DNA from: Falsiroseomonas bella
GTDB lineage: Bacteria > Pseudomonadota > Alphaproteobacteria > Acetobacterales > Acetobacteraceae
DNA length: 64,000 nt
Direction of reading: 5' to 3'
Assembly: GCF_003173615.1 (NCBI RefSeq)
Contig: NZ_QGNA01000004.1
Location: 434,001 to 498,000, forward strand
Shown: piece by piece, positions 1 to 64,000 of the stretch
How the letters are laid out: the number at the start of each line of letters is the position of its first letter
Position numbering within the stretch: the first letter of the stretch is position 1
Notes under the pieces: model-generated
Database searches by the model: none
Told to the model about the DNA's origin: nothing
What the model saw: the letters and a program-made list of their open reading frames with translations, nothing else
Program-made: the position numbers and the translations under genes

Positions 1-1
1 C

Positions 2-100
2 CCCGACGAACCGGTCGCGGCAACGCCGGAGCCCGCCCTGCCCGAGCCCGAGCCGGCCCCGACCCCGCGCCGCCGCCATGGCTCGGCCCTGCCGGCATGA
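2..100 (+). CDS. 3' end of a Pro/Ala-rich protein, probably DUF3306-like
   Basis: Only the last 32 codons and a TGA stop are in the window; the 5' part lies upstream. The visible tail is rich in Pro, Ala and Glu and ends in the basic stretch RRRHGSALPA. No domain can be recognised in so short a piece. It sits directly upstream of the TorD-FDH genes in the same orientation. In related FDH3-type clusters a DUF3306 gene commonly holds this place and ends with a His-Gly-Ala-Leu-Pro-like tail, so that is the best guess. The assignment rests on position and tail composition only. Confidence 0.45.
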   Translation, partial: PDEPVAATPEPALPEPEPAPTPRRRHGSALPA

Positions 101-188
101 ACCGGAATTTTCCGCTGGCTGCCTATGCGAGGGCCTTGCGAAATTCCGACGGGTGCGGTTGGTTGGAATTTCCTGGAAGGCTCTGGGT

Positions 189-200
189 TGTTACGTAACA
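189..200. promoter_or_regulatory. 12-bp perfect palindrome upstream of the TorD gene
   Basis: TGTTACGTAACA is its own reverse complement and ends 35 bp before the chosen ATG of the TorD-like gene, inside a short AT-richer stretch of otherwise very GC-rich DNA. Two GGAATTT-like words lie between it and the preceding stop. It could be an operator for the formate dehydrogenase operon. No known regulator is assigned: the spacing does not fit the FNR/CRP consensus. Confidence 0.4.
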
Positions 201-235
201 TACTGGGCAAACAAGAAGCCGTGGCCTCTGGTGGG

Positions 236-832
236 ATGACGGAAAGAAAACAGACCGCGCAGGATCCTCTGGATGTCGAGCGCGCGCGGCTTTTCGCCTT
301 GCTGGGACGCCTCATGGGCGGTGCGCCGGATGCTGCGCTGCTGGGTCAGCTGCGCCGTCTCTGCCCGATGCCCGGCGAACTCGGCGCCGCCTATGCGGCC
401 CTGGCCGCGGCCGCATCCTCCGCCACGCCCGAGAGCACCGAGCGCGAGTATTTCGACCTCTTCATTGGGGTCGGACGCGGCGAGATCCTGCCCTACGCCT
501 CCTACTACCTGACCGGCTTCCTGCATGAGCGGCCGCTTGCCGACCTGCGCGGCGACCTGCTGCGCCTCGGCATCGAGCGCGCCGAGGGCGTGGCGGAGCC
601 CGAGGACCACATTGCCTTCCTGTGCGAGACCTATGCGGGGCTGATCGCGGGCGCCTTCCTGGCCGGCCCGGAGGAGGCGCCCGCCTTTTTCTCCCGCCAC
701 ATCCGCCCGTGGGCCGCGCGACTCTTCGCGGACCTGGAGAAGGCGCAGGCGGCATCCTTCTATCGCGGCGTCGGCCATCTGGGGCGCGTTGCCGTGGAAC
801 TCGAGGCGGCGGCGGCAGACCTGCCCGCCTGA
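236..832 (+). CDS. TorD/DmsD-family molecular chaperone for formate dehydrogenase
   Basis: A 198-residue cytoplasmic chaperone of the TorD family, which binds Tat-exported molybdoenzymes and holds them until the cofactor is inserted. Family signatures are visible: EYFDLFIG (about 71-78), PYASYY (86-91) and the PxDH-type motif PEDHIAFLCE (122-131). The whole protein is predicted to be alpha-helical. An in-frame ATG at 125 would add 37 residues unlike the family, and that region overlaps the upstream palindrome, so ATG 236 is preferred, although its ribosome binding site is weak. The next gene starts 32 bases after the stop. Its client is inferred from position to be the formate dehydrogenase alpha subunit. 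Confidence 0.88.
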   Translation: MTERKQTAQDPLDVERARLFALLGRLMGGAPDAALLGQLRRLCPMPGELGAAYAALAAAASSATPESTEREYFDLFIGVGRGEILPYASYYLTGFLHERPLADLRGDLLRLGIERAEGVAEPEDHIAFLCETYAGLIAGAFLAGPEEAPAFFSRHIRPWAARLFADLEKAQAASFYRGVGHLGRVAVELEAAAADLPA

Positions 833-864
833 ACATGTCAACCCGAACAAGGGGAGCTGGGGAA

Positions 865-1086
865 ATGGCTGCAAACGGGGAGGAGAGGTCGGTGCGCCGC
901 GGATTCCTGAAGGCGCTCGGCCTGGGCACGGCGGCGGCCGCTGCCGCGCCGGCCATGGCGCAGCGGGCGGACAGCGTGCCGGCCGGCCAGGCCCGCAAGG
1001 AGAACGAGCAGCAGCGCCTGGCGCCCCGCTACAAGGCCGACAGCGCCGACGTGCAGGCCTTCTACCGCACCAACCGCTACGAATAA
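865..1086 (+). CDS. Formate dehydrogenase-region small Tat-signal protein
   Basis: A 73-residue protein consisting of a twin-arginine leader (SVRRGFLKALG, Arg11-Arg12, then an Ala-rich hydrophobic run ending AMAQ) and a short hydrophilic tail ending in AFYRTNRYE. It matches the small family found next to respiratory formate dehydrogenase genes. Its biochemical role is not known; a part in assembly or export of the enzyme is usually assumed. ATG 865 has an AGGGGAG ribosome binding site 8 bases upstream. An in-frame ATG at 835 is possible but has none. It lies between the TorD gene and the alpha subunit, so the order agrees with the family context. Confidence 0.85.
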   Translation: MAANGEERSVRRGFLKALGLGTAAAAAAPAMAQRADSVPAGQARKENEQQRLAPRYKADSADVQAFYRTNRYE

Positions 1087-1105
1087 GAACCGGGAGACAG
1101 CGCCG

Positions 1106-4027
1106 ATGCTGATCAAGCGCTCCGAAGGCAAGGCGGCGAAGCAGCGCCTTGCCCAGGCCTATGCGGGCCTCTCTTCCGGCGGGCTCGACCGCCGTGCCTT
1201 CCTCCGCCAGGCGGGCTTCGCCGGCGCGGGCCTCGCCGCCCTCGGCACGCTGGCCCCGTCGCGCGTGCAGGCCTCCGGCGCCGCGACCGGCGTGGCCGAC
1301 CATTCGCGCCCGATCCAGCGGATCAAGAACATCTGCACCCATTGCTCGGTCGGCTGCACGGTCACCGCCGAGGTGCAGAACGGCGTGTGGGTCGGCCAGG
1401 AGCCGACCTGGGCCAGCCCCATCAACCGCGGCACGCATTGCGCCAAGGGCGCGGCGGTGCGCGAGCTGGTGCATGGCGATCGCCGCCTGAAGTATCCGAT
1501 GAAGCTCGTCGGCGGGCAGTGGCAGCGGATCAGCTGGGACGTCGCCTACGCCGAGATCGCCGAGAAGCTGATGAAGGTGCGCGCCGAGAGCGGGCCCGAC
1601 AGCGTGTTCTGGCTCGGCAGCGCCAAGTTCTCGAACGAGGGCGCGTATCTGTACCGGAAGTTCGCCGCCTTCTGGGGCACGAACAACGTGGACCACCAGG
1701 CGCGCATCTGCCACTCCACCACGGTGGCCGGCGTGGCGAACACCTGGGGTTACGGCGCGCAGACCAACTCCTACAACGACATCCGCAATTCCAAGACCAT
1801 GATCATCATGGGCGGGAACCCGGCGGAGGCGCATCCGGTCAGCCTGCAGCACCTGCTGTCGGGCAAGGAGCGGAACCGCGCGAACATGATCGTCATCGAT
1901 CCGCGCTTCACCCGCACCGCGGCGCATGCGACCGAATACGTGCGCATCCGTCCCGGCACCGACATCCCCGTCATCTGGGGCATGCTGCACCACATCTTCG
2001 CCAATGGCTGGGAGGACAAGGAGTTCATCCGTCAGCGCGTCTACGGCATGGACGAGATCCGCGCCGAGGTGGCGAAGTGGACGCCGGCCGAGGTCGAGCG
2101 CGTCACCGGCGTGCCGGGCGAGCAGCTGAAGAAGGTCGCGCAGACCTTCGCGACCGAGAAGCCCGCGACGCTGATCTGGTGCATGGGCGCCACGCAGAAG
2201 ACGGTCGGCACCGCCAATGTGCGCGCCTTCTCGATCCTGCTGCTGGCCACCGGCAATGTCGGCGCCGACGGCACCGGCGCGAACATCTTCCGCGGCCACT
2301 GCAACGTGCAGGGCGCGACGGATTTCGGCCTCGATGTCGGCACGTTGCCCGCCTATTACGGCCTCGAGGAAGGCGCCTGGCGCCACTGGGGCCGCGTCTG
2401 GGGCGTGCCCTTCGAGAACCTGCGCGACCGCTTCGAGAATGTGCAGATGATGGGCGCGCCGGGCATCCCGACCACGCGCTACTTCGACGCCGCGACGCTG
2501 CCGAAGGACCAGATCCAGCAGCGCGACCGGCTGAAGGCCATGATGGTGTTCGGCCATGGCGGCAACACCGTCACCCGCATGCCGGAGGCGGTGAAGGGCC
2601 TTGAGGCGATGGAACTGCTGGTCGTCGCCGACCCGCATCCCACCACCTTCGCCGTACTGTCCGGGCGCCGCGACAACACCTATCTGCTGCCGATCTGCAC
2701 GCAGTTCGAATGCGACGGCAGCCGCACCGCCTCCAACCGGTCCGTCCAGTGGGGCCACAAGATCGTCAACCCGATCTTCGAGTCCAAGACCGACTACGAG
2801 GTGATGTACCGCCTGGCCGGCGCGCTCGACGCCGCGGCGGAGAAGAGCGGCCAGGCGATCCGCTTTCAGCAGGACATGTTCAAGCCGTACGAGATCAAGG
2901 ACGGCGCGCCGACGGCGGAGAGCATCCTGCGGGAGATCAACCGCGGCTCGCTGTCGACCGGCTACACCGGCCAGTCGCCGGAACGCCTCAAGCTGCACAT
3001 GGAGCACCAGGACAAGTTCGACCTGGTGACGCTGCGCGGCCGCGAGGGCACGCCGGTGGCCAACGAGTTCTACGGCATGCCCTGGCCGTGCTGGGGCCCG
3101 GCGGAGTGGAAGCATCCGGGCAGCCACATCCTCTACAACACGAACCTGCACGTGAAGGACGGCGGCGGCACCTTCCGCCCGCGCTTCGGCACGGAGCGCA
3201 ACGGCGTGACGCTGCTGGCCGAAGGCTCATGGTCGAAGGGCTCGGAGATCCAGGACGGCTATCCGGAGTTCACCACGGCGGTGCTGAAGCGCCTCGGCTG
3301 GTACGACGAGCTGACCGCCGAGGAGAAGGCCTGGATCGAGGGCAATGGCGGCACCTTCTCCTGGGCCACCGACCTCAGCTTCGGCGTGATGCGCGTGGCG
3401 ATGGGGCATGGTTGCGTGCCGTACGGCAACGGCAAGGCGCGCGCCGTGGCGTGGAACCTGCCGGACCCGGTGCCGGTGCACCGCGAGCCGATCTACACGC
3501 CGCGCCTGGATCTGCTCGCGCAATACCCGACGCTGCCGGATCGCCGCGGCTTCCGCCTGCCGCATCTCGGCCAGTCGGTGCAGGCGCGCTCCAACCAGGT
3601 CGCACGCGACTTCCCGATCATCCTCACCTCCGGCCGCCTGGTGGAATACGAGGGCGGCGGCGAGGAGACGCGGTCCAACAAGTGGCTCGCCGAGCTGCAG
3701 CAGGACATGTTCGTCGAGATCAACCCGGGCGACGCGGCGGAGCGGAACATCCGCGACGGCCAGTGGGTCTGGGTGAGCGGGCCGGAGAACAACGCGCGCA
3801 CCCGCGTGAAGGCGCTGGTGACGGAGCGCGTGGGCAAGGGCGTGGCCTTCATGCCCTTCCACTTCGCCGGCTGGTTCATGGGAACCGACCAGCGGAGCAA
3901 GTATCCGCAGGGCACCGACCCGATCGTGCTGGGCGAGTCGGTGAACGCGGTGACCACCTATGGCTATGACCCCGTCACCTTCATGCAGGAGACGAAGGTC
4001 ACGCTCTGCCAGATCCGTGCGGCCTGA
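1106..4027 (+). CDS. fdhA: Formate dehydrogenase alpha (catalytic) subunit, Tat-exported, Cys type
   Basis: A 973-residue molybdopterin oxidoreductase that oxidises formate to CO2. A twin-arginine leader (DRRAFLRQAG, Arg29-Arg30) predicts export, so the active site is periplasmic. The [4Fe-4S] ligands are Cys77, Cys80, Cys84 and Cys112 (CTHCSVGC and HCAKG). The formate dehydrogenase active-site signature NVDHQARICH places Cys202-His203 where FdnG/FdoG carry selenocysteine-His, so this is a cysteine, non-selenium enzyme. The C-terminal domain should bind the bis-MGD cofactor. The start at ATG 1106 follows GGGAGAC. The beta subunit begins 23 bases downstream. Mo versus W cannot be told from the sequence. 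Confidence 0.97.
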   Translation: MLIKRSEGKAAKQRLAQAYAGLSSGGLDRRAFLRQAGFAGAGLAALGTLAPSRVQASGAATGVADHSRPIQRIKNICTHCSVGCTVTAEVQNGVWVGQEPTWASPINRGTHCAKGAAVRELVHGDRRLKYPMKLVGGQWQRISWDVAYAEIAEKLMKVRAESGPDSVFWLGSAKFSNEGAYLYRKFAAFWGTNNVDHQARICHSTTVAGVANTWGYGAQTNSYNDIRNSKTMIIMGGNPAEAHPVSLQHLLSGKERNRANMIVIDPRFTRTAAHATEYVRIRPGTDIPVIWGMLHHIFANGWEDKEFIRQRVYGMDEIRAEVAKWTPAEVERVTGVPGEQLKKVAQTFATEKPATLIWCMGATQKTVGTANVRAFSILLLATGNVGADGTGANIFRGHCNVQGATDFGLDVGTLPAYYGLEEGAWRHWGRVWGVPFENLRDRFENVQMMGAPGIPTTRYFDAATLPKDQIQQRDRLKAMMVFGHGGNTVTRMPEAVKGLEAMELLVVADPHPTTFAVLSGRRDNTYLLPICTQFECDGSRTASNRSVQWGHKIVNPIFESKTDYEVMYRLAGALDAAAEKSGQAIRFQQDMFKPYEIKDGAPTAESILREINRGSLSTGYTGQSPERLKLHMEHQDKFDLVTLRGREGTPVANEFYGMPWPCWGPAEWKHPGSHILYNTNLHVKDGGGTFRPRFGTERNGVTLLAEGSWSKGSEIQDGYPEFTTAVLKRLGWYDELTAEEKAWIEGNGGTFSWATDLSFGVMRVAMGHGCVPYGNGKARAVAWNLPDPVPVHREPIYTPRLDLLAQYPTLPDRRGFRLPHLGQSVQARSNQVARDFPIILTSGRLVEYEGGGEETRSNKWLAELQQDMFVEINPGDAAERNIRDGQWVWVSGPENNARTRVKALVTERVGKGVAFMPFHFAGWFMGTDQRSKYPQGTDPIVLGESVNAVTTYGYDPVTFMQETKVTLCQIRAA

Positions 4028-4050
4028 GAGACCGGGGGGAGAACAGAACA

Positions 4051-4647
4051 ATGGCCCGCATGAAGTTCCTGTGCGACAGCGACCGTTGCATCGAGTGCAA
4101 CGCCTGCGTCACGGCCTGCAAGAACGAGCACGAGGTACCCTGGGGCATCAACCGCCGCCGCGTCGTCACCATCAATGACGGCAAGGCGGGCGAGCGCTCC
4201 ATCTCCATGGCGTGCATGCACTGCACCGACGCGCCCTGCGCGGCGGTGTGCCCGACCTCGTGCTTCTACACTACGGCCGATGCGATCGTGCTGCACGACA
4301 AGGACACCTGCATCGGCTGCGGCTACTGCTTCTATGCCTGCCCCTTCGGCGCGCCGCAGTATCCGCGCGTCGGCAACTTCGGCACCCGCGGCAAGATGGA
4401 CAAGTGCACCTACTGCGCCGGCGGCCCGCAGGCGGACAACGTTGCGGCCGAATACACGCAATACGGCGCCAACCGCATCGCGGAAGGCAAGCTGCCGATC
4501 TGCGCCGAGATGTGCTCGACCAAGGCGCTGCTCGCCGGCGACGGCGAGATGATCGCCACCATCTACCGCGAGCGCGTGCAGAAGCGCGGCTACGGCGCGG
4601 GCGCCTGGGGCTGGCGCACCGCCTACAAGGAAACCCTCAGCGTCTGA
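4051..4647 (+). CDS. fdhB: Formate dehydrogenase beta subunit, four [4Fe-4S] clusters
   Basis: A 198-residue ferredoxin-like electron-transfer subunit. The Cys motifs CIECNACVTAC, CMHCTDAPCAAVC and CIGCGYCFYAC, plus CTYC with a late AEMC, supply ligands for four [4Fe-4S] clusters, as in FDH3-type beta subunits. It has no signal peptide and no C-terminal membrane anchor. It should therefore be exported as a partner of the Tat-bearing alpha subunit and pass electrons to the cytochrome b gamma subunit. ATG 4051 lies 23 bases after the alpha stop, behind a GGGGGGAGAA ribosome binding site. Confidence 0.96.
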   Translation: MARMKFLCDSDRCIECNACVTACKNEHEVPWGINRRRVVTINDGKAGERSISMACMHCTDAPCAAVCPTSCFYTTADAIVLHDKDTCIGCGYCFYACPFGAPQYPRVGNFGTRGKMDKCTYCAGGPQADNVAAEYTQYGANRIAEGKLPICAEMCSTKALLAGDGEMIATIYRERVQKRGYGAGAWGWRTAYKETLSV

Positions 4648-4703
4648 GGCAAGAGAGGCGGGGCGGGCCGCTGGCCCGCCAACGCCCCCTCGGGGAGATG
4701 ATC

Positions 4704-5723
4704 ATGATCGCACGCATCCTGCCCGCCCTGGCGCTTGCGCTCGGGCTCGGCTTCACAACACCCGCGCCGGCCCAGATCGGCGGCCCGGTCACCGGCATTC
4801 CAACCAACCCCGCGCCGAGCGGCTTCAGCGCGGAGGAACTCGAACTGCAGAAGGCGCTGCAGGGCGGGCGCATCGGCGGGCGCATCTCCATCCCGGACGC
4901 GCAGGCTGCGAGCCTGGTGCAGCCGGCCGGCCGCGACTGGCGCGCCTTCCACAACGTCACGCTGAGCTGGATCGGCGGCATCGCCGTGCTCGGCATGCTC
5001 GCCATCATCGGGATGTTCTACGCCACGCGCGGGCGCATCGCGATCGATTCCGGCCGGTCCGGGCGCACCATCCAGCGATTCAACCTGCTGGAGCGCTCGG
5101 CGCACTGGATGACCGCGGGCTCCTTCGTGGTGCTGGCGCTGACCGGCCTGAACCTGACCTTCGGGCGCTGGCTGATCCTGCCGATCATCGGGCCGGACGC
5201 CTTCGCGACCATCACGCTCTGGGGCAAGTTCGCACACAACTACCTGTCCTTCCCCTTCACGCTCGGCATCGTCCTGCTGTTCCTGCTGTGGGTGAAGGAC
5301 AACATCCCGAACGGGCGCGACGTGGGCTGGCTCAAGGCCGCGGGCGGGCTGTTCGGCCATTCGCATCCGCCGGCAGGGCGCTTCAATGCCGGGCAGAAGA
5401 TGGTGTTCTGGATCACCGTGATCGGCGGCACCCTCGTCGCCATCTCCGGCTATGTGCTGATCTTCCCCTTCTGGGCCACCGACATCGCGGGGCAGCAGCT
5501 GGCGCATATCGTGCACGGCGTCATCTCCGTGCTGATGATCGGCGCGATGCTCGGCCACATCTATATCGGCTCGGTTGGCATGGAGGGCGCCTTCGACGCG
5601 ATGGGCTCCGGCCAGGTGGACCTGAACTGGGCGAAGGAGCACCACTCGCTCTGGGTCGAGGACGAGATGAAGAAGGCGCGCGAGACCATCGCGCCCAACG
5701 CGAAGGTCGCCGGGGCGGACTGA
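4704..5723 (+). CDS. Formate dehydrogenase gamma subunit, cytochrome b556 type
   Basis: A 339-residue membrane subunit that takes electrons from the beta subunit through heme b and reduces quinone. It has a cleavable signal peptide ending near TTPAPAQ, a periplasmic segment of about 70 residues, one transmembrane helix, then a four-helix cytochrome b domain. Candidate heme ligands are the His residues in ERSAHWMTAG, GKFAHNYLSF, LAHIVHG and MLGHIYIG. Two in-frame ATGs are close together; 4704 is chosen because GGGGAG at 4692-4697 sits at proper distance from it but abuts 4698. Two hairpins follow the stop, suggesting the end of the transcript. Confidence 0.95.
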   Translation: MIARILPALALALGLGFTTPAPAQIGGPVTGIPTNPAPSGFSAEELELQKALQGGRIGGRISIPDAQAASLVQPAGRDWRAFHNVTLSWIGGIAVLGMLAIIGMFYATRGRIAIDSGRSGRTIQRFNLLERSAHWMTAGSFVVLALTGLNLTFGRWLILPIIGPDAFATITLWGKFAHNYLSFPFTLGIVLLFLLWVKDNIPNGRDVGWLKAAGGLFGHSHPPAGRFNAGQKMVFWITVIGGTLVAISGYVLIFPFWATDIAGQQLAHIVHGVISVLMIGAMLGHIYIGSVGMEGAFDAMGSGQVDLNWAKEHHSLWVEDEMKKARETIAPNAKVAGAD

Positions 5724-5734
5724 TCCCGGCAACG

Positions 5735-5752
5735 GCGCCCCGGCCGGGGCGC
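5735..5752. terminator. 18-bp perfect palindrome after the FDH operon
   Basis: GCGCCCCGGCCGGGGCGC is fully self-complementary and begins 11 bases after the gamma-subunit stop. It has no T-run, so it is more likely a stabilising 3' hairpin than an intrinsic terminator by itself. It acts together with the longer hairpin that follows. Confidence 0.5.
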
Positions 5753-5762
5753 GCAACGTGAC

Positions 5763-5803
5763 CGGAACCGGCCGCGGCGATGCCCTGGCCGGTTCCGCCT
5801 TTT
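5763..5803 (+). terminator. Rho-independent terminator of the formate dehydrogenase operon
   Basis: CGGAACCGGCC (5763-5773) pairs perfectly with GGCCGGTTCCG (5787-5797) around a 13-base loop and is followed by CCTTTT. It lies between the gamma-subunit gene and mobB. The T-run is short, so some read-through into the cofactor genes is possible. Confidence 0.7.
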
Positions 5804-5816
5804 CGAGGACCGGACA

Positions 5817-6335
5817 TTGCGCCTGATCGGACTGGCCGGCTGGAGCGGCGCCGGCAAGACCACGCTGATGACGCGGCTGATCCCGGAACTCGCCGCGCGC
5901 GGCGTCTCGGTCTCCACGCTCAAGCACGCGCACCACGCCTTCGACATCGACCGTCCCGGGAAGGACAGCTACGAGCACCGAAGCGCCGGGGCGCGGCAGG
6001 TGCTGGTGGCCAGCGCCAATCGCTGGGCGCTGATGACCGAGCTGCGCGGCGCGCCGGAACCGAAGCTGGCCGACCTGCTCCGGCGGCTGGACAAGGTGGA
6101 CCTGGTCATCGTGGAGGGCTTCAAGCGCGACGCCCATCCGAAGCTCGAGGTGCATCGCTCCGCGAACGGTAAGCCCTGGATCCATCCCGAGGATCCCTTC
6201 GTCGCCGCGATCGCCGCCGATGTCGCCCCGCCCAACGCGGTGCTGCCTTGGGCGCATCTGGACGACATCGGCGCCATCGCCGGGCTGGTGCTGGACAAGG
6301 CGACGCCGCTGGAAGCCTTCCTCGCCAAGGACTAG
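5817..6335 (+). CDS. mobB: Molybdopterin-guanine dinucleotide biosynthesis adaptor MobB
   Basis: A 172-residue P-loop GTP-binding protein that assists MobA in attaching GMP to molybdopterin. The Walker A motif GWSGAGKTT is at residues 8-16, directly after the first strand, and a conserved strand DLVIVEGFKRDAHPK follows, as in the family. The start is an unusual TTG at 5817; starting later would remove the P-loop strand. It begins 14 bases after the FDH terminator, and moeA follows 9 bases after its stop, so mobB-moeA form a cofactor unit serving the bis-MGD enzyme upstream. Confidence 0.93.
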   Translation: MRLIGLAGWSGAGKTTLMTRLIPELAARGVSVSTLKHAHHAFDIDRPGKDSYEHRSAGARQVLVASANRWALMTELRGAPEPKLADLLRRLDKVDLVIVEGFKRDAHPKLEVHRSANGKPWIHPEDPFVAAIAADVAPPNAVLPWAHLDDIGAIAGLVLDKATPLEAFLAKD

Positions 6336-6344
6336 ATCGGGCGC

Positions 6345-7592
6345 ATGGCCCAGCTCAGCGACGACTGCTTCGCGTTCGGTGGCAAGCTCCTGGCCGTTGA
6401 GCAGGCCGAGGCGCTGATCGCCGAGCGTGTCCCGCCGCTGGAGGGGACGGAGGAGGTGCCGCTGGCGGCGGCGCTCGGGCGCGTGCTGGCCGGGGCTCTG
6501 TGCGCGCCCGTCGCGCTGCCGCCCTTCTTCAATTCCGCCGTGGATGGCTACGCCTTCCGCCATGCCGACCTTGCCGCGGAGGGCGAGACGCGCCTGACGA
6601 TAGCCGGCCGGGTGCAGGCGGGCGCCGAAGCGGCGCCGGTCGCGCCGGGCACTGCCATTCGCATCTTCACCGGCGCGCCGATGCCGCCCGGTGCCGACAC
6701 GGTGATGATGCAGGAGGATGCGAAGGAGGAGGCCGGCGCGGTGCTGCTGCCGCCCGGCCTGAAGCAAGGCGCGAATTGCCGCCCCGCCGGCGAGGATCTG
6801 CAACGGGATGCGATCGCGCTGCGCGCCGGGCGGCGCCTGACCGCCCCCGATCTCGGCCTCGCCGCCGCGCTCGGGCTCACGCGGCTCACGGTGCGGCCGC
6901 GGCTGCGCGTCGGCGTCTTCTCCACCGGGGACGAGCTGGCCGAGCCGGGCCACCCGCTCGGGCCGGCGCAGACCTACGATTCCAACCGCTTCACGCTGAT
7001 GGCGCTGCTGGCCGGGCTGCCCGCGACGGTGTCCGACCTCGGCATCCTGCCCGATGACGGCGTGGCGACGGCGAACGCCCTCGCGGCCGCGGCGGAGACG
7101 CATGACCTGCTGCTCACCTCGGGCGGCGTTTCCACAGGCGAGGCCGACCACGTGAAGGCAGCCATCGAGGCCGGCGGGCGGCTGGTGTTCTGGCGGCTGG
7201 CGATCAAGCCGGGTCGGCCGGCGGCGATGGGGGTGGTGGGCGGCACGCCGGTGGTCGGGCTGCCGGGCAACCCGGTGGCGGCGGTCGTAACCTTCCTGCA
7301 TCTGGCGCGACCGCTGGTGCTGCGCCTGGCCGGGGCGGAGCCAGAGCCACTACCGCGCTTCGCGGCCGAGGCCGACTTCGCCTATCGCAAGAAGGCCGGG
7401 CGGCGGGAGTATGTGCGCGTGTCGCTGATCTTCGGCCAGGGGCTGCCGGTGGCACGGAAATACCCGCGCGAGGGGGCGGGGCTGCTGACCTCGCTGACCG
7501 AATCCCACGCCTTCGCCGAGCTGCCGGAGGACGTGACTCAGGTCGCGCCCGGCGACCGCGTGCGCGTGCTGCCCTTCCGCGCGGTGTTCTGA
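6345..7592 (+). CDS. moeA: Molybdopterin molybdotransferase MoeA
   Basis: A 415-residue enzyme that inserts molybdate into adenylated molybdopterin. Family motifs are visible: FFNSAVDGYAFR near residue 62, STGDELAEPG, the loop TSGGVSTGEADHVK, and GLPGNPVA before the C-terminal barrel domain. Length agrees with the family. It starts 9 bases after mobB and probably shares its transcript. The next gene is convergent. Together with mobA and fdhD at 39-41 kb, it supplies cofactor steps needed by the formate dehydrogenase. Confidence 0.95.
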   Translation: MAQLSDDCFAFGGKLLAVEQAEALIAERVPPLEGTEEVPLAAALGRVLAGALCAPVALPPFFNSAVDGYAFRHADLAAEGETRLTIAGRVQAGAEAAPVAPGTAIRIFTGAPMPPGADTVMMQEDAKEEAGAVLLPPGLKQGANCRPAGEDLQRDAIALRAGRRLTAPDLGLAAALGLTRLTVRPRLRVGVFSTGDELAEPGHPLGPAQTYDSNRFTLMALLAGLPATVSDLGILPDDGVATANALAAAAETHDLLLTSGGVSTGEADHVKAAIEAGGRLVFWRLAIKPGRPAAMGVVGGTPVVGLPGNPVAAVVTFLHLARPLVLRLAGAEPEPLPRFAAEADFAYRKKAGRREYVRVSLIFGQGLPVARKYPREGAGLLTSLTESHAFAELPEDVTQVAPGDRVRVLPFRAVF

Positions 7593-7677
7593 AGGGGCGG
7601 TTGCTCCGGAATTCGCCGGGCAAACTGGCCAGCCATCGCCCGCCCGGCGTACCACCGAGCGGGGCGGCAGGCGCGCG

Positions 7678-7694
7678 GCCCGCAAGTCGCGGGC
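7678..7694. terminator. Hairpin between convergent moeA and a PEP-CTERM gene
   Basis: GCCCGC and GCGGGC pair around a 5-base loop in the 123-base gap between two convergent genes. It has no T-run. It could end transcription from either side, but the evidence is only the stem and its place. Confidence 0.3.
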
Positions 7695-7715
7695 GGGCCG
7701 TCTGCACCGGACCGG

Positions 7716-8270
7716 CTACGCCACGCGCGCGGCCCGGCGCCGGCGCGCGACCGCCAGCCCCCCGAGGCCGAGGCCCAGCAGGGCCAGCGAGGCGGGTTCG
7801 GGCACGACGGACACGGTTCCAGCGATGCTACCGTAGCCACAACAGGTCCGGTCGGGATCGGACGAGGTCCTGATGAATGAGAAGAACGTCGCAGCCGAAC
7901 CGGGCGCGCTGATCGCCAGGAGAAAGTCGTCCTGTCCCGGCGCAACGCTGCGGACGGTCCCGAACCCGCTATCCGTCCCGGCGAGCCCGCCGATGATGAG
8001 CCGGTCATTCGCCTTGTCGTAGGTGAAGGCGACCTGCGAGCCGAGCGGCATGCTCAAGGCATTCAGCACGATGCCCACGGTGCTGTCCACGATGCTGGCG
8101 CTGTCGTCGAAGGTGACCGTGGCCGATCCGCTGACATCCGGGAAGAAGGCGAGGCGGGTCGCGGTGAATTCGTAGGTCCTGCTGATGATCGCCGCACCGG
8201 CGGGCATTGCCGCCATGGCCATGCTCGCCACGACGAGCAAAGTGGCGATCGTGATCCGCCGGACTGCCAT
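7716..8270 (-). CDS. PEP-CTERM sorting-domain protein of unknown function
   Basis: A 184-residue secreted protein. It has an N-terminal signal peptide (MAVRRITIATLLVVASMAM, cleaved near PAGAA), a beta-rich middle with no recognised domain, and a C-terminal sorting signal: VVPEPASLALLGLGLGG followed by an Arg-rich end. Such tails are recognised by exosortase and the proteins are placed at the cell surface or in exopolysaccharide; no exosortase gene is in the window. The start is set by AAGGAGG 6 bases upstream of ATG 8270; a longer open frame to 8333 lacks such a site. Cys residues in DRTCCGYGS are the only unusual feature. Confidence 0.85.
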   Translation of the reverse strand: MAVRRITIATLLVVASMAMAAMPAGAAIISRTYEFTATRLAFFPDVSGSATVTFDDSASIVDSTVGIVLNALSMPLGSQVAFTYDKANDRLIIGGLAGTDSGFGTVRSVAPGQDDFLLAISAPGSAATFFSFIRTSSDPDRTCCGYGSIAGTVSVVPEPASLALLGLGLGGLAVARRRRAARVA

Positions 8271-8708
8271 CCGAACCTCCTTGCGCCCACGACCCGCGCC
8301 GGCCGGATGCGGCGGCGCTCCGGAGGTCGTCATTGCCTTGCCTATGCAACCGTCTCTTCAGCAAGCGTCGTGTAGGCAAGCGTCGTGCCAGGGCGTTCGA
8401 CCAAATAAATTCAAGAACTTGCAGGCGATCCGGCAGCACACGCGCAGGGATCGTAAAGTTTCTCGACAGGCCTTGACCGGCGGTCGCCCCCGGAAGCACG
8501 GCTCTGAACAGGGTCAGGGCTGCCGCCCGGGCGCGGCGCGCCGCGTCCTCATCGTCCAGACGCAGGTCACCGCGGGCAACCGCGTCGCGGCGCTGCCATT
8601 CCGCGCCGCGTTCGCTGACCAGGTGCGGCCGGCGCCGACGCGTCGCATGCTCTGGCCAGCCCCGCGGACGGCCGATAGCGTTCCCCGAAACCTTCAGCGA
8701 ATTGGCTC
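8271..8708. other. 438-bp intergenic region between divergent genes
   Basis: This gap separates the divergent PEP-CTERM gene and NCS2 permease gene. The part around 8400-8420 is clearly AT-richer (CCAAATAAATTCAAG), and a short direct repeat lies at 8361-8387. Open frames crossing it have no family resemblance or convincing ribosome binding sites. It probably holds the promoters of both flanking genes, but I cannot place them. Confidence 0.5.
8361..8387. repeat. Short tandem direct repeat, 15-bp period
   Basis: GCAAGCGTCGTG occurs at 8361-8372 and again at 8376-8387, separated by TAG. It lies about 90 bases upstream of the PEP-CTERM gene start on the other strand. It may be a binding-site pair or slippage; nothing further is visible. 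Confidence 0.5.
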
Positions 8709-10454
8709 ATGTCGCTTCTCACGGCACTGTCCGACAGTCTCGCGCGCGGCGCCGACCGGCCCATGCAGCGGCCCGCGGGCCTGGTCTATTGGCTCGACAC
8801 GCCCTCGCCGCTGGTGCCGAGCTTCTGGCTCGCGATGCAGCATGTCGCGGTGCAGTCCGTGTATTTCGTGCTGGCGGCGGCGCCGGCCGCGGCGCTCTCG
8901 CCCGACCCGGCCGAGGCGACCCGCTTCCTCTGCCTCTCCATTCTCGCGGTCGCGCTGTGGCAGGCGCTGCAACTGCTGACGCGCGGCCCGGTCGGATCGG
9001 GCTATCCGGTGCCGGCCACCCATGCGCCGGCGATGCTCGGCGCCTATGCCGCGGCGGGCGCGGCCGGGGTGGGCTTCGGCGGCGCAGCGGCGATGGTGCT
9101 GATCGCGGGAATCGTGGCGTCGCTGCTCAGCTTCGCGATGCGACGGCTGCGCGTGCTGATCCCGAACGAGGTCGCCGGCGTCGTCGTGATGCTGATCGGC
9201 GTGTCGCTGATCCTGCTCGGCACGCAGATCCTTGGCCTGCAGCCGGGCCGCACGGAGCCCGGGCCGCTCGCGGTGGTCGTGCTGCTGGCGAGCATCGCGG
9301 TCATGGCGCTGGTGGCGCTGAGCGGTACGAAGCTCGCGCGCCTCGCGGTGCTGGTGGGCGCGGCCTTCGGCGTCGCGCTGGCGATCGCGCTCGGCGAGGT
9401 GCCGGAGAATGCCGCCGCCGTCGTCGCGGCGAGTCCGTGGATCGCGCTGCCGCAGCCCTGGCTGCCGGATTTCGGCGACATGCAGCCGGCACCACTGGCC
9501 GCCTTCCTGCTGGCGCTGGTCGCCGCGAAGGCCTCCGCGGCGGGCGGCTTCCTGATGATCCAGCGCGCGGCCGATGCCGGCTGGACGCGGCCCGACCCGC
9601 CGGCGGTGCAGCGCGGCCTGCTGGCCAACGGCCTCTCCATCGTCGCGGCCGGCGCGATCGGCGCCGCGGCGCCGGGGCCGGCCACGGCGGCGGCAGGGCT
9701 TTCGGTTGCGACCGGCACGCTGGCGCGCCGCATCGTCTGGATCGGAACGGTGATCCTGGTCCTCGCCGCCTTCTGCCCGAAGATCGTCGCGCTGTTCGTG
9801 ATGGCGCCCGCCGCGGTGAAGGCGGCGACGCTGATCTACGTCTCCGGCTTCATCGTCGTGCAGGGCGCGCAGCTCGCCACCGTGCGGCTGCTCGACACGC
9901 GGCGCTCCATGGTCGTGGCGCTCGGCATGGGGGCGGGAATCACGGCGGCGGTGGCGCCGGCGGCCTTCGCGGCGCATGTGCCGGCGCTCGCTTCGCCGCT
10001 GGCGCTCGGGGCGATGATCGCGTTCCTCGCGAACCTGGCGACGATGCCGATGGTGACGCAGCGCGCCGAGCTGCGGCTTTCGCCCGCGGACGAGATGGCG
10101 GGCCGCGAAGCGAGCGAATGGGCGGCTGCGACCGCGCGAGGCTGGGGCCTGCGGCCGCAATCCGCGCGCCAGATGGAGCGTGCGCTGGTCGAGCTCACGG
10201 AGGTGCTGGCCGGGCGCGGCGTGGCCGAGGTGACGGTCGCTGCGCGACGCGGCGAGGATCGCGTCGAGCTGTCGCTCGCCTGGCAGGGCGCGCCCCTCCC
10301 GGAGGCTTCGGCGCGCCCGGAGGCCGAGGATCTGCTCGGCGACGACACTGCGCGCGACGCCTTCGCCGTGTGGCTGGCGACGCGCGAAGCGCTCTCCTTC
10401 GGCCAGCGCCCCGCCGCGGATCGCTGCGAGGCGCGCCTGGTGCTGGAGGATTGA
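8709..10454 (+). CDS. NCS2 family nucleobase permease with an added C-terminal soluble domain
   Basis: A 581-residue membrane protein. Residues about 35-450 form a hydrophobic multi-helix domain of the uracil/xanthine permease family; the family's Gln-His pair in the first helix is present (FWLAMQHVAVQS, residues 44-45). The substrate cannot be stated. Residues about 450-581 are soluble and not part of a normal permease, which usually ends near 430-460 residues. This tail contains QMERALVELTEVLAGRG and later alternating strands, resembling a degenerate RsbW/GHKL-type ATPase fold, but no clear nucleotide-binding glycine motifs are visible. It stands alone, with a convergent gene 16 bases downstream. 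The start ATG 8709 fits the first helix. Confidence 0.85.
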   Translation: MSLLTALSDSLARGADRPMQRPAGLVYWLDTPSPLVPSFWLAMQHVAVQSVYFVLAAAPAAALSPDPAEATRFLCLSILAVALWQALQLLTRGPVGSGYPVPATHAPAMLGAYAAAGAAGVGFGGAAAMVLIAGIVASLLSFAMRRLRVLIPNEVAGVVVMLIGVSLILLGTQILGLQPGRTEPGPLAVVVLLASIAVMALVALSGTKLARLAVLVGAAFGVALAIALGEVPENAAAVVAASPWIALPQPWLPDFGDMQPAPLAAFLLALVAAKASAAGGFLMIQRAADAGWTRPDPPAVQRGLLANGLSIVAAGAIGAAAPGPATAAAGLSVATGTLARRIVWIGTVILVLAAFCPKIVALFVMAPAAVKAATLIYVSGFIVVQGAQLATVRLLDTRRSMVVALGMGAGITAAVAPAAFAAHVPALASPLALGAMIAFLANLATMPMVTQRAELRLSPADEMAGREASEWAAATARGWGLRPQSARQMERALVELTEVLAGRGVAEVTVAARRGEDRVELSLAWQGAPLPEASARPEAEDLLGDDTARDAFAVWLATREALSFGQRPAADRCEARLVLED

Positions 10455-10470
10455 GGCGCGGCGCGGTCGC

Positions 10471-11442
10471 TCAGCCCGCCTTGATGCCGAGCTCCTGCAC
10501 CAGCGCGATGTAGCGCGCCTGCTCGCTGCGCATGAACGCCAGCAGCTCCTCCGGCGTGCCGGGGGAGGGCTCGGCGCCCAGCACCGCGAGCTTCTCCCGC
10601 ACTTCGGCGCTCAGCAGGATGTCGCGCGCGGCGGAATTCAGCGCAGCGATGGCGGCAGGCGGCGTGCCGGCGGGCGCCAGCAGGCATCCCCAGGAGGTCG
10701 CGCCATAGCCCGGGAAACCCTGCTCGGCGACGGTCGGCAGGTCGGGCAACAGGCGCGAGCGCGTCGGGCCGGCCAGTGCCAGCAGGCGCAGCGTGCCCGC
10801 CTGCACATGCGGCGCGACGGAGGCATAGGCGTCGAACATCATCTGCGTGCGCCCGGCCAGCAGGTCGGCATGCGCGGCAGTGGAGCCGCGATAGGGCACG
10901 TGCTCCATCTCGACGCCCGCGCGCTTCAGCAGGTCGGCGGCGAAGATGTGCGGGTTGGAGCCGTTGCCGGAGGAGGCGAAGGCCGCGCGGCCGTTCTGCG
11001 CCTTCGCCCAGGCCATCAGTTCCTGCACGGTGCGCGCAGGGTTCGAAGCCGGCACGACGAGCACGAGCTGCACATGTGCCGTCAGCGTGATCGGCGCGAA
11101 ATCCGCGATGGGGTCGAAGGGCAGGTTCGGGAACAGCGCCTTGTTCACCACATGGGAGGAGGCGACCATCGCGATGGTCGTGCCGTCGGCCGGCGCCTTG
11201 GCAACCGCTTCCGTGCCGATGATGCCCGAGGCGCCGGCGCGGTTCTCCACCACGCCGGACTGGCCGAAGGGCCCGCGCAGCCGCTCCGCGATCAGCCGCG
11301 CGGTGATGTCGGACGCGCCGCCCGCGGTGTAGGGCACGATGAAACGCACCGGGCGATCCGGCCTCCAGCCCTGCGCCTGCGCGGCGACGGGCAGGGCGAG
11401 CGCGGCCGCGGCGAAGGCGCGGCGGGTGATGCGTGCGGTCAT
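10471..11442 (-). CDS. Bug-family tripartite tricarboxylate receptor (solute-binding protein)
   Basis: A 323-residue periplasmic binding protein of the Bug (TctC) family. The signal peptide contains an Arg pair (ITRRAFAAAALALPVAAQAQG) that may use the Tat route. The family signature RPVRFIVPYTAGGASDITAR follows, then the usual two-lobed fold. These receptors normally bind carboxylates and work with TctA/TctB membrane proteins, which are absent here. It lies 19 bases downstream of the MR/MLE dehydratase gene on the same strand, behind a GGGAGG ribosome binding site. It may deliver a sugar-acid substrate to the same pathway or serve as an extracytoplasmic sensor. Confidence 0.93.
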   Translation of the reverse strand: MTARITRRAFAAAALALPVAAQAQGWRPDRPVRFIVPYTAGGASDITARLIAERLRGPFGQSGVVENRAGASGIIGTEAVAKAPADGTTIAMVASSHVVNKALFPNLPFDPIADFAPITLTAHVQLVLVVPASNPARTVQELMAWAKAQNGRAAFASSGNGSNPHIFAADLLKRAGVEMEHVPYRGSTAAHADLLAGRTQMMFDAYASVAPHVQAGTLRLLALAGPTRSRLLPDLPTVAEQGFPGYGATSWGCLLAPAGTPPAAIAALNSAARDILLSAEVREKLAVLGAEPSPGTPEELLAFMRSEQARYIALVQELGIKAG

Positions 11443-11461
11443 GGTGTTTCCTCCCGTGTTG

Positions 11462-12631
11462 TCAGTAGGCGGGCTTGACCGGGAACCAGCCCGGCCGGCG
11501 GTCGTCGAGATAGGCGCCCTCGATGCGGCTGACGGCGTGGCGTTCCACCGCCGCCTCGTCCACCGTCACGCCGAGGCCCGGCCCGGTCGGCACGGCGAAG
11601 CAGCCATCCTGCAGGTCGAAGGTTTCGCGCACGATGTCGCCGGCGAGATGCGCATGCTCGGTGTCGAGCGCGATCGTCATGTTCGGGATGGCGGCGGCGA
11701 GATGCAGATAGGCCGCCTGCGACAGGCCGAGCTCCGCGCCGGAATGCAGCGTGACGGGAATGCCGACGCCCTCGCAGATCGCGGCCTGCTTGATGACGGG
11801 CCAGAGCCCGCCCGCCTCATGCGGGTCGAGCAGGATCACGTCGGCCGCTTCCGCACGCACGATGTTGGCGACGTCGGAGAGCGTATAGGCGCTCTCGTCC
11901 AGCGCGATCGGCACGGGCTGCGACTGGCGCAGCAGCGCATGGCCGGCCAGGTCGTCGAGCTCCAGCGGCTGCTCGATGTATTGCAGGTCGAATGGGCGCA
12001 GTTTCTCGAGCATGCGTTTCGCCGTGCCGGGGGTCCAGGCGCCGTTGACATCTGCGCGCAGCATGAGGTCGGGGCCGATCACCGCGCGCACGGCACGCAC
12101 CAGCGCGACGTCGGTCGCTTCCGACATGCCGACCTTCACCTTGAAGCTGCGATGGCCGCGCGCGAGATAGGCGCGCGCCGCCTCCGCCGCGGCGTTCGGC
12201 TCGCTTTCCAGGATGTAGGCCGCCATCTCCGCGCGATCGCGCCACAGGCCGCCCCAGAGGCGGTGCAGCGGCTGGCCGCAGGCGTGGCCGAAGGCGTCCC
12301 ACATCGCCATCTCGACGGCGCAGATCGCCATCACCGCGGCGCGCTTGTGATGGTAGTAGCCGGCGCCGAGCACGTGGCGATGCAGCGATTCCGCCTGGTC
12401 CACGGTCTTCGTCAGCGCGATCGGCAGCACGATGCGTTCCAGCACGGCGGGGATCGCATCCAGCAGGCAGATCGTCTCGCCCCAGCCGACCGTGCCGTTC
12501 GCCGTCTCGATGCGCACCACCAGGCGCGTCGCGCCGCTGCGCCGGCCGGAGGCCCATTCCATGTCGGAATGGAAGGGCATGCGCAGCATCCAGTGCTTTG
12601 CGGCGACGATGCGGAGCGGGTCGCTGCTCAT
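11462..12631 (-). CDS. Mandelate racemase/muconate lactonizing-family enzyme, probable sugar-acid dehydratase
   Basis: A 389-residue enolase-superfamily enzyme. Catalytic and metal residues align closely with mandelate racemase: KVK at 164-166, Asp194, Glu220 (YIEQPL), Glu246 (ALDES), Asp269 (ILLDPHEAGG) and His296 (TLHSGAE). The Lys-x-Lys plus Asp-His pair marks the MR subgroup, whose members include many acid-sugar dehydratases that turn aldonates into 2-keto-3-deoxy acids. The exact substrate cannot be read from sequence. Its start overlaps the SDR stop by 4 bases, and it sits in an operon with a lactonase fusion and an SDR, which supports a dehydratase step. No partner aldolase is present. 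Confidence 0.9.
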   Translation of the reverse strand: MSSDPLRIVAAKHWMLRMPFHSDMEWASGRRSGATRLVVRIETANGTVGWGETICLLDAIPAVLERIVLPIALTKTVDQAESLHRHVLGAGYYHHKRAAVMAICAVEMAMWDAFGHACGQPLHRLWGGLWRDRAEMAAYILESEPNAAAEAARAYLARGHRSFKVKVGMSEATDVALVRAVRAVIGPDLMLRADVNGAWTPGTAKRMLEKLRPFDLQYIEQPLELDDLAGHALLRQSQPVPIALDESAYTLSDVANIVRAEAADVILLDPHEAGGLWPVIKQAAICEGVGIPVTLHSGAELGLSQAAYLHLAAAIPNMTIALDTEHAHLAGDIVRETFDLQDGCFAVPTGPGLGVTVDEAAVERHAVSRIEGAYLDDRRPGWFPVKPAY

Positions 12632-13422
12632 GCAAACCTCAAGGGTGTTCGCCCGGTCCAGGCGCGGATGCGCGGGCTGACGACGGCGGCGGCCATCTGC
12701 GCGGTAAGGCCGCCATCCACCGGCAGGTCCACGCCGGTGATGAAGGCGGCGGCGTCGGAGGCGAGGAAGAGCGCCGCATCGGCGACATCCTCCGGCCGGC
12801 CGAGACGGCCGAGCGGATAGGCTTCCTCGGTCAGGCGCACATCCTCCGGCTGCAGCTTCGCCGCGAAGGCTTCGGTCACGATCAGCCCGGGCGAGAGCGC
12901 GTTCACGCGGATGCCGAAGGGGCCACATTCCACCGCCATCTGGCGCGTCATCGCATGGATGCCGCCCTTCGCCGCGGCATAGGCGGCGACGCAGGGCTGG
13001 CCCTGCATGGCGTTGACCGAGGCCATGTTGACGATGGCGCCACGCCCGCGCGGCCGCATCGCGCGAACCGCCTCGCGCGAGAGGCGGAAGGCGCTGCGCA
13101 GGCAGATGGCGAGGGTCGCGTCCCAATCCTCGTCGGTGGTGTCCAGCAGCGGGCGCACGGTGGTCACGCCCGCGTTGTTCACCAGCACATCCGGCCCGCC
13201 CCGCGCGATGGCGGGCGCGAGGATGCGCGCCGGCGCATCGTCGTCGGCGACATCGGCGAAGACCTGTTCCGCGGCGGTCTCCGCGGCGATGCGCGCCAGG
13301 CCGCCGGTGTCGCGGTCGGCGAGGACCAGCCGCGCCCCCGCCGCGGCGAAGCGCAGCGCGATGGCGCGGCCGATGCCCGCGGCGGCGCCGGTGACGACGC
13401 AGAGCTTGCCCTCCAGCGTCAT
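12628..13422 (-). CDS. SDR-family NAD(P)-dependent oxidoreductase, probable sugar dehydrogenase
   Basis: A 264-residue classical short-chain dehydrogenase. The cofactor motif TGAAAGIG is at residues 11-18, an NNAG motif follows, and the catalytic Ser (NMASVNAM) and Tyr-x3-Lys (AAYAAAKGG) are intact, as is the PxDGG-like VDGG near the C terminus. The C terminus runs about 20 residues past the usual end. Asp in LADRD after strand 2 favours NAD+. It overlaps both neighbours by 4 bases (ATGA), so translation is coupled to the ABC permease and the dehydratase. In this context it most likely oxidises a sugar to its lactone, with the SMP-30 domain hydrolysing it next. The substrate is unknown. Confidence 0.92.
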   Translation of the reverse strand: MTLEGKLCVVTGAAAGIGRAIALRFAAAGARLVLADRDTGGLARIAAETAAEQVFADVADDDAPARILAPAIARGGPDVLVNNAGVTTVRPLLDTTDEDWDATLAICLRSAFRLSREAVRAMRPRGRGAIVNMASVNAMQGQPCVAAYAAAKGGIHAMTRQMAVECGPFGIRVNALSPGLIVTEAFAAKLQPEDVRLTEEAYPLGRLGRPEDVADAALFLASDAAAFITGVDLPVDGGLTAQMAAAVVSPRIRAWTGRTPLRFA

Positions 13423-14258
13423 CCCTTCACCGCCCCGGCCGTCAGGCCTTGCACGAACCATCGCTGCACCAGCGCGAAGGCGATCACCACCGGCAGCGAG
13501 GCTACCAGCGAGGCCGCCATGGCCGCCCCCCAGTCCTGCCGCATCTCGCCGAGCTGCGACATCAGCAGCCCCGGCCCGACGGTGCGCAGTTCCGGCGAGG
13601 TGACGAGCGTCATCGCATAGAGCAGGTCGTTCCAGGCCCACATGAAGGAGTAGAGCCCGACGGTGACCAGGCCCGGCACCGAGACCGGCAGCACCACGCG
13701 CAGCAGGATGCCGAGCTCCGACGCGCCATCGATGCGCGCGGCCTCCATCAGCTCCTCCGGCAGGCGCACGAAGTAGGAGAACAGCATGTAGGTGCCGGTC
13801 GGCAGCGCGAAGACGATATAGGCGATGGTCAGGCCGAGCCGGGTGTCCAGGAGTCCCGCCGCCTGCAGCAGCGGATAGAGCGAGATCAGCAGCACCGCGA
13901 AGGGGAACATCTGCGCCGAGATCATCAGCGCCATCAGCGGCTTGCGCCCGCGATAGCGGAAGCGCGCGAAGGAATGCGCGGCGAGCGTCGCCAGCACCGT
14001 CGTCAGCAGCGCCGCCCCGCCCGCGGTCAGCAGCGAGTTGGTGAGCCACAGCGGCAGGTCGCCCTGCCCGAGCACGCCGCGAAAGTTGTCGAGCGTCGGC
14101 GCGGCCGGCAGCAGCGTGGGAAAACGAACAAAAATCTCGGCGGTCGGCTTGAAGGCGGTGGAGACCATCCAGAACACCGGGAAGCCGAGGAAGGCCGCAA
14201 GGACGAGGAAGGTCGCCGCGAAGACCCAGCGCGCGGAACGGGAAGCGAAGTCGAGCAT
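13419..14258 (-). CDS. Carbohydrate ABC transporter permease, MalG type
   Basis: A 279-residue inner-membrane permease with six predicted helices. The cytoplasmic EAA loop, which touches the ATPase, reads EAARIDGASELGILLRVVLPVSVPG. It pairs with the MalF-type permease encoded 4 bases upstream and overlaps the SDR start downstream by 4 bases. Together with the upstream binding protein it forms a sugar importer, but no ATP-binding subunit is encoded in the operon or elsewhere in the window. Confidence 0.94.
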   Translation of the reverse strand: MLDFASRSARWVFAATFLVLAAFLGFPVFWMVSTAFKPTAEIFVRFPTLLPAAPTLDNFRGVLGQGDLPLWLTNSLLTAGGAALLTTVLATLAAHSFARFRYRGRKPLMALMISAQMFPFAVLLISLYPLLQAAGLLDTRLGLTIAYIVFALPTGTYMLFSYFVRLPEELMEAARIDGASELGILLRVVLPVSVPGLVTVGLYSFMWAWNDLLYAMTLVTSPELRTVGPGLLMSQLGEMRQDWGAAMAASLVASLPVVIAFALVQRWFVQGLTAGAVKG

Positions 14259-14262
14259 CGCC

Positions 14263-15186
14263 TCACGCCTCCTTCATCACGCCGCGCAGGCGCAGGAAGG
14301 CGGGGCCGACGATGGTGAGGAACCACACCACCCCGACCGCCGCGGCGAGGCCGAGGTTCCACGCCTGGAAGGCCTGGCGCTGCACCTCCACCGACATCAC
14401 GGTGGTGGCGCGCACCGGGCCACCGCCGGTCATCGCATAGATCACGTCGAACTGCTGCAGGTTGCCGAGCGCGCCGAGCACCAGCAGCACCGCGATGGTC
14501 GGGCGCAGATGCGGCCAGGCGACGTGGCGGAAGACATGCCAGTTGCCCGCGCCGTCGATCCGCGCCGCCTCCACCTGCTCGCGCGGCAGGGATTGCAGCC
14601 CGGCCAGCAGGAAGGCGGAGAAGAGCGGGATGGACAGCCATGTCTTCGCCGCCACCACGCCCGCCATCGCACCCGACGATGTCGCGAGCCAGGCGACCGG
14701 CTCGTCCAGCACGCCGAAGGTCAGCAGCACCGCGTTGAGCAGCCCGTATTGCCCGTTCAGCAGCCAGGCCCAAAGGAAGGCCACGACGGTGGAAGGCAAC
14801 ACCCAGGGCAGCAGCGACAGCGCACGCACCAGCGTGCGGCCCCGAAAGCGCTCGTTCAGCACGATCGCCCAGGCGAGACCGAGCGCGAAGGTCGCGGCCG
14901 TCGCCAGCACCACGAAGACGACGGTGACGATCCAGGTGCCGAGGATCGTCCCGTCTTCCCATAACTGCACGAAATTGCCGAAGCCGATGAAGACCGGCTC
15001 GGTCGTCATCAGCGTGTCCTCGTAGAAGGCGCGGCGCAGCGAATCGAGGAAGGGAAACAGGATCACCGCGCAGAACACGACCATCGCGGGCAGCACGAGC
15101 AGCAGGCCCGTGCGCGCCTGCGCCCGGGCCAGCCCGCCCGGACGCGGCGCTTGCCGCGCCGGCTGCCGTGCGATGGCGAGGCTCAT
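14263..15186 (-). CDS. Carbohydrate ABC transporter permease, MalF type
   Basis: A 307-residue membrane permease. The EAA loop is EAARIDGAGNWHVFRHVAWPHL, typical of the MalF/UgpA branch. The N terminus carries a short cytoplasmic extension rich in Arg and Pro before the first helix. It lies 3 bases after the binding-protein stop and 4 bases before the MalG-type gene. The three proteins form a CUT1-like importer; the energising ATPase must come from another locus. Confidence 0.94.
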   Translation of the reverse strand: MSLAIARQPARQAPRPGGLARAQARTGLLLVLPAMVVFCAVILFPFLDSLRRAFYEDTLMTTEPVFIGFGNFVQLWEDGTILGTWIVTVVFVVLATAATFALGLAWAIVLNERFRGRTLVRALSLLPWVLPSTVVAFLWAWLLNGQYGLLNAVLLTFGVLDEPVAWLATSSGAMAGVVAAKTWLSIPLFSAFLLAGLQSLPREQVEAARIDGAGNWHVFRHVAWPHLRPTIAVLLVLGALGNLQQFDVIYAMTGGGPVRATTVMSVEVQRQAFQAWNLGLAAAVGVVWFLTIVGPAFLRLRGVMKEA

Positions 15187-15189
15187 GCG

Positions 15190-16476
15190 TCAGGTGCGCC
15201 GCTGGTTGGCGGTGGCGCGGCGCAGCCGGTTCGCCATGTCGCCGATCGCCTGGGCGGGCGGCTTGGTCTGCAGCAGCGCCGCCTGCACTTCCTCGCCGAC
15301 GATGTTGGTGATGTCGGCGGCGTTCGGCCAGGTGGAGGGCTCGTCCATCTCCGCCGTGCCGGCGTTGCGCGCCCATTCCACCACATAGGCGTCGTCGCCG
15401 AGCTTCGCGAGCGCGGAGCGCGTGACGGGGAACAGCCCGACGGCGCGGAAGTAGCGCAGCTGCACCTCGTCATCCATCGCGAGGTGGCGCACCAGCTTCG
15501 CCGCAGCCGAATCCGCACCGATGCGGGCGCCTCGCGCATTCGGCAGCACCAGCAGGTGCCCCCACATCAGCGACCGGGTCGCATCGCCGGTGCGCAGCAC
15601 CGGCGTGGCGAAGGCCGCGACATTGGCGTCGAAGGCCGCGCCCTGGCCGGAATTGTCCCGCGCGAAGCCGCGGGCGAGCGGCGCGTCGTGATAGAAGGCG
15701 GTGCGGTTCTGGCCGAACAGGCGGCGAGCGTCGGGCCGGTCCACGTCCCGCGCGATCAGCCCTTCCTTCGTCAGGTCCACGAGGAAAGTGAGCGCGGCGC
15801 GCGCCGCGTCGCTCTCCACCGCGACCTTGTCCTCGGCATCGAACAGCCTGCCGCCGAAGGTCCAGAGCCACACCTGGAAGTCCGGCGACATGGTCAGGTT
15901 GTTCTTGGTGGCGAAGGCATAGGGCACGACCTCCGCATTGGATCGCTTGATCCGCCGCAGCGCATCGGCGAAGGCATCCACCGTGCGCGGTGCCTCCGTC
16001 ACGCCGGCATCGGCGAGGACCTTCCTGTTCGCCACCATGCCGATCGAGGCCGCGGTCCAGGGCAGGCCGAGCTGCGCGCCGCCGACCTGGCCGATGCGCA
16101 GCAGGCCGGGATCGATCGCCTGCGCGATCTCCGCACCCAGCACCTCGCGCATGTCGGCGGGGCGCAGCACGCGGGCGAATTGCGGCAGCCAGCGCTCGGC
16201 GAGCTGCACCACGTCCTGCGGCTGGTTGCTGCGCTGGCGCAGCACCAGGTTCTGCTGCATCTGCGCCCAGGGGAAGCCGACGACGTCGAGCCGGATGCCG
16301 GGGTTGGCCGAACGAAACCCGTCGAAGGCCTGGGTCAGCACCGGCTTCGACGCTGCCTCGTCCTGGCTCCAGCCGACATAGGTCAGCGTCCCGCCTTGCG
16401 CGCGCGCCGTGCCGGAAGCCGCGAGCGCCGCAGCGCCGCCGAGCAGCGCGCGCCGTCCGAGTTTCGCATCAAGCAT
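15190..16476 (-). CDS. ABC sugar-binding protein, extracellular family 1
   Basis: A 428-residue periplasmic binding protein. The leader LGRRALLGGAAALAASGTARAQ has a twin-arginine-like pair and an AxA cleavage site. The mature part starts with GTLTYVGWSQDEA, typical of family 1 sugar receptors. The ATG at 16476 is chosen over one at 16482 because the AGGGAGG ribosome binding site touches the latter and is 6 bases from the former. It follows the IclR-SMP-30 gene by 20 bases. The ligand is unknown; the operon suggests a sugar that is metabolised by oxidation. Confidence 0.93.
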   Translation of the reverse strand: MLDAKLGRRALLGGAAALAASGTARAQGGTLTYVGWSQDEAASKPVLTQAFDGFRSANPGIRLDVVGFPWAQMQQNLVLRQRSNQPQDVVQLAERWLPQFARVLRPADMREVLGAEIAQAIDPGLLRIGQVGGAQLGLPWTAASIGMVANRKVLADAGVTEAPRTVDAFADALRRIKRSNAEVVPYAFATKNNLTMSPDFQVWLWTFGGRLFDAEDKVAVESDAARAALTFLVDLTKEGLIARDVDRPDARRLFGQNRTAFYHDAPLARGFARDNSGQGAAFDANVAAFATPVLRTGDATRSLMWGHLLVLPNARGARIGADSAAAKLVRHLAMDDEVQLRYFRAVGLFPVTRSALAKLGDDAYVVEWARNAGTAEMDEPSTWPNAADITNIVGEEVQAALLQTKPPAQAIGDMANRLRRATANQRRT

Positions 16477-16496
16477 GTCCATCCTCCCTTGCCTGT

Positions 16497-18221
16497 TCAT
16501 CCGCCGAAGGCGCCGACCGGTGCGCCGGCGACGCCAGGTTCGAAGGCGAAGACCGAGCCCGACAGCGGCGCCTCCGCGAGTTGCGCAGCCGAAAGCCGCA
16601 CCCGCGCGCTGGTCACGAAGAGCGTGCGCAGATCCTTGCCGCCGAAGCAGACCGAGGACGGCCGCGGCACCGGCAGCGAGACGAAGCGGTCGAGCGTTCC
16701 ATCCGGCGCATGACGCGCCACGCCCCAGCCATCCCAGAGCGCGATCCAGACGAAGCCCTCCGCATCCACCGCGAGGCCGTCCGGCTTCGCAGGGCCAGCG
16801 AAGGTCACGAAGGGCCGCTTGCTGGTCGCGGCGCCGGTGGCGAGGTCGTAGTCGTAGGCGTAGACCGTCCGCGTACCGGTGTCGGTGAAGTAGAAGATGC
16901 GGTTGTCCGGGCTCCAGCCGAGGCCGTTCGAGATGTGCAGCCCCGTCTCCACCGCGGTCAGCCGCAGATCGGGATCGAGCCGCCACAGCGTGCCCTGGCC
17001 GGGCCCTGCATCGATCGCCATGGTGCCGGCGAAGAGCCGCCCGGCGCGGTCGCATTTCGCGTCGTTGAAGCGGTTGCCCGGCTTGTCGGGCTCCGCGACG
17101 CAGAGCGTGCCCGTCACGCCGGCCTCGAGATCGAGCGCGCGGAAGGAATTGCCCATCGCCGCGACGAAGCCGCCCTTCGTGCGCGGCACGACGGCACCGA
17201 CGAGCTCGCCCACCGGCAGCGCGCGATCCTCGCCGCGCGCGACGTCGCTGAGATGCACCGCGGGTGCGAGGATATCCACCCAGAGCAGGCGCTGCGCATC
17301 GGCCAGCCAGACCGGACCCTCGCCCAGGAACGGCCGCGCCTCGATCGCGCAGCGCACGCCCGGGCTCGGTGGCGCGGACGGCCGCGTGGTGGCGATGGAC
17401 ATTTCGACATGCCCCGCATTGCCGGAGATGCGCCGCGCCGCCTCGATCACCTCGCGCCCCAGCGCATGCAGGCGATCCGGCGGCAGGCGGAAGCTGGGGC
17501 CGAGCACGCAGACCGCGGCGATCGGCTCGCCGAGATGGTCCACCACCGGCGCGGCGACGGCGGCCACGCCCTCCGTGCTTTCCTCGCGCGAGACGGCGTA
17601 GCCGCGCGCCTTCACCAGATCGAGGTCGCGCTGGAAGGCGGCGGGATCGGTGATGGTCGCGGCCGTCAGCGGCGTGAGCGACACGGACCGTATGCGCCGG
17701 CGCCGTTCCGGCGGGGGCAGATGCGCCAGCATCGCCTTGCCGCAGGCCGAGGCATGCAGCGGTGCGCGCGCGCCGATGCCGTTGCCGAGCCGCACGCCGC
17801 TCCGCGCCGCCTCGCGCTGGTCCACATAGACGCAACCATCGCCGTCGAGCAGCGCGAGGCGCGCCGTCTCGCCGCTGTCGGCGGCAAGCCGCGCGAGCTC
17901 CGGCTCCGCCGCGCCGCGCAGGTCGAGCGAGTCCCAGACGCGATGCGCCATCTCGAAGACCTTGAGGCCAAGGCGCCAGCTTCCTTCCTCGGAATCCTGG
18001 CGGAGCAGCCCGGCCTCGGAGAGGGCGCCGAGCATGCGGTGCACGGTGCCGCGCGGCAGCCCGGCCTGTTCCGCGATGGCAGCGGTGCGCAGCGGCCCCT
18101 GGGTGGCGACGATGTCGAGCAGGCGCAGGGCCCGGACCAGGGCCTGGGTGCCCTGGGTGGCGCTGTCCGGCTGGGGCGGGGTGGGCCGGCTGGCCGGCTT
18201 GGCCCGCGGGGTCGCCACCAT
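16497..18221 (-). CDS. IclR transcriptional regulator fused to SMP-30/gluconolactonase
   Basis: A 574-residue two-part protein in one uninterrupted frame. Residues about 22-75 are an IclR winged HTH (LRTAAIAEQAGLPRGTVHRML). Residues 80-275 are the IclR effector-binding domain with its conserved end VSREESTEGVAAVAAPV. Residues about 285-565 are a six-bladed SMP-30/gluconolactonase domain with likely metal ligands Glu301 (FLGEGPVW), an Asn in HISNGLGWSPD and an Asp in PDGLAVDAEG. Either half is normally a separate gene. As the first gene of the catabolic operon, it would both control transcription and hydrolyse the lactone made by the SDR. A 15-bp inverted repeat just before its start could be its own operator. 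Confidence 0.92.
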   Translation of the reverse strand: MVATPRAKPASRPTPPQPDSATQGTQALVRALRLLDIVATQGPLRTAAIAEQAGLPRGTVHRMLGALSEAGLLRQDSEEGSWRLGLKVFEMAHRVWDSLDLRGAAEPELARLAADSGETARLALLDGDGCVYVDQREAARSGVRLGNGIGARAPLHASACGKAMLAHLPPPERRRRIRSVSLTPLTAATITDPAAFQRDLDLVKARGYAVSREESTEGVAAVAAPVVDHLGEPIAAVCVLGPSFRLPPDRLHALGREVIEAARRISGNAGHVEMSIATTRPSAPPSPGVRCAIEARPFLGEGPVWLADAQRLLWVDILAPAVHLSDVARGEDRALPVGELVGAVVPRTKGGFVAAMGNSFRALDLEAGVTGTLCVAEPDKPGNRFNDAKCDRAGRLFAGTMAIDAGPGQGTLWRLDPDLRLTAVETGLHISNGLGWSPDNRIFYFTDTGTRTVYAYDYDLATGAATSKRPFVTFAGPAKPDGLAVDAEGFVWIALWDGWGVARHAPDGTLDRFVSLPVPRPSSVCFGGKDLRTLFVTSARVRLSAAQLAEAPLSGSVFAFEPGVAGAPVGAFGG

Positions 18222-18232
18222 ATGGGCACCTC

Positions 18233-18247
18233 GACCACGATGTGGTC
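18233..18247. promoter_or_regulatory. Inverted repeat, candidate operator of the IclR fusion
   Basis: GACCAC and GTGGTC form a perfect 6-bp inverted repeat around GAT, 11 bases upstream of the IclR-SMP-30 start codon and within the 121-base gap shared with the divergent arsenic operon. This fits autoregulation by an IclR protein. Assignment is from position and symmetry only. Confidence 0.5.
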
Positions 18248-18342
18248 AGCGGAGGCTATGCGCGCTGGCCGCCGGGTGCAAGCGCCCAGGAGTGTCACGG
18301 AAGTTTCTCGTTACGCGGCATCCTTTCGACTATCCTGGAAAC

Positions 18343-19197
18343 ATGGAATTGGACGAGGCCGCCACCGCCTTCACCGCCATCGGCCAGCCGACGCGGCTGC
18401 ACCTGCTGCGCATCCTGCTGGGTGCCGGGCCGTCCGGGCTTGCGGCGGGTGAACTCGGCCTGCGGCTCGGCGTGCCGGCCTCGACGCTGTCCTTCCATCT
18501 CCGTGCGCTCGAGGGCAGCGGGCTGATCGCCGCGACGCGGCACGGGCGGAGCCTGGTCTATGCGGCGCAGATCGCGCGGCTGCGCGGCCTGCTGGCTTTC
18601 CTTGCCGAGGCCTGCTGCGACGGCGATCCGGCGCGCTGCGGCGACCTGCACCGGCTGCTCGACACCCATGGGGAGATCGCCAGGATGGAGAAGCCGTCCT
18701 TCAACGTGCTGTTCCTGTGCACGCGCAATTCGGCCCGCTCGATCATGGCCGAGGCCATCCTGAACGGCATCGGCGCGGGACGCTTCCGCGCGTTCTCCGC
18801 CGGCTCCGCGCCGAGCGAGACCGGGCCGCTGCCGGAGGTGCTGAGCCAGCTGAAGGCGCTGGGCCATGATGTCTCGGCGCTGCGCTCGAAGTCCTGGGAC
18901 GCGTTCACCGGCCCCGATGCGCCGCGCATCGATTTCGTCATCGCGCTCTGCGACACGCTGGCCGGCCAGGTCTGCCCGGATTTCGGGGAGACGACGATCA
19001 CCGCGGCCTGGCCGCTGCCCGACCCGTCCAAGTTCACCGGCAGCGCGACGGAGCGCGCGACGCTGCTGAACGAGCTCTATGCCGCGCTGCATCGCCGCCT
19101 CGGCATCTTCACCGCGCTGCCCTTCGAAGCGCTGGACCGCATGGCGCTGAAGGCGCGGGTGGACGAGCTCGCCGATCCGCATGCGATGGCACGCTGA
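18343..19197 (+). CDS. ArsR repressor fused to LMW-phosphatase-type arsenate reductase (ArsR-ArsC)
   Basis: A 284-residue fusion. Residues 1-115 are an ArsR/SmtB winged HTH ([19 protein letters not shown]). Candidate As(III) ligands Cys91, Cys92 and Cys99 lie in [10 protein letters not shown], the pattern of C-terminal-site ArsR proteins. From residue 119 follows an arsenate reductase domain with the CX5R loop Cys126-TRNSA-Arg132 and later Cys residues in [11 protein letters not shown]. One protein thus reduces arsenate and can sense the arsenite formed. No clear ribosome binding site precedes the ATG, so leaderless translation is possible. It heads an operon with GAPDH and ArsJ. Such fusions are known, though uncommon. 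Confidence 0.93.
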
Positions 19198-19216
19198 GAC
19201 GCAGGGGACGGACGCG

Positions 19217-20260
19217 ATGAGGGTGGGTATCAGCGGCATGGGCCGCATCGGGCGGCTGGCGCTGCGCGCTGCGATGGGCGCGGCGGAGCGGCCCGCAGAT
19301 GACCCGCGCCGTGGCAACCGGCTGGAGGTCGTGCACCTCAACGAGATCAGGGGCGGCGCGGCGGCCACGGCGCATCTGCTGGAGTTCGACAGCGTGCAGG
19401 GCCGCTGGCGCGCGCCCATCGCCGCGCAGGGGCAGGACGCCATCCGCATCGGCGACCGGCGCCTGTCCTTCTCCGAGCAGCCGCACCCGGCCGAGATCCC
19501 CTGGGGCGATCTCGGCGTAGACGTCGTGCTGGAATGCACCGGCAAGTTCCTGGCGCCGGAGACGCTGGAAGGCCACCTGCGGCGCGGCGCGAAGCGCGTG
19601 ATCGTCGCCGCGCCGGTGAAGTTCGACAGCGTGCTCAACGTGGTGGTCGGGGTGAACCACCACCTCTACGACCCGGCGCGGCACCCGATCGTCACCGCGG
19701 CCTCCTGCACCACCAACTGCCTCGCTCCGGTGGTGAAGGTGGTGCATGAGGCGATCGGCATCCGGCATGGCCAGATCACCACCATCCACGACCCCACCAA
19801 CACCAATGTCGTCGTGGACGCGCCGCACAAGGACCTGCGGCGGGCGCGCAGCGCGATGCTGTCTCTCTCGCCCACGACCACGGGCAGTGCGACGGCGATC
19901 GCGCTGATCTATCCGGAACTGAAGGGCAAGCTGAACGGCCATGCGGTGCGCGCGCCGGTGCTGAACGCCTCCCTTACCGACTGCGTCTTCGAGATGGCGC
20001 GCGAGACCAGCGCGGAGGAGGTGAACGCGCTGTTCGCTGCCGCGGCCGCGGGGCCGCTGGCGGGCATTCTGGGCTACGAGGAACGGCCGCTCGTCTCCGC
20101 CGACTACGCCCGCGACACGCGCAGCGCCATCGTGGACGCGCCGAGCACACTGGTGACCGACGGCACGCTGCTGAAGGTCTATGCCTGGTACGACAACGAG
20201 ATGGGCTATGCCTGCCGCATGGTGGACCTGGCCTGCCACATGGAGCGCGCCGGGCTGTGA
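19217..20260 (+). CDS. ArsJ-associated glyceraldehyde-3-phosphate dehydrogenase
   Basis: A 347-residue type I GAPDH with an N-terminal NAD motif ([14 protein letters not shown]), active-site Cys in [11 protein letters not shown] and catalytic His in [13 protein letters not shown] context. In arsenic operons this enzyme uses arsenate in place of phosphate and makes 1-arseno-3-phosphoglycerate, which ArsJ exports. ATG 19217 lies 19 bases after the arsRC stop. A longer frame to 19181 would overlap arsRC and adds unrelated residues. The arsJ GTG start overlaps the stop by 4 bases. The operon position, not the sequence alone, sets it apart from a glycolytic GAPDH. Confidence 0.93.
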
Positions 20261-21498
20261 GCGTCGCCCTCGGCCGCACCCCGTCCGTGCGCAGCTATGC
20301 CATCGTCACGGCGGCCTATTGGGGCTTCACGCTGACCGACGGCGCGCTGCGGATGCTGGTGCTGCTGCATTTCTTCCGCCTCGGCTACTCGCCCGTCACC
20401 CTCGCCTTCCTGTTCCTGCTGTACGAGGCGGCGGGCATCGCGGCGAACCTGATCGGCGGCTGGCTGGCCACGCGCTTCGGCATCGCGCGGATGCTCGCGG
20501 TCGGGCTTGCCACGCAGATCGCCGGCTTCCTGATGCTCTCGGCGGTCTCGCCCGACTGGGCGGCGGCGCTCTCGGTGGCATGGGTGGTCGCGGCGCAGGG
20601 CGTCTGCGGCATCGCGAAGGACCTGACCAAGACCGCGTCGAAATCCGCCATCAAGCTGACCGCCGGCGAGGCGTCCGGCCGGCTGTTCCGATGGGTCGCC
20701 TTCTTCACCGGCAGCAAGAACGCGATGAAGGGCGCGGGCTTCTTCCTTGGCGGCCTGCTGCTGGAGGCCTTCGGCTTCCGCTTCGCCCTGTGGCTCATGG
20801 CCGCCGCGCTGGCGGTCGTGCTGGCCGGCGTTGTGCTGTCCCTGCCGCCGATGATGGGCAGGGCGAAGCCGTCGCGCTCGGCGCGCGAGTTCATGGCGAA
20901 GAGCCGCGGCGTGAACCTTCTGGCCGCGGCCCGCGTCTTCCTGTTCGGTGCGCGCGATGTCTGGTTCGTCGTCGGCCTGCCCGTATTCCTCTACGCTTCG
21001 GGCTGGAGCTTCACGGCGGTGGGCGGCTTCCTCGCCCTCTGGACGATCGGCTACGGCGCGATCCAGGCTGCGGCGCCGATGCTGGTGCGTCGCAGCGACG
21101 ACGGCCTGTCGCGGGAGGTGCCAGCGGCGCGCCTCTGGTCCCTGCTGCTGGCCATCGTGCCAGCCGCGCTGGCGGTTCTGGTGATCGGCGGCGCGCCGCG
21201 CCCGGACCTGCTCGTGCCGCTCGGCCTCTGCGTGTTCGGGGTGGTCTTCGCGGTCAACTCCTCGCTGCATTCCTATCTCGTCCTCGCCTATGCCGGCAGC
21301 GAGAAGGCGGCGGAGGATGTCGGCTTCTACTACGCGGCCAATGCAGCCGGGCGCTTCGCCGGCACGCTGCTGTCGGGGCTGCTCCATGCCTGGGGCGGCA
21401 TCGCCGCCTGCCTGCTGGGCTCCGCCCTGATGCTGCTGGCATGCTGGGCCATCACGTTGCGCCTGCCCGCCGCAGGCCCGGATGCGGTGCGGCATTGA
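20257..21498 (+). CDS. arsJ: Organoarsenical efflux MFS transporter ArsJ
   Basis: A 413-residue major-facilitator protein with about 12 hydrophobic helices. It matches the ArsJ family, which exports 1-arseno-3-phosphoglycerate; the compound then breaks down to arsenate outside. The conserved ArsJ-like region [18 protein letters not shown] lies in the central loop between helices. It starts with GTG at 20257, overlapping the GAPDH stop (GTGA), so translation is coupled. No ArsB or Acr3 arsenite pump is present in the operon or the window. Confidence 0.93.
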
Positions 21499-21687
21499 CG
21501 GATCGGTGAGCCGGGCAGATCACCGCCGACCTGCTGGCGGGAGCTGACCGGACCTGATCGGTCGCCGCGGCGCCGTCACGCCCGCGTGCGCCTGCCGCGC
21601 CACCCGCGTCGCCACGATCCGCCGCCTGGCTGCGTTGCATGCGCGATGCGCCGCGATGCGGCGGACGGACGGAGAAGGAGCAGCGAC

Positions 21688-22062
21688 ATGGCGGGATGCG
21701 GCAAGCACGGCCCCGCGCGCATCGCCACGGTGCTCGCGCTGGCCGGCACGGCGATGCCGGCGGCGGCGCAGCCCTATGAGCGTATGGGCATGTGGCACGG
21801 CGAGTTGGGCTGGGGGCACATGGCGGCGGGCGGGCTGGTCATGCTGCTGTTCTGGGGCGGCCTGATCGCGCTGGTCGTGCTGCTGGTGCGCGCCTTCTCG
21901 GGGGGCGGCACGCGTGATGCCAACGCTCGGCCGCCCGGTGCGAGCGCCCTCGACGTGCTGGAGGAGCGCTTCGCCCGTGGCGAGATCGACCAGCAGGAAT
22001 TCGCGGAACGGCGGCGCGTGCTGCTCGCCGGGCGGGCGGAGGGCTGGCGGAAGGCGCGTTGA
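21688..22062 (+). CDS. Small membrane protein with C-terminal SHOCT domain
   Basis: A 124-residue protein. It has a signal-like N terminus (ARIATVLALAGTAMPAAAQ), a single transmembrane helix (AAGGLVMLLFWGGLIALVVL), and a short C-terminal SHOCT domain (ALDVLEERFARGEIDQQEFAERRRVL). SHOCT domains are thought to help oligomerisation, and such proteins are often found near metal or copper genes. Here it follows the arsenic operon by 189 bases. The start at 21688 has a clear GAAGGAG site; an open frame from 21586 has none. Its role is not known. Confidence 0.85.
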   Translation: MAGCGKHGPARIATVLALAGTAMPAAAQPYERMGMWHGELGWGHMAAGGLVMLLFWGGLIALVVLLVRAFSGGGTRDANARPPGASALDVLEERFARGEIDQQEFAERRRVLLAGRAEGWRKAR

Positions 22063-22073
22063 GCCGCGCGCCG

Positions 22074-23228
22074 CTACAGCGCGGCGCGGAGGGCGGCGAT
22101 GACGCGCCCGACCGCCTCCTCGCTCAGATAGGGGTGCATCGGCAGCGAGAGGATGCGCGTGCACAGCATCTCGCTGACCGGCAGCGGCGGCGGGCCGCCG
22201 GCGATCGAGCCCGCATGCGCCGCGGCATAGGCGGGCTGATGGTGCAGCGGCTTCGGATAGTAGATGCCGCTCGGCACGCCGGCCGCCTTCAGCGCGTCCT
22301 GCACGCGGGCACGGTCCACCCCCTGCGGCAGCAGCACGGAATAGAGACCCCAGGCATGATCGGCGCCGGGCACCGAGCCCGGTGCCTGCACCAGGCCCGA
22401 CAACCCCGCGCCATAGGCGGCCGCGACCTTCGTGCGTGCGGCGAGCTCATCCGCCAGCAGCGGCAGCTTGGTCAGCAGCACCGCCGCCTGCAGCGTGTCG
22501 AGCCGGCCGTTCATGCCGGTGCGCAGCACCTCGTAGCGGCTCTTCCCCTCGCCATGCGTGCGAAGCTGGCGATAGAGCTCGGCGCGCTCGTCGCTGTCGG
22601 TCAGCAGCGCGCCGCCATCGCCGTAGCAGCCGAGCGTCTTGGTCGGATAGAAGCTGAGTGCCGCGGCGTGGCCCCAGCGGCCGAGCCGCTTGCCGTGCAG
22701 CGCCGCGCCGAAGGCCTGCGCGGCGTCATCGAGGGCGAACATCTCCTCCCGCGCGCAGATCGCCTCGATCGCCGGCCAGTCGGCGGGCAGGCCGAACAGG
22801 TCCACGCCCACCACGGCGCGCGGGCGCAGCCGCCCCTCCTTCCGCACCAGCGCGATGCGGCGTTCCAGGTCGGCGATGTCGAGGTTGAAGGTGACCGGGT
22901 CCACATCCACGAAGACCGGCGTGGCGCCCAGCACCAGCGGCACCTCCGCCGTCGCGGTGTAGGTGAAGGCGGGCAGGAACACCGCGTCGCCGCGGCCGAT
23001 CCCCTCCGCCATCATCGCGATCTGCAGCGCATCCGTGCCGGAGGAGACGCCGACCGCATGCGCGCAGCCGGCGAAGTCAGCGAGCTGCGCCTCCAGCTCC
23101 CGCACCTCCGGGCCGTTGATGAAGGCGCCGCTGTCCAGCACGGCGGCGATGCGCCGGTCGAGCTCGTCGCGGATCAGCGCCTGCTGGGCCTTCATGTCGA
23201 ACAGGGCGATGGGAGGCGAGGCGGTCAT
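22074..23228 (-). CDS. DegT/DnrJ/EryC1/StrS-family sugar aminotransferase
   Basis: A 384-residue PLP enzyme that aminates a keto-sugar nucleotide. The PLP-binding Lys is in SFYPTKTLGCYGDGG and the upstream Asp in ALDDAAQAFGA. The C-terminal HHQPAY segment is also typical of the family. It stands alone: no sugar-nucleotide dehydratase, oxidase or glycosyltransferase is adjacent, so its exact product cannot be assigned. It is convergent with the SHOCT gene (11 bases between stops). Start ATG 23228 agrees with the usual family N terminus. Confidence 0.92.
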   Translation of the reverse strand: MTASPPIALFDMKAQQALIRDELDRRIAAVLDSGAFINGPEVRELEAQLADFAGCAHAVGVSSGTDALQIAMMAEGIGRGDAVFLPAFTYTATAEVPLVLGATPVFVDVDPVTFNLDIADLERRIALVRKEGRLRPRAVVGVDLFGLPADWPAIEAICAREEMFALDDAAQAFGAALHGKRLGRWGHAAALSFYPTKTLGCYGDGGALLTDSDERAELYRQLRTHGEGKSRYEVLRTGMNGRLDTLQAAVLLTKLPLLADELAARTKVAAAYGAGLSGLVQAPGSVPGADHAWGLYSVLLPQGVDRARVQDALKAAGVPSGIYYPKPLHHQPAYAAAHAGSIAGGPPPLPVSEMLCTRILSLPMHPYLSEEAVGRVIAALRAAL

Positions 23229-23441
23229 GGGGATCCGTGGCAGGGAGTCTGTCCGTGCTGCATAGACCCTCCCCCCCGCGCCGGCCAAATCACCCGGGGT
23301 TTCGCCGCGTTGCGCCCTGGGATTTCCGATACGGCGCCGGGACTCCGGGCCGCTTGGCAGCGGCCGAGCCGATGGCCTAGCGTAAGAGTTCCGGCGACGG
23401 GCGTTCAGCCTTCGCGGGGGCAAGGAAGGAGGACCGCGAAG

Positions 23442-23864
23442 ATGCGGCGAATGAGTTGGCTGCCAGCCATGACGCTGGCATTCGGGCTGTCGGCGAGTGC
23501 CGCCATGGCTCAGGGCACCGCCACCCAGACGACGCGGGCGGAGCCGCTTTCGATGAGCGCGCTGGCCTCGATGTGCGCCGCCTCGCCCTCCGGCGAATCG
23601 CCGCTCGCGGCCTTCTGTCAGGGCGTGATCGTGGGCGCGGGCCAGTATCACAGCGCCGTCTCGGCGGCGAATGGCCGGCCGATCTTCTGCCTGCCGGAAC
23701 CCAGCCCCACCATGCAGGACGTGCAGACCGCCTTCGTGCGCTGGGCTGCCGCCAACACGCAGTACAGCAGCGAACTGGCGGTGTCGGCGCTGATGCGCTT
23801 CGCGGCCAGCACCTATCCCTGCCCGCCGCAGCCCGCCCCGGCGCAGCCGGCCCGTCGGCGCTGA
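23442..23864 (+). CDS. Secreted Rap1a/Tai-like protein
   Basis: A 140-residue exported protein with a signal peptide ending at SAAMAQ. The mature part keeps the Cys pattern of the Rap1a/Tai fold: LASMCAAS, FCQGVIVGAGQ, FCLPEP and a final YPC. The family includes periplasmic immunity proteins for Tae/Ssp amidase effectors, but many members are standalone and have other, unknown roles; no type VI secretion gene or amidase is nearby. The start is set by AAGGAAGGAGG upstream of ATG 23442. A glycine-zipper lipoprotein gene follows after 16 bases, probably in the same transcript. Confidence 0.72.
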   Translation: MRRMSWLPAMTLAFGLSASAAMAQGTATQTTRAEPLSMSALASMCAASPSGESPLAAFCQGVIVGAGQYHSAVSAANGRPIFCLPEPSPTMQDVQTAFVRWAAANTQYSSELAVSALMRFAASTYPCPPQPAPAQPARRR

Positions 23865-23880
23865 GCCAGAGGAACCCAAG

Positions 23881-24099
23881 ATGCGACGTCTCATCCTGAT
23901 CCTGCCCGTGGCGATCGGTCTGGCCGGCTGCGCGGACATGTCCTCCTCCCAGCGCGCCACGGCGACCGGCGCTGGTGTCGGCGCGCTCGGCGGCGCGGCG
24001 ATCGGCTCGCTCTCCGGCAACGCCGGCATGGGTGCCCTGATCGGCGCCGGCGTCGGCGGCGCCAGCGGCTTCCTGATCGACCGGAGCCGCACGCAGTGA
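23881..24099 (+). CDS. Glycine-zipper outer-membrane lipoprotein
   Basis: A 72-residue lipoprotein. The lipobox is LAGC (Cys18 after IGLAG). The rest is nearly all a glycine zipper (GAGVGALGGAAIGSL, GMGALIGAGVGGASG), the type that forms packed membrane helices in OmpA-like or SlyB-like small lipoproteins. It lies 16 bases after the Rap1a-like gene and before a strong palindrome. Exact function is unknown; a role in the cell envelope is likely. Confidence 0.85.
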   Translation: MRRLILILPVAIGLAGCADMSSSQRATATGAGVGALGGAAIGSLSGNAGMGALIGAGVGGASGFLIDRSRTQ

Positions 24100-24109
24100 T
24101 GTGAACCGG

Positions 24110-24133
24110 CCGGGGCGGCGCGCGCCGCCCCGG
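24110..24133. terminator. 24-bp perfect palindrome after the lipoprotein gene
   Basis: A fully self-complementary GC stretch, starting CCGGGGCGGCGC, begins 10 bases after the stop of the glycine-zipper gene and lies about 120 bases before fabI. It has no loop or T-run, but as RNA it would form a very strong hairpin. It probably ends or protects the upstream transcript. Confidence 0.5.
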
Positions 24134-24255
24134 TGGCCACGCCCCTCGTCTTGGGGCGTGACGGGCGGCCTTGCGTGATGCACGCTCCGCGTCCCGCCAT
24201 CCGGGTGTCGCCGGGGCGCCGCCCGCCCTGGCGCAGCCACCAGACCGAGCGTGCC

Positions 24256-25077
24256 ATGACCGACCGCCCGATCGATCCCCTGCCGCGGGTCTGGGACCCG
24301 AACGACCGCATCGGCGACATGCTCAAGGGCAAGCGCGGCCTGGTCGTCGGCATCGCCAACGCGGATTCCATCGCCTATGGCTGCGCGGCCAAGCTGCGCG
24401 CCTTCGGCGCGGAACTCGCCGTCACCTGGCTCAACGCCAAGGCGGAGCGCTTCGTCCGCCCGCTGGCCGAGCAACTCCAGGCCTCCATCGCGATGCCGCT
24501 CGATGTCGAGCAGCCTGGCGAGATGGAGGCTGTCTTCGCGCGCATCGCGGCGGAATGGGGCCGGCTCGACTTCGTCATCCATTCGATCGCCTTCGCCCCG
24601 CGCGAGGACCTGCATGGCCGCGTGGTGGACTGCTCGGCAGAGGGCTTCACCCAGGCGATGCGGGTCTCGTGCTGGTCCTTCCTGCGCATGGCGAAGCTCG
24701 CCGAGCCGCTGATGACCCGGGGCGGCGTGCTGGCGACGATGAGCTACTACGGCGCCGACAAGGTGGTGGGGAACTACAACATCATGGGCCCGGTGAAGGC
24801 CGCGCTGGAGGCGTCCGTGCGTTACGCCGCGGCCGAGCTCGGGCCCAAGGGCATCCGCGTCTTCGCCGTCTCGCCGGGGCCGCTGAAGACCCGCGCCGCC
24901 AGCGGCATCGCGCATTTCGACGAACTCGTGGACATGGCGCAGAGCCGTGCGCCGGCGCAGCGGCTGGTGGACATCGCCGAGGTCGGGCGCGTCGTCGCCT
25001 TCCTGGTCGGCGGCGCCTCCTCCGGCATGACGGGCGACACGATCTACGTGGATGGCGGCCTGCACAACATGGCCTGA
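24256..25077 (+). CDS. fabI: Enoyl-[acyl-carrier-protein] reductase FabI
   Basis: A 273-residue SDR-type enzyme that carries out the last reduction in each fatty-acid elongation cycle, using NADH. The FabI nucleotide site GIANADSIAYGCAAKL is clear, and the catalytic Tyr-Lys pair lies in SYYGADKVVGNYNIMGPVK. The segment SPGPLKTRAASGI is the usual substrate loop. The ATG at 24256 (MTDRPIDPLPRVW) is chosen over upstream in-frame starts that would add unrelated residues. ackA follows after 24 bases. This fabI-ackA pairing is seen in other Alphaproteobacteria. Confidence 0.95.
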   Translation: MTDRPIDPLPRVWDPNDRIGDMLKGKRGLVVGIANADSIAYGCAAKLRAFGAELAVTWLNAKAERFVRPLAEQLQASIAMPLDVEQPGEMEAVFARIAAEWGRLDFVIHSIAFAPREDLHGRVVDCSAEGFTQAMRVSCWSFLRMAKLAEPLMTRGGVLATMSYYGADKVVGNYNIMGPVKAALEASVRYAAAELGPKGIRVFAVSPGPLKTRAASGIAHFDELVDMAQSRAPAQRLVDIAEVGRVVAFLVGGASSGMTGDTIYVDGGLHNMA

Positions 25078-25101
25078 TCCACGGGGCCGGAGACCAACCC
25101 G

Positions 25102-26298
25102 ATGCAAGGTGTCGTCCTCGTCCTCAATGCCGGCTCCTCCTCGCTGAAATTCGCTGTCTTCGAGACGGCGGAGGGCAGGCTCGCGCCGCTCGGCGCCGGC
25201 CAGGTGGAGGGCATCGGCGCCACGCCGCGCTTCGTCGCGAAGGATGCGGCGGGCAGGCCCGTGGCCGCGCCCTCCTGGGACGCGGGCGGCGCGCCGGCGA
25301 ACCATGCCGCGGCGCTGGATGCGATCATCGCCTGGCTGGAACCCGCCCTGCAGGGCCGCCCGGTCGCGGCCATCGGCCACCGCGTCGTGCATGGCGGGCC
25401 GGAGCACGCCGCGCCGGTGCCGATCGACCTGCATGTGATGGCCGAGCTGCAGGAGCTCGTCCCCCTGGCGCCGCTGCACCAGCCGCACAACCTGGCCGGC
25501 ATCGCGGCGGCGGCACGCAGGTTCCGCGGCGTGCCGCAGGTCGCCTGCTTCGACACCGCCTTCCACCGCACCCAGCCCTTCTTCGCCGACACCTTCGGCC
25601 TGCCGCCGGCGTTCCACGCGCGCGGCATCCGACGCTACGGCTTCCACGGCCTGTCCTACGAATACATCGCGCGCCGCATCGCGGCGGAGGACCCGGCGCT
25701 CGGCGCCGGCCGCCTCGTCGTCGCGCATCTCGGCAACGGCGCCTCGCTCTGCGCCATCGCCGGCGGCCGGGCGCAGGCGAGTTCCATGGGCTTCACGGCG
25801 CTGGACGGCGTGCCGATGGGAACGCGCTGCGGGCAGCTCGATCCCGGCGTGGTGCTGCACATGATCGACGCGATGGGCATGAGCACGGCCGAGGTCGCGC
25901 GGTTGCTTTACAACGACAGCGGCCTCAAGGGCATGTCCGGCATCTCCCACGACGTGCGCGCGATCGAGGCGGCGGGCGGGGAGGGGGCGGAACGCGCCCT
26001 GGGCTACTTCGCCTATCGCGTCCGGCGCGAGATCGCCGCACTCGCCACCTGCATGGGCGGGCTCGACGCGCTGGTCTTCACCGCCGGCATCGGCGAGAAC
26101 GCGCGGGGCCTGCGTGCGCGCATCTGCGAGGGCCTCGGCTTCCTCGGCATCGCGCTCGATCCCGCGCGCAACGCGGCGAATGCGCCGGAGATCTCGGCGC
26201 CCGGTGCCGCCGTGCGCGTGCTGGTGCGCGCGACGGACGAGGAACGCATGATCGCCGAGCACACCCTCGCCGTCATCGCGGAGGGCGGGCCGCGCTGA
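25102..26298 (+). CDS. ackA: Acetate kinase
   Basis: A 398-residue acetokinase that converts acetyl phosphate and ADP to acetate and ATP, or the reverse. Signatures are the N-terminal VLVLNAGSSSLKFAVF, the central GFHGLSYEYIARR, the ATP-binding HLGNGASLCAI and GFTALDGVPMGTRCGQLDPG. The end carries the usual TAGIGENARGLR region. It is close behind fabI with GGAGACC upstream. No phosphotransacetylase gene is present in the window. It is convergent with the DUF4334 gene, with only 30 bases between stops. Confidence 0.95.
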   Translation: MQGVVLVLNAGSSSLKFAVFETAEGRLAPLGAGQVEGIGATPRFVAKDAAGRPVAAPSWDAGGAPANHAAALDAIIAWLEPALQGRPVAAIGHRVVHGGPEHAAPVPIDLHVMAELQELVPLAPLHQPHNLAGIAAAARRFRGVPQVACFDTAFHRTQPFFADTFGLPPAFHARGIRRYGFHGLSYEYIARRIAAEDPALGAGRLVVAHLGNGASLCAIAGGRAQASSMGFTALDGVPMGTRCGQLDPGVVLHMIDAMGMSTAEVARLLYNDSGLKGMSGISHDVRAIEAAGGEGAERALGYFAYRVRREIAALATCMGGLDALVFTAGIGENARGLRARICEGLGFLGIALDPARNAANAPEISAPGAAVRVLVRATDEERMIAEHTLAVIAEGGPR

Positions 26299-26328
26299 GG
26301 CGCGCCGCGGGCCCGCCCGAAGCGCCAG

Positions 26329-26874
26329 CTACTCGCGCCGCAGGACGAAGAAGAAGGGCTGCGGCATGCCGCGCATGTCCATCACGCCCAGCAGCGTGTC
26401 AGCATCCACGCCGCGGAAGGCGTCGATGATCGGCAGATCGTCGTAGATCATCGCCGCACTCACCACACCGCGATGCTCCACCATGCGCAGCCTGGCCGCC
26501 GGGCGCCGTGTGGCGGCCGCGCGGCCCGCCAGGCCGAACAGCCTGCCCGCAACCGGTCCGCCCAGCAGGCCCGGATACCGCCGCAGCAGCGGAACCGGCA
26601 CCAGCGACGGGTTCAGCGCGAAGAGTTTCCCGCCCCGGGACCGGCAGAGCAGGGGATGTGCCTCCTCCGGCCCGTCGAAGGCCTTGCCGTGCCAGCCAAA
26701 GCGTTCCAGCAGCCCGTCCCAGGGATGGCCGCTCGCCAGCACCCGGCCGCGCCAGCGGCCCAGGACCTCCGCGACCGAGACCGGCGGCAGCGCGTCGAAC
26801 ACGGCGAGAAGTTCCTCGCCAGTTCCGCCACGCGCCGCGATCACGGCCCAGGCGCGCGCTGCCGCGCCGATCAT
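26329..26874 (-). CDS. GXWXG / DUF4334-domain protein co-translated with the RND pump
   Basis: A 181-residue soluble protein. Its N-terminal part carries the GXWXG motif (LGRWRGRVL, about residue 38) and its C-terminal half has the DUF4334 pattern (MVEHRGVVSAAMIYDDLPIIDAFR, DMRGMPQPFFFVLRR). Both domains are beta-rich and are usually found together; no function has been established. Its ATG overlaps the stop of the efflux permease by 4 bases, so translation is coupled. This links it to the pump, perhaps as a ligand-binding or accessory protein, but that is inference. Confidence 0.85.
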   Translation of the reverse strand: MIGAAARAWAVIAARGGTGEELLAVFDALPPVSVAEVLGRWRGRVLASGHPWDGLLERFGWHGKAFDGPEEAHPLLCRSRGGKLFALNPSLVPVPLLRRYPGLLGGPVAGRLFGLAGRAAATRRPAARLRMVEHRGVVSAAMIYDDLPIIDAFRGVDADTLLGVMDMRGMPQPFFFVLRRE

Positions 26875-29800
26875 GGATGCTGCGCCGCCTCCCGCACGAC
26901 CATCCGCCCCAGACGTGGCCGCAGCCAGGTGCCGAGGTCGTCCATCACCGTAAAGATCACCGGCACCACGACAAGGCTCAGCAGCGTCGAGGTGACGAGG
27001 CCGCCGATGACGACGAGGGCCATGGGCGCGCGGAAGGCGGAATCCGCGCCGATGCCGGCGGCGATATGCGCCATGCCGGCGGTCATGGCGATGGTCGTCA
27101 TCACGATCGGCCGCGCCCGCTTGCGCGCCGCCTCCACCAGCGCGGCGCCGCGCGGCAGCCCGGCGGCGCGCGCCTCGATCGCGTATTCCACCAGCAGGAT
27201 GGAGTTCTTGGCGACGATGCCCATCAGCATCAGCACGCCGATCACCGCCGAGATGCCGAGCGCCTTCTGCGCCAGCAGCAGCGCCATCAGAGCGCCGCCG
27301 AGCGAGAGCGGCAGCGCCGACATGATGGTCAGCGGCTGCAGCACGCCGCCGAACAGCAGCACCAGCACTAGGTAGACGAGGCCGATGCCGGTGGCGAGCG
27401 CGACGGCGAAGCTGCCGAACAACTCGCGCATGATCTCGGCATCGCCGGTGGAGCGTTCCTGCACGCCGGGCGGCAGGGCGCGCATGATGGGCAGCGCGGC
27501 GACCAGCTTCGTCGCTTCGCCCAGCGGCAGCCCGTTCAGCTCGGCCTCGACCGTCGCCTTGCGCACGCGGTCGAGCCGCTCGATCTGCGCCGGCCCGGCG
27601 CCATAGCGGATCTCGGCCACCGTTTCGAGCGGCACCGGCAGGCCAGCGCGGCCCTCCACGCGCAGCGCGCGCAGGGCGTCGAGGTCGCCGCGCGCGGCCT
27701 GGTCCAGCATGACGCGGATCGGGATCTGCCGGTCGGGCAGGTTGAAGCGCGCCAGGTTCTGCTCGACATCGCCGGTGGTGGCTATGCGCGCGGTGGCGGC
27801 GATGGCGGCCGGCGAGACGCCGAGTTCCGCCGCGCGGGCCTCGCGCGGCACGATCTGCAGCTCCGGCCGCGCGAGCGAGGCGGTGGAGCGCGCGCCGGCG
27901 AGCTGCGGGATGCCGCGCATCTGCCGCTCCAGCTCGCGCACCGCCGCTTCCAGCGCTGCCGGATCGTCCGAGACGAGGGTGACGGTGAGCTTCGCGCCGC
28001 TCTGCCCGTCCGCGCCGAAGCGGAAGCGGGCGCCGGGGATGCGCTCCAGCGAAGGGCGGATCGCGGCCTCCACCTGCTGCTGGGTCAGCGCACGCTCGCC
28101 GCGCGGCAGCAGCGTGACCGTGAAGCTGGCCAGCCGCGGCTCGCCCTCCCGCGTCGTGTTGCCCATCGTCGGTCCGCCGCCCCCGGTGCTGCGCGTGCCG
28201 AGCGAGACGAAGACGGAGGCGACCTCTGGCCGCGCCTGGATGATCCGCGTGGCCTCCCGCGCAGCGGCCTCGGTCTCCGCGAGCGTGGCGCCGGGGGGCA
28301 GCTCCATCGCGATCGAGGTCCGGCCGCGGTCGGCCGCGGGCACGAAGTCCTGCGGGATCATCGGCACCAGCGCGACGGAGGCGGCGAAGAAGGCGCCGGC
28401 GCCGGCCAGCGTGATCCAGCGATGCCGCAGGCACCAGCCGAGCAGGCCGAGATAGCGCCGCCCGATCGCGCCCTCGCCGACCTCCTCGGAGCCCGCGGCC
28501 AGCTTCGGCTTCAGGAAATAGGCGCCGAGCAGCGGCGTCAGCAGCCGCGCCACGACCAGGGAGAAGAACACCGCCGCCGCGACCGTCAGGCCGAACTGGC
28601 GGAAGAACTGGCCGGGGATGCCCGGCATGAAGGCGACGGGGACGAAGACCGCGAGGATCGTCGCCGTGGTCGCCACCACCGCCAGCCCGATCTCGGCCGA
28701 GGCGTCGAGCGCGGCCTTGAAGGCGCTGCCGTCGCCGCGCTGGCGCAGGTGGCGCACGATGTTCTCGATCTCCACGATCGCATCGTCCACCAGCACGCCG
28801 ACCACCAGCGTCAGCCCGAGCAGCGTGACGTTGTTGAGCGAGAAGCCGAGCCACTTCATCACGAAGAAGGTCGGGATCAGCGAGAGCGGCATCGCCAGGG
28901 AGGCGATGGCCGTCGCCCGCCAGTCGCGCAGGAAGGCCCAGACCACCAGCACCGCGAGCCCCGCGCCGACCAGCAGCGCCTCGATCGCGCCGTGGTAGCT
29001 GGCCAGGACGTAGCCGACCGTGTCGGCGACGCGGGTGATGTCGATCCCCGGATGCGCGGCCTCCAGCGCGGCGATCCGCGCGGCGACGCCCTCGGCGACG
29101 CTCACCTCCGACGAGCCCCGCGTGCGCTGCACCTCGAAGCCGATGACGGGGCGCCCGTCGAGCCGCGCGGCGGTGCGGATCTCCGCATTGGCGTCGGTCA
29201 CCTCGGCGATGTCGCCGAGCCTCGCGGTGCGGCCGCCGGGCAGCACGATCGGCCGCTCGCGCAGCGCCGCGACGGAGCCCGCGGAGCCGAGCGTGCGGAT
29301 CGCCTGCTCGCCCACGCCGAGGGTGCCGCGGCCGCCGGGCAGGTTCACGTTCAGCGCGCGCAGCTGCTCGTTCACCTGGCCCGCGGTGATGCCGAGCGCG
29401 AGCAGGCGGTCCGGGCGCAGCGCCACCCGGATCTCGCGCTCGACGCCGCCGACGCGGTTCACCTGCGCGACCCCGGGGACGGAGAGCAGCGACTTCGCGA
29501 CGGTGTCCTCGACGAACCAGGACAGCTCCGCCTCCGACATGCGCGGCGCGGCGATGGAGTAGGTGAGGATCGCCCCGCCCGTCGCTTCCACGCGCGTCAC
29601 CACCGGCTCGCGGATGCCAGCCGGCAGGTCGGTGCGGATCTGCGAGACCTTGTCGCGCACGTCGTTGGTCGCGCGGTCCACGTCGGTGCCGAAGGCGAAC
29701 TCGATGGCGGTGGTGGAGGCGCCGTCCACGACGGTGGAGGTGATGTGCTTGACGTTGCCGAGGCCCGCCACCGCATCCTCGACCCGCCGCGTCACCTGGC

Positions 29801-30008
29801 TTTCCAGCTCCGAGGGCGCGGCGCCGGGCTGCGCGACGGTGACGACGACGGCGGGCAGGTCGATGTCCGGCGTGTTGTTCACGCGCAGCGCCGGGAAGGC
29901 GAAGAGCCCCGCCACGGTGAGCACGAGGAAGAGCACCGCCGTGGCGACCGGGTTGCGGATCGCCCAGGCGGAGATGTTGCGGTGGTCGGCGGAGGAGGCG
30001 GTCTTCAT
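26871..30008 (-). CDS. RND efflux pump inner-membrane permease
   Basis: A 1045-residue proton-driven multidrug or solute exporter of the AcrB/MexB superfamily. The duplicated layout is clear: a first helix (AVLFLVLTVAGLFAF), a large periplasmic loop, six helices with the proton relay segment GVLVDDAIVEIENIVRH, then the repeat with a second large loop. It overlaps the adaptor gene by 4 bases upstream and the DUF4334 gene by 4 bases downstream. No outer-membrane channel gene is in the operon, so a channel from elsewhere is needed. The substrate is unknown. It is under control of the two TetR-type operators upstream of the adaptor. Confidence 0.95.
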   Translation of the reverse strand: MKTASSADHRNISAWAIRNPVATAVLFLVLTVAGLFAFPALRVNNTPDIDLPAVVVTVAQPGAAPSELESQVTRRVEDAVAGLGNVKHITSTVVDGASTTAIEFAFGTDVDRATNDVRDKVSQIRTDLPAGIREPVVTRVEATGGAILTYSIAAPRMSEAELSWFVEDTVAKSLLSVPGVAQVNRVGGVEREIRVALRPDRLLALGITAGQVNEQLRALNVNLPGGRGTLGVGEQAIRTLGSAGSVAALRERPIVLPGGRTARLGDIAEVTDANAEIRTAARLDGRPVIGFEVQRTRGSSEVSVAEGVAARIAALEAAHPGIDITRVADTVGYVLASYHGAIEALLVGAGLAVLVVWAFLRDWRATAIASLAMPLSLIPTFFVMKWLGFSLNNVTLLGLTLVVGVLVDDAIVEIENIVRHLRQRGDGSAFKAALDASAEIGLAVVATTATILAVFVPVAFMPGIPGQFFRQFGLTVAAAVFFSLVVARLLTPLLGAYFLKPKLAAGSEEVGEGAIGRRYLGLLGWCLRHRWITLAGAGAFFAASVALVPMIPQDFVPAADRGRTSIAMELPPGATLAETEAAAREATRIIQARPEVASVFVSLGTRSTGGGGPTMGNTTREGEPRLASFTVTLLPRGERALTQQQVEAAIRPSLERIPGARFRFGADGQSGAKLTVTLVSDDPAALEAAVRELERQMRGIPQLAGARSTASLARPELQIVPREARAAELGVSPAAIAATARIATTGDVEQNLARFNLPDRQIPIRVMLDQAARGDLDALRALRVEGRAGLPVPLETVAEIRYGAGPAQIERLDRVRKATVEAELNGLPLGEATKLVAALPIMRALPPGVQERSTGDAEIMRELFGSFAVALATGIGLVYLVLVLLFGGVLQPLTIMSALPLSLGGALMALLLAQKALGISAVIGVLMLMGIVAKNSILLVEYAIEARAAGLPRGAALVEAARKRARPIVMTTIAMTAGMAHIAAGIGADSAFRAPMALVVIGGLVTSTLLSLVVVPVIFTVMDDLGTWLRPRLGRMVVREAAQHP

Positions 30009-31201
30009 CGCGTCTCGCCCGCGGCGACGCGCACGCGGTCGCCGTCGCTGAGGAAGCCGGCGCCGGCGACGACCACGCGCTCGCCGGCCGCAAGGCCGGA
30101 GGTGACCTCGACCAGGCCGTCCTGGCGGTGGCCGGTGGTCACGGGGCGGAGTTCCACATGCTCGCCCTGCAGCACCATCACGGCCGGGCGGCCCTCGCGG
30201 AACAGCAGCGCGGCCTGCGGCACGGCAAGGCCCGTCGCCGCCTCGGGCCGGATCTCGGCGCGCGCGAACATCCCCGGGCGCAACCCCGAATCAGGCGGCA
30301 GCGCGACATGCACGGTGCCGAGCCGCGTCTCCGGCGCGACGGTCGGCGCGACGGCGCGCACCTCCGCCGGCACGCTGCGCTCGCCATGCCGAACCTCCAC
30401 GGGCTGGCCGGGGCGGATGGCGCCGAGCTCGAGTTCCGGCACGCGGGCGTCGAGCTCCAGCCGCCCGTCGCGGATCAGGCGGATCATCTCCTGCCCGGCG
30501 ACGGTGACGTTGCCCGGCAGCACGCTGCGGCGGGAGACGATGCCCGGCGCCGGCGCCAGGATGCGCGCCTGGTCGAGCCGCGCCACAGCCTCCTCCCGTC
30601 GCGCGGTGGCGGCGGCGAGGCGGGCCTCGGCCTGGGCGACGGTCGCCTGGCGCTGCTCCACGGTCTGGCGCGTGGCGATGCTGGTGCGGGCCAGCTCGGC
30701 GGCGCGGGCCAGCTCCTGCCGCGCCAGACGGAGCGTCGCCTCGGCCTCGGCGACGGCGGCCTCGGCCTGGTCGCGCGCGGCGCGCAGCAGGTCGTCGTCC
30801 AGCCGCACCAGCAGCTGGCCCTCGGCGACGGTGTCGCCTTCCTGCACCGGCACCTCCGCCACGCGCAGCCCCCCGGCCTCGGCGCCGATCACCAGCTCCT
30901 GCCAGGCGACCACGGAGCCGTCGCCGACCACGCTGCGGGCGAGCGCGCGGGGCGCGGCTTCCGCCACCGCGACGGTCAGCGCCGGGGGCGGCTCGGCCGG
31001 GCGCGTCGTGGTCGCGGCGGGGGCCTCGCCGGGGATCAGCGTGGCGATCTCCTCCCGCAGCATCGCCGCGGCCCCGAGCGCCAGCGCGCCGATGCCCGCC
31101 AGGACCAGGCGGAACCGGCGCGCACGGCGCGGCGCCGCCGCGGCGGTCTGGCCGGCGGCGGGCGCGGCGGCGTCGCGCGTTGTCAGATTGTGATCCGGCA
31201 T
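30005..31201 (-). CDS. RND efflux periplasmic adaptor (membrane fusion protein)
   Basis: A 398-residue membrane-fusion subunit. A single N-terminal helix (RLVLAGIGALALGAAAML) anchors it; it has no lipobox. The lipoyl half-motif (VQEGDTVAEGQLLVRLDD), a long helical hairpin of Ala/Glu/Arg heptads (about 155-210), the second lipoyl half, and beta-barrel follow in order. It is the first gene of the operon, and its ATG lies 36 bases from the nearer of two palindromic operators. It bridges the permease to an outer-membrane channel not found in this window. Confidence 0.94.
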   Translation of the reverse strand: MPDHNLTTRDAAAPAAGQTAAAAPRRARRFRLVLAGIGALALGAAAMLREEIATLIPGEAPAATTTRPAEPPPALTVAVAEAAPRALARSVVGDGSVVAWQELVIGAEAGGLRVAEVPVQEGDTVAEGQLLVRLDDDLLRAARDQAEAAVAEAEATLRLARQELARAAELARTSIATRQTVEQRQATVAQAEARLAAATARREEAVARLDQARILAPAPGIVSRRSVLPGNVTVAGQEMIRLIRDGRLELDARVPELELGAIRPGQPVEVRHGERSVPAEVRAVAPTVAPETRLGTVHVALPPDSGLRPGMFARAEIRPEAATGLAVPQAALLFREGRPAVMVLQGEHVELRPVTTGHRQDGLVEVTSGLAAGERVVVAGAGFLSDGDRVRVAAGETR

Positions 31202-31237
31202 GGAGGCGATGGCCCTGCTGCGGCGGCCCCTTGTCTG

Positions 31238-31253
31238 TTGACCGCTCGGTCAA
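31238..31253. promoter_or_regulatory. TetR-type operator, copy 1
   Basis: TTGACCGCTCGGTCAA is a 16-bp inverted repeat with one mismatch at the centre, in the 115-base gap between the divergent RND operon and the TetR gene. The flanks are also shared with the second copy, starting TGTTGACCG and ending GGTCAATAG. It is nearest to the pump operon. Confidence 0.82.
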
Positions 31254-31276
31254 TAGCTAGGCCTGATGTGGCGTTG

Positions 31277-31292
31277 TTGACCGATCGGTCAA
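31277..31292. promoter_or_regulatory. TetR-type operator, copy 2
   Basis: TTGACCGATCGGTCAA is a perfect 16-bp palindrome, 39 bases centre to centre from copy 1 and 24 bases before the GTG start of the TetR gene. Two copies in a divergent promoter region indicate joint repression of the pump and autoregulation of the repressor. Confidence 0.85.
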
Positions 31293-31316
31293 TAGGCGCG
31301 GTGGAAAGGATCTGAC

Positions 31317-31985
31317 GTGGCTGACACCCTGGAGGGCAGGGCCGAACAGGCTCCCGGCGCCGCGCCGCGCCGCCGCCTGACCCCTGCGGAACGCCTGCCG
31401 CAGCTTCTGGATGCGGCGCTCGAGGAATTCGCCGAGCGCGGCTATGGCGGGGCCAGCATGGCCGGCGTCGCGGCGCGGGCCGGCGTGGCCAAGGCGCTGC
31501 TCTACCACTACGTCCCGGGCAAGGCGGAGCTGTTCAAGGCGGTGGTCCGCTCCTGCATCCAGCCCGTATTCTCGGAGGCGGAGCGGCTGCTGGCCGGCTT
31601 CGACGGCTCGCGCGCCGAGCTGCTGCGGCGGCTGTTTGCGCTGGGCTATGCGCGCCTCGCCGCCGACCGGCGGGAGGGCGTGCTGTTCCGCCTGCTGGTC
31701 GCGGAAGGCGAACGCTTCCCCGAACTCGCGGCCTTCTACCATGCGGAGGTGCTGTCGCGCGGCCTCGCGCTGGTGGAGCAGGTGGTGCGCAGCGGCGCCG
31801 CGGCGGGCGAGTTCCGGCCCGACCTCGCCGGGCATCCGGGGCTTGCGCCGGTGCTCATGGCGCCGGTCGCCATGGCGGGGGTCTGGCGCCTCATGCTCGG
31901 CGAGGGCCAGGCACCATCGCCGGAGGCGATGCGCGAGGCGCATCTGGCGCTCGTGCTGCGCGGCCTCGGCGCGGCGAAGGCGTAG
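31317..31985 (+). CDS. TetR-family repressor of the RND pump
   Basis: A 222-residue regulator with a basic N-terminal arm, a TetR HTH (about residues 25-70: AALEEFAERGYGGASMAGVAARAGVAKALLYHYVPGK would be the helix-turn-helix span, of which GVAKALLYHYV is the recognition part) and a ligand-binding C-terminal domain. It starts with GTG at 31317 behind GGAAAGGA. It is divergent from the efflux operon and downstream of two matching operators, which supports local repression. The inducing ligand is unknown. Confidence 0.93.
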   Translation: MADTLEGRAEQAPGAAPRRRLTPAERLPQLLDAALEEFAERGYGGASMAGVAARAGVAKALLYHYVPGKAELFKAVVRSCIQPVFSEAERLLAGFDGSRAELLRRLFALGYARLAADRREGVLFRLLVAEGERFPELAAFYHAEVLSRGLALVEQVVRSGAAAGEFRPDLAGHPGLAPVLMAPVAMAGVWRLMLGEGQAPSPEAMREAHLALVLRGLGAAKA

Positions 31986-32001
31986 CCGTTCCGCGCCGGG
32001 C

Positions 32002-32015
32002 TTGAGCCAGATCAA
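32002..32015. promoter_or_regulatory. FNR/CRP-family box upstream of the stress cluster
   Basis: TTGAGCCAGATCAA matches the FNR consensus TTGAT-N4-ATCAA in all but one position. It ends 85 bases before the universal stress protein start, a usual distance for an activator site. This would place the stress, CBS and ion-transport genes under low-oxygen control by an FNR/FixK-type protein. Confidence 0.6.
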
Positions 32016-32100
32016 TGCCGTCCGGCGACGCGGAGGCCAGGGTCGCGTCACAACATCGCGCCAGCCGTGTCGGCAAGGCGCAAGCCGGGAAGAACGCAGC

Positions 32101-32904
32101 ATGTCCATCACCACGATCACCACGCATGTCGAACCCGCCGGCGGCGCGGCGCCGGAGGCCGCCTTCGCGGCGCCCCTCGCGCTGGCAGAGGCGCATGGCG
32201 CCCGCCTGACCGCGCTCGTCTTCCCCGCCGAGACGGCGCAGGCCGAGGCCACGCTGCCCAGCTGGGATCTCGCCCGCATGGAGGAGGACGCGGCGTCGCG
32301 CCTGCGCGAGGCCGCTGAGAAGCGCGGCGTCGCCTGCGAGATCCGCACGCGCAGCAGCTTCGCCTATGGCGTGGGTGAGGTGATGGCCGACCACATGCGC
32401 GTGAGCGACATCGGCCTGCTCACGATCCAGGGCAGCCCCGGCGCGGGGCAGCGGATGCTGATCGGCGCGGCGCTGTTCGACAGTGGCAGGCCGCTGCTGC
32501 TGGTGCCGGCCGGCGCGGCTTCCTTCCCGCCCTCCCGCGTCGTGGTCGCCTGGGATGCGACGCCGGCCGCGGTGCGCGCGGTGCATGGCGCGCTGCCGCT
32601 GATCCGCGCGGCCGCCGAGACCCTGGTGGTCACCGTCACCGACGACAAGGAACTGCGCGCGGGACAATCCGGGATCGAGCTGACGCATCTGCTCGCCCGG
32701 CACGGTGCCCGCGCGTCGTTCAGGAGCGTGAAGCGCGCCGGCGGCGTGCTGGAGACGCTGGCCGGGGTCGCGCGGGAGGTGCCGGGCGGGCTGCTGGCGA
32801 TGGGCGCGCTGCGGCACTCGCCGCTGCACAACATGGTCTTCGGCAGCGCCACGACCGACCTGATGCAGTCCGGCCCGGCGGTGGCGACGCTGCTCTCGGC
32901 CTGA
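32101..32904 (+). CDS. Universal stress protein, two-domain
   Basis: A 267-residue cytoplasmic protein made of two UspA-like halves. The first half is weakly conserved; the second (about 140-267) begins SRVVVAWDATPAAVRAVHGALP and ends in GALRHSPLHNMVFGSATTDLM, the region that in ATP-binding members carries the GxxG-S/T motif. The function is not known in detail; in related bacteria such proteins are induced under oxygen limitation. It is the first gene of the stress cluster, behind an FNR-like box. A GC hairpin follows its stop. Confidence 0.9.
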   Translation: MSITTITTHVEPAGGAAPEAAFAAPLALAEAHGARLTALVFPAETAQAEATLPSWDLARMEEDAASRLREAAEKRGVACEIRTRSSFAYGVGEVMADHMRVSDIGLLTIQGSPGAGQRMLIGAALFDSGRPLLLVPAGAASFPPSRVVVAWDATPAAVRAVHGALPLIRAAAETLVVTVTDDKELRAGQSGIELTHLLARHGARASFRSVKRAGGVLETLAGVAREVPGGLLAMGALRHSPLHNMVFGSATTDLMQSGPAVATLLSA

Positions 32905-32913
32905 GGCGCCGGG

Positions 32914-32936
32914 CCCGGCCGCCTTGCGCGGCCGGG
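32914..32936. terminator. GC hairpin after the universal stress gene
   Basis: CCCGGCCGC (32914-32922) pairs with GCGGCCGGG (32928-32936) around a 5-base loop, 9 bases after the stop. It has only GTT downstream, not a real T-run. It probably separates the stress gene from the CBS-ATPase transcript, at least in part. Confidence 0.5.
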
Positions 32937-33027
32937 TTCCACCCGGCTCTCGCCGCGGCGTGAACGGCGGCCGCGGCATCCTGCGGCAATCTCGCCGACC
33001 GGCATCGAGGGAAGCGGAGGAAACGCC

Positions 33028-33726
33028 ATGCGCGCGCGCGATCTCATGACCACGGCGGTCGTCACGGTGACGACCGACACCCGCCTGTCCGACATTGCCC
33101 ATCTGCTCGCCCAGCGCGGGATCTCCGCCGTGCCGGTGCTGGGGCCGGAGGGCGAGCTTCTCGGAATCGTCACGGAGGCCGACCTGGTGCGCCGCCTGGC
33201 CGGCGAGGCGGCATCCCGGCCCAAGGGGTGGCTCTCCGCCGTGCTGACCCGGCGCCCCGAGGCGACGGCGGCCGGCTTCGCCCGCCTGCACGGCCAGCTT
33301 GCCGGCGACGTGATGACCACCGAAATCGTCGCCGTGGAGGAGGACACGCCGGCGGAGGCGATCGCCGGGCTCATGGAGCAGCACGGCGTGAAGCGCGTGC
33401 CGGTGCTGCGCGAGGGTCGGCTGGTCGGCATCGTCTCCCGCGCCGACCTGCTCGGGCTCGCTTTCGGCGTCCCCACGGCGCCGGAGACGGAAATCTCCGA
33501 TGCGCGGCTGCTGCGCAGCGTGGAGCAGGCGCTGCGCGAGCAGCCCTGGGCCGATGCCTGGCTGGTCTTCCCCTCGGTCGAAGGCGGCGTGGTCACGTTC
33601 CATGGCTGGTGCCGGTCGCCAGATGTGGAGCGGGCGCTGCGCGTGCTCGCCGAGGGGCATCCGGGCGTGAAGGGCGTGCGGATGCAGCTGCGCCGAGCGC
33701 CGCGCTTCATGATCGGCGTTCCATGA
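33028..33726 (+). CDS. CBS-domain pair plus BON domain protein
   Basis: A 232-residue protein with two CBS motifs (DLMTTAVVTVTTDTRLSDIA to GIVTEADLVRR, and DVMTTEIVAVEEDT to GIVSRADLLG), which together usually bind adenine nucleotides, and a C-terminal BON domain (about 165-228, VTFHGWCRSPDVERALR). It has no membrane segment or signal peptide. ATGA at its end overlaps the P-type ATPase start, so the two are co-translated and it may sense energy charge for the pump. A GGAGG ribosome binding site lies before ATG 33028. Confidence 0.92.
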   Translation: MRARDLMTTAVVTVTTDTRLSDIAHLLAQRGISAVPVLGPEGELLGIVTEADLVRRLAGEAASRPKGWLSAVLTRRPEATAAGFARLHGQLAGDVMTTEIVAVEEDTPAEAIAGLMEQHGVKRVPVLREGRLVGIVSRADLLGLAFGVPTAPETEISDARLLRSVEQALREQPWADAWLVFPSVEGGVVTFHGWCRSPDVERALRVLAEGHPGVKGVRMQLRRAPRFMIGVP

Positions 33727-36443
33727 CGGCGGAGGCGCGCAAACCCTCCGCCGCGGCGACCGCGTGGCATGCGCTGGGGGCGGAAGCGGCGCTGCAGCGG
33801 CTGGATTCGGCCCCCTCCGGTCTGACGGCAGGCGAGGCGGCGCGGCGGATTGCCGAGCACGGGCCGAACCGGCTGCCGGCCGCCGCGCCGCGCAGCGCGC
33901 TGCGCCGCTTCCTCGGGCAGTTCGCCAACCTGCTCATCTACGTCTTGCTGGGCGCGGCGGCGGTCACGGCGCTGCTCGGGCACTTCACCGATGCCGCGGT
34001 GATCCTCGGCGTCGTGCTGGTCAATGCGATCGTGGGCTTCGTGCAGGAAGGCCGCGCGGAGCAGGCGCTCGACGCGATCCGCGACATGCTGACGCCGCAC
34101 GCCTCCGTGCTGCGCGACGGGCGGCGGCAGACGGTGGACGCAGCCGACCTCGTGCCCGGCGACGTGGTGCTGCTGGAGGCTGGGGATCGCGTGCCGGCCG
34201 ATCTGCGCCTGCTGCGCGCGCGCGGCCTGAAGGTCGAAGAGGCGGCGCTCACCGGCGAGTCCGTGCCGGTCGAGAAATCGCCTGCGGCGGTCGCGCCCGG
34301 CGCGCCGCTCGGCGACCGCGCCTCGCTCGCCTTCTCCGGCACGCTGGTGGCGGCCGGGCAGGGGATGGGTGTCGTCGCGGCAACCGGCGCGGCGACGGAA
34401 CTCGGCCGGATCAGCGGCCTGATCGGGGAGGTGCAGACGCTCGCGACCCCGCTGCTGCGGCAGATGGACCGATTCGCGCGGCGCCTGACCTTCGTGATCC
34501 TCGGCCTCTCGGCGCTGGTCTTCGCCTTCGCCTGGGTGCTGCGCGGCTACGCGGCGGAAGACGCGTTCCTGGCGGTGGTCGGCATCGCCGTGGCGGCGAT
34601 CCCGGAGGGGCTTCCGGCGGTGCTGACCATCACGCTCGCGATCGGGGTGCGCCGCATGGCGGCGCGCAACGCGATCGTACGGCGCCTGCCGGCGGTCGAG
34701 ACGCTGGGGGCGGTTTCCGTCATTTGCTCCGACAAGACCGGCACGCTGACGCGCAACGAGATGACGGTGGCGGTGGCGGAGACCGCGCTCGGCCGCTTCG
34801 AGGCCGCTGGCGAGGGCTATGCCCCGGAGGGCACGGTGACCCATGAGGGCGATCCGACCGAAGGCGCGGCCGCGGAGCTGCTTGGCACGCTCGCCCGCGC
34901 GGCCGTGCTCTGCAACGATGCGGCGCTGCGCGAGGAGCCGGATGCGGGCTGGGTCGTCGCCGGCGATCCGATGGAAGGCGCGCTGCTGGCCTTCGCGGCG
35001 CGGGCCGGCGCGCCGCCCGACGCGCTTCGGCTGCGCTTCCCGCGGCGCGACGAGATCCCCTTCGATTCGCGCCACCGCTACATGGCGACGCTGCACGCCA
35101 CGCATGGCCATGCCTTCGCCTGCGTGAAGGGCGCGCCGGAGCGGCTGCTCGACATGTGCAACCGCCAGGCGGGGCCGGCCGGGGAGGCATCGCTGGACGC
35201 GGCGTCCTGGCACGCGCGTGCGGAGGCGCTCGCCGCGGAGGGCATGCGCGTCATCGCCGTCGCGCGGCGCGACCTGCCGCAGGATGCGGAGGCGCTGTCG
35301 GCGGCCGATGTGGAGCATGGCCTCGTGCTGCTCGGGCTGCTCGGGCTTATCGACCCGCCGCGCGAGGAGGCGGTGGCCGCTGTCGCGGAGTGCCAGGCGG
35401 CCGGGATCCGCGTGAAGATGATCACCGGCGACCATGCGGCGACGGCCGGCGCGATCGCGCGCCAGGTCGGGCTGCGGGGCGCGGGCTCGGCGGTGACGGG
35501 TGCCGAGCTCGACAGGCTGGACGACGCCGCGCTGCGGGCCCGCGCGCGCGAGGCCGATGTCTTCGCGCGCACCAGCCCGGAGCACAAGCTGCGCCTGGTG
35601 GAGGCGCTGCAGGCCGAGGGCGCGGTCGTGGCGATGACCGGCGACGGCGTGAACGACGCGCCCGCGCTGAAGCGCGCCGATGTCGGCGTCGCGATGGGGC
35701 GCAAGGGCACGGAGGCGGCGAAGGAGGCCGCCGAGATGGTGCTGGCCGACGACAACTTCGCGACCATCGCGGCCGCCGCGCGCGAGGGCCGTGTCGTCTA
35801 CGACAACGTCCAGAAGGTGATCGCCTGGACGCTGCCGACCAATGGCGGGGAGGCGCTGGTCGTCATCGCGGCGATCCTGCTCGGCCTCACGCTCCCGCTG
35901 ACGCCCGTTCAGATCCTCTGGGTGAACATGGTCACGGCGACGACGCTCGGCCTGGTGCTCGCCTTCGAGGCCGCGGAGGGCGACATCATGCGCCGTCCGC
36001 CGCGCACCCCCGCCGAGCCGCTGCTCTCGGGCTTCCTCGTCTGGCGGGTCGCCCTCGTCTCCGTCCTTTTCTGCATCGGGGTCTTCGCGATCTTCGCCTG
36101 GTCGGAATGGCGCGGCCTGTCGCTTGAGGCGGCGCGGACGGCGGTGGTGAACGCGATCGTCGTGATGGAGATCGCCTATCTGTTCAGCGTGCGCTTCCAG
36201 CGTGGGACGTCGCTGACCTGGCGGGGCGCGCTGGGCACGCCGGCTGTCCTGATCGGCGTGGCGGCGGTCGTGCTGCTGCAGCTCGCCTTCACCTACGCCC
36301 CGCCGCTGCAGGCGCTGTTCGCGACGGAGCCGCTGGACCCGGTCGCGGATGGCCTGCCGATCCTGGCCGCGGGCGTGGCGCTCATGCTGCTGCTCGAGGT
36401 GGAGAAGGCGGTGCGGCGCCGGCTCCTGCGCAGCGACCGGTGA
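33723..36443 (+). CDS. P-type cation-transporting ATPase, P2 (Ca2+/cation) type
   Basis: A 906-residue ion pump. The actuator motif TGES is at 177-180, the helix 4 ion-site motif PEGLP at 294-298, the phosphorylation site DKTGTLT at Asp337, and a hinge TGDGVNDAPALK later. It has an N-terminal cation-ATPase domain and about ten transmembrane helices, with a C-terminal helix bundle. The PEGLP motif and overall order place it in the SERCA/PMR1-like group, so Ca2+ or Mn2+ is likely; H+ or Na+ cannot be excluded. It overlaps the CBS-BON stop by 4 bases. A tandem universal stress protein gene follows. Confidence 0.94.
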   Translation: MTAEARKPSAAATAWHALGAEAALQRLDSAPSGLTAGEAARRIAEHGPNRLPAAAPRSALRRFLGQFANLLIYVLLGAAAVTALLGHFTDAAVILGVVLVNAIVGFVQEGRAEQALDAIRDMLTPHASVLRDGRRQTVDAADLVPGDVVLLEAGDRVPADLRLLRARGLKVEEAALTGESVPVEKSPAAVAPGAPLGDRASLAFSGTLVAAGQGMGVVAATGAATELGRISGLIGEVQTLATPLLRQMDRFARRLTFVILGLSALVFAFAWVLRGYAAEDAFLAVVGIAVAAIPEGLPAVLTITLAIGVRRMAARNAIVRRLPAVETLGAVSVICSDKTGTLTRNEMTVAVAETALGRFEAAGEGYAPEGTVTHEGDPTEGAAAELLGTLARAAVLCNDAALREEPDAGWVVAGDPMEGALLAFAARAGAPPDALRLRFPRRDEIPFDSRHRYMATLHATHGHAFACVKGAPERLLDMCNRQAGPAGEASLDAASWHARAEALAAEGMRVIAVARRDLPQDAEALSAADVEHGLVLLGLLGLIDPPREEAVAAVAECQAAGIRVKMITGDHAATAGAIARQVGLRGAGSAVTGAELDRLDDAALRARAREADVFARTSPEHKLRLVEALQAEGAVVAMTGDGVNDAPALKRADVGVAMGRKGTEAAKEAAEMVLADDNFATIAAAAREGRVVYDNVQKVIAWTLPTNGGEALVVIAAILLGLTLPLTPVQILWVNMVTATTLGLVLAFEAAEGDIMRRPPRTPAEPLLSGFLVWRVALVSVLFCIGVFAIFAWSEWRGLSLEAARTAVVNAIVVMEIAYLFSVRFQRGTSLTWRGALGTPAVLIGVAAVVLLQLAFTYAPPLQALFATEPLDPVADGLPILAAGVALMLLLEVEKAVRRRLLRSDR

Positions 36444-36486
36444 GGCTGGGCGTTCGACCCGGCAGCAGGAAGGAGGAGCGCGAAGC

Positions 36487-37377
36487 ATGTCCGAGGCACA
36501 CGGTCTGACAGACGGCGCTGCGCTGGGGCGCCGCGTGCTTGCGGCGACCGATCTGTCCTCCCGCGCGGACCGGGCGCTTCGCCGCGCCGCAATGATCGCG
36601 CAGGCGGCGGGGGCCGAGCTGCTGGTGCTGAACGCGCTGGACGACGACCAGCCGCGGCGCCTGATCGAGGCCGAGCGGCGCGAGGCGGCCGTTGTCCTGC
36701 GGGAGCAGCTTGCCGCGCTGGAGGGCACCACCCCGGTCGCGCTCATCGAGGAAGGCGATCCCTTCGAGACCATCCTGCGGGTCGCCGAGGCGCGGTCGGT
36801 GGACCTCGTCGTGCTCGGCGAGCATCGCCGCCGGCTGCTGCGCGACGTCTTCTCCGGCACCACGGCCGAGCGCGTGATCCGCTACGGACGGCGTCCTGTG
36901 CTCATGGTCAGCCGCGCGCCCGCCGCGCCGTATCGGCATGTGATCGCCGCCACCGACCTTTCGGCGCATTCGGCGCGGGCGATCCGCGCGGCGCATCGCC
37001 TCGGCCTGACGGCGGGCGCGCGGCTGACGCTGCTGCATGCCTTCGAGCCGGCGGGCCTCGGCGCGCTCGCGCTCGCCGACGCGCCGGCCGCCACCGTCGC
37101 GGCGCGTGAGGCGGCGGCCGCGAACGAGGCTTCCTCCGCACTCGCCGGCTTCGCCGCGACGCTTGGCCTTCCGGTGCAGCCGGAGCGGCAGGTGGCGATG
37201 GGCCGTCCTGGCGGCGTCATCAAGGACGTCGTCGCGCGGCTGCGGCCGGACCTGCTGGTGATCGGCACGGCGGGTGCCGGACACCTGCGCCGCATGGTGC
37301 TGGGCAGCGTCGCGGCCGAGGTGGTCGGCGCGGTCGACTGCGACGTGCTGGCCGTGCCGCCCGAACCCGGGACGTGA
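36487..37377 (+). CDS. Tandem universal stress protein
   Basis: A 296-residue protein with two complete UspA domains: RRVLAATDLSSRADRALRRA at about 18-37 and the second, HVIAATDLSAHSARAIRAAH, at about 155-175. The second ends with the nucleotide-binding pattern VIGTAGAGHLRRMVLGSVAAEVV; the first with LGEHRRRLLRDVFSGTTAERVI. It begins 43 bases after the ATPase stop behind AGGAAGGAGG. The antiporter gene follows after 19 bases. In this cluster it probably acts in stress survival under low oxygen. Confidence 0.92.
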   Translation: MSEAHGLTDGAALGRRVLAATDLSSRADRALRRAAMIAQAAGAELLVLNALDDDQPRRLIEAERREAAVVLREQLAALEGTTPVALIEEGDPFETILRVAEARSVDLVVLGEHRRRLLRDVFSGTTAERVIRYGRRPVLMVSRAPAAPYRHVIAATDLSAHSARAIRAAHRLGLTAGARLTLLHAFEPAGLGALALADAPAATVAAREAAAANEASSALAGFAATLGLPVQPERQVAMGRPGGVIKDVVARLRPDLLVIGTAGAGHLRRMVLGSVAAEVVGAVDCDVLAVPPEPGT

Positions 37378-37396
37378 GCGGCCGGGAAAGCGCGCC

Positions 37397-39079
37397 ATGG
37401 AGGAGTTGATCGCGAGCTCGGTCTTCCATGAGGTCGCCGCGCTGCTGACGCTCGGCGCCGTGGTCGGGTTCCTCGCCCTGCTGCTGCGCCAGCCGCTGAT
37501 CGTGGGGCTGATCGGCGCCGGCATCCTGGCCGGGCCCGCGGCGCTCGACCTTGCCCGGTCGGGCGAGCATATCGGGCTGCTGAGCGAACTCGGGATCGCG
37601 GTGCTGCTGTTCCTTGTCGGGCTCAAGCTCGACATAGCGCTGGTGCGCAGCCTCGGGCCCGTCGCGGTCGCCACCGGCCTCGGCCAGGTGGGCTTCACCG
37701 CGGCCGTCGGGTTCGCCCTGTCACTGCTGCTGGGGATGGATGCGCTGACGAGCCTCTACGTGGCCGTCGCGCTGACCTTCTCGAGCACGATCATCATCGT
37801 GAAGCTGCTGTCGGACAAGCGCGAGATCGACAGCCTGCACGGCAGGATCGCGCTCGGCTTCCTCATCGTGCAGGACATCTTCGTGGTGCTGTGCATGGTG
37901 GTCGTCTCCGCCATGGGCGCGGGCGCGGGAGAGGCCTCGGCGGTGGCCGGGCTGGCGCAGGTCGTCCTGGGCGGCGGGGCGATGCTGCTGCTCGTCGGGC
38001 TGGTGATGCGCTTCGTCGCGGAGCCGCTGACCGCCCGGCTGGCCCGCGCGCCGGAACTGCTTGCCGGCTTCGCCATCGGCTGGGCGGCGCTGCTGGCGGC
38101 CATCGGCGACGCCGTGGGGCTGGGGAAGGAGATGGGGGGGCTCCTGGCCGGCGTGTCGCTCGCCTCGACGCAGGTGCGCGAGGCGATCGCGGCGCGGCTG
38201 TCCAGCCTGCGCGACTTCCTGCTGCTGTTCTTCTTCATCGCGCTCGGTGCGCGGCTCGATCTCTCGGCGATCGGCGAGCAGGTCGGGGCGGCGCTGGTGC
38301 TGTCCGTCTTCGTCCTGGTGGGCAACCCGCTGATCGTCGTCGCCATCATGGGGGCGATGGGCTACCGCCGGCGCACCGGCTTCCTGGCGGGCCTCACCGT
38401 CGCGCAGATCAGCGAGTTCTCGCTGATCTTCATGGCGATGGGCGTCGCGCTCGGCCATGTGGACGATGCGGCGCTGGGCCTCGTGACGCTGGTCGGCCTC
38501 GTCACCATCGCGCTCTCGACCTACATGATCACCTATTCGCACGAACTTGCGCACCGGCTCGACCGGCCGCTGCGCGCGTTCGAGCGCGCGCATCCCTGGC
38601 GGGAGGCGGAGGCCGCCGGCGAGGCTGCGGCGGAGCGGGCGGCGGCGGCGGAGGTGGTGATCTTCGGCCTCGGCCGCTTCGGCGGCGCCATCGCGCGCCG
38701 GCTGCGCGAGGCCGGCGTCACGGTGCTCGGGGTGGATTTCGACCCGGAGGCCGTGCGCGCGGCCCGCAACGCCGGCATCGAGGCGACCTATGGCGACGCG
38801 ACCGACCCGGACTTCCTGGCCTCGCTGCCGCTCGACCGCGCGCGCTGGGCGGTGTCCTCGATCCCTGGCCACGCGACCGGGCTCACCCATGAGGACCACC
38901 GCCTCGCCCTCATCGCCGCGCTGCGCGAGCAGCATTTCCAGGGCCGGGTCGCGGTGACGGCGCATTCCGACGCGGGCGCGGCGGCGCTGGCCGGCCGGGG
39001 GGCGGATCTGGTGCTCTTGCCGTTCCAGGATGCCGCGAGGCACGCGGCCGAGGTGATCTCGGGCGCGGCCGGCGATTGA
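37397..39079 (+). CDS. CPA2-family cation:proton antiporter with RCK (TrkA-N) domain
   Basis: A 560-residue membrane protein of the KefB/KefC type. About 12 helices run from residue 10 to 400, with the conserved segment FSSTIIIVKLLSDK. A cytoplasmic TrkA-N domain follows (VVIFGLGRFGGAIARRL, then VLGVDFDPE), which binds NAD(H) or nucleotides and gates transport. It starts at ATG 37397, 19 bases after the universal stress gene. K+ or Na+ exchange for H+ is the expected role. It closes the ion/stress cluster. Confidence 0.93.
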   Translation: MEELIASSVFHEVAALLTLGAVVGFLALLLRQPLIVGLIGAGILAGPAALDLARSGEHIGLLSELGIAVLLFLVGLKLDIALVRSLGPVAVATGLGQVGFTAAVGFALSLLLGMDALTSLYVAVALTFSSTIIIVKLLSDKREIDSLHGRIALGFLIVQDIFVVLCMVVVSAMGAGAGEASAVAGLAQVVLGGGAMLLLVGLVMRFVAEPLTARLARAPELLAGFAIGWAALLAAIGDAVGLGKEMGGLLAGVSLASTQVREAIAARLSSLRDFLLLFFFIALGARLDLSAIGEQVGAALVLSVFVLVGNPLIVVAIMGAMGYRRRTGFLAGLTVAQISEFSLIFMAMGVALGHVDDAALGLVTLVGLVTIALSTYMITYSHELAHRLDRPLRAFERAHPWREAEAAGEAAAERAAAAEVVIFGLGRFGGAIARRLREAGVTVLGVDFDPEAVRAARNAGIEATYGDATDPDFLASLPLDRARWAVSSIPGHATGLTHEDHRLALIAALREQHFQGRVAVTAHSDAGAAALAGRGADLVLLPFQDAARHAAEVISGAAGD

Positions 39080-39116
39080 CCCCCCGCGCCCGGCAGGCCG
39101 GGGGCCGCCAGAGGCG

Positions 39117-39242
39117 CTACAGGCGCGCGCCGGTCGTGGTGAAGCGCTGGTCGGCGGTCTGCTGCACGCGGCCGTCGAGCACCGCATAGGCGCCGAGCGC
39201 CACGACGACGGCGGCGATGCAGCCGATCAGGACGGATTTCAT
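39117..39242 (-). CDS. Conserved small single-helix membrane protein
   Basis: A 41-residue protein: one transmembrane helix ([19 protein letters not shown]) and a short tail ending RFTTTGARL. Small proteins with this layout and a similar tail occur in other Alphaproteobacteria, but no function is known. Its ATG overlaps the mobA stop by 4 bases, so it is translated together with the cofactor genes. It is easily missed in annotation because of its size. Confidence 0.7.
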
Positions 39243-39901
39243 GCGATTGGCCTCCCCGGAAACCCTTGCTCTGCCGAGGTAAAGCCGGCGCCGGCCGCGT
39301 GCAAGATCCGTTCGGCCTCGGCTAGGTCCTCGGGCGCGTTGGCGTTGAAGAAGGGGTCGAAGGGCTCGGTCGGCCAATCGGCCTCGGCGCAGCCGAAGCG
39401 CGCGGTCCAGCGGTCTATCTTGCGCTCGCCGGCGAGCAGCGCCTCGCGCAGCGCGCCGCGCAGCGCCACGGGCCAAACGCCGATGGGCGGATGGGTGCGG
39501 CCGGCGGAACTCGCGCAGGCGAGCGTTGCGCCCGCGCTCTGCCGCGCCGCATGCAGCCGCGCGACGAGGTCGGGTGGCACGAAGGGCGCGTCGCCGGTCA
39601 CGGAGACGACCCAGGGCAGGTCCGGATGCGCCGCGGCGGCATGCTCCAGCGCGGCGAGGATGCCGGCCAGCGGGCCCGGATGGTCCGGCAGCGTGTCGGC
39701 GATCACCGGCAGGCCATAGGCCGCGAATCGCGCCGGGTCGCCATTGGCGTTCAGCACGATGGCCGGCACCTGCGGCCGGAGGCGGTCGAGCAGGTGGTCC
39801 AGCAGCGGACGGCCGCCGACGGTCCGTAGCGGCTTGTCGCCGCCGCCCATCCGGCGGGCGAGGCCGCCGGCGAGCACGACGGCGAGCGTGTCACTCCGCA
39901 T
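39239..39901 (-). CDS. mobA: Molybdenum cofactor guanylyltransferase MobA
   Basis: A 220-residue nucleotidyltransferase that adds GMP to Mo-molybdopterin to give the MGD cofactor. The GTP-binding signature [16 protein letters not shown] is at about residue 10, and a later metal-binding Asp is in [14 protein letters not shown]. It overlaps the fdhD 3' end by 11 bases and the small membrane protein by 4. ATG 39901 is preferred over an open frame extending to 39967. Its partner mobB is 33 kb away in this window. Confidence 0.94.
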
Positions 39902-40793
39902 CGGCACCTGCCTGCTGCGCCTCGGCGCTGTTCTTGCGCCAGTGCCTGGCACTTTCCTCCGGCACATAGGCGAGGTCGGCGTCGAAGACGATGCGCTGCT
40001 CGCCGGCCAGCGCCACGAAGCGCTTGCCCTTGCAGCGGCCGATCAGCGTCAGGTTCGCCTCCCGCGCAAGCTCGACGCCCCAGGCGGTGAAGCCGGAGCG
40101 CGAGACCAGGATGGGGATGCCCATGCGGACGGTCTTGATGACCATCTCCGAGGTGAGCCGCCCGGTGGTGTAGAAGATCTTGTCGTCCGGCGCCTCATGC
40201 TCCCGGAACATCCAGCCGGCGATCTTGTCCACCGCGTTGTGGCGGCCGACATCCTCCATGTAGACGATCGGCTCGTCTTGCCGGCACAGCGCGCAGCCAT
40301 GGATCGCGCCGGCCTCCAGGTAGAGGCTTGGCAGGGTGTTGATGCGGTGCAGCAGGCGATACAGCCAACTCGTCCGCAACTGCGCCGAAGGCGCCAGGCG
40401 CACGGACGAAAAATCCTCCATCAGGTCGCCGAAGGCGGTGCCCTGGGCGCAGCCGGAGGTCAGCGTCTTCTTCTTCAGCTTCGCCTCGAAATCCGTCTGC
40501 CGTTCCGTGCGGACGACGACGACGCCGAGATCCTCGTCGTAGTCCACGGCGATGACGCGGTCGTCGCGCTTCAGCATGCCCTGGTTCAGCAGGTAGCCGA
40601 GGGCGAGGTCCTCCGGGCGGTCGAGGATCGTCATCATCGTCACGATCTCCTGCCCGTTCAGGTAGAGCGTCAGGGGCCGCTCGACGGTGACGGCGGTCTC
40701 GATGCGCGCGCCCGTATGGTCGAGGCCGGCGACGCGGCGGGTCAGGCGGGGATCGGTGGGGTCGGGCTGCACGCGCAGCGACGGCGTGTTCAT
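39891..40793 (-). CDS. fdhD: Formate dehydrogenase accessory sulfurtransferase FdhD
   Basis: A 300-residue protein that passes sulfur from IscS to the formate dehydrogenase cofactor. The family core [14 protein letters not shown] and the substrate segment [14 protein letters not shown] are present. The loop that carries CxxC in E. coli FdhD reads [12 protein letters not shown] here, with only Cys115. A CxxC pair appears instead at Cys167-Cys170 (GAIHGCALC), close to the conserved His. It precedes mobA on the same strand with an 11-base overlap. ATG 40793 is chosen; a longer frame to 40853 runs into a region without family similarity. Confidence 0.94.
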
Positions 40794-40853
40794 GGCGCCC
40801 GAAGGGTGGGGCGCCGGTGGCCTGCCCGCAAGCGCTGCAGCCGCCGCGCCCAC

Positions 40854-40871
40854 CTCACCCGAGAGGGTGAG
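40854..40871. promoter_or_regulatory. Hairpin between divergent fdhD and LuxR genes
   Basis: CTCACCC and GGGTGAG pair perfectly around a GAGA tetraloop, within the 144-base gap between the divergent fdhD and LuxR-family genes. As DNA it is a 7-bp inverted repeat and might be an operator; as RNA it would lie in a leader. No regulator can be named. Confidence 0.35.
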
Positions 40872-40937
40872 AACATCCGTTCCTGCTCAACCCTGCCCCT
40901 TGCCGGAGGCGCGGCTGATGTGGCGCCTTTGCCGAGC

Positions 40938-42101
40938 ATGTTTTCCGAAATCGAAACAGTTCCCCCGCGGGCAGACATTCCGCTTCTCGCGCTCGGCCTC
41001 TACGAGGCGCTGATGGACGGACAGGGCCTGGTCTCGGCCCTTAAAGGCCTTGCGCAGGCTGTCGGCGCCTCGAGCCATGCGATGCACCTCGTTCGCTACC
41101 GGGGCGGGAAGCCGGTCGAGAGCGTCTCGGCCGGGCATGGCGGCGCGGCCGGCGCACCCATGGACGACTATGCCCGCTACTGGGTCCGGCACGACCCGTG
41201 GGTGGGGGCCGCCGCACGGCAGCCGCCCGGCGTGCACGACATGGCGCGGCTCGTGCCGCCGGAGGTGCTTCGGCGCAGCCGTATCTGGAACGAGTGGGGG
41301 CGCCCGAACGAGGCTGCCTTCCACGCGGTGGGCGCCACCTTGATGCGCGATCCCGGGCATTGGGGCGGCGTGGCCTTCCATCGCCGCGAGACCGAGCCGC
41401 CCTTCAGCGAGGCCGAGACCGGCCTGCTGCGGACGCTGTTCCCGCATCTGCGCCGGGCCTTCGCCGCCGAGGCGCAGCTCGCCCCGGCGCGGGCGGCCTC
41501 CGGTGCCATGCTGCGCGCCGGGCTGGATGCGCTGCCGGACGGCGTCGCGCTGCTGGATGCCGAGGGGCGGCTGGTCTTCGCGAATGCCGCGCTGCAGGAG
41601 ATGGCGGCGCAGGCGGACGGGCTGGCCCTCGGCGCCCACGGGCCGGAGACGCCGGATCCCGCTTCCCGGCTCGCGCTGCGCCGCGCGGTGACCGCGGCGC
41701 TGGCCGCGGCGCAGGGCCAGCTGGGGCTGCTGCCCTCGGCGGGAAGCCTGTCGCTGCCGCGCCGGTCCGGCGGCGCGCCCTGGATGGTGCGCGCCCTTCC
41801 CGTGCTGCCGCGCGGCGAGGCGGAGCTGCTGGACGGCCATCGCGGGGCGATGCTGCTCGTCACCGATGGAGAGAAACGGAGCCGGCCAATGCCGGCGCTG
41901 CTCTCGCGGCTTTTCGGCCTGACACCGGCCGAGGCTTCGCTGGCGGCCTCCCTGGCCGCGGGCCGGTCGCTCGACGAGCATGCGAAGCGCCGCGGCGTCT
42001 CCCGCGAGACCGCGCGCAGCCAGCTTGCCGCGGTGCGGCGCAAGACCGGCTGCCGCCGGCAGACGGATCTGGTCGCGCTGTTCGCGAGGCTTCCCGGCTG
42101 A
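40938..42101 (+). CDS. LuxR-family transcriptional regulator
   Basis: A 387-residue regulator. The C-terminal 60 residues form a LuxR HTH: FGLTPAEASLAASLAAGRS then HAKRRGVSRETARSQLAAV. The middle has a PAS-like segment (DALPDGVALLDAEGRLVFAN, about 195-215). No receiver domain or transmembrane segment is visible, so the signal is likely cytoplasmic. It is divergent from fdhD and followed by a convergent PEP-CTERM gene. Its targets are unknown. Confidence 0.88.
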   Translation: MFSEIETVPPRADIPLLALGLYEALMDGQGLVSALKGLAQAVGASSHAMHLVRYRGGKPVESVSAGHGGAAGAPMDDYARYWVRHDPWVGAAARQPPGVHDMARLVPPEVLRRSRIWNEWGRPNEAAFHAVGATLMRDPGHWGGVAFHRRETEPPFSEAETGLLRTLFPHLRRAFAAEAQLAPARAASGAMLRAGLDALPDGVALLDAEGRLVFANAALQEMAAQADGLALGAHGPETPDPASRLALRRAVTAALAAAQGQLGLLPSAGSLSLPRRSGGAPWMVRALPVLPRGEAELLDGHRGAMLLVTDGEKRSRPMPALLSRLFGLTPAEASLAASLAAGRSLDEHAKRRGVSRETARSQLAAVRRKTGCRRQTDLVALFARLPG

Positions 42102-42135
42102 GACTCGGCGCCGGGAGCGCCCCGTCGCGGCCGGG

Positions 42136-42174
42136 CAAAAACGACGACACCCGGGACAGGCGCCCCGGGTGTCG
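42136..42174 (-). terminator. Intrinsic terminator for the PEP-CTERM gene
   Basis: On the minus strand CGACACCCGGG and its complement (42164-42174 and 42145-42155) form a perfect 11-bp stem with an 8-base loop, followed by a run of five T. It starts 27 bases after the stop of the minus-strand PEP-CTERM-like gene. Confidence 0.82.
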
Positions 42175-42200
42175 GTGCCGAAGCCGCCGCAGGGCGGCGA

Positions 42201-42896
42201 TCAGGCCGTGGCGCGGCGGGCGACCAGCAGGCCGGCCAGGGCAAAGCCGAACAGGCCGATCGCGGCCGGCGTCGGGACCGGGTTCACCGGCTGGGGCGCG
42301 GAGCCGAACAGCTTCTGCGACTCGACCGGTTCGCCATTCGCATCCACCGGCGTGTAGAGGATGCCGCCACCGCCGGCGAAGGTGTCGTCATCGTTCAGCG
42401 CCGTGATCATGGCCTGCAGCGTCTGGTTGCTGCTGGTGAAGGTCATGGTCGGGTAGATCGTCTGCCAGATCGCGGCCTGGAACGCCGCCGACACGGCGGC
42501 CGCGTCCACCGGCGAGCCCGCCAGCGCATCGTTGCCGTCCGCCACCAAGCCATTGACCCGCGAGATCTGGTCGCTGGAAAGCGCGTTCGGCGGCGTGTCG
42601 CCGTCGTTGGTCAGATCGCCGGTTTCGTAGATCTGGCCCGGCAGCGGGAACACGCCGGGGCTGACCGAATTGAAGATGTCCACGCACCACAGGAACAGTT
42701 CCTGCAGCGTCGTCGTGGTCAGGACGTATCGGCCGGCGCGCGTCACGCGCTCATCGGCCTGGCCATCATTGATGATGATCTGCCGGTCGCCGTCGCTGAA
42801 GCCGATCTTCCTCGCCGTGATCGTCGAGGCGGACGCCGGCAACGCCAGCGCGAGTGCCATCAGCGAAACGCCAGCCATTGCTGCAACGCGGTACAT
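42201..42896 (-). CDS. PEP-CTERM/VPxPA-type surface protein
   Basis: A 231-residue secreted protein with a signal peptide (MAGVSLMALALALPASAST), a middle domain including ELFLWCVDIFNS, rich in Asn, Asp and Thr, and a C-terminal sorting tail VPTPAAIGLFGFALAGLLVARRATA is not given in full here; its core is VPTPAAIGLFGF, a hydrophobic helix and RR. Such tails direct anchoring and cleavage at the membrane by exosortase or a related protease. The middle resembles no domain I can name with confidence. A good terminator follows the stop. The 132-base upstream gap has an AT-rich patch GTATACTACAATG that may hold its promoter. Confidence 0.82.
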   Translation of the reverse strand: MYRVAAMAGVSLMALALALPASASTITARKIGFSDGDRQIIINDGQADERVTRAGRYVLTTTTLQELFLWCVDIFNSVSPGVFPLPGQIYETGDLTNDGDTPPNALSSDQISRVNGLVADGNDALAGSPVDAAAVSAAFQAAIWQTIYPTMTFTSSNQTLQAMITALNDDDTFAGGGGILYTPVDANGEPVESQKLFGSAPQPVNPVPTPAAIGLFGFALAGLLVARRATA

Positions 42897-43028
42897 TTTT
42901 GCACCTCACCCCACAACCACTTACCGTATACTACAATGTGCCGGCAGGGTGCAGGAACCTCTGGTTGCAAGATTCCGTGATCGAACACACGGTCCGGTCG
43001 CAATATTCGTTTCGACGCTGGCGCTTCG

Positions 43029-43496
43029 TCAGGATCGGAAGCGGTCCGTCAGCCCCGCCACCTGCATGAGCGCCGCCGCGCCCCAGCCCCATGCGCCGTT
43101 CACCAAAGCGAGCCGAAGCCAGTTCGGCAGGTAGACCACGGTCCAGAAGGGAAGCCCTCGCTCGCCATAATAGGGTGCGAAGCCGAATCCCGTGCAGACG
43201 AAGGCGCCGAAAAGGAATCCGGTGAGCAGGGCGGGGGGGCGCAGCAGGCGCAGCGTCGCCGCCAGCAGCACCCCCCAGCTCCCGCCCCAGAAGGCCAGGT
43301 TCAGCACTTCCGGGAAGCCGAGCGGCGCCGAGAGGCGGAGGTTGAAGCCCGGCGAGAGGGGCCTGAATCCGTCCGCCGCCCCGAACACGGCCTGCAGCCA
43401 GCGGAAGTTGTGATAGAGAATGAAGTTCGTGCCTTCGTGGAACAACGGCACGGCTGCCGCACCGGCCAGGAACCCGACGACGATGACGCGCCACAT
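43029..43496 (-). CDS. Small integral membrane protein, unknown function
   Basis: A 155-residue protein with about four transmembrane helices (first VIVVGFLAGAAAVPLFHEG, later LLTGFLFGAFVCTGFGF and a final NGAWGWGAAALMQVAGL). It carries no enzyme motif. Similar small proteins of unknown role are found in Alphaproteobacteria. It lies between two genes for PEP-CTERM-like proteins, only 13 bases from the one upstream, so it may be transcribed with it. No function can be assigned. Confidence 0.75.
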   Translation of the reverse strand: MWRVIVVGFLAGAAAVPLFHEGTNFILYHNFRWLQAVFGAADGFRPLSPGFNLRLSAPLGFPEVLNLAFWGGSWGVLLAATLRLLRPPALLTGFLFGAFVCTGFGFAPYYGERGLPFWTVVYLPNWLRLALVNGAWGWGAAALMQVAGLTDRFRS

Positions 43497-43509
43497 GGCG
43501 GGCGCGTGG

Positions 43510-44337
43510 TCAGCGGGGCAGGTGGGCGGCGGGGAAGCGCCGCCGGGCCCACAACAATCCCATCGCGCCGACGGCGAGCACCGGCAGCGTGCCCGGCGCC
43601 GGGACCGCGACCCGGTTCAGGATCACGTCGTCCAGGACCAGCTCCGTCGCGATGCCCTGCCCGATCTGCACATGGCCCCAGTTGGTGAAGCCGATGGTGG
43701 TCGTTGCGGCGTCGGCCTGGAAGTGCACGTAGTAGCGGCGATTGCCCGCGACCGCTTCCAGGAACAGCGACTGGCTGCCGATGGTCAGGCCGAACACGCC
43801 GCTCGGCATGGTCGGCGGTCCTTCCCCCGTGGTCCAGAAGTCGAGCAGGTAGGCGTCGCCCGCAGTCAGGGTCACGGTCTGCGACAGCGTCACCTGGCCC
43901 TGGTTCTGCGGCACCGTGTTGGTGAAGGCGACCGGGCCGGGAAAGCTCACCACGCCGTTCGGCCCGAAGCTCGGCGGCTGCGATGGCTGGGTGATCCAGT
44001 TGCCGAAATAGACGCAGTTCGCACCATCCGCGCAGGGGAAGGCGCCGTTGGGATAGGGGCCCCACCAGCCATAGGCGCCCGACGGGTAGGCGGCGTTCCA
44101 GGAGGGAATGGAAACGCCCGGCCCGCCGACATTGGCGCCGGTGTAGGGTCCGTTGCCCGTCCACATGCGGTTTCCCGATGCGCCGACCTCGAAGCTGCCA
44201 TTGGCGATGAGGTTCCCGGCATGGCTGCCGAGAACGGCCGTGCCGTAGGACACCGACTGGATCGCCGCCGCCGCGGGGCCACCACCAAGCAGCGCCACGG
44301 CGAGCGCGGCGCGGTGGACGAAGCTGGACGCAAGCAT
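43510..44337 (-). CDS. PEP-CTERM-type surface protein with beta-sandwich domain
   Basis: A 275-residue secreted protein. It has a signal peptide (VHRAALAVALLGGGPAAAA) and a domain beginning GNLIANGSFEVG, the usual start of carbohydrate-binding-like sandwich domains in PEP-CTERM proteins. It ends with VPAPGTLPVLAVGAMGLLWARRR, where Pro-Ala-Pro replaces the Pro-Glu-Pro of the canonical sorting signal. Starting at ATG 44337 places the signal peptide near the N terminus. The membrane protein gene follows after 13 bases. Export to the cell surface is likely; the ligand is not known. Confidence 0.82.
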   Translation of the reverse strand: MLASSFVHRAALAVALLGGGPAAAAIQSVSYGTAVLGSHAGNLIANGSFEVGASGNRMWTGNGPYTGANVGGPGVSIPSWNAAYPSGAYGWWGPYPNGAFPCADGANCVYFGNWITQPSQPPSFGPNGVVSFPGPVAFTNTVPQNQGQVTLSQTVTLTAGDAYLLDFWTTGEGPPTMPSGVFGLTIGSQSLFLEAVAGNRRYYVHFQADAATTTIGFTNWGHVQIGQGIATELVLDDVILNRVAVPAPGTLPVLAVGAMGLLWARRRFPAAHLPR

Positions 44338-44453
44338 GACGGCGACGCCCCCTGCGTCAGGGCCGGCCGGATGGCGCACCGGCTTCGACCCTGTCGGCTG
44401 CCCTCAGCCTAACAGCAGTTTCGTTGCGCAGGGAAGCAGGACCGAGAGCTCCG

Positions 44454-46733
44454 TCAGCGCGGCCTGTGCTCCGCCACCAGGTCGCCAGGACGCATCAGGT
44501 CATGCGTCAGCCGGACGGTGTTGTTCATGTAGAACTCGTCGCGCGGGAAGACATCGGTCAGCGAGGCCTCCGGCCGCAGGTTGCCCGGCGCCCATCGCAG
44601 CGGCGCCCGCGCGAAAAGCTGGCGATAGTCGCCGAAGCCGGGATTGCCGCGCGCAAGATGCGCCGTCACCTCGGGCGATGCGAAGCGCGCGGCCAGCGCC
44701 TCGGCGTCGTAGGGGATCGGGCTGTCGGAGCCGATCAGCACCGAGACCGGCATCAGCAGCAGGGTGTGGGGGAAGACGGCGGCGAAGGTCTCCACCGTGC
44801 GGCGCGTCGGACCCCACTGCACATAGATCCCGCCAGGCGCGAGGCGACGGCGCACGGATTGCAGGAACTCCTCCGAGTAGAGCAGGCCGGAATGCGAGCC
44901 TTCCGGCAGGATCGCGTCGGCCTGGATGATGTCATAGAGCTCGTCGCCCTTGGACAGCGCCCGGCGGCCGTCGCCGTATTCCAGGCGCCAGCGCGGGTTG
45001 CGGAACATCTCGGCGATCGGGCCCTGCGGGTGGCGTTGCGCCAGCTCCTCGAGCGTGGTGATCACGGGCCCGACCAGCTCGATCGCGCGGATCTCCCGCG
45101 TGATCGGGGAAACGCCGGCCGCCCAGGGCGTGCCGCCCGAGCCGATGCCGACCGCCAGCACGCGCTGCGGATCGGGGTGCATCAGCGGTCCGACCGCGCC
45201 GAGGAACTGGTGGATCGGCAGGAAGGGGATGCGGCCCTGGCTGAAGCCCTGGATGAAGAAGGGGCCGTGCGGCTCGGTCGGGCTCGTCGCGTCGTCGCGG
45301 AAGAAGGCGACGCCGGAGCGGTCCTCGGCCCAGGCTGTGCGCTGGCTCGGCTTCTCGGCATGCAGCCGCGACCAGAGCGCGGCATTGCCGGGCAGCACCA
45401 TCAGCGCCAGGGCGCAGCAGGCGGCCAGCGCCACCTCTGGCCCGCGCCGCCAGCCGGCCTTCCACAGCCAGCCAAGCACCAGCAGCAGCGACAGCACCGC
45501 CAGCAGCTGCAGCGTGCCGGCCGTGCCGAGGAAGTGGAAGGTGACGAGCCCCGTGCCGATGGAGCCCGCGGCATTGCCGAGGATGTTCGCCAGCTGCACC
45601 CAGCCGACCCGCGCGCCCACGCTCGCCAGATCCTGCTGCACGGCGCGCTGCACGAAGGGGAAAGTCATGCCGATGACGAAGCTCGGCGGCCCCACCACCA
45701 GCACGATCAGCAGCACCGTCGTCAGCAGCCCCTCGCCGCGCAGGCGCTGGATGTCGGCATTCACGGCGCTGTTGATCGGCCAGTGCGGCAGCGCCCAGTA
45801 GAGGGCGAGGATCAGCGCGGCGCCGAGCACGAAGCCGCCGGCCTGGGTGATGAAGAAGGCGGGACGAGGATCCTTCATGCGGCGCACCATCCGCGCCGCT
45901 ACGGCCATGCCCGCGCCATCCGCCAGCAGGAACACGCCGAGCACGGTGGGGAAAAGATAGGCGTGGTACTGGCCGACCTGACCCATCAGGCGGACCCAGA
46001 CGATCTCCAGCGCGACGATGACGTAGCCCGAGAGGAAGACCAGCAGGCACCAGAGCCGCAGGCTGCCGAAGGGCTCGCTCTGCGCGGCCGCGGCCGCGGC
46101 GGCGGCGCGCGGCGCCGGGCGCGCAGTGGCCTCGGCGCGCCGGAGCGCCGGCAGCAGCGTCAGAGCCAGCACGGCCGCGAAGAGGTCGAGCCCGGCGGCG
46201 AGCACCAGCGCGCCGACGAAGCCGAGATTGCCCACCAGCATCCAGCCGCCGAGCAGCGCGCCGAGGCCCGCGCCCAGCGTGTTGAGGCCGTAGAGCGTGC
46301 CGATCCGCTCGGCCACCGTGTCGAGATTGGTGGCGATGGCGCGCGCCAGCAGCGGCAGGGAGGCGCCCATGAGCGTCGTCGGCAGCACCAGTCCGGCGAA
46401 GCACAGCGCGAAGACCGCCACCGGGCTGTCCACCACGCCGGCCAGGTCGGTGGCGAGGAAGTCGTAAAGGAAGAACTTCGAGACCAGGGCGAAGACCGCC
46501 ACCCCGGCCTCGGCAAGGGCGAAGCCAACCAGCGCCTGCGCCGCGGTGAAGCGGTCCGCGATCTTCGCGCCGAGGATGGAACCGAGGCCGAGCCCGGCCA
46601 GGAAGGCGCCCACGACCAGCGCCGCGGAGACCGTGTCGGACCCGGCGAAGATGCCGAGCATGCGTTGCCAGACGATCTGGCAGAGCAGGGCCGCGAAGCC
46701 CGAGCAGAAGAATGCGACCGCCAGACGCGGCAT
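44454..46733 (-). CDS. Membrane-fused spermidine synthase-like protein
   Basis: A 759-residue protein. Residues 1-430 hold many hydrophobic helices in an MFS-like arrangement (VVGAFLAGLGLGSILG near the start). The C-terminal part from about 500 is a spermidine-synthase-type methyltransferase fold: VLAVGIGSGGTPWAAG binds the nucleoside moiety, and YDIIQADAILPEGSHSGL covers the polyamine-site region, where Asp is present but the usual catalytic set is altered. Such fusions are frequent but their substrate is not known; they may not make spermidine. The start at ATG 46733 agrees with the first helix. It is divergent from the ThDP enzyme gene. Confidence 0.88.
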   Translation of the reverse strand: MPRLAVAFFCSGFAALLCQIVWQRMLGIFAGSDTVSAALVVGAFLAGLGLGSILGAKIADRFTAAQALVGFALAEAGVAVFALVSKFFLYDFLATDLAGVVDSPVAVFALCFAGLVLPTTLMGASLPLLARAIATNLDTVAERIGTLYGLNTLGAGLGALLGGWMLVGNLGFVGALVLAAGLDLFAAVLALTLLPALRRAEATARPAPRAAAAAAAAQSEPFGSLRLWCLLVFLSGYVIVALEIVWVRLMGQVGQYHAYLFPTVLGVFLLADGAGMAVAARMVRRMKDPRPAFFITQAGGFVLGAALILALYWALPHWPINSAVNADIQRLRGEGLLTTVLLIVLVVGPPSFVIGMTFPFVQRAVQQDLASVGARVGWVQLANILGNAAGSIGTGLVTFHFLGTAGTLQLLAVLSLLLVLGWLWKAGWRRGPEVALAACCALALMVLPGNAALWSRLHAEKPSQRTAWAEDRSGVAFFRDDATSPTEPHGPFFIQGFSQGRIPFLPIHQFLGAVGPLMHPDPQRVLAVGIGSGGTPWAAGVSPITREIRAIELVGPVITTLEELAQRHPQGPIAEMFRNPRWRLEYGDGRRALSKGDELYDIIQADAILPEGSHSGLLYSEEFLQSVRRRLAPGGIYVQWGPTRRTVETFAAVFPHTLLLMPVSVLIGSDSPIPYDAEALAARFASPEVTAHLARGNPGFGDYRQLFARAPLRWAPGNLRPEASLTDVFPRDEFYMNNTVRLTHDLMRPGDLVAEHRPR

Positions 46734-46948
46734 GACCCGTCCCCCCACGCCGGCCGCGCCGACCGATCGTGTCCCATTGCCCCCTTATGGCGGCAGGATT
46801 GCGGCAGCTTCACGTGACGTAAAGGGGGGCATCACGATTTCGGGAGTCGTCCGGCCCGATTGTGGCGGCTTGGCCTCTTGCCCCCGGCGCGCGCGCCGCG
46901 CAGCCTCCCGACCTCATCGCAGGCATCATCGCGGAAGGAAGCGGACGG

Positions 46949-48490
46949 GTGAACGGCGCGGAAAGTCTGGTCCATACGCTGCTGGCATCGGGGGTGGACG
47001 TCTGCTTCGCCAACCCCGGCACCAGCGAGATGCATTTCGTCGCGGCGCTGGACCGCATCCCGGGGATGCGCTGCGTGCTCGGCCTGCAGGAGAACGTCGT
47101 CACCGGCATGGCCGACGGCTACTGGCGGATGGCCCGCAAGCCGGCGGCGACGCTGCTGCATTGCGGCCCGGGCCTCGCGAATGGCCTCGCCAACCTGCAC
47201 AACGCACGCCGCGCGCGCGCCGGCATCGTGAACTGCGTGGGCGACCAGGCGACCTACCATCGCCCGCTGGACGCGCAGCTCACCGCGGACACCGAGGGCT
47301 TCGCCCGCGCCGTCTCGGCCTGGACCCGCACGGTGGCCCGCGCCGAGGATGTGGGGCGGGACGCCGCGGTGGCGGTGCAGGCCGCGCGCACCTCGCCCGG
47401 CCAGATCGCGACCCTCATCCTGCCGTCGGACACCTGCTGGGACGACGCCCCCGGCGGCCCGGCCGCGGCGCTGCCGGTTCCCGCCGCGCCGCAGGCCGAC
47501 CCGCATGCCGTGCGCAACGCCGCCAAGGCGCTGCGGGAGCGGAAGAACGTGCTGATCCTGCTCGGCGGCCTGGCGCTGACGGGGGAAGCCCAGAAGCTCG
47601 CCTGGCGCGTCGCGCAGGCGACTGGCGCGACGGTGCTGGCGGAGATGTCGAACGGCCGGACCGAGCGCGGCCGTGGCCGCCTTCCGCTGGAGCGCGTGCC
47701 CTATCCGGTGGACATGGCGGTGGAGGCGCTGAAGACCTTCACCACCATCATCCTGGTCAACAGCAAGGCGCCGGTCGGCTTCTTCGCCTATCCGGGCAAG
47801 CCCTCCCGCCACCACCGGGAGGATGCCGACATCCTGCTGCTGACGCGCTACGAGGCCGACCCGATCCAGGCGCTGACGGCGCTGGCGGAGGAGCTGCGCG
47901 CGCCCGCCGTGGACCTGCCCGATCCCGGCCCGCGCCCGGAACCCGCCCGCGGCGTGCCGACGCCGGAGGGCCTGGCGCGGACGCTCGCCGCGCTGATGCC
48001 GGAGGATGCGGTGGTGGCGGACGAATCCGTCTCCTTCGGCCGCGGCTTCTTCAAGGAGACGCATTGCGCGCCGAAGCACGATTGGCTGCAGATCACCGGC
48101 GGCGCGATCGGCTGCGGCATCCCGCTGGCGACCGGCGCCGCGGTGGGCGCGCCGGGGCGGCGGGTGGTGAACCTGCAGGCCGACGGGTCCGGCATGTACA
48201 CGCTGCAGGGCCTCTGGACCCAGGCGCGCGAGAAGCTGCCCGTGACCACCATCGTGCTGTCCAACCGCAAATACGCGATCCTGCTCGGCGAGTATCGCGG
48301 CGTCGGTGCCAATCCGGGGCGGACGGCGATGGACATGATGGACCTCGGCAATCCGGACCTCGACTGGGTGAAGCTGGCGAACGGCATGGGCGTGGAGGCG
48401 GCGAAAACCGCGACGCTCGAAGGCTGCGGCGACCTGATGAAGCAGTCCTTCGCCAAGGACGGGCCCTTCCTGATCGAGCTCGAGATCTGA
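46949..48490 (+). CDS. ThDP-dependent acetolactate synthase-like enzyme
   Basis: A 513-residue enzyme. The conserved Glu that activates ThDP is in VLGLQENVVTGMADG (about residue 50), and the metal/diphosphate motif is QADGSGMYTLQGLW through VLSNRKYA (DG...N). It is shorter than biosynthetic acetolactate synthase and resembles the catabolic, benzoylformate-decarboxylase-like branch, so activity on a keto acid is expected but not set. A GTG start at 46949 behind GGAAGGAAG is preferred to an in-frame start at 46862 that adds about 29 unrelated residues. Two copies of a palindromic repeat follow directly after the stop, then a GlcF-like gene. Confidence 0.88.
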   Translation: MNGAESLVHTLLASGVDVCFANPGTSEMHFVAALDRIPGMRCVLGLQENVVTGMADGYWRMARKPAATLLHCGPGLANGLANLHNARRARAGIVNCVGDQATYHRPLDAQLTADTEGFARAVSAWTRTVARAEDVGRDAAVAVQAARTSPGQIATLILPSDTCWDDAPGGPAAALPVPAAPQADPHAVRNAAKALRERKNVLILLGGLALTGEAQKLAWRVAQATGATVLAEMSNGRTERGRGRLPLERVPYPVDMAVEALKTFTTIILVNSKAPVGFFAYPGKPSRHHREDADILLLTRYEADPIQALTALAEELRAPAVDLPDPGPRPEPARGVPTPEGLARTLAALMPEDAVVADESVSFGRGFFKETHCAPKHDWLQITGGAIGCGIPLATGAAVGAPGRRVVNLQADGSGMYTLQGLWTQAREKLPVTTIVLSNRKYAILLGEYRGVGANPGRTAMDMMDLGNPDLDWVKLANGMGVEAAKTATLEGCGDLMKQSFAKDGPFLIELEI

Positions 48491-48552
48491 GGCGGCCCGA
48501 TGACCGGAGGGGCGTCAGCCCCGGAGGTCTGAATCGGCCCGCCCAACATGCA
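48491..48552 (+). repeat. Palindromic repeat, copy 1
   Basis: The 53-base core begins GGCGGCCCGATGACCG and ends GGTCTGAATCGGCCCGCC, followed by CAACATGCA shared with copy 2. Outer arms pair with one mismatch, and an inner stem GGGGC/GCCCC encloses the loop GTCA. It starts at the first base after the stop of the ThDP enzyme gene. Confidence 0.9.
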
Positions 48553-48553
48553 A

Positions 48554-48615
48554 GGCGGCCCGATGACCGTAGGGGCGTCAGCCCCGAAGGTCTGAATCGG
48601 CCCGCCCAACATGCA
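48554..48615 (+). repeat. Palindromic repeat, copy 2 (tandem)
   Basis: It differs from copy 1 at two of 62 positions: T for G at core position 17 and A for G at 34, both just outside the inner stem. Period between the copies is 63 bases. The rest of the gap up to the GlcF-like gene (48616-48701) is plain GC-rich sequence without further copies. Confidence 0.9.
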
Positions 48616-48701
48616 GGCCGCCGCCGCGCGTCGCCACGTCGGCGCGCGGCGGCAGGGCGGCGCGGTTTCAACCGCGCGGCCGCTGCACTAGATGGGTGGC
48701 C

Positions 48702-50033
48702 ATGCAGACCAGCTTCGCCCCGGACCGCCTCCGCGACCCGGACCTCGCCGAGAGCAACCGGATCCTCCGCACCTGCGTCCATTGCGGCTTCTGCACGGCC
48801 ACCTGCCCGACCTTCGTGCTGCTGGGCGACGAGCTGGATAGCCCGCGCGGGCGGATCTACCTGATCAAGGACATGCTGGAGAACGACCGCCCGGCGACGG
48901 CCGAGGTGGTGAAGCATGTGGATCGCTGCCTCTCCTGCCTGTCCTGCATGACCACCTGCCCCTCGGGCGTGCACTACATGCACCTGGTGGACCATGCGCG
49001 GCGCCACATCGAGGAGACCTATGAGCGCCCGAAGGCCGAGCGTGCGCTGCGGAAGCTGCTGTCCTTCCTGCTGCCCTATCCCTGGCGCTTCCGCCTGGCG
49101 CTGCTCGGCAGCCCGCTGGCCCGGCCGCTGGCGCGGCTGATCCCGGGCGGGTCGCAGGCCGCGGAGCGGCTGCGCGCGATGCTGAAGCTCGCGCCGACCG
49201 CCGTGCCCTCGCCGAGCCCGGTGGAGAAGCCCGGCGTGCATCGCGCGGAGGGGGCACGGCGCGGACGCGTCGCGCTGCTGACCGGCTGCGCGCAGCAGGT
49301 GCTCGCGCCCTCCATCAACGAGGCGACGATCCGGCTGCTGACGCGCATGGGCCTGGATGTGGTGGTGACGAAGGAACAGGGCTGCTGCGGCGCGCTCGAC
49401 CACCACATGGGCCACCATGATCCGGCGATGCGGCTCGCCCGCGCCAATATCGAGGCATGGCATGCGGAGATGGCGGGCGAGGGGCTGGACGCCATCGTGA
49501 TCAACGCTTCGGGCTGCGGCACCACGGTGAAGGACTACGGATTCATGTTCCGCGCCGAGGGCGAGGCGATCGCGGCGCAGGCCGAGGCTGTCTCGAAGCG
49601 GGCGATGGACGTCTCGGAGGTGCTGCTGAAGTTCGGCTATGCGCCGTCTCGCGAGGTGCCGGGGCTGACGGTCGCCTATCACGCGGCCTGCAGCCTGCAG
49701 CACGGCCAGAAGATCACGGCGGCGCCGAAGGATTTGCTGAAGCGAGCCGGCTTCGCGGTGAAGGAGCCGGCGGAGGCGCATCTCTGCTGCGGCTCGGCCG
49801 GCACCTACAACCTGCTGCAGCCGGAGATCAGCGGGAAGCTGCGGGCGCGCAAGCTGGAGAACCTGGACCGGACGCGGGCGGACCTGGTCGCCAGCGGCAA
49901 TATCGGCTGCATCACCCAGCTCGGCGGGGATCGGCTGCCCGTGGTGCACACGGTGGAACTGCTGGACTGGATGGCCGGCGGGCCGGAGCCGGCGCAGGTC
50001 GCCGCTGCACGTCGGGCGCGGCAGGCGGCGTGA
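48702..50033 (+). CDS. GlcF-like iron-sulfur subunit of glycolate/lactate oxidase
   Basis: A 443-residue iron-sulfur protein. Two [4Fe-4S] motifs are at the N terminus (CVHCGFCTATCPTF and CLSCLSCMTTCP). Two CCG domains follow (GCCGALDHHMGHH and CCGSAGTYNLLQPE), as in GlcF and heterodisulfide-type proteins. It would pass electrons from a flavoprotein GlcD/GlcE to the quinone pool. No glcD or glcE gene is close by, so the flavin partner may be elsewhere. The start at ATG 48702 follows directly on a GTG at 48696; the ATG is the family-like start. Its neighbour is a ThDP enzyme. Confidence 0.9.
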   Translation: MQTSFAPDRLRDPDLAESNRILRTCVHCGFCTATCPTFVLLGDELDSPRGRIYLIKDMLENDRPATAEVVKHVDRCLSCLSCMTTCPSGVHYMHLVDHARRHIEETYERPKAERALRKLLSFLLPYPWRFRLALLGSPLARPLARLIPGGSQAAERLRAMLKLAPTAVPSPSPVEKPGVHRAEGARRGRVALLTGCAQQVLAPSINEATIRLLTRMGLDVVVTKEQGCCGALDHHMGHHDPAMRLARANIEAWHAEMAGEGLDAIVINASGCGTTVKDYGFMFRAEGEAIAAQAEAVSKRAMDVSEVLLKFGYAPSREVPGLTVAYHAACSLQHGQKITAAPKDLLKRAGFAVKEPAEAHLCCGSAGTYNLLQPEISGKLRARKLENLDRTRADLVASGNIGCITQLGGDRLPVVHTVELLDWMAGGPEPAQVAAARRARQAA

Positions 50034-50088
50034 CCGCTCCCGCGCTCGGCACTTGCCCCCGGGGGCCGCGATGACGGAGGCTCGCATC

Positions 50089-50682
50089 ATGCGTCGCCTG
50101 ATCGCCTTGCCGCTGTTGCTGTTGCCGACCCTCGCCCTGGCGCAGGGTGTGCCGCCGGCTTCCCCCGCGCCGGCCGCGCGCCCCGATCCCGCCGCCGCGC
50201 GCAAGGCCGAGCTCGACCGGCTGTTCGAGGCGCTGAAGGATGCGCCGGATGCGAGCGGCGCGCAGCTGGTGGAGGCGCGCATCCGCGGCCTCTGGGCGCG
50301 CCAGGTCTCGCCGGCCGCGGCGCTGCTGATGCGGCGCGGCCTGCGCAACATGCAGGGCAATGCGCCGGACGAGGCGCTGGAGGATTTCGACGCCGCGCTG
50401 GTGCTGGAGCCCGATGCGCCCGACCTCTGGCTGATGCGATCCCAGGCGCTGGCAGCGCTTGGCGACCGTCGCGCCGCGGCGCGCGACATCCAGCAGGCGC
50501 TGGTGCTGGAACCGCGGCACTTCATCGCGCTGGTGCAGCTTTCACAGGTGCAGGACGAGGCCGGCGACGCCGCCGGCGCGCTGCGCAGCTTCGATGCGGC
50601 GCTGGCGCTGCATCCGCGCATGGCCGGCGGCGAGGATCGCCGGCGCGAGCTGCAGCGCAAGGCGGAGGGCGACGCGCTGTAG
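50089..50682 (+). CDS. Secreted TPR-repeat protein
   Basis: A 197-residue exported protein. The signal peptide MRRLIALPLLLLPTLALAQG is followed by a Pro/Ala linker and three TPR-like helical pairs (about 75-175: ALLMRRGLRNMQGNAPDEALEDFDAAL, with DLWLMRSQALAALGDRRAAARDIQQAL and similar). The GGAGG site at 50076-50080 favours ATG 50089 over 50071. It probably mediates protein contacts in the periplasm. A repeat copy and the convergent mscS gene follow. Confidence 0.85.
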   Translation: MRRLIALPLLLLPTLALAQGVPPASPAPAARPDPAAARKAELDRLFEALKDAPDASGAQLVEARIRGLWARQVSPAAALLMRRGLRNMQGNAPDEALEDFDAALVLEPDAPDLWLMRSQALAALGDRRAAARDIQQALVLEPRHFIALVQLSQVQDEAGDAAGALRSFDAALALHPRMAGGEDRRRELQRKAEGDAL

Positions 50683-50696
50683 GCGCGGTGGATTTC

Positions 50697-50749
50697 GGCG
50701 GGCCGATTCAGACCTTCGGGCCTTGCGGCCCTTCGGTCATCGGGCCGCC
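50697..50749 (-). repeat. Palindromic repeat, copy 3 (inverted orientation)
   Basis: Read on the minus strand it has the same 53-base length and conserved arms as copies 1 and 2, with the inner stem changed to GGGCC/GGCCC and the loop to GCAA. The base pair at core positions 22 and 29 is exchanged from G-C to C-G, a compensatory change. It lies between convergent genes and shares its last base with the mscS stop codon. Confidence 0.88.
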
Positions 50750-51699
50750 TAGCGCTCGGCCTTGCGCCGGGCATCCTCGGCGGCGCGCCAGCGGGGGCGC
50801 GGCGTGGGGCGCCCTGTGGCGGGCCAGCCCTCCCGCTGGCGCGCCCGGTCGCCGTCGGTCTCCTCGGTCTGGTCGTGGAACAGCAGCTGCGAGGTCGGGT
50901 AGGGCAGGTCCACGCCAGCCCTGACGAGTCCGAGCTTCACCTGCTCGATCGCGAGGTCCAGCGCATCCAGCGCGTCGCGCCGGCGCGGCGGATGGATCCA
51001 GAAGCGCGCGAGCATCTCGACGCCCGAGGCGCCGAGCCCCGTGACCAGCGCATCGGGGGCGGGCTCGGCCAGCACGCCCTCGGTGCCGCGCAGGCTCTGC
51101 ACGATGACACGGCGGGCGAGCGCGATGTCGTCGCCATTGCCGATGGTCAGCGTGAAGGAGAGGCGGCGCGTCTCATGCGCGGTGATCACCTGGATCGTGT
51201 CGGTGAACAGCGTGGCGTTGGGGATGAGGATGCGGCGGTTGTCGTAGGTGCGCAGCACCGTCGCGCGCACCCAGATGTCCTCCACCGTGCCCTCGTCGGC
51301 CTTCACGCGGATCTGGTCGCCGATGCGGAAGGGACGGGTGAGAAGGATCAGGATGCCGGCGAGCAGGTTCTGCAGCACGTCGCGGAAGGCGAAGCCGATG
51401 GCGACGCCGCCGATGCCGAGCAGGTTGAACAGGTCGGCCGCCGAGACGGACGGAAAGGCCACCGCTGCGGCGACGAGGAAGGCGAGCAGCGTGAAGGTTC
51501 CGCCGGCGATGCGCCCGAGCACGGCCGCGGATTCCGCCGAGGTCTCGCGCAGCGCCGCCGCGTGGCGGACGCCTGAGCGCACCCCGCGGGCGAGAAGCAG
51601 CAGGACCAGGAAGACGAAAACGCCGATGACGAGGCCAGGGACCAGGGCGATGGCGGCGCGCGCGAGCGCGTCCAGCCGGTCCACGGCCTCACCGAACAT
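50749..51699 (-). CDS. Small-conductance mechanosensitive channel MscS
   Basis: A 316-residue channel. Three transmembrane helices come first, and the pore helix has the usual Gly/Ala pattern (LGIGGVAIGFAFRDVLQNLLAG). A beta domain (FRIGDQIRVKADEGTVEDIWVRATVLR) and C-terminal domain follow. The tail is a charged extension of about 45 residues. It releases solutes after osmotic downshock. A repeat copy abuts its stop codon. The ada gene starts divergently 142 bases away. Confidence 0.93.
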   Translation of the reverse strand: MFGEAVDRLDALARAAIALVPGLVIGVFVFLVLLLLARGVRSGVRHAAALRETSAESAAVLGRIAGGTFTLLAFLVAAAVAFPSVSAADLFNLLGIGGVAIGFAFRDVLQNLLAGILILLTRPFRIGDQIRVKADEGTVEDIWVRATVLRTYDNRRILIPNATLFTDTIQVITAHETRRLSFTLTIGNGDDIALARRVIVQSLRGTEGVLAEPAPDALVTGLGASGVEMLARFWIHPPRRRDALDALDLAIEQVKLGLVRAGVDLPYPTSQLLFHDQTEETDGDRARQREGWPATGRPTPRPRWRAAEDARRKAER

Positions 51700-51841
51700 G
51701 GGGCGGGCGGGCGGGCGGAACGATCATCCGTCTCTGACGCGTGGGCGGGCGCCGGGTTCGCGCGCCGCCGCAACGCGCGGATGGCCGGGGAGGGGGGTGG
51801 GGCGCCAGATCGGGCTCGTTCCACCATATTGGGTGACCGTG

Positions 51842-52942
51842 ATGCCCGAAGCCCCGATGCCATCCGACACCGACAGCCTGCGCTGGCAGGCCGTGCTGGA
51901 TCGCGACGCCACGCCGGCCTGCGGCCCCTTTCTCTACGCCGTGACGACGCAGGGCGTGTATTGCCGGCCCGGCTGCCCCTCCCGCGCGCCGCTCCGGCGC
52001 AACACCCGCTTCTTCGCCGATATCGCCGCGGCGGAGCAGGCCGGGTTCCGCGCCTGCAAGCGCTGCGACCCGAAGGGCGAGCGCGCGGCGCTGCACGCGG
52101 AGGCGGTGCGGGCCGCCTGCGCGATGATCGAGGCGGCCGAGACGATGCCGTCCCTGGCCGCGCTGGCAGACCGCGCGGGCTATGCGCGGCACCACTTCCT
52201 GCGGCTGTTCCGCGATGTGACCGGCGTCACGCCGCGTTCCTATGCCGAGGGCGTGCGGGCGCGCCGGCTGCAGGCGGCGCTCTCGGCCGGGGACCGTGTG
52301 GCGGAGGCGGTGGCCGGCGCCGGCTTCGGCAGCGAATCGCGGGTCTATGAGGACACCTCGCGCCATCTCGGCATGACACCCGGCGCGGCGCGGCGCGGCG
52401 GCGCGGGGGAAGTGATCCGCATCGCCCATGCCGAGAGCGCGATGGGCCCGCTGCTGGTCGGCGCGACGGAGAAGGGCGTCTGCTTCATCGGCTTCGCCGA
52501 GCCGCCGGAGGCGCTGGAAGGCGACCTGCGCGCGCGCTTCCCGAAGGCGCATGTCGAAGCGGCGGATGACGCGCTGGCGGAAACCGTGCGGCAGGTCGCA
52601 GCCTTCATCGCGGAGCCGGCCGCGGCGCTGCGGCTGCCGCTGGACCTCCGCGGCACCGCCTTCCAGCGGCAGGTCTGGGAGGCTCTGCAGCGCATTCCGC
52701 TCGGCGAGACACGGACCTATGCGGGGCTGGCGGCGGAGATCGGCAATCCCGCCGCGGTGCGGGCGGTGGCGCGGGCCTGCGCGCGCAATCCGGTCTCGCT
52801 GGCCGTGCCCTGCCATCGCGTCGTGGGCGCGGATGGCGACCTCACCGGATACCGGTGGGGTGTGCCGCGGAAGAAGGCGCTGCTGGAGGGCGAGTCCCGG
52901 ATGCAACGAAAACGGTTGACGCAGTCTCAAAAAATAGAGTAA
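51842..52942 (+). CDS. ada: Bifunctional Ada: DNA-repair methyltransferase and AraC-type regulator
   Basis: A 366-residue protein for the adaptive response to alkylation. The N-terminal zinc/methyl-acceptor site has Cys41, Cys45, Cys72 and Cys75 (VYCRPGCPSR and ACKRCDP), the same spacing as in E. coli Ada. The AraC-type HTH is at about 100-185. The C-terminal O6-methylguanine methyltransferase domain has active Cys324 in PCHRVVG. The last 13 residues (MQRKRLTQSQKIE) lie in an AT-rich stretch that seems also to hold the next promoter. ATG 51842 is chosen; ATG 51857 is also possible. Confidence 0.95.
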   Translation: MPEAPMPSDTDSLRWQAVLDRDATPACGPFLYAVTTQGVYCRPGCPSRAPLRRNTRFFADIAAAEQAGFRACKRCDPKGERAALHAEAVRAACAMIEAAETMPSLAALADRAGYARHHFLRLFRDVTGVTPRSYAEGVRARRLQAALSAGDRVAEAVAGAGFGSESRVYEDTSRHLGMTPGAARRGGAGEVIRIAHAESAMGPLLVGATEKGVCFIGFAEPPEALEGDLRARFPKAHVEAADDALAETVRQVAAFIAEPAAALRLPLDLRGTAFQRQVWEALQRIPLGETRTYAGLAAEIGNPAAVRAVARACARNPVSLAVPCHRVVGADGDLTGYRWGVPRKKALLEGESRMQRKRLTQSQKIE

Positions 52943-52944
52943 CT
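52916..52944 (+). promoter_or_regulatory. Candidate promoter for the downstream PEP-CTERM gene
   Basis: TTGACG at 52916 resembles a -35 box and is followed by an AT-rich stretch (CTCAAAAAATAGAGTAAC) whose best -10 candidates are TAGAGT or GTAACT; neither has both good sequence and ideal spacing. It lies within the last codons of ada, 54-82 bases before the PEP-CTERM start. The low GC content relative to its surroundings is the main reason for the call. Confidence 0.35.
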
Positions 52945-52997
52945 CGCGCTCAACCGGGACAGGAGGTCCCCTCGCTTCTTCTCCGAGGACCCCTCCC

Positions 52998-53735
52998 ATG
53001 TCCTTCCGCAGCCTGCTTCGCGCCGGTGCCGCCGTGTTCGTCTTCGCCGCGACCGGTGCCCAGGCCTCCTCGCTCACCTGGACCAGCAGCGTCGGCGGTG
53101 CGCCGACCGGCGTCGTGCTGGAGAATTTCGACACGCTGGCCGTCAACGGCGCCAGCGCCAGCCAGCCGCTGACGCCCACCGGCATCAAGGTGCAGTTCGC
53201 CGGCACGGCCGGGGTGGTGCAGGGCGGGCTCTCGGGTCGCTACGCGCCGCCGAGCCTTTCGGGCGGCAACGGCGCCGGCTTCGGGGCGGGCGGCGGCGAC
53301 CAGGCGAATGGTGCCAACACGACCCCCTATCTCACGACGGGCTCCCTGACCGGTGGCGCCGCCTCGGCGATGACGCTGATCATGCCCTTCGAGGTCAAGT
53401 ATTTCGGCCTGCTCTGGGGGTCCGTGGACGCCTACAACACGCTGAGCTTCTTCGACGGCGACACGCTGGTGGGCCGCATCACCGGCGGCCAGGTGGCGAC
53501 ACTGCCGAATGGCGACCAGGGGCCCGGCGGCACGCGCTACGTGAACGTCACCTCGACGACCGCCTTCGACCGCATCGTCGCGACGAGCAATGGCTGGGCC
53601 TTCGAGTTCGACAACGTCGCTTTCAACATCGCCCCGCCGCCGGCGCTCGGGGTGCCGGAGCCCGGGACGCTGGCGTTGCTGGGTGCGGGGCTGGTCGGGC
53701 TTGGAATGGCGCGCCGGCGGCGCGCCACCGCTTGA
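52998..53735 (+). CDS. PEP-CTERM sorting-domain protein
   Basis: A 245-residue secreted protein with a signal peptide (LLRAGAAVFVFAATGAQAS), a beta-rich central domain rich in Gly, Thr and Asn (including VLENFDTLAVNGASASQP), and a canonical C-terminal sorting signal: GVPEPGTLALLGAGLVG followed by Arg residues. The central part ends with FDRIVATSNGWAFEFDNVAF, a pattern common in this class. Function is unknown; surface or biofilm location is expected. A candidate promoter is in the end of ada. The next gene is convergent, with 3 bases between stops. Confidence 0.87.
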   Translation: MSFRSLLRAGAAVFVFAATGAQASSLTWTSSVGGAPTGVVLENFDTLAVNGASASQPLTPTGIKVQFAGTAGVVQGGLSGRYAPPSLSGGNGAGFGAGGGDQANGANTTPYLTTGSLTGGAASAMTLIMPFEVKYFGLLWGSVDAYNTLSFFDGDTLVGRITGGQVATLPNGDQGPGGTRYVNVTSTTAFDRIVATSNGWAFEFDNVAFNIAPPPALGVPEPGTLALLGAGLVGLGMARRRRATA

Positions 53736-53738
53736 GCC

Positions 53739-54170
53739 CTACTGCTGGCGCGGCGGCGCTGCGGCGGCCGGGGGTGTGGCGGGCGCCGCCGGTTCGGGTG
53801 CGGGGCGCGGCGCATCGCCTGGACGCGGCACCAGGCGCTCCCGGCCGATGCTGGGCGCGCCGATGATGGTCCACTCGCCTTCCATCGAGCCGTCCGCGTT
53901 CAGCGTGTAGATGCCCATGCCCGGCCGTTGCGCCATGCCATAGGCGACGCCGATGGTCCGGCCGGAGGCGATGCCCACGCCCTCCACGATCTGGTCGCCG
54001 ATCCGCCAGAGGATGTTGAAGGAGTTGATGCCGACCGTGCGGATCTGCGCGAGCCCCGTATAGGCGGTGCCATCGAGGTTGGTGCCGCTGACGTCATACA
54101 GGCCGTCGCGCTGCGCCAGCGCGGGGCTGGCGGAGAGAAGGGCCGCGAGGGCGAGCAGGGCAGGGCGCAT
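53739..54170 (-). CDS. Secreted hypothetical protein with Pro/Ala-rich tail
   Basis: A 143-residue exported protein. The signal peptide is MRPALLALAALLSASPALAQ; the mature part (RDGLYDVSGTNLDGTAYTG onward) is beta-rich and Gly-rich, including QIRTVGINSFNILWRIGDQ and MEGEWTIIGA. The last 35 residues are a low-complexity Pro/Ala tail. Similar short secreted proteins occur in Acetobacteraceae, but I know no function. ATG 54170 is preferred to an extended frame to 54242. It lies between a PEP-CTERM gene and the pyruvate kinase gene. Confidence 0.7.
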   Translation of the reverse strand: MRPALLALAALLSASPALAQRDGLYDVSGTNLDGTAYTGLAQIRTVGINSFNILWRIGDQIVEGVGIASGRTIGVAYGMAQRPGMGIYTLNADGSMEGEWTIIGAPSIGRERLVPRPGDAPRPAPEPAAPATPPAAAAPPRQQ

Positions 54171-54238
54171 CGGCGGAAACTCCAGGGCGGCCGCAAGGAA
54201 GGCGCGGCGGCGGGCGCCGTCAACCCGCGGCGGCGGCG

Positions 54239-55897
54239 TCACTTCACGATGGCGACCCGCAGCGCATTGGTGGTGCCCGCGGTGCCGAAGGGGACGCCCG
54301 CGGTCACCACGACCTCATCGCCATGCTTCGCGAAACCTTCCTGCGCGGCGGCGCGGATGGCCTTGGCGACCATGTCGGTCATCGAGTGCAGCTCGGGCGC
54401 CATCACCGGGTGCACGCCCCAGATCACCGCCATGCGTCGTGCCGTCTGCTCGCTGGCGGTCAGGCCGAGGATCGGGCAGTCCGGCCGTTCCCGCGCGACC
54501 CGAAGCGTGGTGCTGCCGGTGGAGGTGAAGGTGGCGATCGCCTCGGCCTCGATGGTATGGGCCACCTGGCGGGCCGCGGCGGCGATCGCGTCGGCGGAGT
54601 TGCGCTGCGGCTCCGGCCGGTTCGCATCGGTCAGGGAGCGCCAGCCCGGATCCTGCTCCACGCGGGCGACGATGCGGTCCATCATGTTGACCGCCTCATA
54701 GGGATACTGCCCGGCCGCTGTCTCGGCGGAGAGCATCACCGCATCCGCGCCGTCGAAGACCGCGGTCGCAACGTCCGACGCCTCGGCGCGGGTGGGGGCG
54801 GGGGCGCCGATCATGCTCTCCAGCATCTGGGTCGCGACGACCACGGGCTTGCCGGCGGCGCGCGCGGTGCGGACGATGCGCTTCTGCATCAGCGGCACTT
54901 CCTCGGGCGGGCATTCCACGCCGAGGTCGCCGCGCGCCACCATCACGCAATCGGCCAGGCGGACGATCTCGTCGAGATTATCGATCGCCTGCGGCTTCTC
55001 CATCTTCACCATGATCCAGGCGCGGCCATCGGCGATGGCCTTCGCCTCCGCCACGTCCTCCGGCCGCTGCACGAAGCTGAGGCCGACATACTCGATCCCC
55101 TGCTCGAGCACGAAGTCGAGGTCGGCGCGGTCCTTCTCGGTCAGAGCGGGGATGGGCAGCACCACGTCGGGCACGTTCACGCCCTTGCGGTCCGAGAGCG
55201 GGCCGCCTGTGACCACCTCCGTCTCCAAGTGGTCCTCGCGCTGGCGCGTCACGCGCAGGCGCAGCTTGCCGTCGTCGAGCAGCAGCGTGGTGCCGATGCC
55301 GGCGGCGAGGATGATCTCGGGGTGCGGCAGCTGCACGCGCCGCACGTCGCCCGGCGTCGGCGAGAGATCGAGGCGGAAGGTCTGGCCGGCCTGCAGTTGC
55401 ACCCGCCCGCCCTGGAAACGGCCGACGCGAAGCTTCGGGCCCTGCACGTCGGCGAGGATGCCGATCGGCCGCTCCATCCGGCGCTCCAGCGCGCGGATGA
55501 TGGCGATGCGCTCCGCGTGGTCGGCGTGGGAGCCGTGCGAGAAGTTCAGCCGGAAGACATCCGCGCCGGCGCGGAACAGCCGCTCGATCACCTCGGGCGA
55601 GGAGGAGGCGGGGCCGAGGGTCGCGATGATCTTGGTGCGGCGCCGGCGGCGCAGCGGCATGCGCTGGGACAGGCGCAGCGGCGCGAGCTCGCGCTTGGGC
55701 GGCTCCGGCGGCTCGGCGCCGAGATCGGGCCGGACGCTCTCCGGCGCGACGCCGAGCGCGCGCGCGACCTCGGCCACGCGGTCGTCGGGCACGCGTTTCC
55801 ACTGGCTGACCGCGGCGGTGGAGATGCCGAGGGCCGTCGCGATGCGGGTCACGGCGCCGCGCTGGGCGAGGAGGGCTTCGAGATGCGGATCGCGCAT
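54239..55897 (-). CDS. pyk: Pyruvate kinase with N-terminal Cro/YdaS-like HTH domain
   Basis: A 552-residue fusion in one open frame. Residues 1-60 form an HTH of the Cro/YdaS type: ALLAQRGAVTRIATALGIS, then STAAVSQWKRVPDDR, ending with VAPESVRPDL, which is the characteristic family end. A Pro/Arg linker (61-84) follows. Residues 85-552 are a complete pyruvate kinase (KIIATLGPASSSPEVIERL, catalytic Lys in MVKMEKPQAIDNLDEI, metal Glu in the same segment, and ATQMLESMI). The usual enzyme has about 475 residues. A start at Met80 would give a normal enzyme, but no ribosome binding site precedes it, and the HTH part is clear and free of stops. The role of the HTH is unknown. Confidence 0.93.
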   Translation of the reverse strand: MRDPHLEALLAQRGAVTRIATALGISTAAVSQWKRVPDDRVAEVARALGVAPESVRPDLGAEPPEPPKRELAPLRLSQRMPLRRRRRTKIIATLGPASSSPEVIERLFRAGADVFRLNFSHGSHADHAERIAIIRALERRMERPIGILADVQGPKLRVGRFQGGRVQLQAGQTFRLDLSPTPGDVRRVQLPHPEIILAAGIGTTLLLDDGKLRLRVTRQREDHLETEVVTGGPLSDRKGVNVPDVVLPIPALTEKDRADLDFVLEQGIEYVGLSFVQRPEDVAEAKAIADGRAWIMVKMEKPQAIDNLDEIVRLADCVMVARGDLGVECPPEEVPLMQKRIVRTARAAGKPVVVATQMLESMIGAPAPTRAEASDVATAVFDGADAVMLSAETAAGQYPYEAVNMMDRIVARVEQDPGWRSLTDANRPEPQRNSADAIAAAARQVAHTIEAEAIATFTSTGSTTLRVARERPDCPILGLTASEQTARRMAVIWGVHPVMAPELHSMTDMVAKAIRAAAQEGFAKHGDEVVVTAGVPFGTAGTTNALRVAIVK

Positions 55898-56000
55898 GCG
55901 GCAAGCTTAGCGTTCTGAAGCCTCCAGCGCCAGCACGGCCTGCGAGCTTACTGTTGCTAAGTCGAGTTGTTGCGGCGCTCGCGGGGGATTGAGCCCGCGT

Positions 56001-56024
56001 CGCGCGGCTGTGTGTGGCCGCGCG
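56001..56024. promoter_or_regulatory. Leader hairpin upstream of the OmpA-like gene
   Basis: CGCGCGGC (56001-56008) pairs perfectly with GCCGCGCG (56017-56024) around TGTGTGTG, about 116 bases upstream of the OmpA-like start. The 243-base gap between pyruvate kinase and this gene otherwise has an AT-richer part near 55950-55970 where promoters may lie. A role in mRNA stability is possible. Confidence 0.4.
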
Positions 56025-56140
56025 GCCACAGGCAGGGTGTTTTGGCCACGGCGAAGGTGCCGCAGGCGTGCAACCGCGTTGGCGGCCGGGGCGCAACCGT
56101 ATCGCCGCCGGCCCGCGGCAGGGACCAAGGAGAATTCGAG

Positions 56141-57295
56141 ATGCGATTCAGGACGTCACTGATGGCCACCACGCTGCTGGTGCTGCCCGGGCTGGCCAGC
56201 GCGCAGGACCTGCTGCCGCGCTTCGGCGGCCCCGGTTCCGGCTTCTACATCGCGGGCGGCGCGGGGGTGAACTGGCTGGAGGACAGCGACCTGACGAGCC
56301 AGGGCGGCCTGCGCACCGCGCTCGGCGCGGCGGGGGTCGGGCAGAGCGGCAATGCCGATTTCGACACCGGCTGGGTGGGCGTGCTGAGCCTCGGCTACGC
56401 CTTTGGCAACGGGCTCCGGGCCGAGATCGAGGGCAACTACCGCGAGAACAGCATCAACGGCATCAACGGCTTCGCCGGCATCGCGGCGCCCCGGACGCAG
56501 AGCGGCGACGTCACGACCTGGGGCGTGATGGCCAATGTGTTCTACGACTTCGACCTCGGCTGGAACCTCGGCGGCGTCGGCATCGTGCCCTATATCGGCG
56601 GCGGCATCGGCTATGCCGTGAACGACTGGGACGGCGTGACGATCAGCTCGCCCGCAACCGGCCGGACGCTGCGGCTGGATGGCGACAACGGCAACTTCGC
56701 CTGGCAGGCCATGGTCGGCGCCGCCTTCCCGATCGCCTCCGTGCCCGGCCTCGCCTTCACGGCGGAGGGCCGCTACTTCGCCACGCTCTCCGACGACATC
56801 GACGCGACCTTCGTCTCGGCGACGGGCGCGACCACCACGCAGCGCGGCGCGGTGGAGGTGGACAACGGCAATTGGAGCGTGCTGGTCGGCCTGCGCTACA
56901 CCTTCGGCGCCGCGCCGCCGCCGCCGCCCGTCGCCGCACCCGCCCCGGCCGCGGCGCCGGCGCCGGCCCGGACCTACCTGGTGTTCTTCGACTGGGATCG
57001 CGCCAACCTGACCGAGCGCGCACGCCAGATCATCGCCGAGGCGGCGCAGGCCTCGACGCGCGTGCAGACCACGCGGATCGAGGTGGCGGGCCATGCCGAC
57101 CGGTCCGGCACGCCGCAATACAACCAGCGCCTGTCCGAGCGCCGCGCGCAGGCGGTGGCGGCGGAACTTGAGCGCCAGGGCGTGCCGCGTTCGGCGATGG
57201 TCATCCAGGCCTTCGGCGAGAGCCGCCCGCTGGTGCCCACCGCCGACGGCGTGCGCGAGCCGCAGAACCGGCGCGTGGAGATCGTCCTGCGCTGA
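56141..57295 (+). CDS. OmpA-like outer-membrane porin
   Basis: A 384-residue outer-membrane protein. A signal peptide (TSLMATTLLVLPGLASAQ) is followed by an eight-stranded-type barrel (about 25-255) that begins GSGFYIAGGAGVNWLED. A Pro/Ala hinge links it to a C-terminal OmpA peptidoglycan-binding domain (FFDWDRANLTERARQIIAEA, then AGHADRSGTPQYNQRLSERRA). It anchors the outer membrane to the cell wall. ATG 56141 has AAGGAG upstream; an open frame from 55967 has no such site. It is convergent with the patatin gene. Confidence 0.92.
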   Translation: MRFRTSLMATTLLVLPGLASAQDLLPRFGGPGSGFYIAGGAGVNWLEDSDLTSQGGLRTALGAAGVGQSGNADFDTGWVGVLSLGYAFGNGLRAEIEGNYRENSINGINGFAGIAAPRTQSGDVTTWGVMANVFYDFDLGWNLGGVGIVPYIGGGIGYAVNDWDGVTISSPATGRTLRLDGDNGNFAWQAMVGAAFPIASVPGLAFTAEGRYFATLSDDIDATFVSATGATTTQRGAVEVDNGNWSVLVGLRYTFGAAPPPPPVAAPAPAAAPAPARTYLVFFDWDRANLTERARQIIAEAAQASTRVQTTRIEVAGHADRSGTPQYNQRLSERRAQAVAAELERQGVPRSAMVIQAFGESRPLVPTADGVREPQNRRVEIVLR

Positions 57296-57308
57296 CGATG
57301 GAGCCGAC

Positions 57309-57337
57309 CGCCGGGGCTGGTTTCCGCCGCCCCGGCG
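57309..57337. terminator. Hairpin between convergent OmpA-like and patatin genes
   Basis: CGCCGGGGC (57309-57317) pairs with GCCCCGGCG (57329-57337) around an 11-base loop, filling most of the 43-base gap. It has no T-run on either side. It probably works as a two-way terminator or transcript-end stabiliser. Confidence 0.5.
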
Positions 57338-57338
57338 A

Positions 57339-58565
57339 TCAGCGTGCCGCGCCGGGTTCCGCCGACAGGAAGGGCGGGGCGGACACCCAGGCCGCCTGCC
57401 CGGTGCGCCCGCGCGCCAGGCCGTAGGCGTAGAGCGCGCGCATGTAGGATTGCTCGAAGGGCGAGGTCAGCACGCCGTCGAACTCCGGGCCGATGAAGGC
57501 CAGTTGGAAGCCGACACGGTCCATCTGCGTCGTGTTGTAGATCCGCAGCACGTCGTTGAGGCCGCTGGTGGCGATCATGGTGGAGATCGCGCGGCCGGCG
57601 ATGCCCATGGTGCGGCGGTCCACCGAGGTCCATTCGGGATCGAGCCGCGCATTGCGGATGACATAGGCCGTGATGGGCAGCACGGGCTGCCGCCGCGCGA
57701 TGCGCTGGCGCCGGTCGCGTGTCAGCGCCTGCGGATAGAGGAAGGCCTGCGCCACCGCGCCGCCATCCACATGCATCTCCTGGTGGCGCACGCCATCCAG
57801 CGTGACGTCGATCATCACCGGGGAGAAGGCGCCGGGGATCGCGGCGGAGGCGAGAAGGATGCGCCGGATCAGCTCCGCGGCCCCCGGGTGGCCGCTGTCG
57901 GCGATGGCGCCGATGTTCCAGATCACCGGCAGCTGCGCATCGAGATTGGTGGTGCCGATCAGCAGCAGCCGGCCTTCGCGGTAGCCGCGGGCGATCTCGG
58001 CCAGCATCGTCTCGTTCAGGTAGCGGCCGATGGTACCGAGCAGCGGCGTGTTGTCCGCCAGCGCGTCGTCCCAGATCGCCGATGGCAGCCAGCGCTGCCG
58101 CAGGACGTCGGCGGCGGTGATGTTGGTGTAGACCTCGCGCAGCGCGCCGTCATAGGCCGGGCCGAGGAAGGCGAAGGGCGCGGTCAGCGCGCCGGTGCTG
58201 ACCCCCGTGACGAGGTCGAAGACGGGGCGCGAACCCTGCTCCGACCAGCCCATGAGCAGCCCGGCCCCGAAGGCGCCGTTCTCCCCGCCGCCGGAGACGG
58301 CGAGCAGGTTCAGCGGCTGGGTGCGCGCGCCGGGCGCGGCGCCGCGGAATTCCTGGCCATGTGCCAGAACCGCCATGACCTCCCGCTCCAGCGGGCCGAC
58401 GCCGAGGGTCGGGAAGAAGCGCTCGTTCGGCAGGCCGAGAACGCTCGCCTTCAGTGCCTGGCCGCTGGGCACGGCCGCCATGCGGACCGGCATGGCGCAG
58501 CCGGACAGTGCGGCGCCGGCGCCGAGCGCGAGCAGGCGGCGGCGGTGGGTCAGCGGGTTGCCCAT
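57339..58565 (-). CDS. Patatin-like phospholipase, lipoprotein
   Basis: A 408-residue predicted lipoprotein. The lipobox is ALSGC with Cys23 acylated. The patatin oxyanion motif is SGGGENGAFGAG (91-102), the nucleophile Ser123 is in GVSTGA, and the dyad Asp is in HVDGGAV, so the enzyme should be active. It hydrolyses ester bonds of phospholipids or related lipids at the envelope. It is convergent with the OmpA-like gene and followed upstream by glycerate kinase on the same strand at 78 bases distance. No activator is seen. Confidence 0.92.
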   Translation of the reverse strand: MGNPLTHRRRLLALGAGAALSGCAMPVRMAAVPSGQALKASVLGLPNERFFPTLGVGPLEREVMAVLAHGQEFRGAAPGARTQPLNLLAVSGGGENGAFGAGLLMGWSEQGSRPVFDLVTGVSTGALTAPFAFLGPAYDGALREVYTNITAADVLRQRWLPSAIWDDALADNTPLLGTIGRYLNETMLAEIARGYREGRLLLIGTTNLDAQLPVIWNIGAIADSGHPGAAELIRRILLASAAIPGAFSPVMIDVTLDGVRHQEMHVDGGAVAQAFLYPQALTRDRRQRIARRQPVLPITAYVIRNARLDPEWTSVDRRTMGIAGRAISTMIATSGLNDVLRIYNTTQMDRVGFQLAFIGPEFDGVLTSPFEQSYMRALYAYGLARGRTGQAAWVSAPPFLSAEPGAAR

Positions 58566-58643
58566 CCCAACTCCATGATCAAGCCCATCCGAACTATGCG
58601 CCCGATCACGCCGCCGTGCACGTGCACAGCAGGCAGGTCCGGC

Positions 58644-59939
58644 TCACCCCACCAGCACCGCCCGCACGTCGTTCACGTTGGTCAGGGTCGGGCCGGTCAC
58701 CAGCAGGTCGCCGAGGGCGCCGAACACACCGTAGCTGTCATGCGCGGCCAGCATCGCCCGGGCATCGAGCCCCGCGGCGCGGGCGCGGGGAAGCGTGTCG
58801 GGCGCGCAGACCGCGCCGGCGGCATCCGACTTGCCGTCTATGCCGTCGGTGTCGGCGCAGAGCGCCCAGATGCCGGCATGGCCCTCCAGCGCGAGGGCGA
58901 GGCCGAGCAGGCATTCGGTGCTGCGGCCGCCGCGCCCGGATACGCCGGGCGGCAGGGTCACGGTGGTCTCGCCGCCCGAGAGGATGACGCAAGGCGCGGG
59001 CAGCGGGTGGCCATGCGCGGCGGCACCGCGGGCGATGCCGGCCAGGACCTTGCCGACCTCCTTCGCCTCGCCTTCCAGGGCATCGCCGAGGATGACGGGG
59101 GCGAGACCGAGGGTGCGGGCCTCGGCGGCCATCGCCTCCAGCGCCATCAGTGGCGTCGCGATCATGCGAAGTTCGGCGCGGGCGAGGCGCGGATCGCCGG
59201 GCTTCGGCGTCTCCTCCCGCGCGGCGGCGAGATGGGCCACGACGGGTTCGGGCAGCGCCATGCCGTAATGCGCCACCAAGGCGCGCGCCTCTTCGAAGGT
59301 GGTGGGGTCGGCGACGGTCGGACCGCTGGCGATTACCGCCGGGTCGTCGCCGGGAACGTCGCTGATCGCGAGCGTCACGACGCGCGCCGGATGCGCCGCC
59401 GTCGCGAGCCGGCCGCCGGAGAAGGCCGAGAGGTGCTTGCGGATGCAGTTCATCTCGCCGATCGCCGCGCCGGACCGCAGCAGCTCGCGGTTCACCGCGA
59501 CCAGGTCGTCCAGCGTCAGGCCGGGGGCGGGCAGGGTGGAGAGCGCCGAGCCGCCGCCGGAGACGAGGAACAGCACCAGGTCGCGCTCGGAAAGGCCCTG
59601 GACGGCGGCGAGCATCTCGGCCGCGGCTGCCGCACCCGGCGCATCGGGGACGGGGTGGCTGGCGAAGCGGAGCGCGATGCGGCGATGCGGCGGCGGGGCG
59701 GGCAGGTCCGCGCCATGGGTGGTGACGACGACGCCCGAAAGCGGCACGGCCGCCCAGGCGGCCTCCACCGCCGCGGCCATCTTCGCCGCCGCCTTGCCGC
59801 AGCCCACCACCACGACGCGGCCATCCCGCGGCGGATCGGGCAGGTGCGGCGCGAGGCAGGTCAGCGGGTCGGCGGCGGCGAGCGCGGCGTCGAACAGCTT
59901 GCGCAGGGCGGCGCGGGCGGTGGCATCGGTCCAGGCCAT
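58644..59939 (-). CDS. Glycerate 2-kinase (GckA/TtuD, MOFRL family)
   Basis: A 431-residue class II glycerate kinase. The N-terminal DUF4147 domain has GRVVVVGCGKAAAKMAAAVE and the loop FLVSGGGSALSTLPAPG. The C-terminal MOFRL domain has CVILSGGETTVTL and ALCADTDGIDGKSDAAGA. It phosphorylates D-glycerate at position 2, feeding glyoxylate or serine-derived carbon into glycolysis. It stands alone here; a ThDP enzyme and GlcF-like gene 9-11 kb away could belong to the same carbon route. The start at ATG 59939 is preferred to a longer frame to 59975. Confidence 0.93.
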   Translation of the reverse strand: MAWTDATARAALRKLFDAALAAADPLTCLAPHLPDPPRDGRVVVVGCGKAAAKMAAAVEAAWAAVPLSGVVVTTHGADLPAPPPHRRIALRFASHPVPDAPGAAAAAEMLAAVQGLSERDLVLFLVSGGGSALSTLPAPGLTLDDLVAVNRELLRSGAAIGEMNCIRKHLSAFSGGRLATAAHPARVVTLAISDVPGDDPAVIASGPTVADPTTFEEARALVAHYGMALPEPVVAHLAAAREETPKPGDPRLARAELRMIATPLMALEAMAAEARTLGLAPVILGDALEGEAKEVGKVLAGIARGAAAHGHPLPAPCVILSGGETTVTLPPGVSGRGGRSTECLLGLALALEGHAGIWALCADTDGIDGKSDAAGAVCAPDTLPRARAAGLDARAMLAAHDSYGVFGALGDLLVTGPTLTNVNDVRAVLVG

Positions 59940-59999
59940 CCCGGCACTATGGCGAAGCCGGCCGCGATGGGCCATCTACCGGCCCAGGAGGACCACCCC

Positions 60000-60311
60000 A
60001 TGCCCGTGCCCGAGATGGACAAGCAGACCCAGACCGAATTGGAGGCCGCGGCCTTCCGGCGCCTGGTGGAGCATCTGCGCGAGCGGACCGATGTGCAGAA
60101 CATCGACCTGATGAACATGGCCGGCTTCTGCCGGAACTGCCTGTCCAAGTGGTACCGCGCTGCGGCGGAGGAGAAGGGCATTCCACTCTCCGACCCCGAT
60201 GCGCGGGAGATCGTCTATGGCATGCCCTACAAGGAATGGCAGGCGAAATACCAGACGGAAGCCAGCGCCGAGCAGAAGGCGAAGTTCGCCGCCGCGAATC
60301 CCGGCCACTGA
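60000..60311 (+). CDS. DUF1244-domain protein
   Basis: A 103-residue helical protein of the DUF1244 family. The conserved part is AAAFRRLVEHLRERTDVQN followed by NMAGFCRNCLSKWYRAA, with two Cys (CRNC). It has no signal peptide or membrane segment. An AGGAGG site at proper spacing supports ATG 60000. The family is common in Proteobacteria; its function is not known. It heads a group of small genes with GapR and DUF427, starting divergently from glycerate kinase. Confidence 0.9.
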   Translation: MPVPEMDKQTQTELEAAAFRRLVEHLRERTDVQNIDLMNMAGFCRNCLSKWYRAAAEEKGIPLSDPDAREIVYGMPYKEWQAKYQTEASAEQKAKFAAANPGH

Positions 60312-60377
60312 CCCGGGGGCTTGAGCGTGGCTGCCAAGCGTGCGACCACCCGCGCCCTTCGCACAGGGGAGCAGCGG

Positions 60378-60641
60378 GTGAGCGAGACGGCCGAACAGGA
60401 CTCCGAAGTCGGCGGCATCGCCGCCGATCGCCTGCGCTCCATCGTTGAGCGGATCGAGCGGCTGGAGGAGGAGCGCAAGGCGCTCGCCGGCGACATCAAG
60501 GACATCTATGCCGAGGCGAAGTCGGCCGGCTTCGACGTGAAGGTGATCCGCCAGATCATCTCCATCCGCAAGAAGGAGCCGGCCGAGGTGGAGGAGCAGG
60601 AGACGCTGCTCGACCTCTATCGCCGCGCGCTCGGCATGTGA
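60378..60641 (+). CDS. gapR: GapR-family DNA-binding protein (DUF2312)
   Basis: An 87-residue protein of the GapR family. In Caulobacter this protein binds overtwisted AT-rich DNA ahead of replication and transcription forks and stimulates type II topoisomerases. The coiled-coil core is LRSIVERIERLEEERKALAGDIK followed by DIYAEAKSAGFDVKVIRQ in part. The GTG at 60378 behind GGGGAG is chosen; a TTG at 60321 would add 19 residues not found in the family. The ATG of the DUF427 gene overlaps its stop by one base. Confidence 0.9.
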   Translation: MSETAEQDSEVGGIAADRLRSIVERIERLEEERKALAGDIKDIYAEAKSAGFDVKVIRQIISIRKKEPAEVEEQETLLDLYRRALGM

Positions 60642-61108
60642 TGGCGCGGGAGCGGGTCGCCGAGTATCCGCGCCCGCCGCGGCTGGAGCGCAGCACGCGG
60701 CGCGTGCGCGTGGTGCTCGGCGGCGCGACGATCGTGGACAGCACGGCGTGCTGGCGCGTGCTCGAGACCTTCCATCCGCCGACCTGGTACATCCCGCGCG
60801 ACGCCTTCGTGCCGGGCTCGCTGCGTGACGCGCCGGGGCGGAGCTTCTGCGAGTGGAAGGGCGAGGCGGAGTATCTCGACCTGATCGGCGGCGGCGTGAC
60901 CGCCCCGCGCGCGGGCTGGTCCTATCCGGCGCCGACGCCGGCCTTCGCGCCGATCGCGGGGCATGTCGCGCTCTATGCCGGCAAGGTGGATGCCTGCTTC
61001 GTGGACGAGGAGCGGGTGACGCCGCAGCCCGGCGGCTTCTATGGCGGATGGATCACCGTGGATGTCGAAGGGCCGTTCAAGGGCGTGCCCGGCACCGCGG
61101 GCTGGTAG
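60641..61108 (+). CDS. DUF427-domain protein
   Basis: A 155-residue soluble protein of the DUF427 family, which has a small beta-barrel fold. The conserved RRVRVVLGGATIVDSTACW, TWYIPRDAF and FCEWKGEAEYLDL are all seen. It has no known enzyme activity. Its ATG shares one base with the GapR stop, so the two are translated together. The flavin reductase gene follows after 26 bases with its own ribosome binding site. Confidence 0.92.
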   Translation: MARERVAEYPRPPRLERSTRRVRVVLGGATIVDSTACWRVLETFHPPTWYIPRDAFVPGSLRDAPGRSFCEWKGEAEYLDLIGGGVTAPRAGWSYPAPTPAFAPIAGHVALYAGKVDACFVDEERVTPQPGGFYGGWITVDVEGPFKGVPGTAGW

Positions 61109-61134
61109 CGGCGCGCACACACAGGAGAGACGCG

Positions 61135-61773
61135 ATGTTCTACGAGGCCGGAGGGCACCGCGCCGCGGGCCTGCCGCATGACCCGCTGAAGGCGATCGTC
61201 GCGCCGCGGCCGATCGGCTGGTTGTCCACGCTGGACGCGCAGGGGCGGCCGAACCTCGCGCCCTACAGCTTCTTCAACATGATCCAGACCGCGCCGCCGA
61301 TCGTGGTCTTCGGCAGCGACGGGCTGAAGCATTCCGCTGCGAATGCGATCGCGACGGGTGAGTTCGTGTTCAACCTGGTCACGCGCGACCTGTTCGACGC
61401 GATGAACGCGTCCTCCGAGGCGCTGGAGGCGGGGCACAGCGAATTCGACTTCGCGGGGCTGGAGACGGCGCCCTGCCGGCTGGTGAAGCCGCCGCGCGTC
61501 GCGGCGAGCCCGGCCTCGCTGGAATGCCGCGTGCTGCAGCATGGCGCGCTGCGCGACCTGGAGGGGCGCGAGACGGGCGGCGTCTTCGTGATCGGCCAGG
61601 TGGTCGGCATCCACATCGCCGATTCCGCGCTGAAGGACGGGCGCTTCGACATGGTGGCGGCCGGCACCGTCGCGCGCTGCGGCTATCGCGACTACACGCA
61701 GGTCACGGCGCTGTTCTCCGCGTTGCGCCCCACGGATCGCGGCCAATATGTGGCGGGGCAGCGCGACCTGTAG
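61135..61773 (+). CDS. Flavin reductase-like (FMN-binding split-barrel) protein
   Basis: A 212-residue protein of the flavin reductase family (DIM6/NTAB type). The FMN pocket includes [40 protein letters not shown], and NLVTRDL. It likely binds FMN and reduces it or serves a monooxygenase partner; no partner is nearby. The start ATG 61135 has AGGAGAG before it. It is followed by a 2-hydroxyacid dehydrogenase gene after 20 bases. Confidence 0.9.
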
Positions 61774-61793
61774 CAGCGGGAAGGGCATGGTGC

Positions 61794-62780
61794 ATGCGGA
61801 TCGCCGTCTTCTCCACCAAGCCCTATGACTGCCGCTTCCTGGAGGCAGCGAATTCCGGGGGGCACGCATTCGTCTGGATCGAGGCACGGCTGGGGGAAGC
61901 GACGGCGCGGCTCGCCGAGGGCTGCGAGGCCGCCTGCCTCTTCGTGAACGACCGCGCCGATGCGGCGGCGCTGGAGGCGCTGGCGCGCGGCGGTGTGCGG
62001 CTGCTGGCGCTGCGCTCGGCGGGATTCAACCATGTGGACCTTGCGGCGGCGAAGCGGCTCGGCATCGCGGTGGGGCGCGTGCCGGCCTATTCGCCGGAGG
62101 CGGTGGCGGAGCACACAGCGGCGCTGATCCTGACGCTGAACCGCAAGACGCACCGCGCCTGGAACCGCGTGCGCGAGGGCAATTTCGCGCTCGACGGGCT
62201 GCTGGGCTTCGACCTGCGCGGCAGGACGGTGGGCATTGTCGGGACGGGGCAGATCGGCGCGGCCTTCGCGCGGATCATGGCGGGCTTCGGCTGCCGGCTG
62301 CTGGGCCATGACCCGCAGGAGAATCCGGATTGCCTGGCGGTGGGCATGCGCTACGTGCCGCTCGATGAGTTGCTGCGCGAGGCCGACATCGTCAGCCTGC
62401 ATTGCCCGCTGGTGCCGGCGACGCGCCACCTGATCAACGCCCGGAGCCTCGCGCTGATGAAGCCGGGTGCCATGCTGGTGAACACCAGCCGCGGCGCGAT
62501 CCTGGATACCGGCGCGGTGATCGGCGCCCTGAAATCGGGGCGCCTCGGCCATCTCGCCCTCGATGTCTACGAGGAAGAGGAAAAGCTCTTCTTCGAGGAT
62601 CTTTCGGGCACGGTGATCGAGGACGACGTCTTCGCGCGGCTGCTGACCTTCCCGAACGTGCTGATCACCGGCCATCAGGCCTTCTTCACCGAGGAGGCGA
62701 TGCGCGCCATCGCCGAGACGACGATGGCCAATGTCGCGGCCTTCGCGGCGACGGGCACGCCGCGGCATCCGGTGGGCTGA
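61794..62780 (+). CDS. D-2-hydroxyacid dehydrogenase, D-lactate dehydrogenase type
   Basis: A 328-residue NAD-dependent enzyme. The Rossmann motif [15 protein letters not shown] is at about 147, with NTSRGAILD later. The substrate Arg is in [11 protein letters not shown], and the active-site His in [12 protein letters not shown]. The last motif and the [15 protein letters not shown] segment match the LdhA (D-lactate) group well, so reduction of pyruvate to D-lactate is likely. ATG 61794 lies 20 bases after the flavin reductase stop. Confidence 0.9.
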
Positions 62781-62911
62781 GCGCCTCACACGAGGCTTGG
62801 CGCAGGATGTCCGGCGCTTGAGAAGCCCTGGACCGATGCGCGATGATCGCCAACTCTGCGGGAAAGGCTCGACGCGGCGCGGACGGCGCCGGCCGGAAGG
62901 GAGAAAGCGAC

Positions 62912-63427
62912 ATGGCGATGGGGCTCGTCTGCCGGGCCGCGGTGAAGCGTGCGCGGCTGGTCGCGGCGGTTGCTCTTGCGGCGGCCCTGTGCATGGCCGA
63001 GGCACGGGCGCAGACCGCGATGCTGCTCGACGCCTCCGATCCCGAGCGCATAGCGCAGCTGATGCAGTCGCGCGGCTTCCAGGCCGAGGTTGCGCGTGAC
63101 GGTCGCGGCGATCCGCTGATCCGCTCGGCCGCCGAGGGCATCGGCTTCGTGATCCAGTTCTTCGGCTGCCGCGAGAACGCGAATTGCCGGTCCATCCAGT
63201 ACGCCGTGTCGTTCCGCATGGGGAAGCCGCCGACGCTGGAGGCGATCAACCAGTTCAACCAGACGCGGACGCTGGGGGAGGCATCGCTGACCGAAGCCGG
63301 CCTGCCGCGGCTGACCTATTTCATGACGCTGGAAGGCGGCGTGAGCGAGGCGAACTTCCTCTACGCCTTCCAGCTCTGGCGCAGCGTGCTCCGCGCCTTC
63401 GTCGAGCATATCGGCTTCCGCGCATGA
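62912..63427 (+). CDS. Secreted YbjN-domain protein
   Basis: A 171-residue exported protein with a signal peptide (RLVAAVALAAALCMAEARAQ) and a YbjN/type III chaperone-like domain. The pattern is visible in LLDASDPERIAQLMQSRGF, then FVIQFFGCRENANCRSIQY, and FNQTRTLGEASL. Two Cys residues in CRENANC may form a disulfide. In other bacteria this domain occurs in proteins of unclear role. AAGGGAG lies before the ATG. The next gene is convergent, 15 bases away. Confidence 0.82.
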   Translation: MAMGLVCRAAVKRARLVAAVALAAALCMAEARAQTAMLLDASDPERIAQLMQSRGFQAEVARDGRGDPLIRSAAEGIGFVIQFFGCRENANCRSIQYAVSFRMGKPPTLEAINQFNQTRTLGEASLTEAGLPRLTYFMTLEGGVSEANFLYAFQLWRSVLRAFVEHIGFRA

Positions 63428-63442
63428 TCGCTGCGCGGGCGC

Positions 63443-64000
63443 TCAGCCGCGCCCGTGCAGCGCATCCACCTCCGCCGCATGCGTGTCCAGCACCACGCGC
63501 CGCTTCACCTTCATGGTCGGCGTCAGCATGCCGTTCTCCACGGTGAAGGCCGGCACGGTCGTGGTCCTGCGGATGCGCTCGATGGAGGACAGCTTCGCGT
63601 TCACCCGCGCCACCGCCTCGGCGACCCTCTCGGCCATGCCGTCGGCGGGGACGACCAGGGCGACGATCGCCGGCTGGCCTTCGCCGGCGACGACGGCCTG
63701 GGCGATCTCGGGCTCGGCCATCAGCAGGCCCTCGAGCTTGGCGGGGCTGACCATGTCGCCGCCGAGCGTCTTGATGAAGTCGCGCTTGCGGTCGGTGATG
63801 CGGATGCGCCCGTCCACCATCTCGGCCACGTCGCCGGTGTGCAGCCACCCGTCCTGGATCGCCTTGGCGGTCGCCTCGGGCTGATTCCAGTAGCCGTCCA
63901 TCACGAGGTCGCCGCGCACGCAGAGCTCGCCGTCCTCCGCGATGCGCGCCTCCACGCCGGGCAGCGGCGGCCCGACCGTGCTGCGGACATTGTCCCAGGG
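63443..64000 (-). CDS. AMP-binding long-chain acyl-CoA ligase, C-terminal part (runs off the window)
   Basis: Only the last 185 codons are in the window; the frame is open to the window end at its 5' side. The visible part holds the conserved adenylate-enzyme motifs GDLVMDGYWNQPEAT, DGWLHTGDVAEM, and ITDRKRDFIKTLGGDMVSPAKLE, which bind ATP and close over the acyl-AMP. A late catalytic Lys is in NGMLTPTMKVKRR. It is probably a long-chain fatty acyl-CoA synthetase of the FadD15 type, but the substrate-binding part is not seen. The 3' end faces the YbjN gene. Confidence 0.9.
   Translation of the reverse strand, partial: PWDNVRSTVGPPLPGVEARIAEDGELCVRGDLVMDGYWNQPEATAKAIQDGWLHTGDVAEMVDGRIRITDRKRDFIKTLGGDMVSPAKLEGLLMAEPEIAQAVVAGEGQPAIVALVVPADGMAERVAEAVARVNAKLSSIERIRRTTTVPAFTVENGMLTPTMKVKRRVVLDTHAAEVDALHGRG

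What the first reader, a model, noticed from the sequence alone, without database searches (positions are those of the whole stretch)
54239..55897. Pyruvate kinase fused to a Cro/YdaS-like DNA-binding domain
A complete HTH of the Cro/YdaS type (residues 1-60, ending VAPESVRPDL) is joined in one frame to a complete pyruvate kinase. Pyruvate kinase normally has no DNA-binding part. The protein could bind DNA and report glycolytic flux, or the HTH could act only in oligomer contacts. Seen directly: the uninterrupted frame and both sets of motifs. Inferred: any regulatory role.
Basis: partly seen in the sequence, partly recalled or inferred. Interest (0 to 1): 0.75.

Follow-up and report, generated by a model that had tools for sequence, protein, structure and literature searches.

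The report
Pyruvate kinase with its own operators
In one branch of acetic-acid-type bacteria the glycolysis enzyme pyruvate kinase carries a phage-type DNA-binding head, and the DNA just in front of its gene carries matching repeated sites, so the enzyme probably controls its own production.

Summary
Residues 1-60 are a P22-Cro-type helix-turn-helix (HTH), 61-83 a low-confidence linker, 84-552 a complete pyruvate kinase (PK), the only PK match in the genome. I collected 70 fused genes from 13 genera. The recognition helix AAVSQW is invariant in 70/70, and within the window's genus the HTH is as constrained as the kinase.

63/70 fused genes have a perfect one within 100 nt; 0 of 37 unfused pyk genes do. 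One overlaps a -10 box that ends 6 nt before the ATG, with no Shine-Dalgarno (SD) site, so the mRNA is probably leaderless. In 15 congeneric genomes the tandem site is found in 13, always and only at pyk. Best reading: a captured phage-type cro-plus-promoter cassette makes PK bind and regulate its own promoter. In 45/70 genes the linker also keeps an internal SD and start, predicting a second, HTH-less PK; the window's own gene lacks it. DNA binding, sign and metabolite control are untested.

The parts
55718..55897 (-). P22-Cro-type HTH, residues 1-60; recognition helix about residues 27-33
   Evidence: Pfam; AAVSQW (28-33) invariant in 70/70; AF2 models
55649..55717 (-). Linker, residues 61-83, mostly low confidence; in 45 of 70 fused genes it holds an internal SD plus start, absent in this gene
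54239..55648 (-). Pyruvate kinase barrel and C-terminal domains, residues 84-552, plus stop
55906..55920 (-). Operator 2 (op2), CTTC-N7-TAAG here (one mismatch to CTTA-N7-TAAG), overlapping the -10 box
55947..55961 (-). Operator 1 (op1), perfect CTTA-N7-TAAG, 41 bp upstream of operator 2
55904..55909 (-). -10 box TAAGCT (TANNNT), 6 nt before the ATG; leaderless start predicted
55928..55933 (-). Weak -35 candidate CTGGCG, 18 bp from the -10
   Evidence: weak match, inference

Best explanation
The gene encodes an active pyruvate kinase carrying a phage-Cro-type HTH that binds CTTA-N7-TAAG operators at its own leaderless promoter and autoregulates pyk, most likely as a repressor because op2 covers the -10 box and start. 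A PK tetramer would carry four HTHs, matching the four TAAG half-sites of op1 and op2. The cassette (operators, promoter, HTH) probably came from a phage-type cro gene set in front of pyk in an ancestor of the Roseomonas group, taking pyk out of a glycerate-kinase operon. In many relatives an internal SD and start would also give an HTH-less PK. Shown by sequence: the fusion, constraint on the HTH, operators that occur with it, promoter-like architecture, clade distribution. Inferred: DNA binding, sign of regulation, PK activity, tetramer geometry, any control by PEP or other ligands, phage origin.
For: Recognition helix AAVSQW invariant in 70/70 and HTH constrained like PK within the genus. 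63/70 fused genes have a perfect CTTA-N7-TAAG within 100 nt of the ATG and 68/70 one with at most 1 mismatch. Of 97 distinct upstreams 89 have a perfect one within 80 nt; in 200 shuffles the same count reached at most 3 and no 4-base inverted repeat of any kind exceeded 7. 0 of 37 unfused pyk loci have a perfect site; two 1-mismatch hits, at -207 (L025) and -121 (L123) from the PK core. The 7-bp spacer varies while half-sites are kept, and TANNNT at -12..-7 is present in 70 of 80 aligned promoters. With one SD pattern and window, 2 of 70 fused starts against 22 of 31 unfused ATG starts (6 of 37 unfused had no ATG found). Tandem 41-bp site in 13 of 15 genus genomes, all at pyk with 0-1 mismatches, none elsewhere. 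25 of 37 perfect sites in 15 genomes are at pyk, at least one in 15 of 15. P22 Cro has the same AAVSQWK helix, and one of its three OR operators is TTAAG-N4-CTTAA. Komagataeibacter phage phiKM1 encodes a 47.5%-identical homologue with a palindrome ending 10 nt before its ATG.
Against: No binding or expression data. Half-sites are everted (CTTA-N7-TAAG); P22 has TAAG-N4-CTTA in one operator, TAAG on one side of a second, neither in the third, and no CTTA-N7-TAAG, so Cro's dimer geometry is not kept. op1 is missing or shifted in 21 of 70 and op2 in 6 of 70 (2 of these lack both). Genus g49 keeps the fusion but has 0 of 5 perfect sites. Op2 in the window has one mismatch. There is no genome-wide excess of the pattern: per genome 1-4 perfect sites against 3-30 for the reversed control, and for the tandem pattern with 3 mismatches 0-1 against 0-3; the evidence is the location. 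The PK tree needs at least 8 changes with a weak backbone, so a single origin is not shown. Op1's position also fits activation.
Confidence: 0.77

Rival explanations
1. The HTH is only a structural or oligomer-contact module and does not bind DNA, as believed for the Cro-like domain of the phosphonate enzymes HppE, HEPD and MPnS.
For: HppE, HEPD and MPnS chains rank among the fold matches of the HTH model; that their HTH does not act on DNA is recalled, not tested.
Against: Invariant recognition helix and perfect operators found with the fusion (63 of 70) but at 0 of 37 unfused genes.
Confidence: 0.07
2. The fusion is a flux-responsive regulator of many genes, pyk being one target.
For: Congeneric genomes hold 0-2 further perfect sites each; single degenerate sites were not surveyed.
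Against: The own genome has one other perfect site, beside a ROK gene; in 15 genomes the tandem site is only at pyk.
Confidence: 0.1
3. The palindromes are bound by another regulator and the HTH is incidental.
For: Everted half-site order differs from P22; g49 keeps the HTH without perfect sites.
Against: No perfect site at any of 37 unfused pyk loci, including 23 that fall among the fused genes in the tree.
Confidence: 0.07
4. The HTH stretch is not translated; the protein starts near Met80.
For: 45 of 70 fused genes keep an internal SD plus start in the linker.
Against: HTH pN/pS equals that of PK in the genus; the window gene lacks the internal SD; a -10 box abuts the first ATG; the Met of MPLR is in 6 of 70.
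Confidence: 0.03

Closest known systems
Phage P22 Cro / YdaS-type Cro analogues
   Same: Recognition helix AAVSQWK as in P22 Cro; a TAAG half-site in two of three P22 OR operators; sites over its own promoter. YdaS of CP-933P footprints on its own promoter (PMC8630535, passages).
   Different: Fused to a housekeeping enzyme; no divergent CI-type partner at the locus; half-sites everted with a 7-bp spacer; YdaS Pfam score below cutoff.
Trigger enzymes such as BirA (HTH plus biotin ligase) and PutA
   Same: Catalytic protein with its own DNA-binding domain controlling genes of its pathway (BirA described in PMC7729029, passages; PutA recalled).
   Different: Glycolytic kinase with a phage-Cro head, apparently acting only on its own promoter; long and short forms predicted in many relatives.
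BzdR (XRE HTH plus shikimate-kinase-like domain)
   Same: HTH-linker-kinase architecture; an artificial HTH-shikimate kinase chimera was made as an evolutionary model (PMC3602430, passages).
   Different: BzdR shows no kinase activity and senses benzoyl-CoA; here PK is complete and the only PK match in the genome.
Trypanosomatid PGKL (phosphoglycerate kinase-CNB-HTH)
   Same: A glycolytic-kinase domain joined to an HTH-like region (PMC7729029, passages).
   Different: There the kinase is reported as dead and DNA binding as doubtful; no operators are mentioned in the passages seen; different enzyme and order.

Membership tests
Pyruvate kinase | Full-length PK and PK_C domains above curated cutoffs | tested here: met
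Pyruvate kinase | Catalytic activity | not testable with these tools
   Only PF00224 match in the genome suggests it is active
P22 Cro (PF14549) | Score above gathering cutoff | tested here: met
   35.3 against 30.2 bits
P22 Cro (PF14549) | Cro-like all-helical fold | tested here: inconclusive
P22 Cro (PF14549) | P22-type operator order, inverted with a 4-bp gap | tested here: not met
   Half-site shared, order everted with 7 bp
YdaS (PF15943) | Score above gathering cutoff | tested here: not met
   22.8 against 30 bits
Trigger enzyme / autoregulatory enzyme | Enzyme and DNA-binding domain in one protein | tested here: met
Trigger enzyme / autoregulatory enzyme | Operators at its own promoter | tested here: inconclusive
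   strong sequence evidence, no binding data:
Trigger enzyme / autoregulatory enzyme | DNA binding altered by a metabolite | not testable with these tools
   needs the bench

The most novel reading that the evidence does not exclude
A glycolytic enzyme turned into its own flux-gated repressor: PK tetramers, in many relatives mixed from leaderless long (HTH) and internally started short subunits, sense PEP or other effectors through PK allostery and thereby set how many HTHs can bridge the four half-sites at the pyk promoter. The whole circuit would be a domesticated phage cro switch.
Probability: 0.3. Interest if true: 0.87.

Novelty: new variant of a known kind. Interest (0 to 1): 0.77.

Why it matters
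It would make the last step of glycolysis self-regulating at the DNA level in a single protein, with predicted operators that can be tested directly, and show how a phage repressor can be domesticated as the control head of a central metabolic enzyme. Fused and naturally unfused relatives give built-in controls.

Tried and rejected
Broad regulon: perfect sites lie mostly at pyk. Fusion spread through the class: among 289 class genomes the window's own is the only match from residue 1 (row list cut, best first). Three rows there reach into the HTH columns (G643 from 45, G585 from 22 and G050 from 24, the last two across a stop); I fetched them and saw no HTH in the frame before PK; other rows that begin at 49-63 were not fetched. 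Clean one-gain history: not shown; minimum 8 changes, starred branches force 2. Sigma-54 promoter between the operators: considered by eye, spacing did not fit. The -35 is weak: 21 of 80 promoters match 4 or more of 6 letters of TTGACA at any of five spacings. Paper searches bearing on a PK-HTH fusion (open-licence PMC only) show none in the rows listed; two found 37 and 120 papers and listed 10 and 8. I saw titles and abstract starts, and passages of PMC3602430, PMC8630535, PMC7729029, PMC4997575 and PMC9320726. P22_Cro across 240 class genomes (33 with a match) was not followed up.

Caveats on my counts: the 37 unfused loci are my choice (the 11 unfused loci, then 6 and 20 picked, where 312 genomes match without the HTH-to-PK span), weighted to genera near the fused genes; L029 has only 150 nt upstream. 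The glycine-codon test took the GGA/GGG codon where a linker had several glycines and treats related genes as independent; 8 of 70 genes had no linker glycine and were left out. The -10 logo uses the 80 of 97 promoters whose op2 sits at -23 with at most 1 mismatch, so its half-site columns are selected. 'PK fusion' for the 80 named loci means the PK-start motif in frame. The SD pattern also occurs in 10 of 70 fused genes at -110..-90, more than at the start. On checking I lowered the main confidence from 0.78 to 0.77 and raised one rival from 0.06 to 0.07 for the P22 operator detail.

Full report
What is there. The window's minus strand 55897-54239 encodes 552 aa without a stop: a P22_Cro-type HTH, a linker and a complete pyruvate kinase. 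It is the only PF00224 match in the 5.94-Mb genome. AlphaFold2 predicts a confident five-helix head, a low-confidence linker at 62-78 and a folded PK part.

Who has it. Of 59 relatives searched with the whole protein, 19 match from residue 1 to the end, including 15 of 15 genomes of the genus. Of 397 family genomes, 68 match 1-140 in one frame. The union is 70 genes with 13 genus labels. Among 289 class-wide genomes the window's own is the only match from residue 1; three partial candidates show no HTH. A motif scan of a collection of 84,980 species matched 110 stretches, 94 of them relatives; the 80 kept all carry the PK-start motif in frame (80 of 80). Their titles read Roseomonas, Falsiroseomonas, Neoroseomonas, Belnapia, Siccirubricoccus, Roseococcus and similar, with some MAGs under other labels; 14 were not seen.

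Is the HTH maintained. Residues 28-33 AAVSQW, with R2, D3, L6, R13, G14, I19, A20, L23, I25, P37 and R40, are invariant in 70 of 70. Within the window's genus pN/pS is 0.209 for the HTH, 0.219 for PK and 0.544 for the linker. Over all 70 the HTH (0.47) is less constrained than PK (0.29) but more than the linker (0.77); synonymous differences are high there (pS 0.42-0.47), so saturation is likely.

Operators. Upstream of the ATG are palindromes CTTA-N7-TAAG, most often starting at -64 and -23. A perfect one lies within 100 nt in 63 of 70 fused genes and one with at most 1 mismatch in 68 of 70. Among 97 distinct upstreams (70 plus 27 new from the named set) 89 have a perfect one within 80 nt, against at most 3 in each of 200 dinucleotide shuffles; it is the commonest of all 4-base inverted repeats counted. 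None of 37 unfused pyk loci has a perfect one. Op1 to op2 is 41 bp in 25 of 70, another 37-47 bp in 20, and one or both are missing or shifted in 25. The own genome has 2 perfect sites in all: op1 and one beside a ROK gene. In 15 congeneric genomes 25 of 37 perfect sites are at pyk, and the tandem pair occurs once in 13 of 15, always at pyk with 0-1 mismatches. The pattern is not in excess genome-wide: the reversed control gives 3-30 single and 0-3 tandem matches per genome. What tells is the place.

Promoter. Aligned on op2, positions -12..-7 read TANNNT in 70 of 80 promoters, sharing TAAG with op2; the -35 is weak; position -1 is C in 90%. SD-like motifs precede 2 of 70 fused starts and 22 of 31 unfused ATG starts. 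I infer a leaderless mRNA; 7% of mRNAs were leaderless in Methylorubrum extorquens (PMC9320726, passages). A glycerate-kinase C-terminal motif lies within 400 nt upstream in 31 of 37 unfused and 41 of 70 fused loci, in none of the 15 of the window's genus (family DUF4147/MOFRL checked on one copy). In the unfused loci read the gap is mostly short, so pyk probably belonged to that operon and the fusion came with a promoter of its own.

A second start. The linker is the fastest part of the protein, yet in 45 of 70 genes it holds an SD (AAGGA, AGGAG, GGAGG or AAGGG) 4-13 nt before an in-frame start, against 3.75% of 2800 random windows in PK. The linker glycine is coded GGA in 37 of 62, against 49 of 2413 glycines in PK; in 34 of those 37 the codon before it ends in A although the residue varies (E, Q, A, T, P, I), so nucleotides rather than amino acids seem kept. 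This is probably the old pyk start, and predicts an HTH-less PK beside the long form. In the window's genus 11 of 15 have it; the window's gene, L005, L006 and L008 have no linker glycine and no SD there. Genera g6, g12, g16, g53, g84 and g115 have none by this test.

History. In a tree of 107 PK domains the 70 fused genes lie, with 23 unfused rows, on one side of a branch of support 100; at least 8 changes are needed, but strong branches force only 2 (midpoint root). Those 23 unfused rows also lack perfect operators. A likely source is a phage cro gene: Komagataeibacter phage phiKM1, a phage of the same bacterial family, has a 47.5%-identical unannotated small protein, starting MRD by my reading, with a palindrome ending 10 nt before its ATG, beside a divergent XRE repressor gene. 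Its P22_Cro score, 21.9 bits, is below the cutoff, while PHROG 35, transcriptional repressor, matches both it and our HTH.

Mechanism. P22 Cro shares the helix AAVSQWK. In the P22 OR stretch one operator reads TTAAG-N4-CTTAA, one TTTAAG-N4-CTTTAA and one CTAAAG-N4-CTTTAG, so the half-site agrees in part. The order is opposite to ours. I take this to mean that the PK tetramer or the linker, rather than the Cro dimer contact, sets the pairing; that is inference. With op2 over the -10, repression is the simplest sign. Four half-sites and four subunits fit one tetramer (PK tetramers: general knowledge). Metabolite control is unproven.

Noticed in passing
L104:600-1379, L105:680-1435: A Cro/YdaS HTH is fused to a Nitrate_red_del (TorD-like) chaperone domain in two relatives.
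   Followed up: partly
L107:823-2547 (minus): YdaS/Cro HTH fused to NAD(P)H-hydrate epimerase/dehydratase (YjeF_N plus Carb_kinase); two TAAGCATAACTT repeats, one a full TAAG-N5-CTTA palindrome, lie just before its ATG.
   Followed up: partly
L106:1650-2117 (minus): YdaS-type HTH fused to a CcdA antitoxin domain.
   Followed up: no
L079, L086, L091, L093, L097 (genus g49): Fusion kept, but the HTH differs at residues 15-18 and 0 of 5 upstreams have a perfect CTTA-N7-TAAG (3 of 5 with one mismatch); possible co-evolution.
   Followed up: partly
window 56141-57295 (+): An OmpA-type outer-membrane gene is divergent from pyk and shares the operator region; 41 of 70 fused loci instead have a glycerate-kinase motif upstream.
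   Followed up: partly
L021, L103 (genus g17): Unfused pyk with a short in-frame stretch that resembles the fusion linker and a probable TTG start; may be a relic of HTH loss.
   Followed up: no
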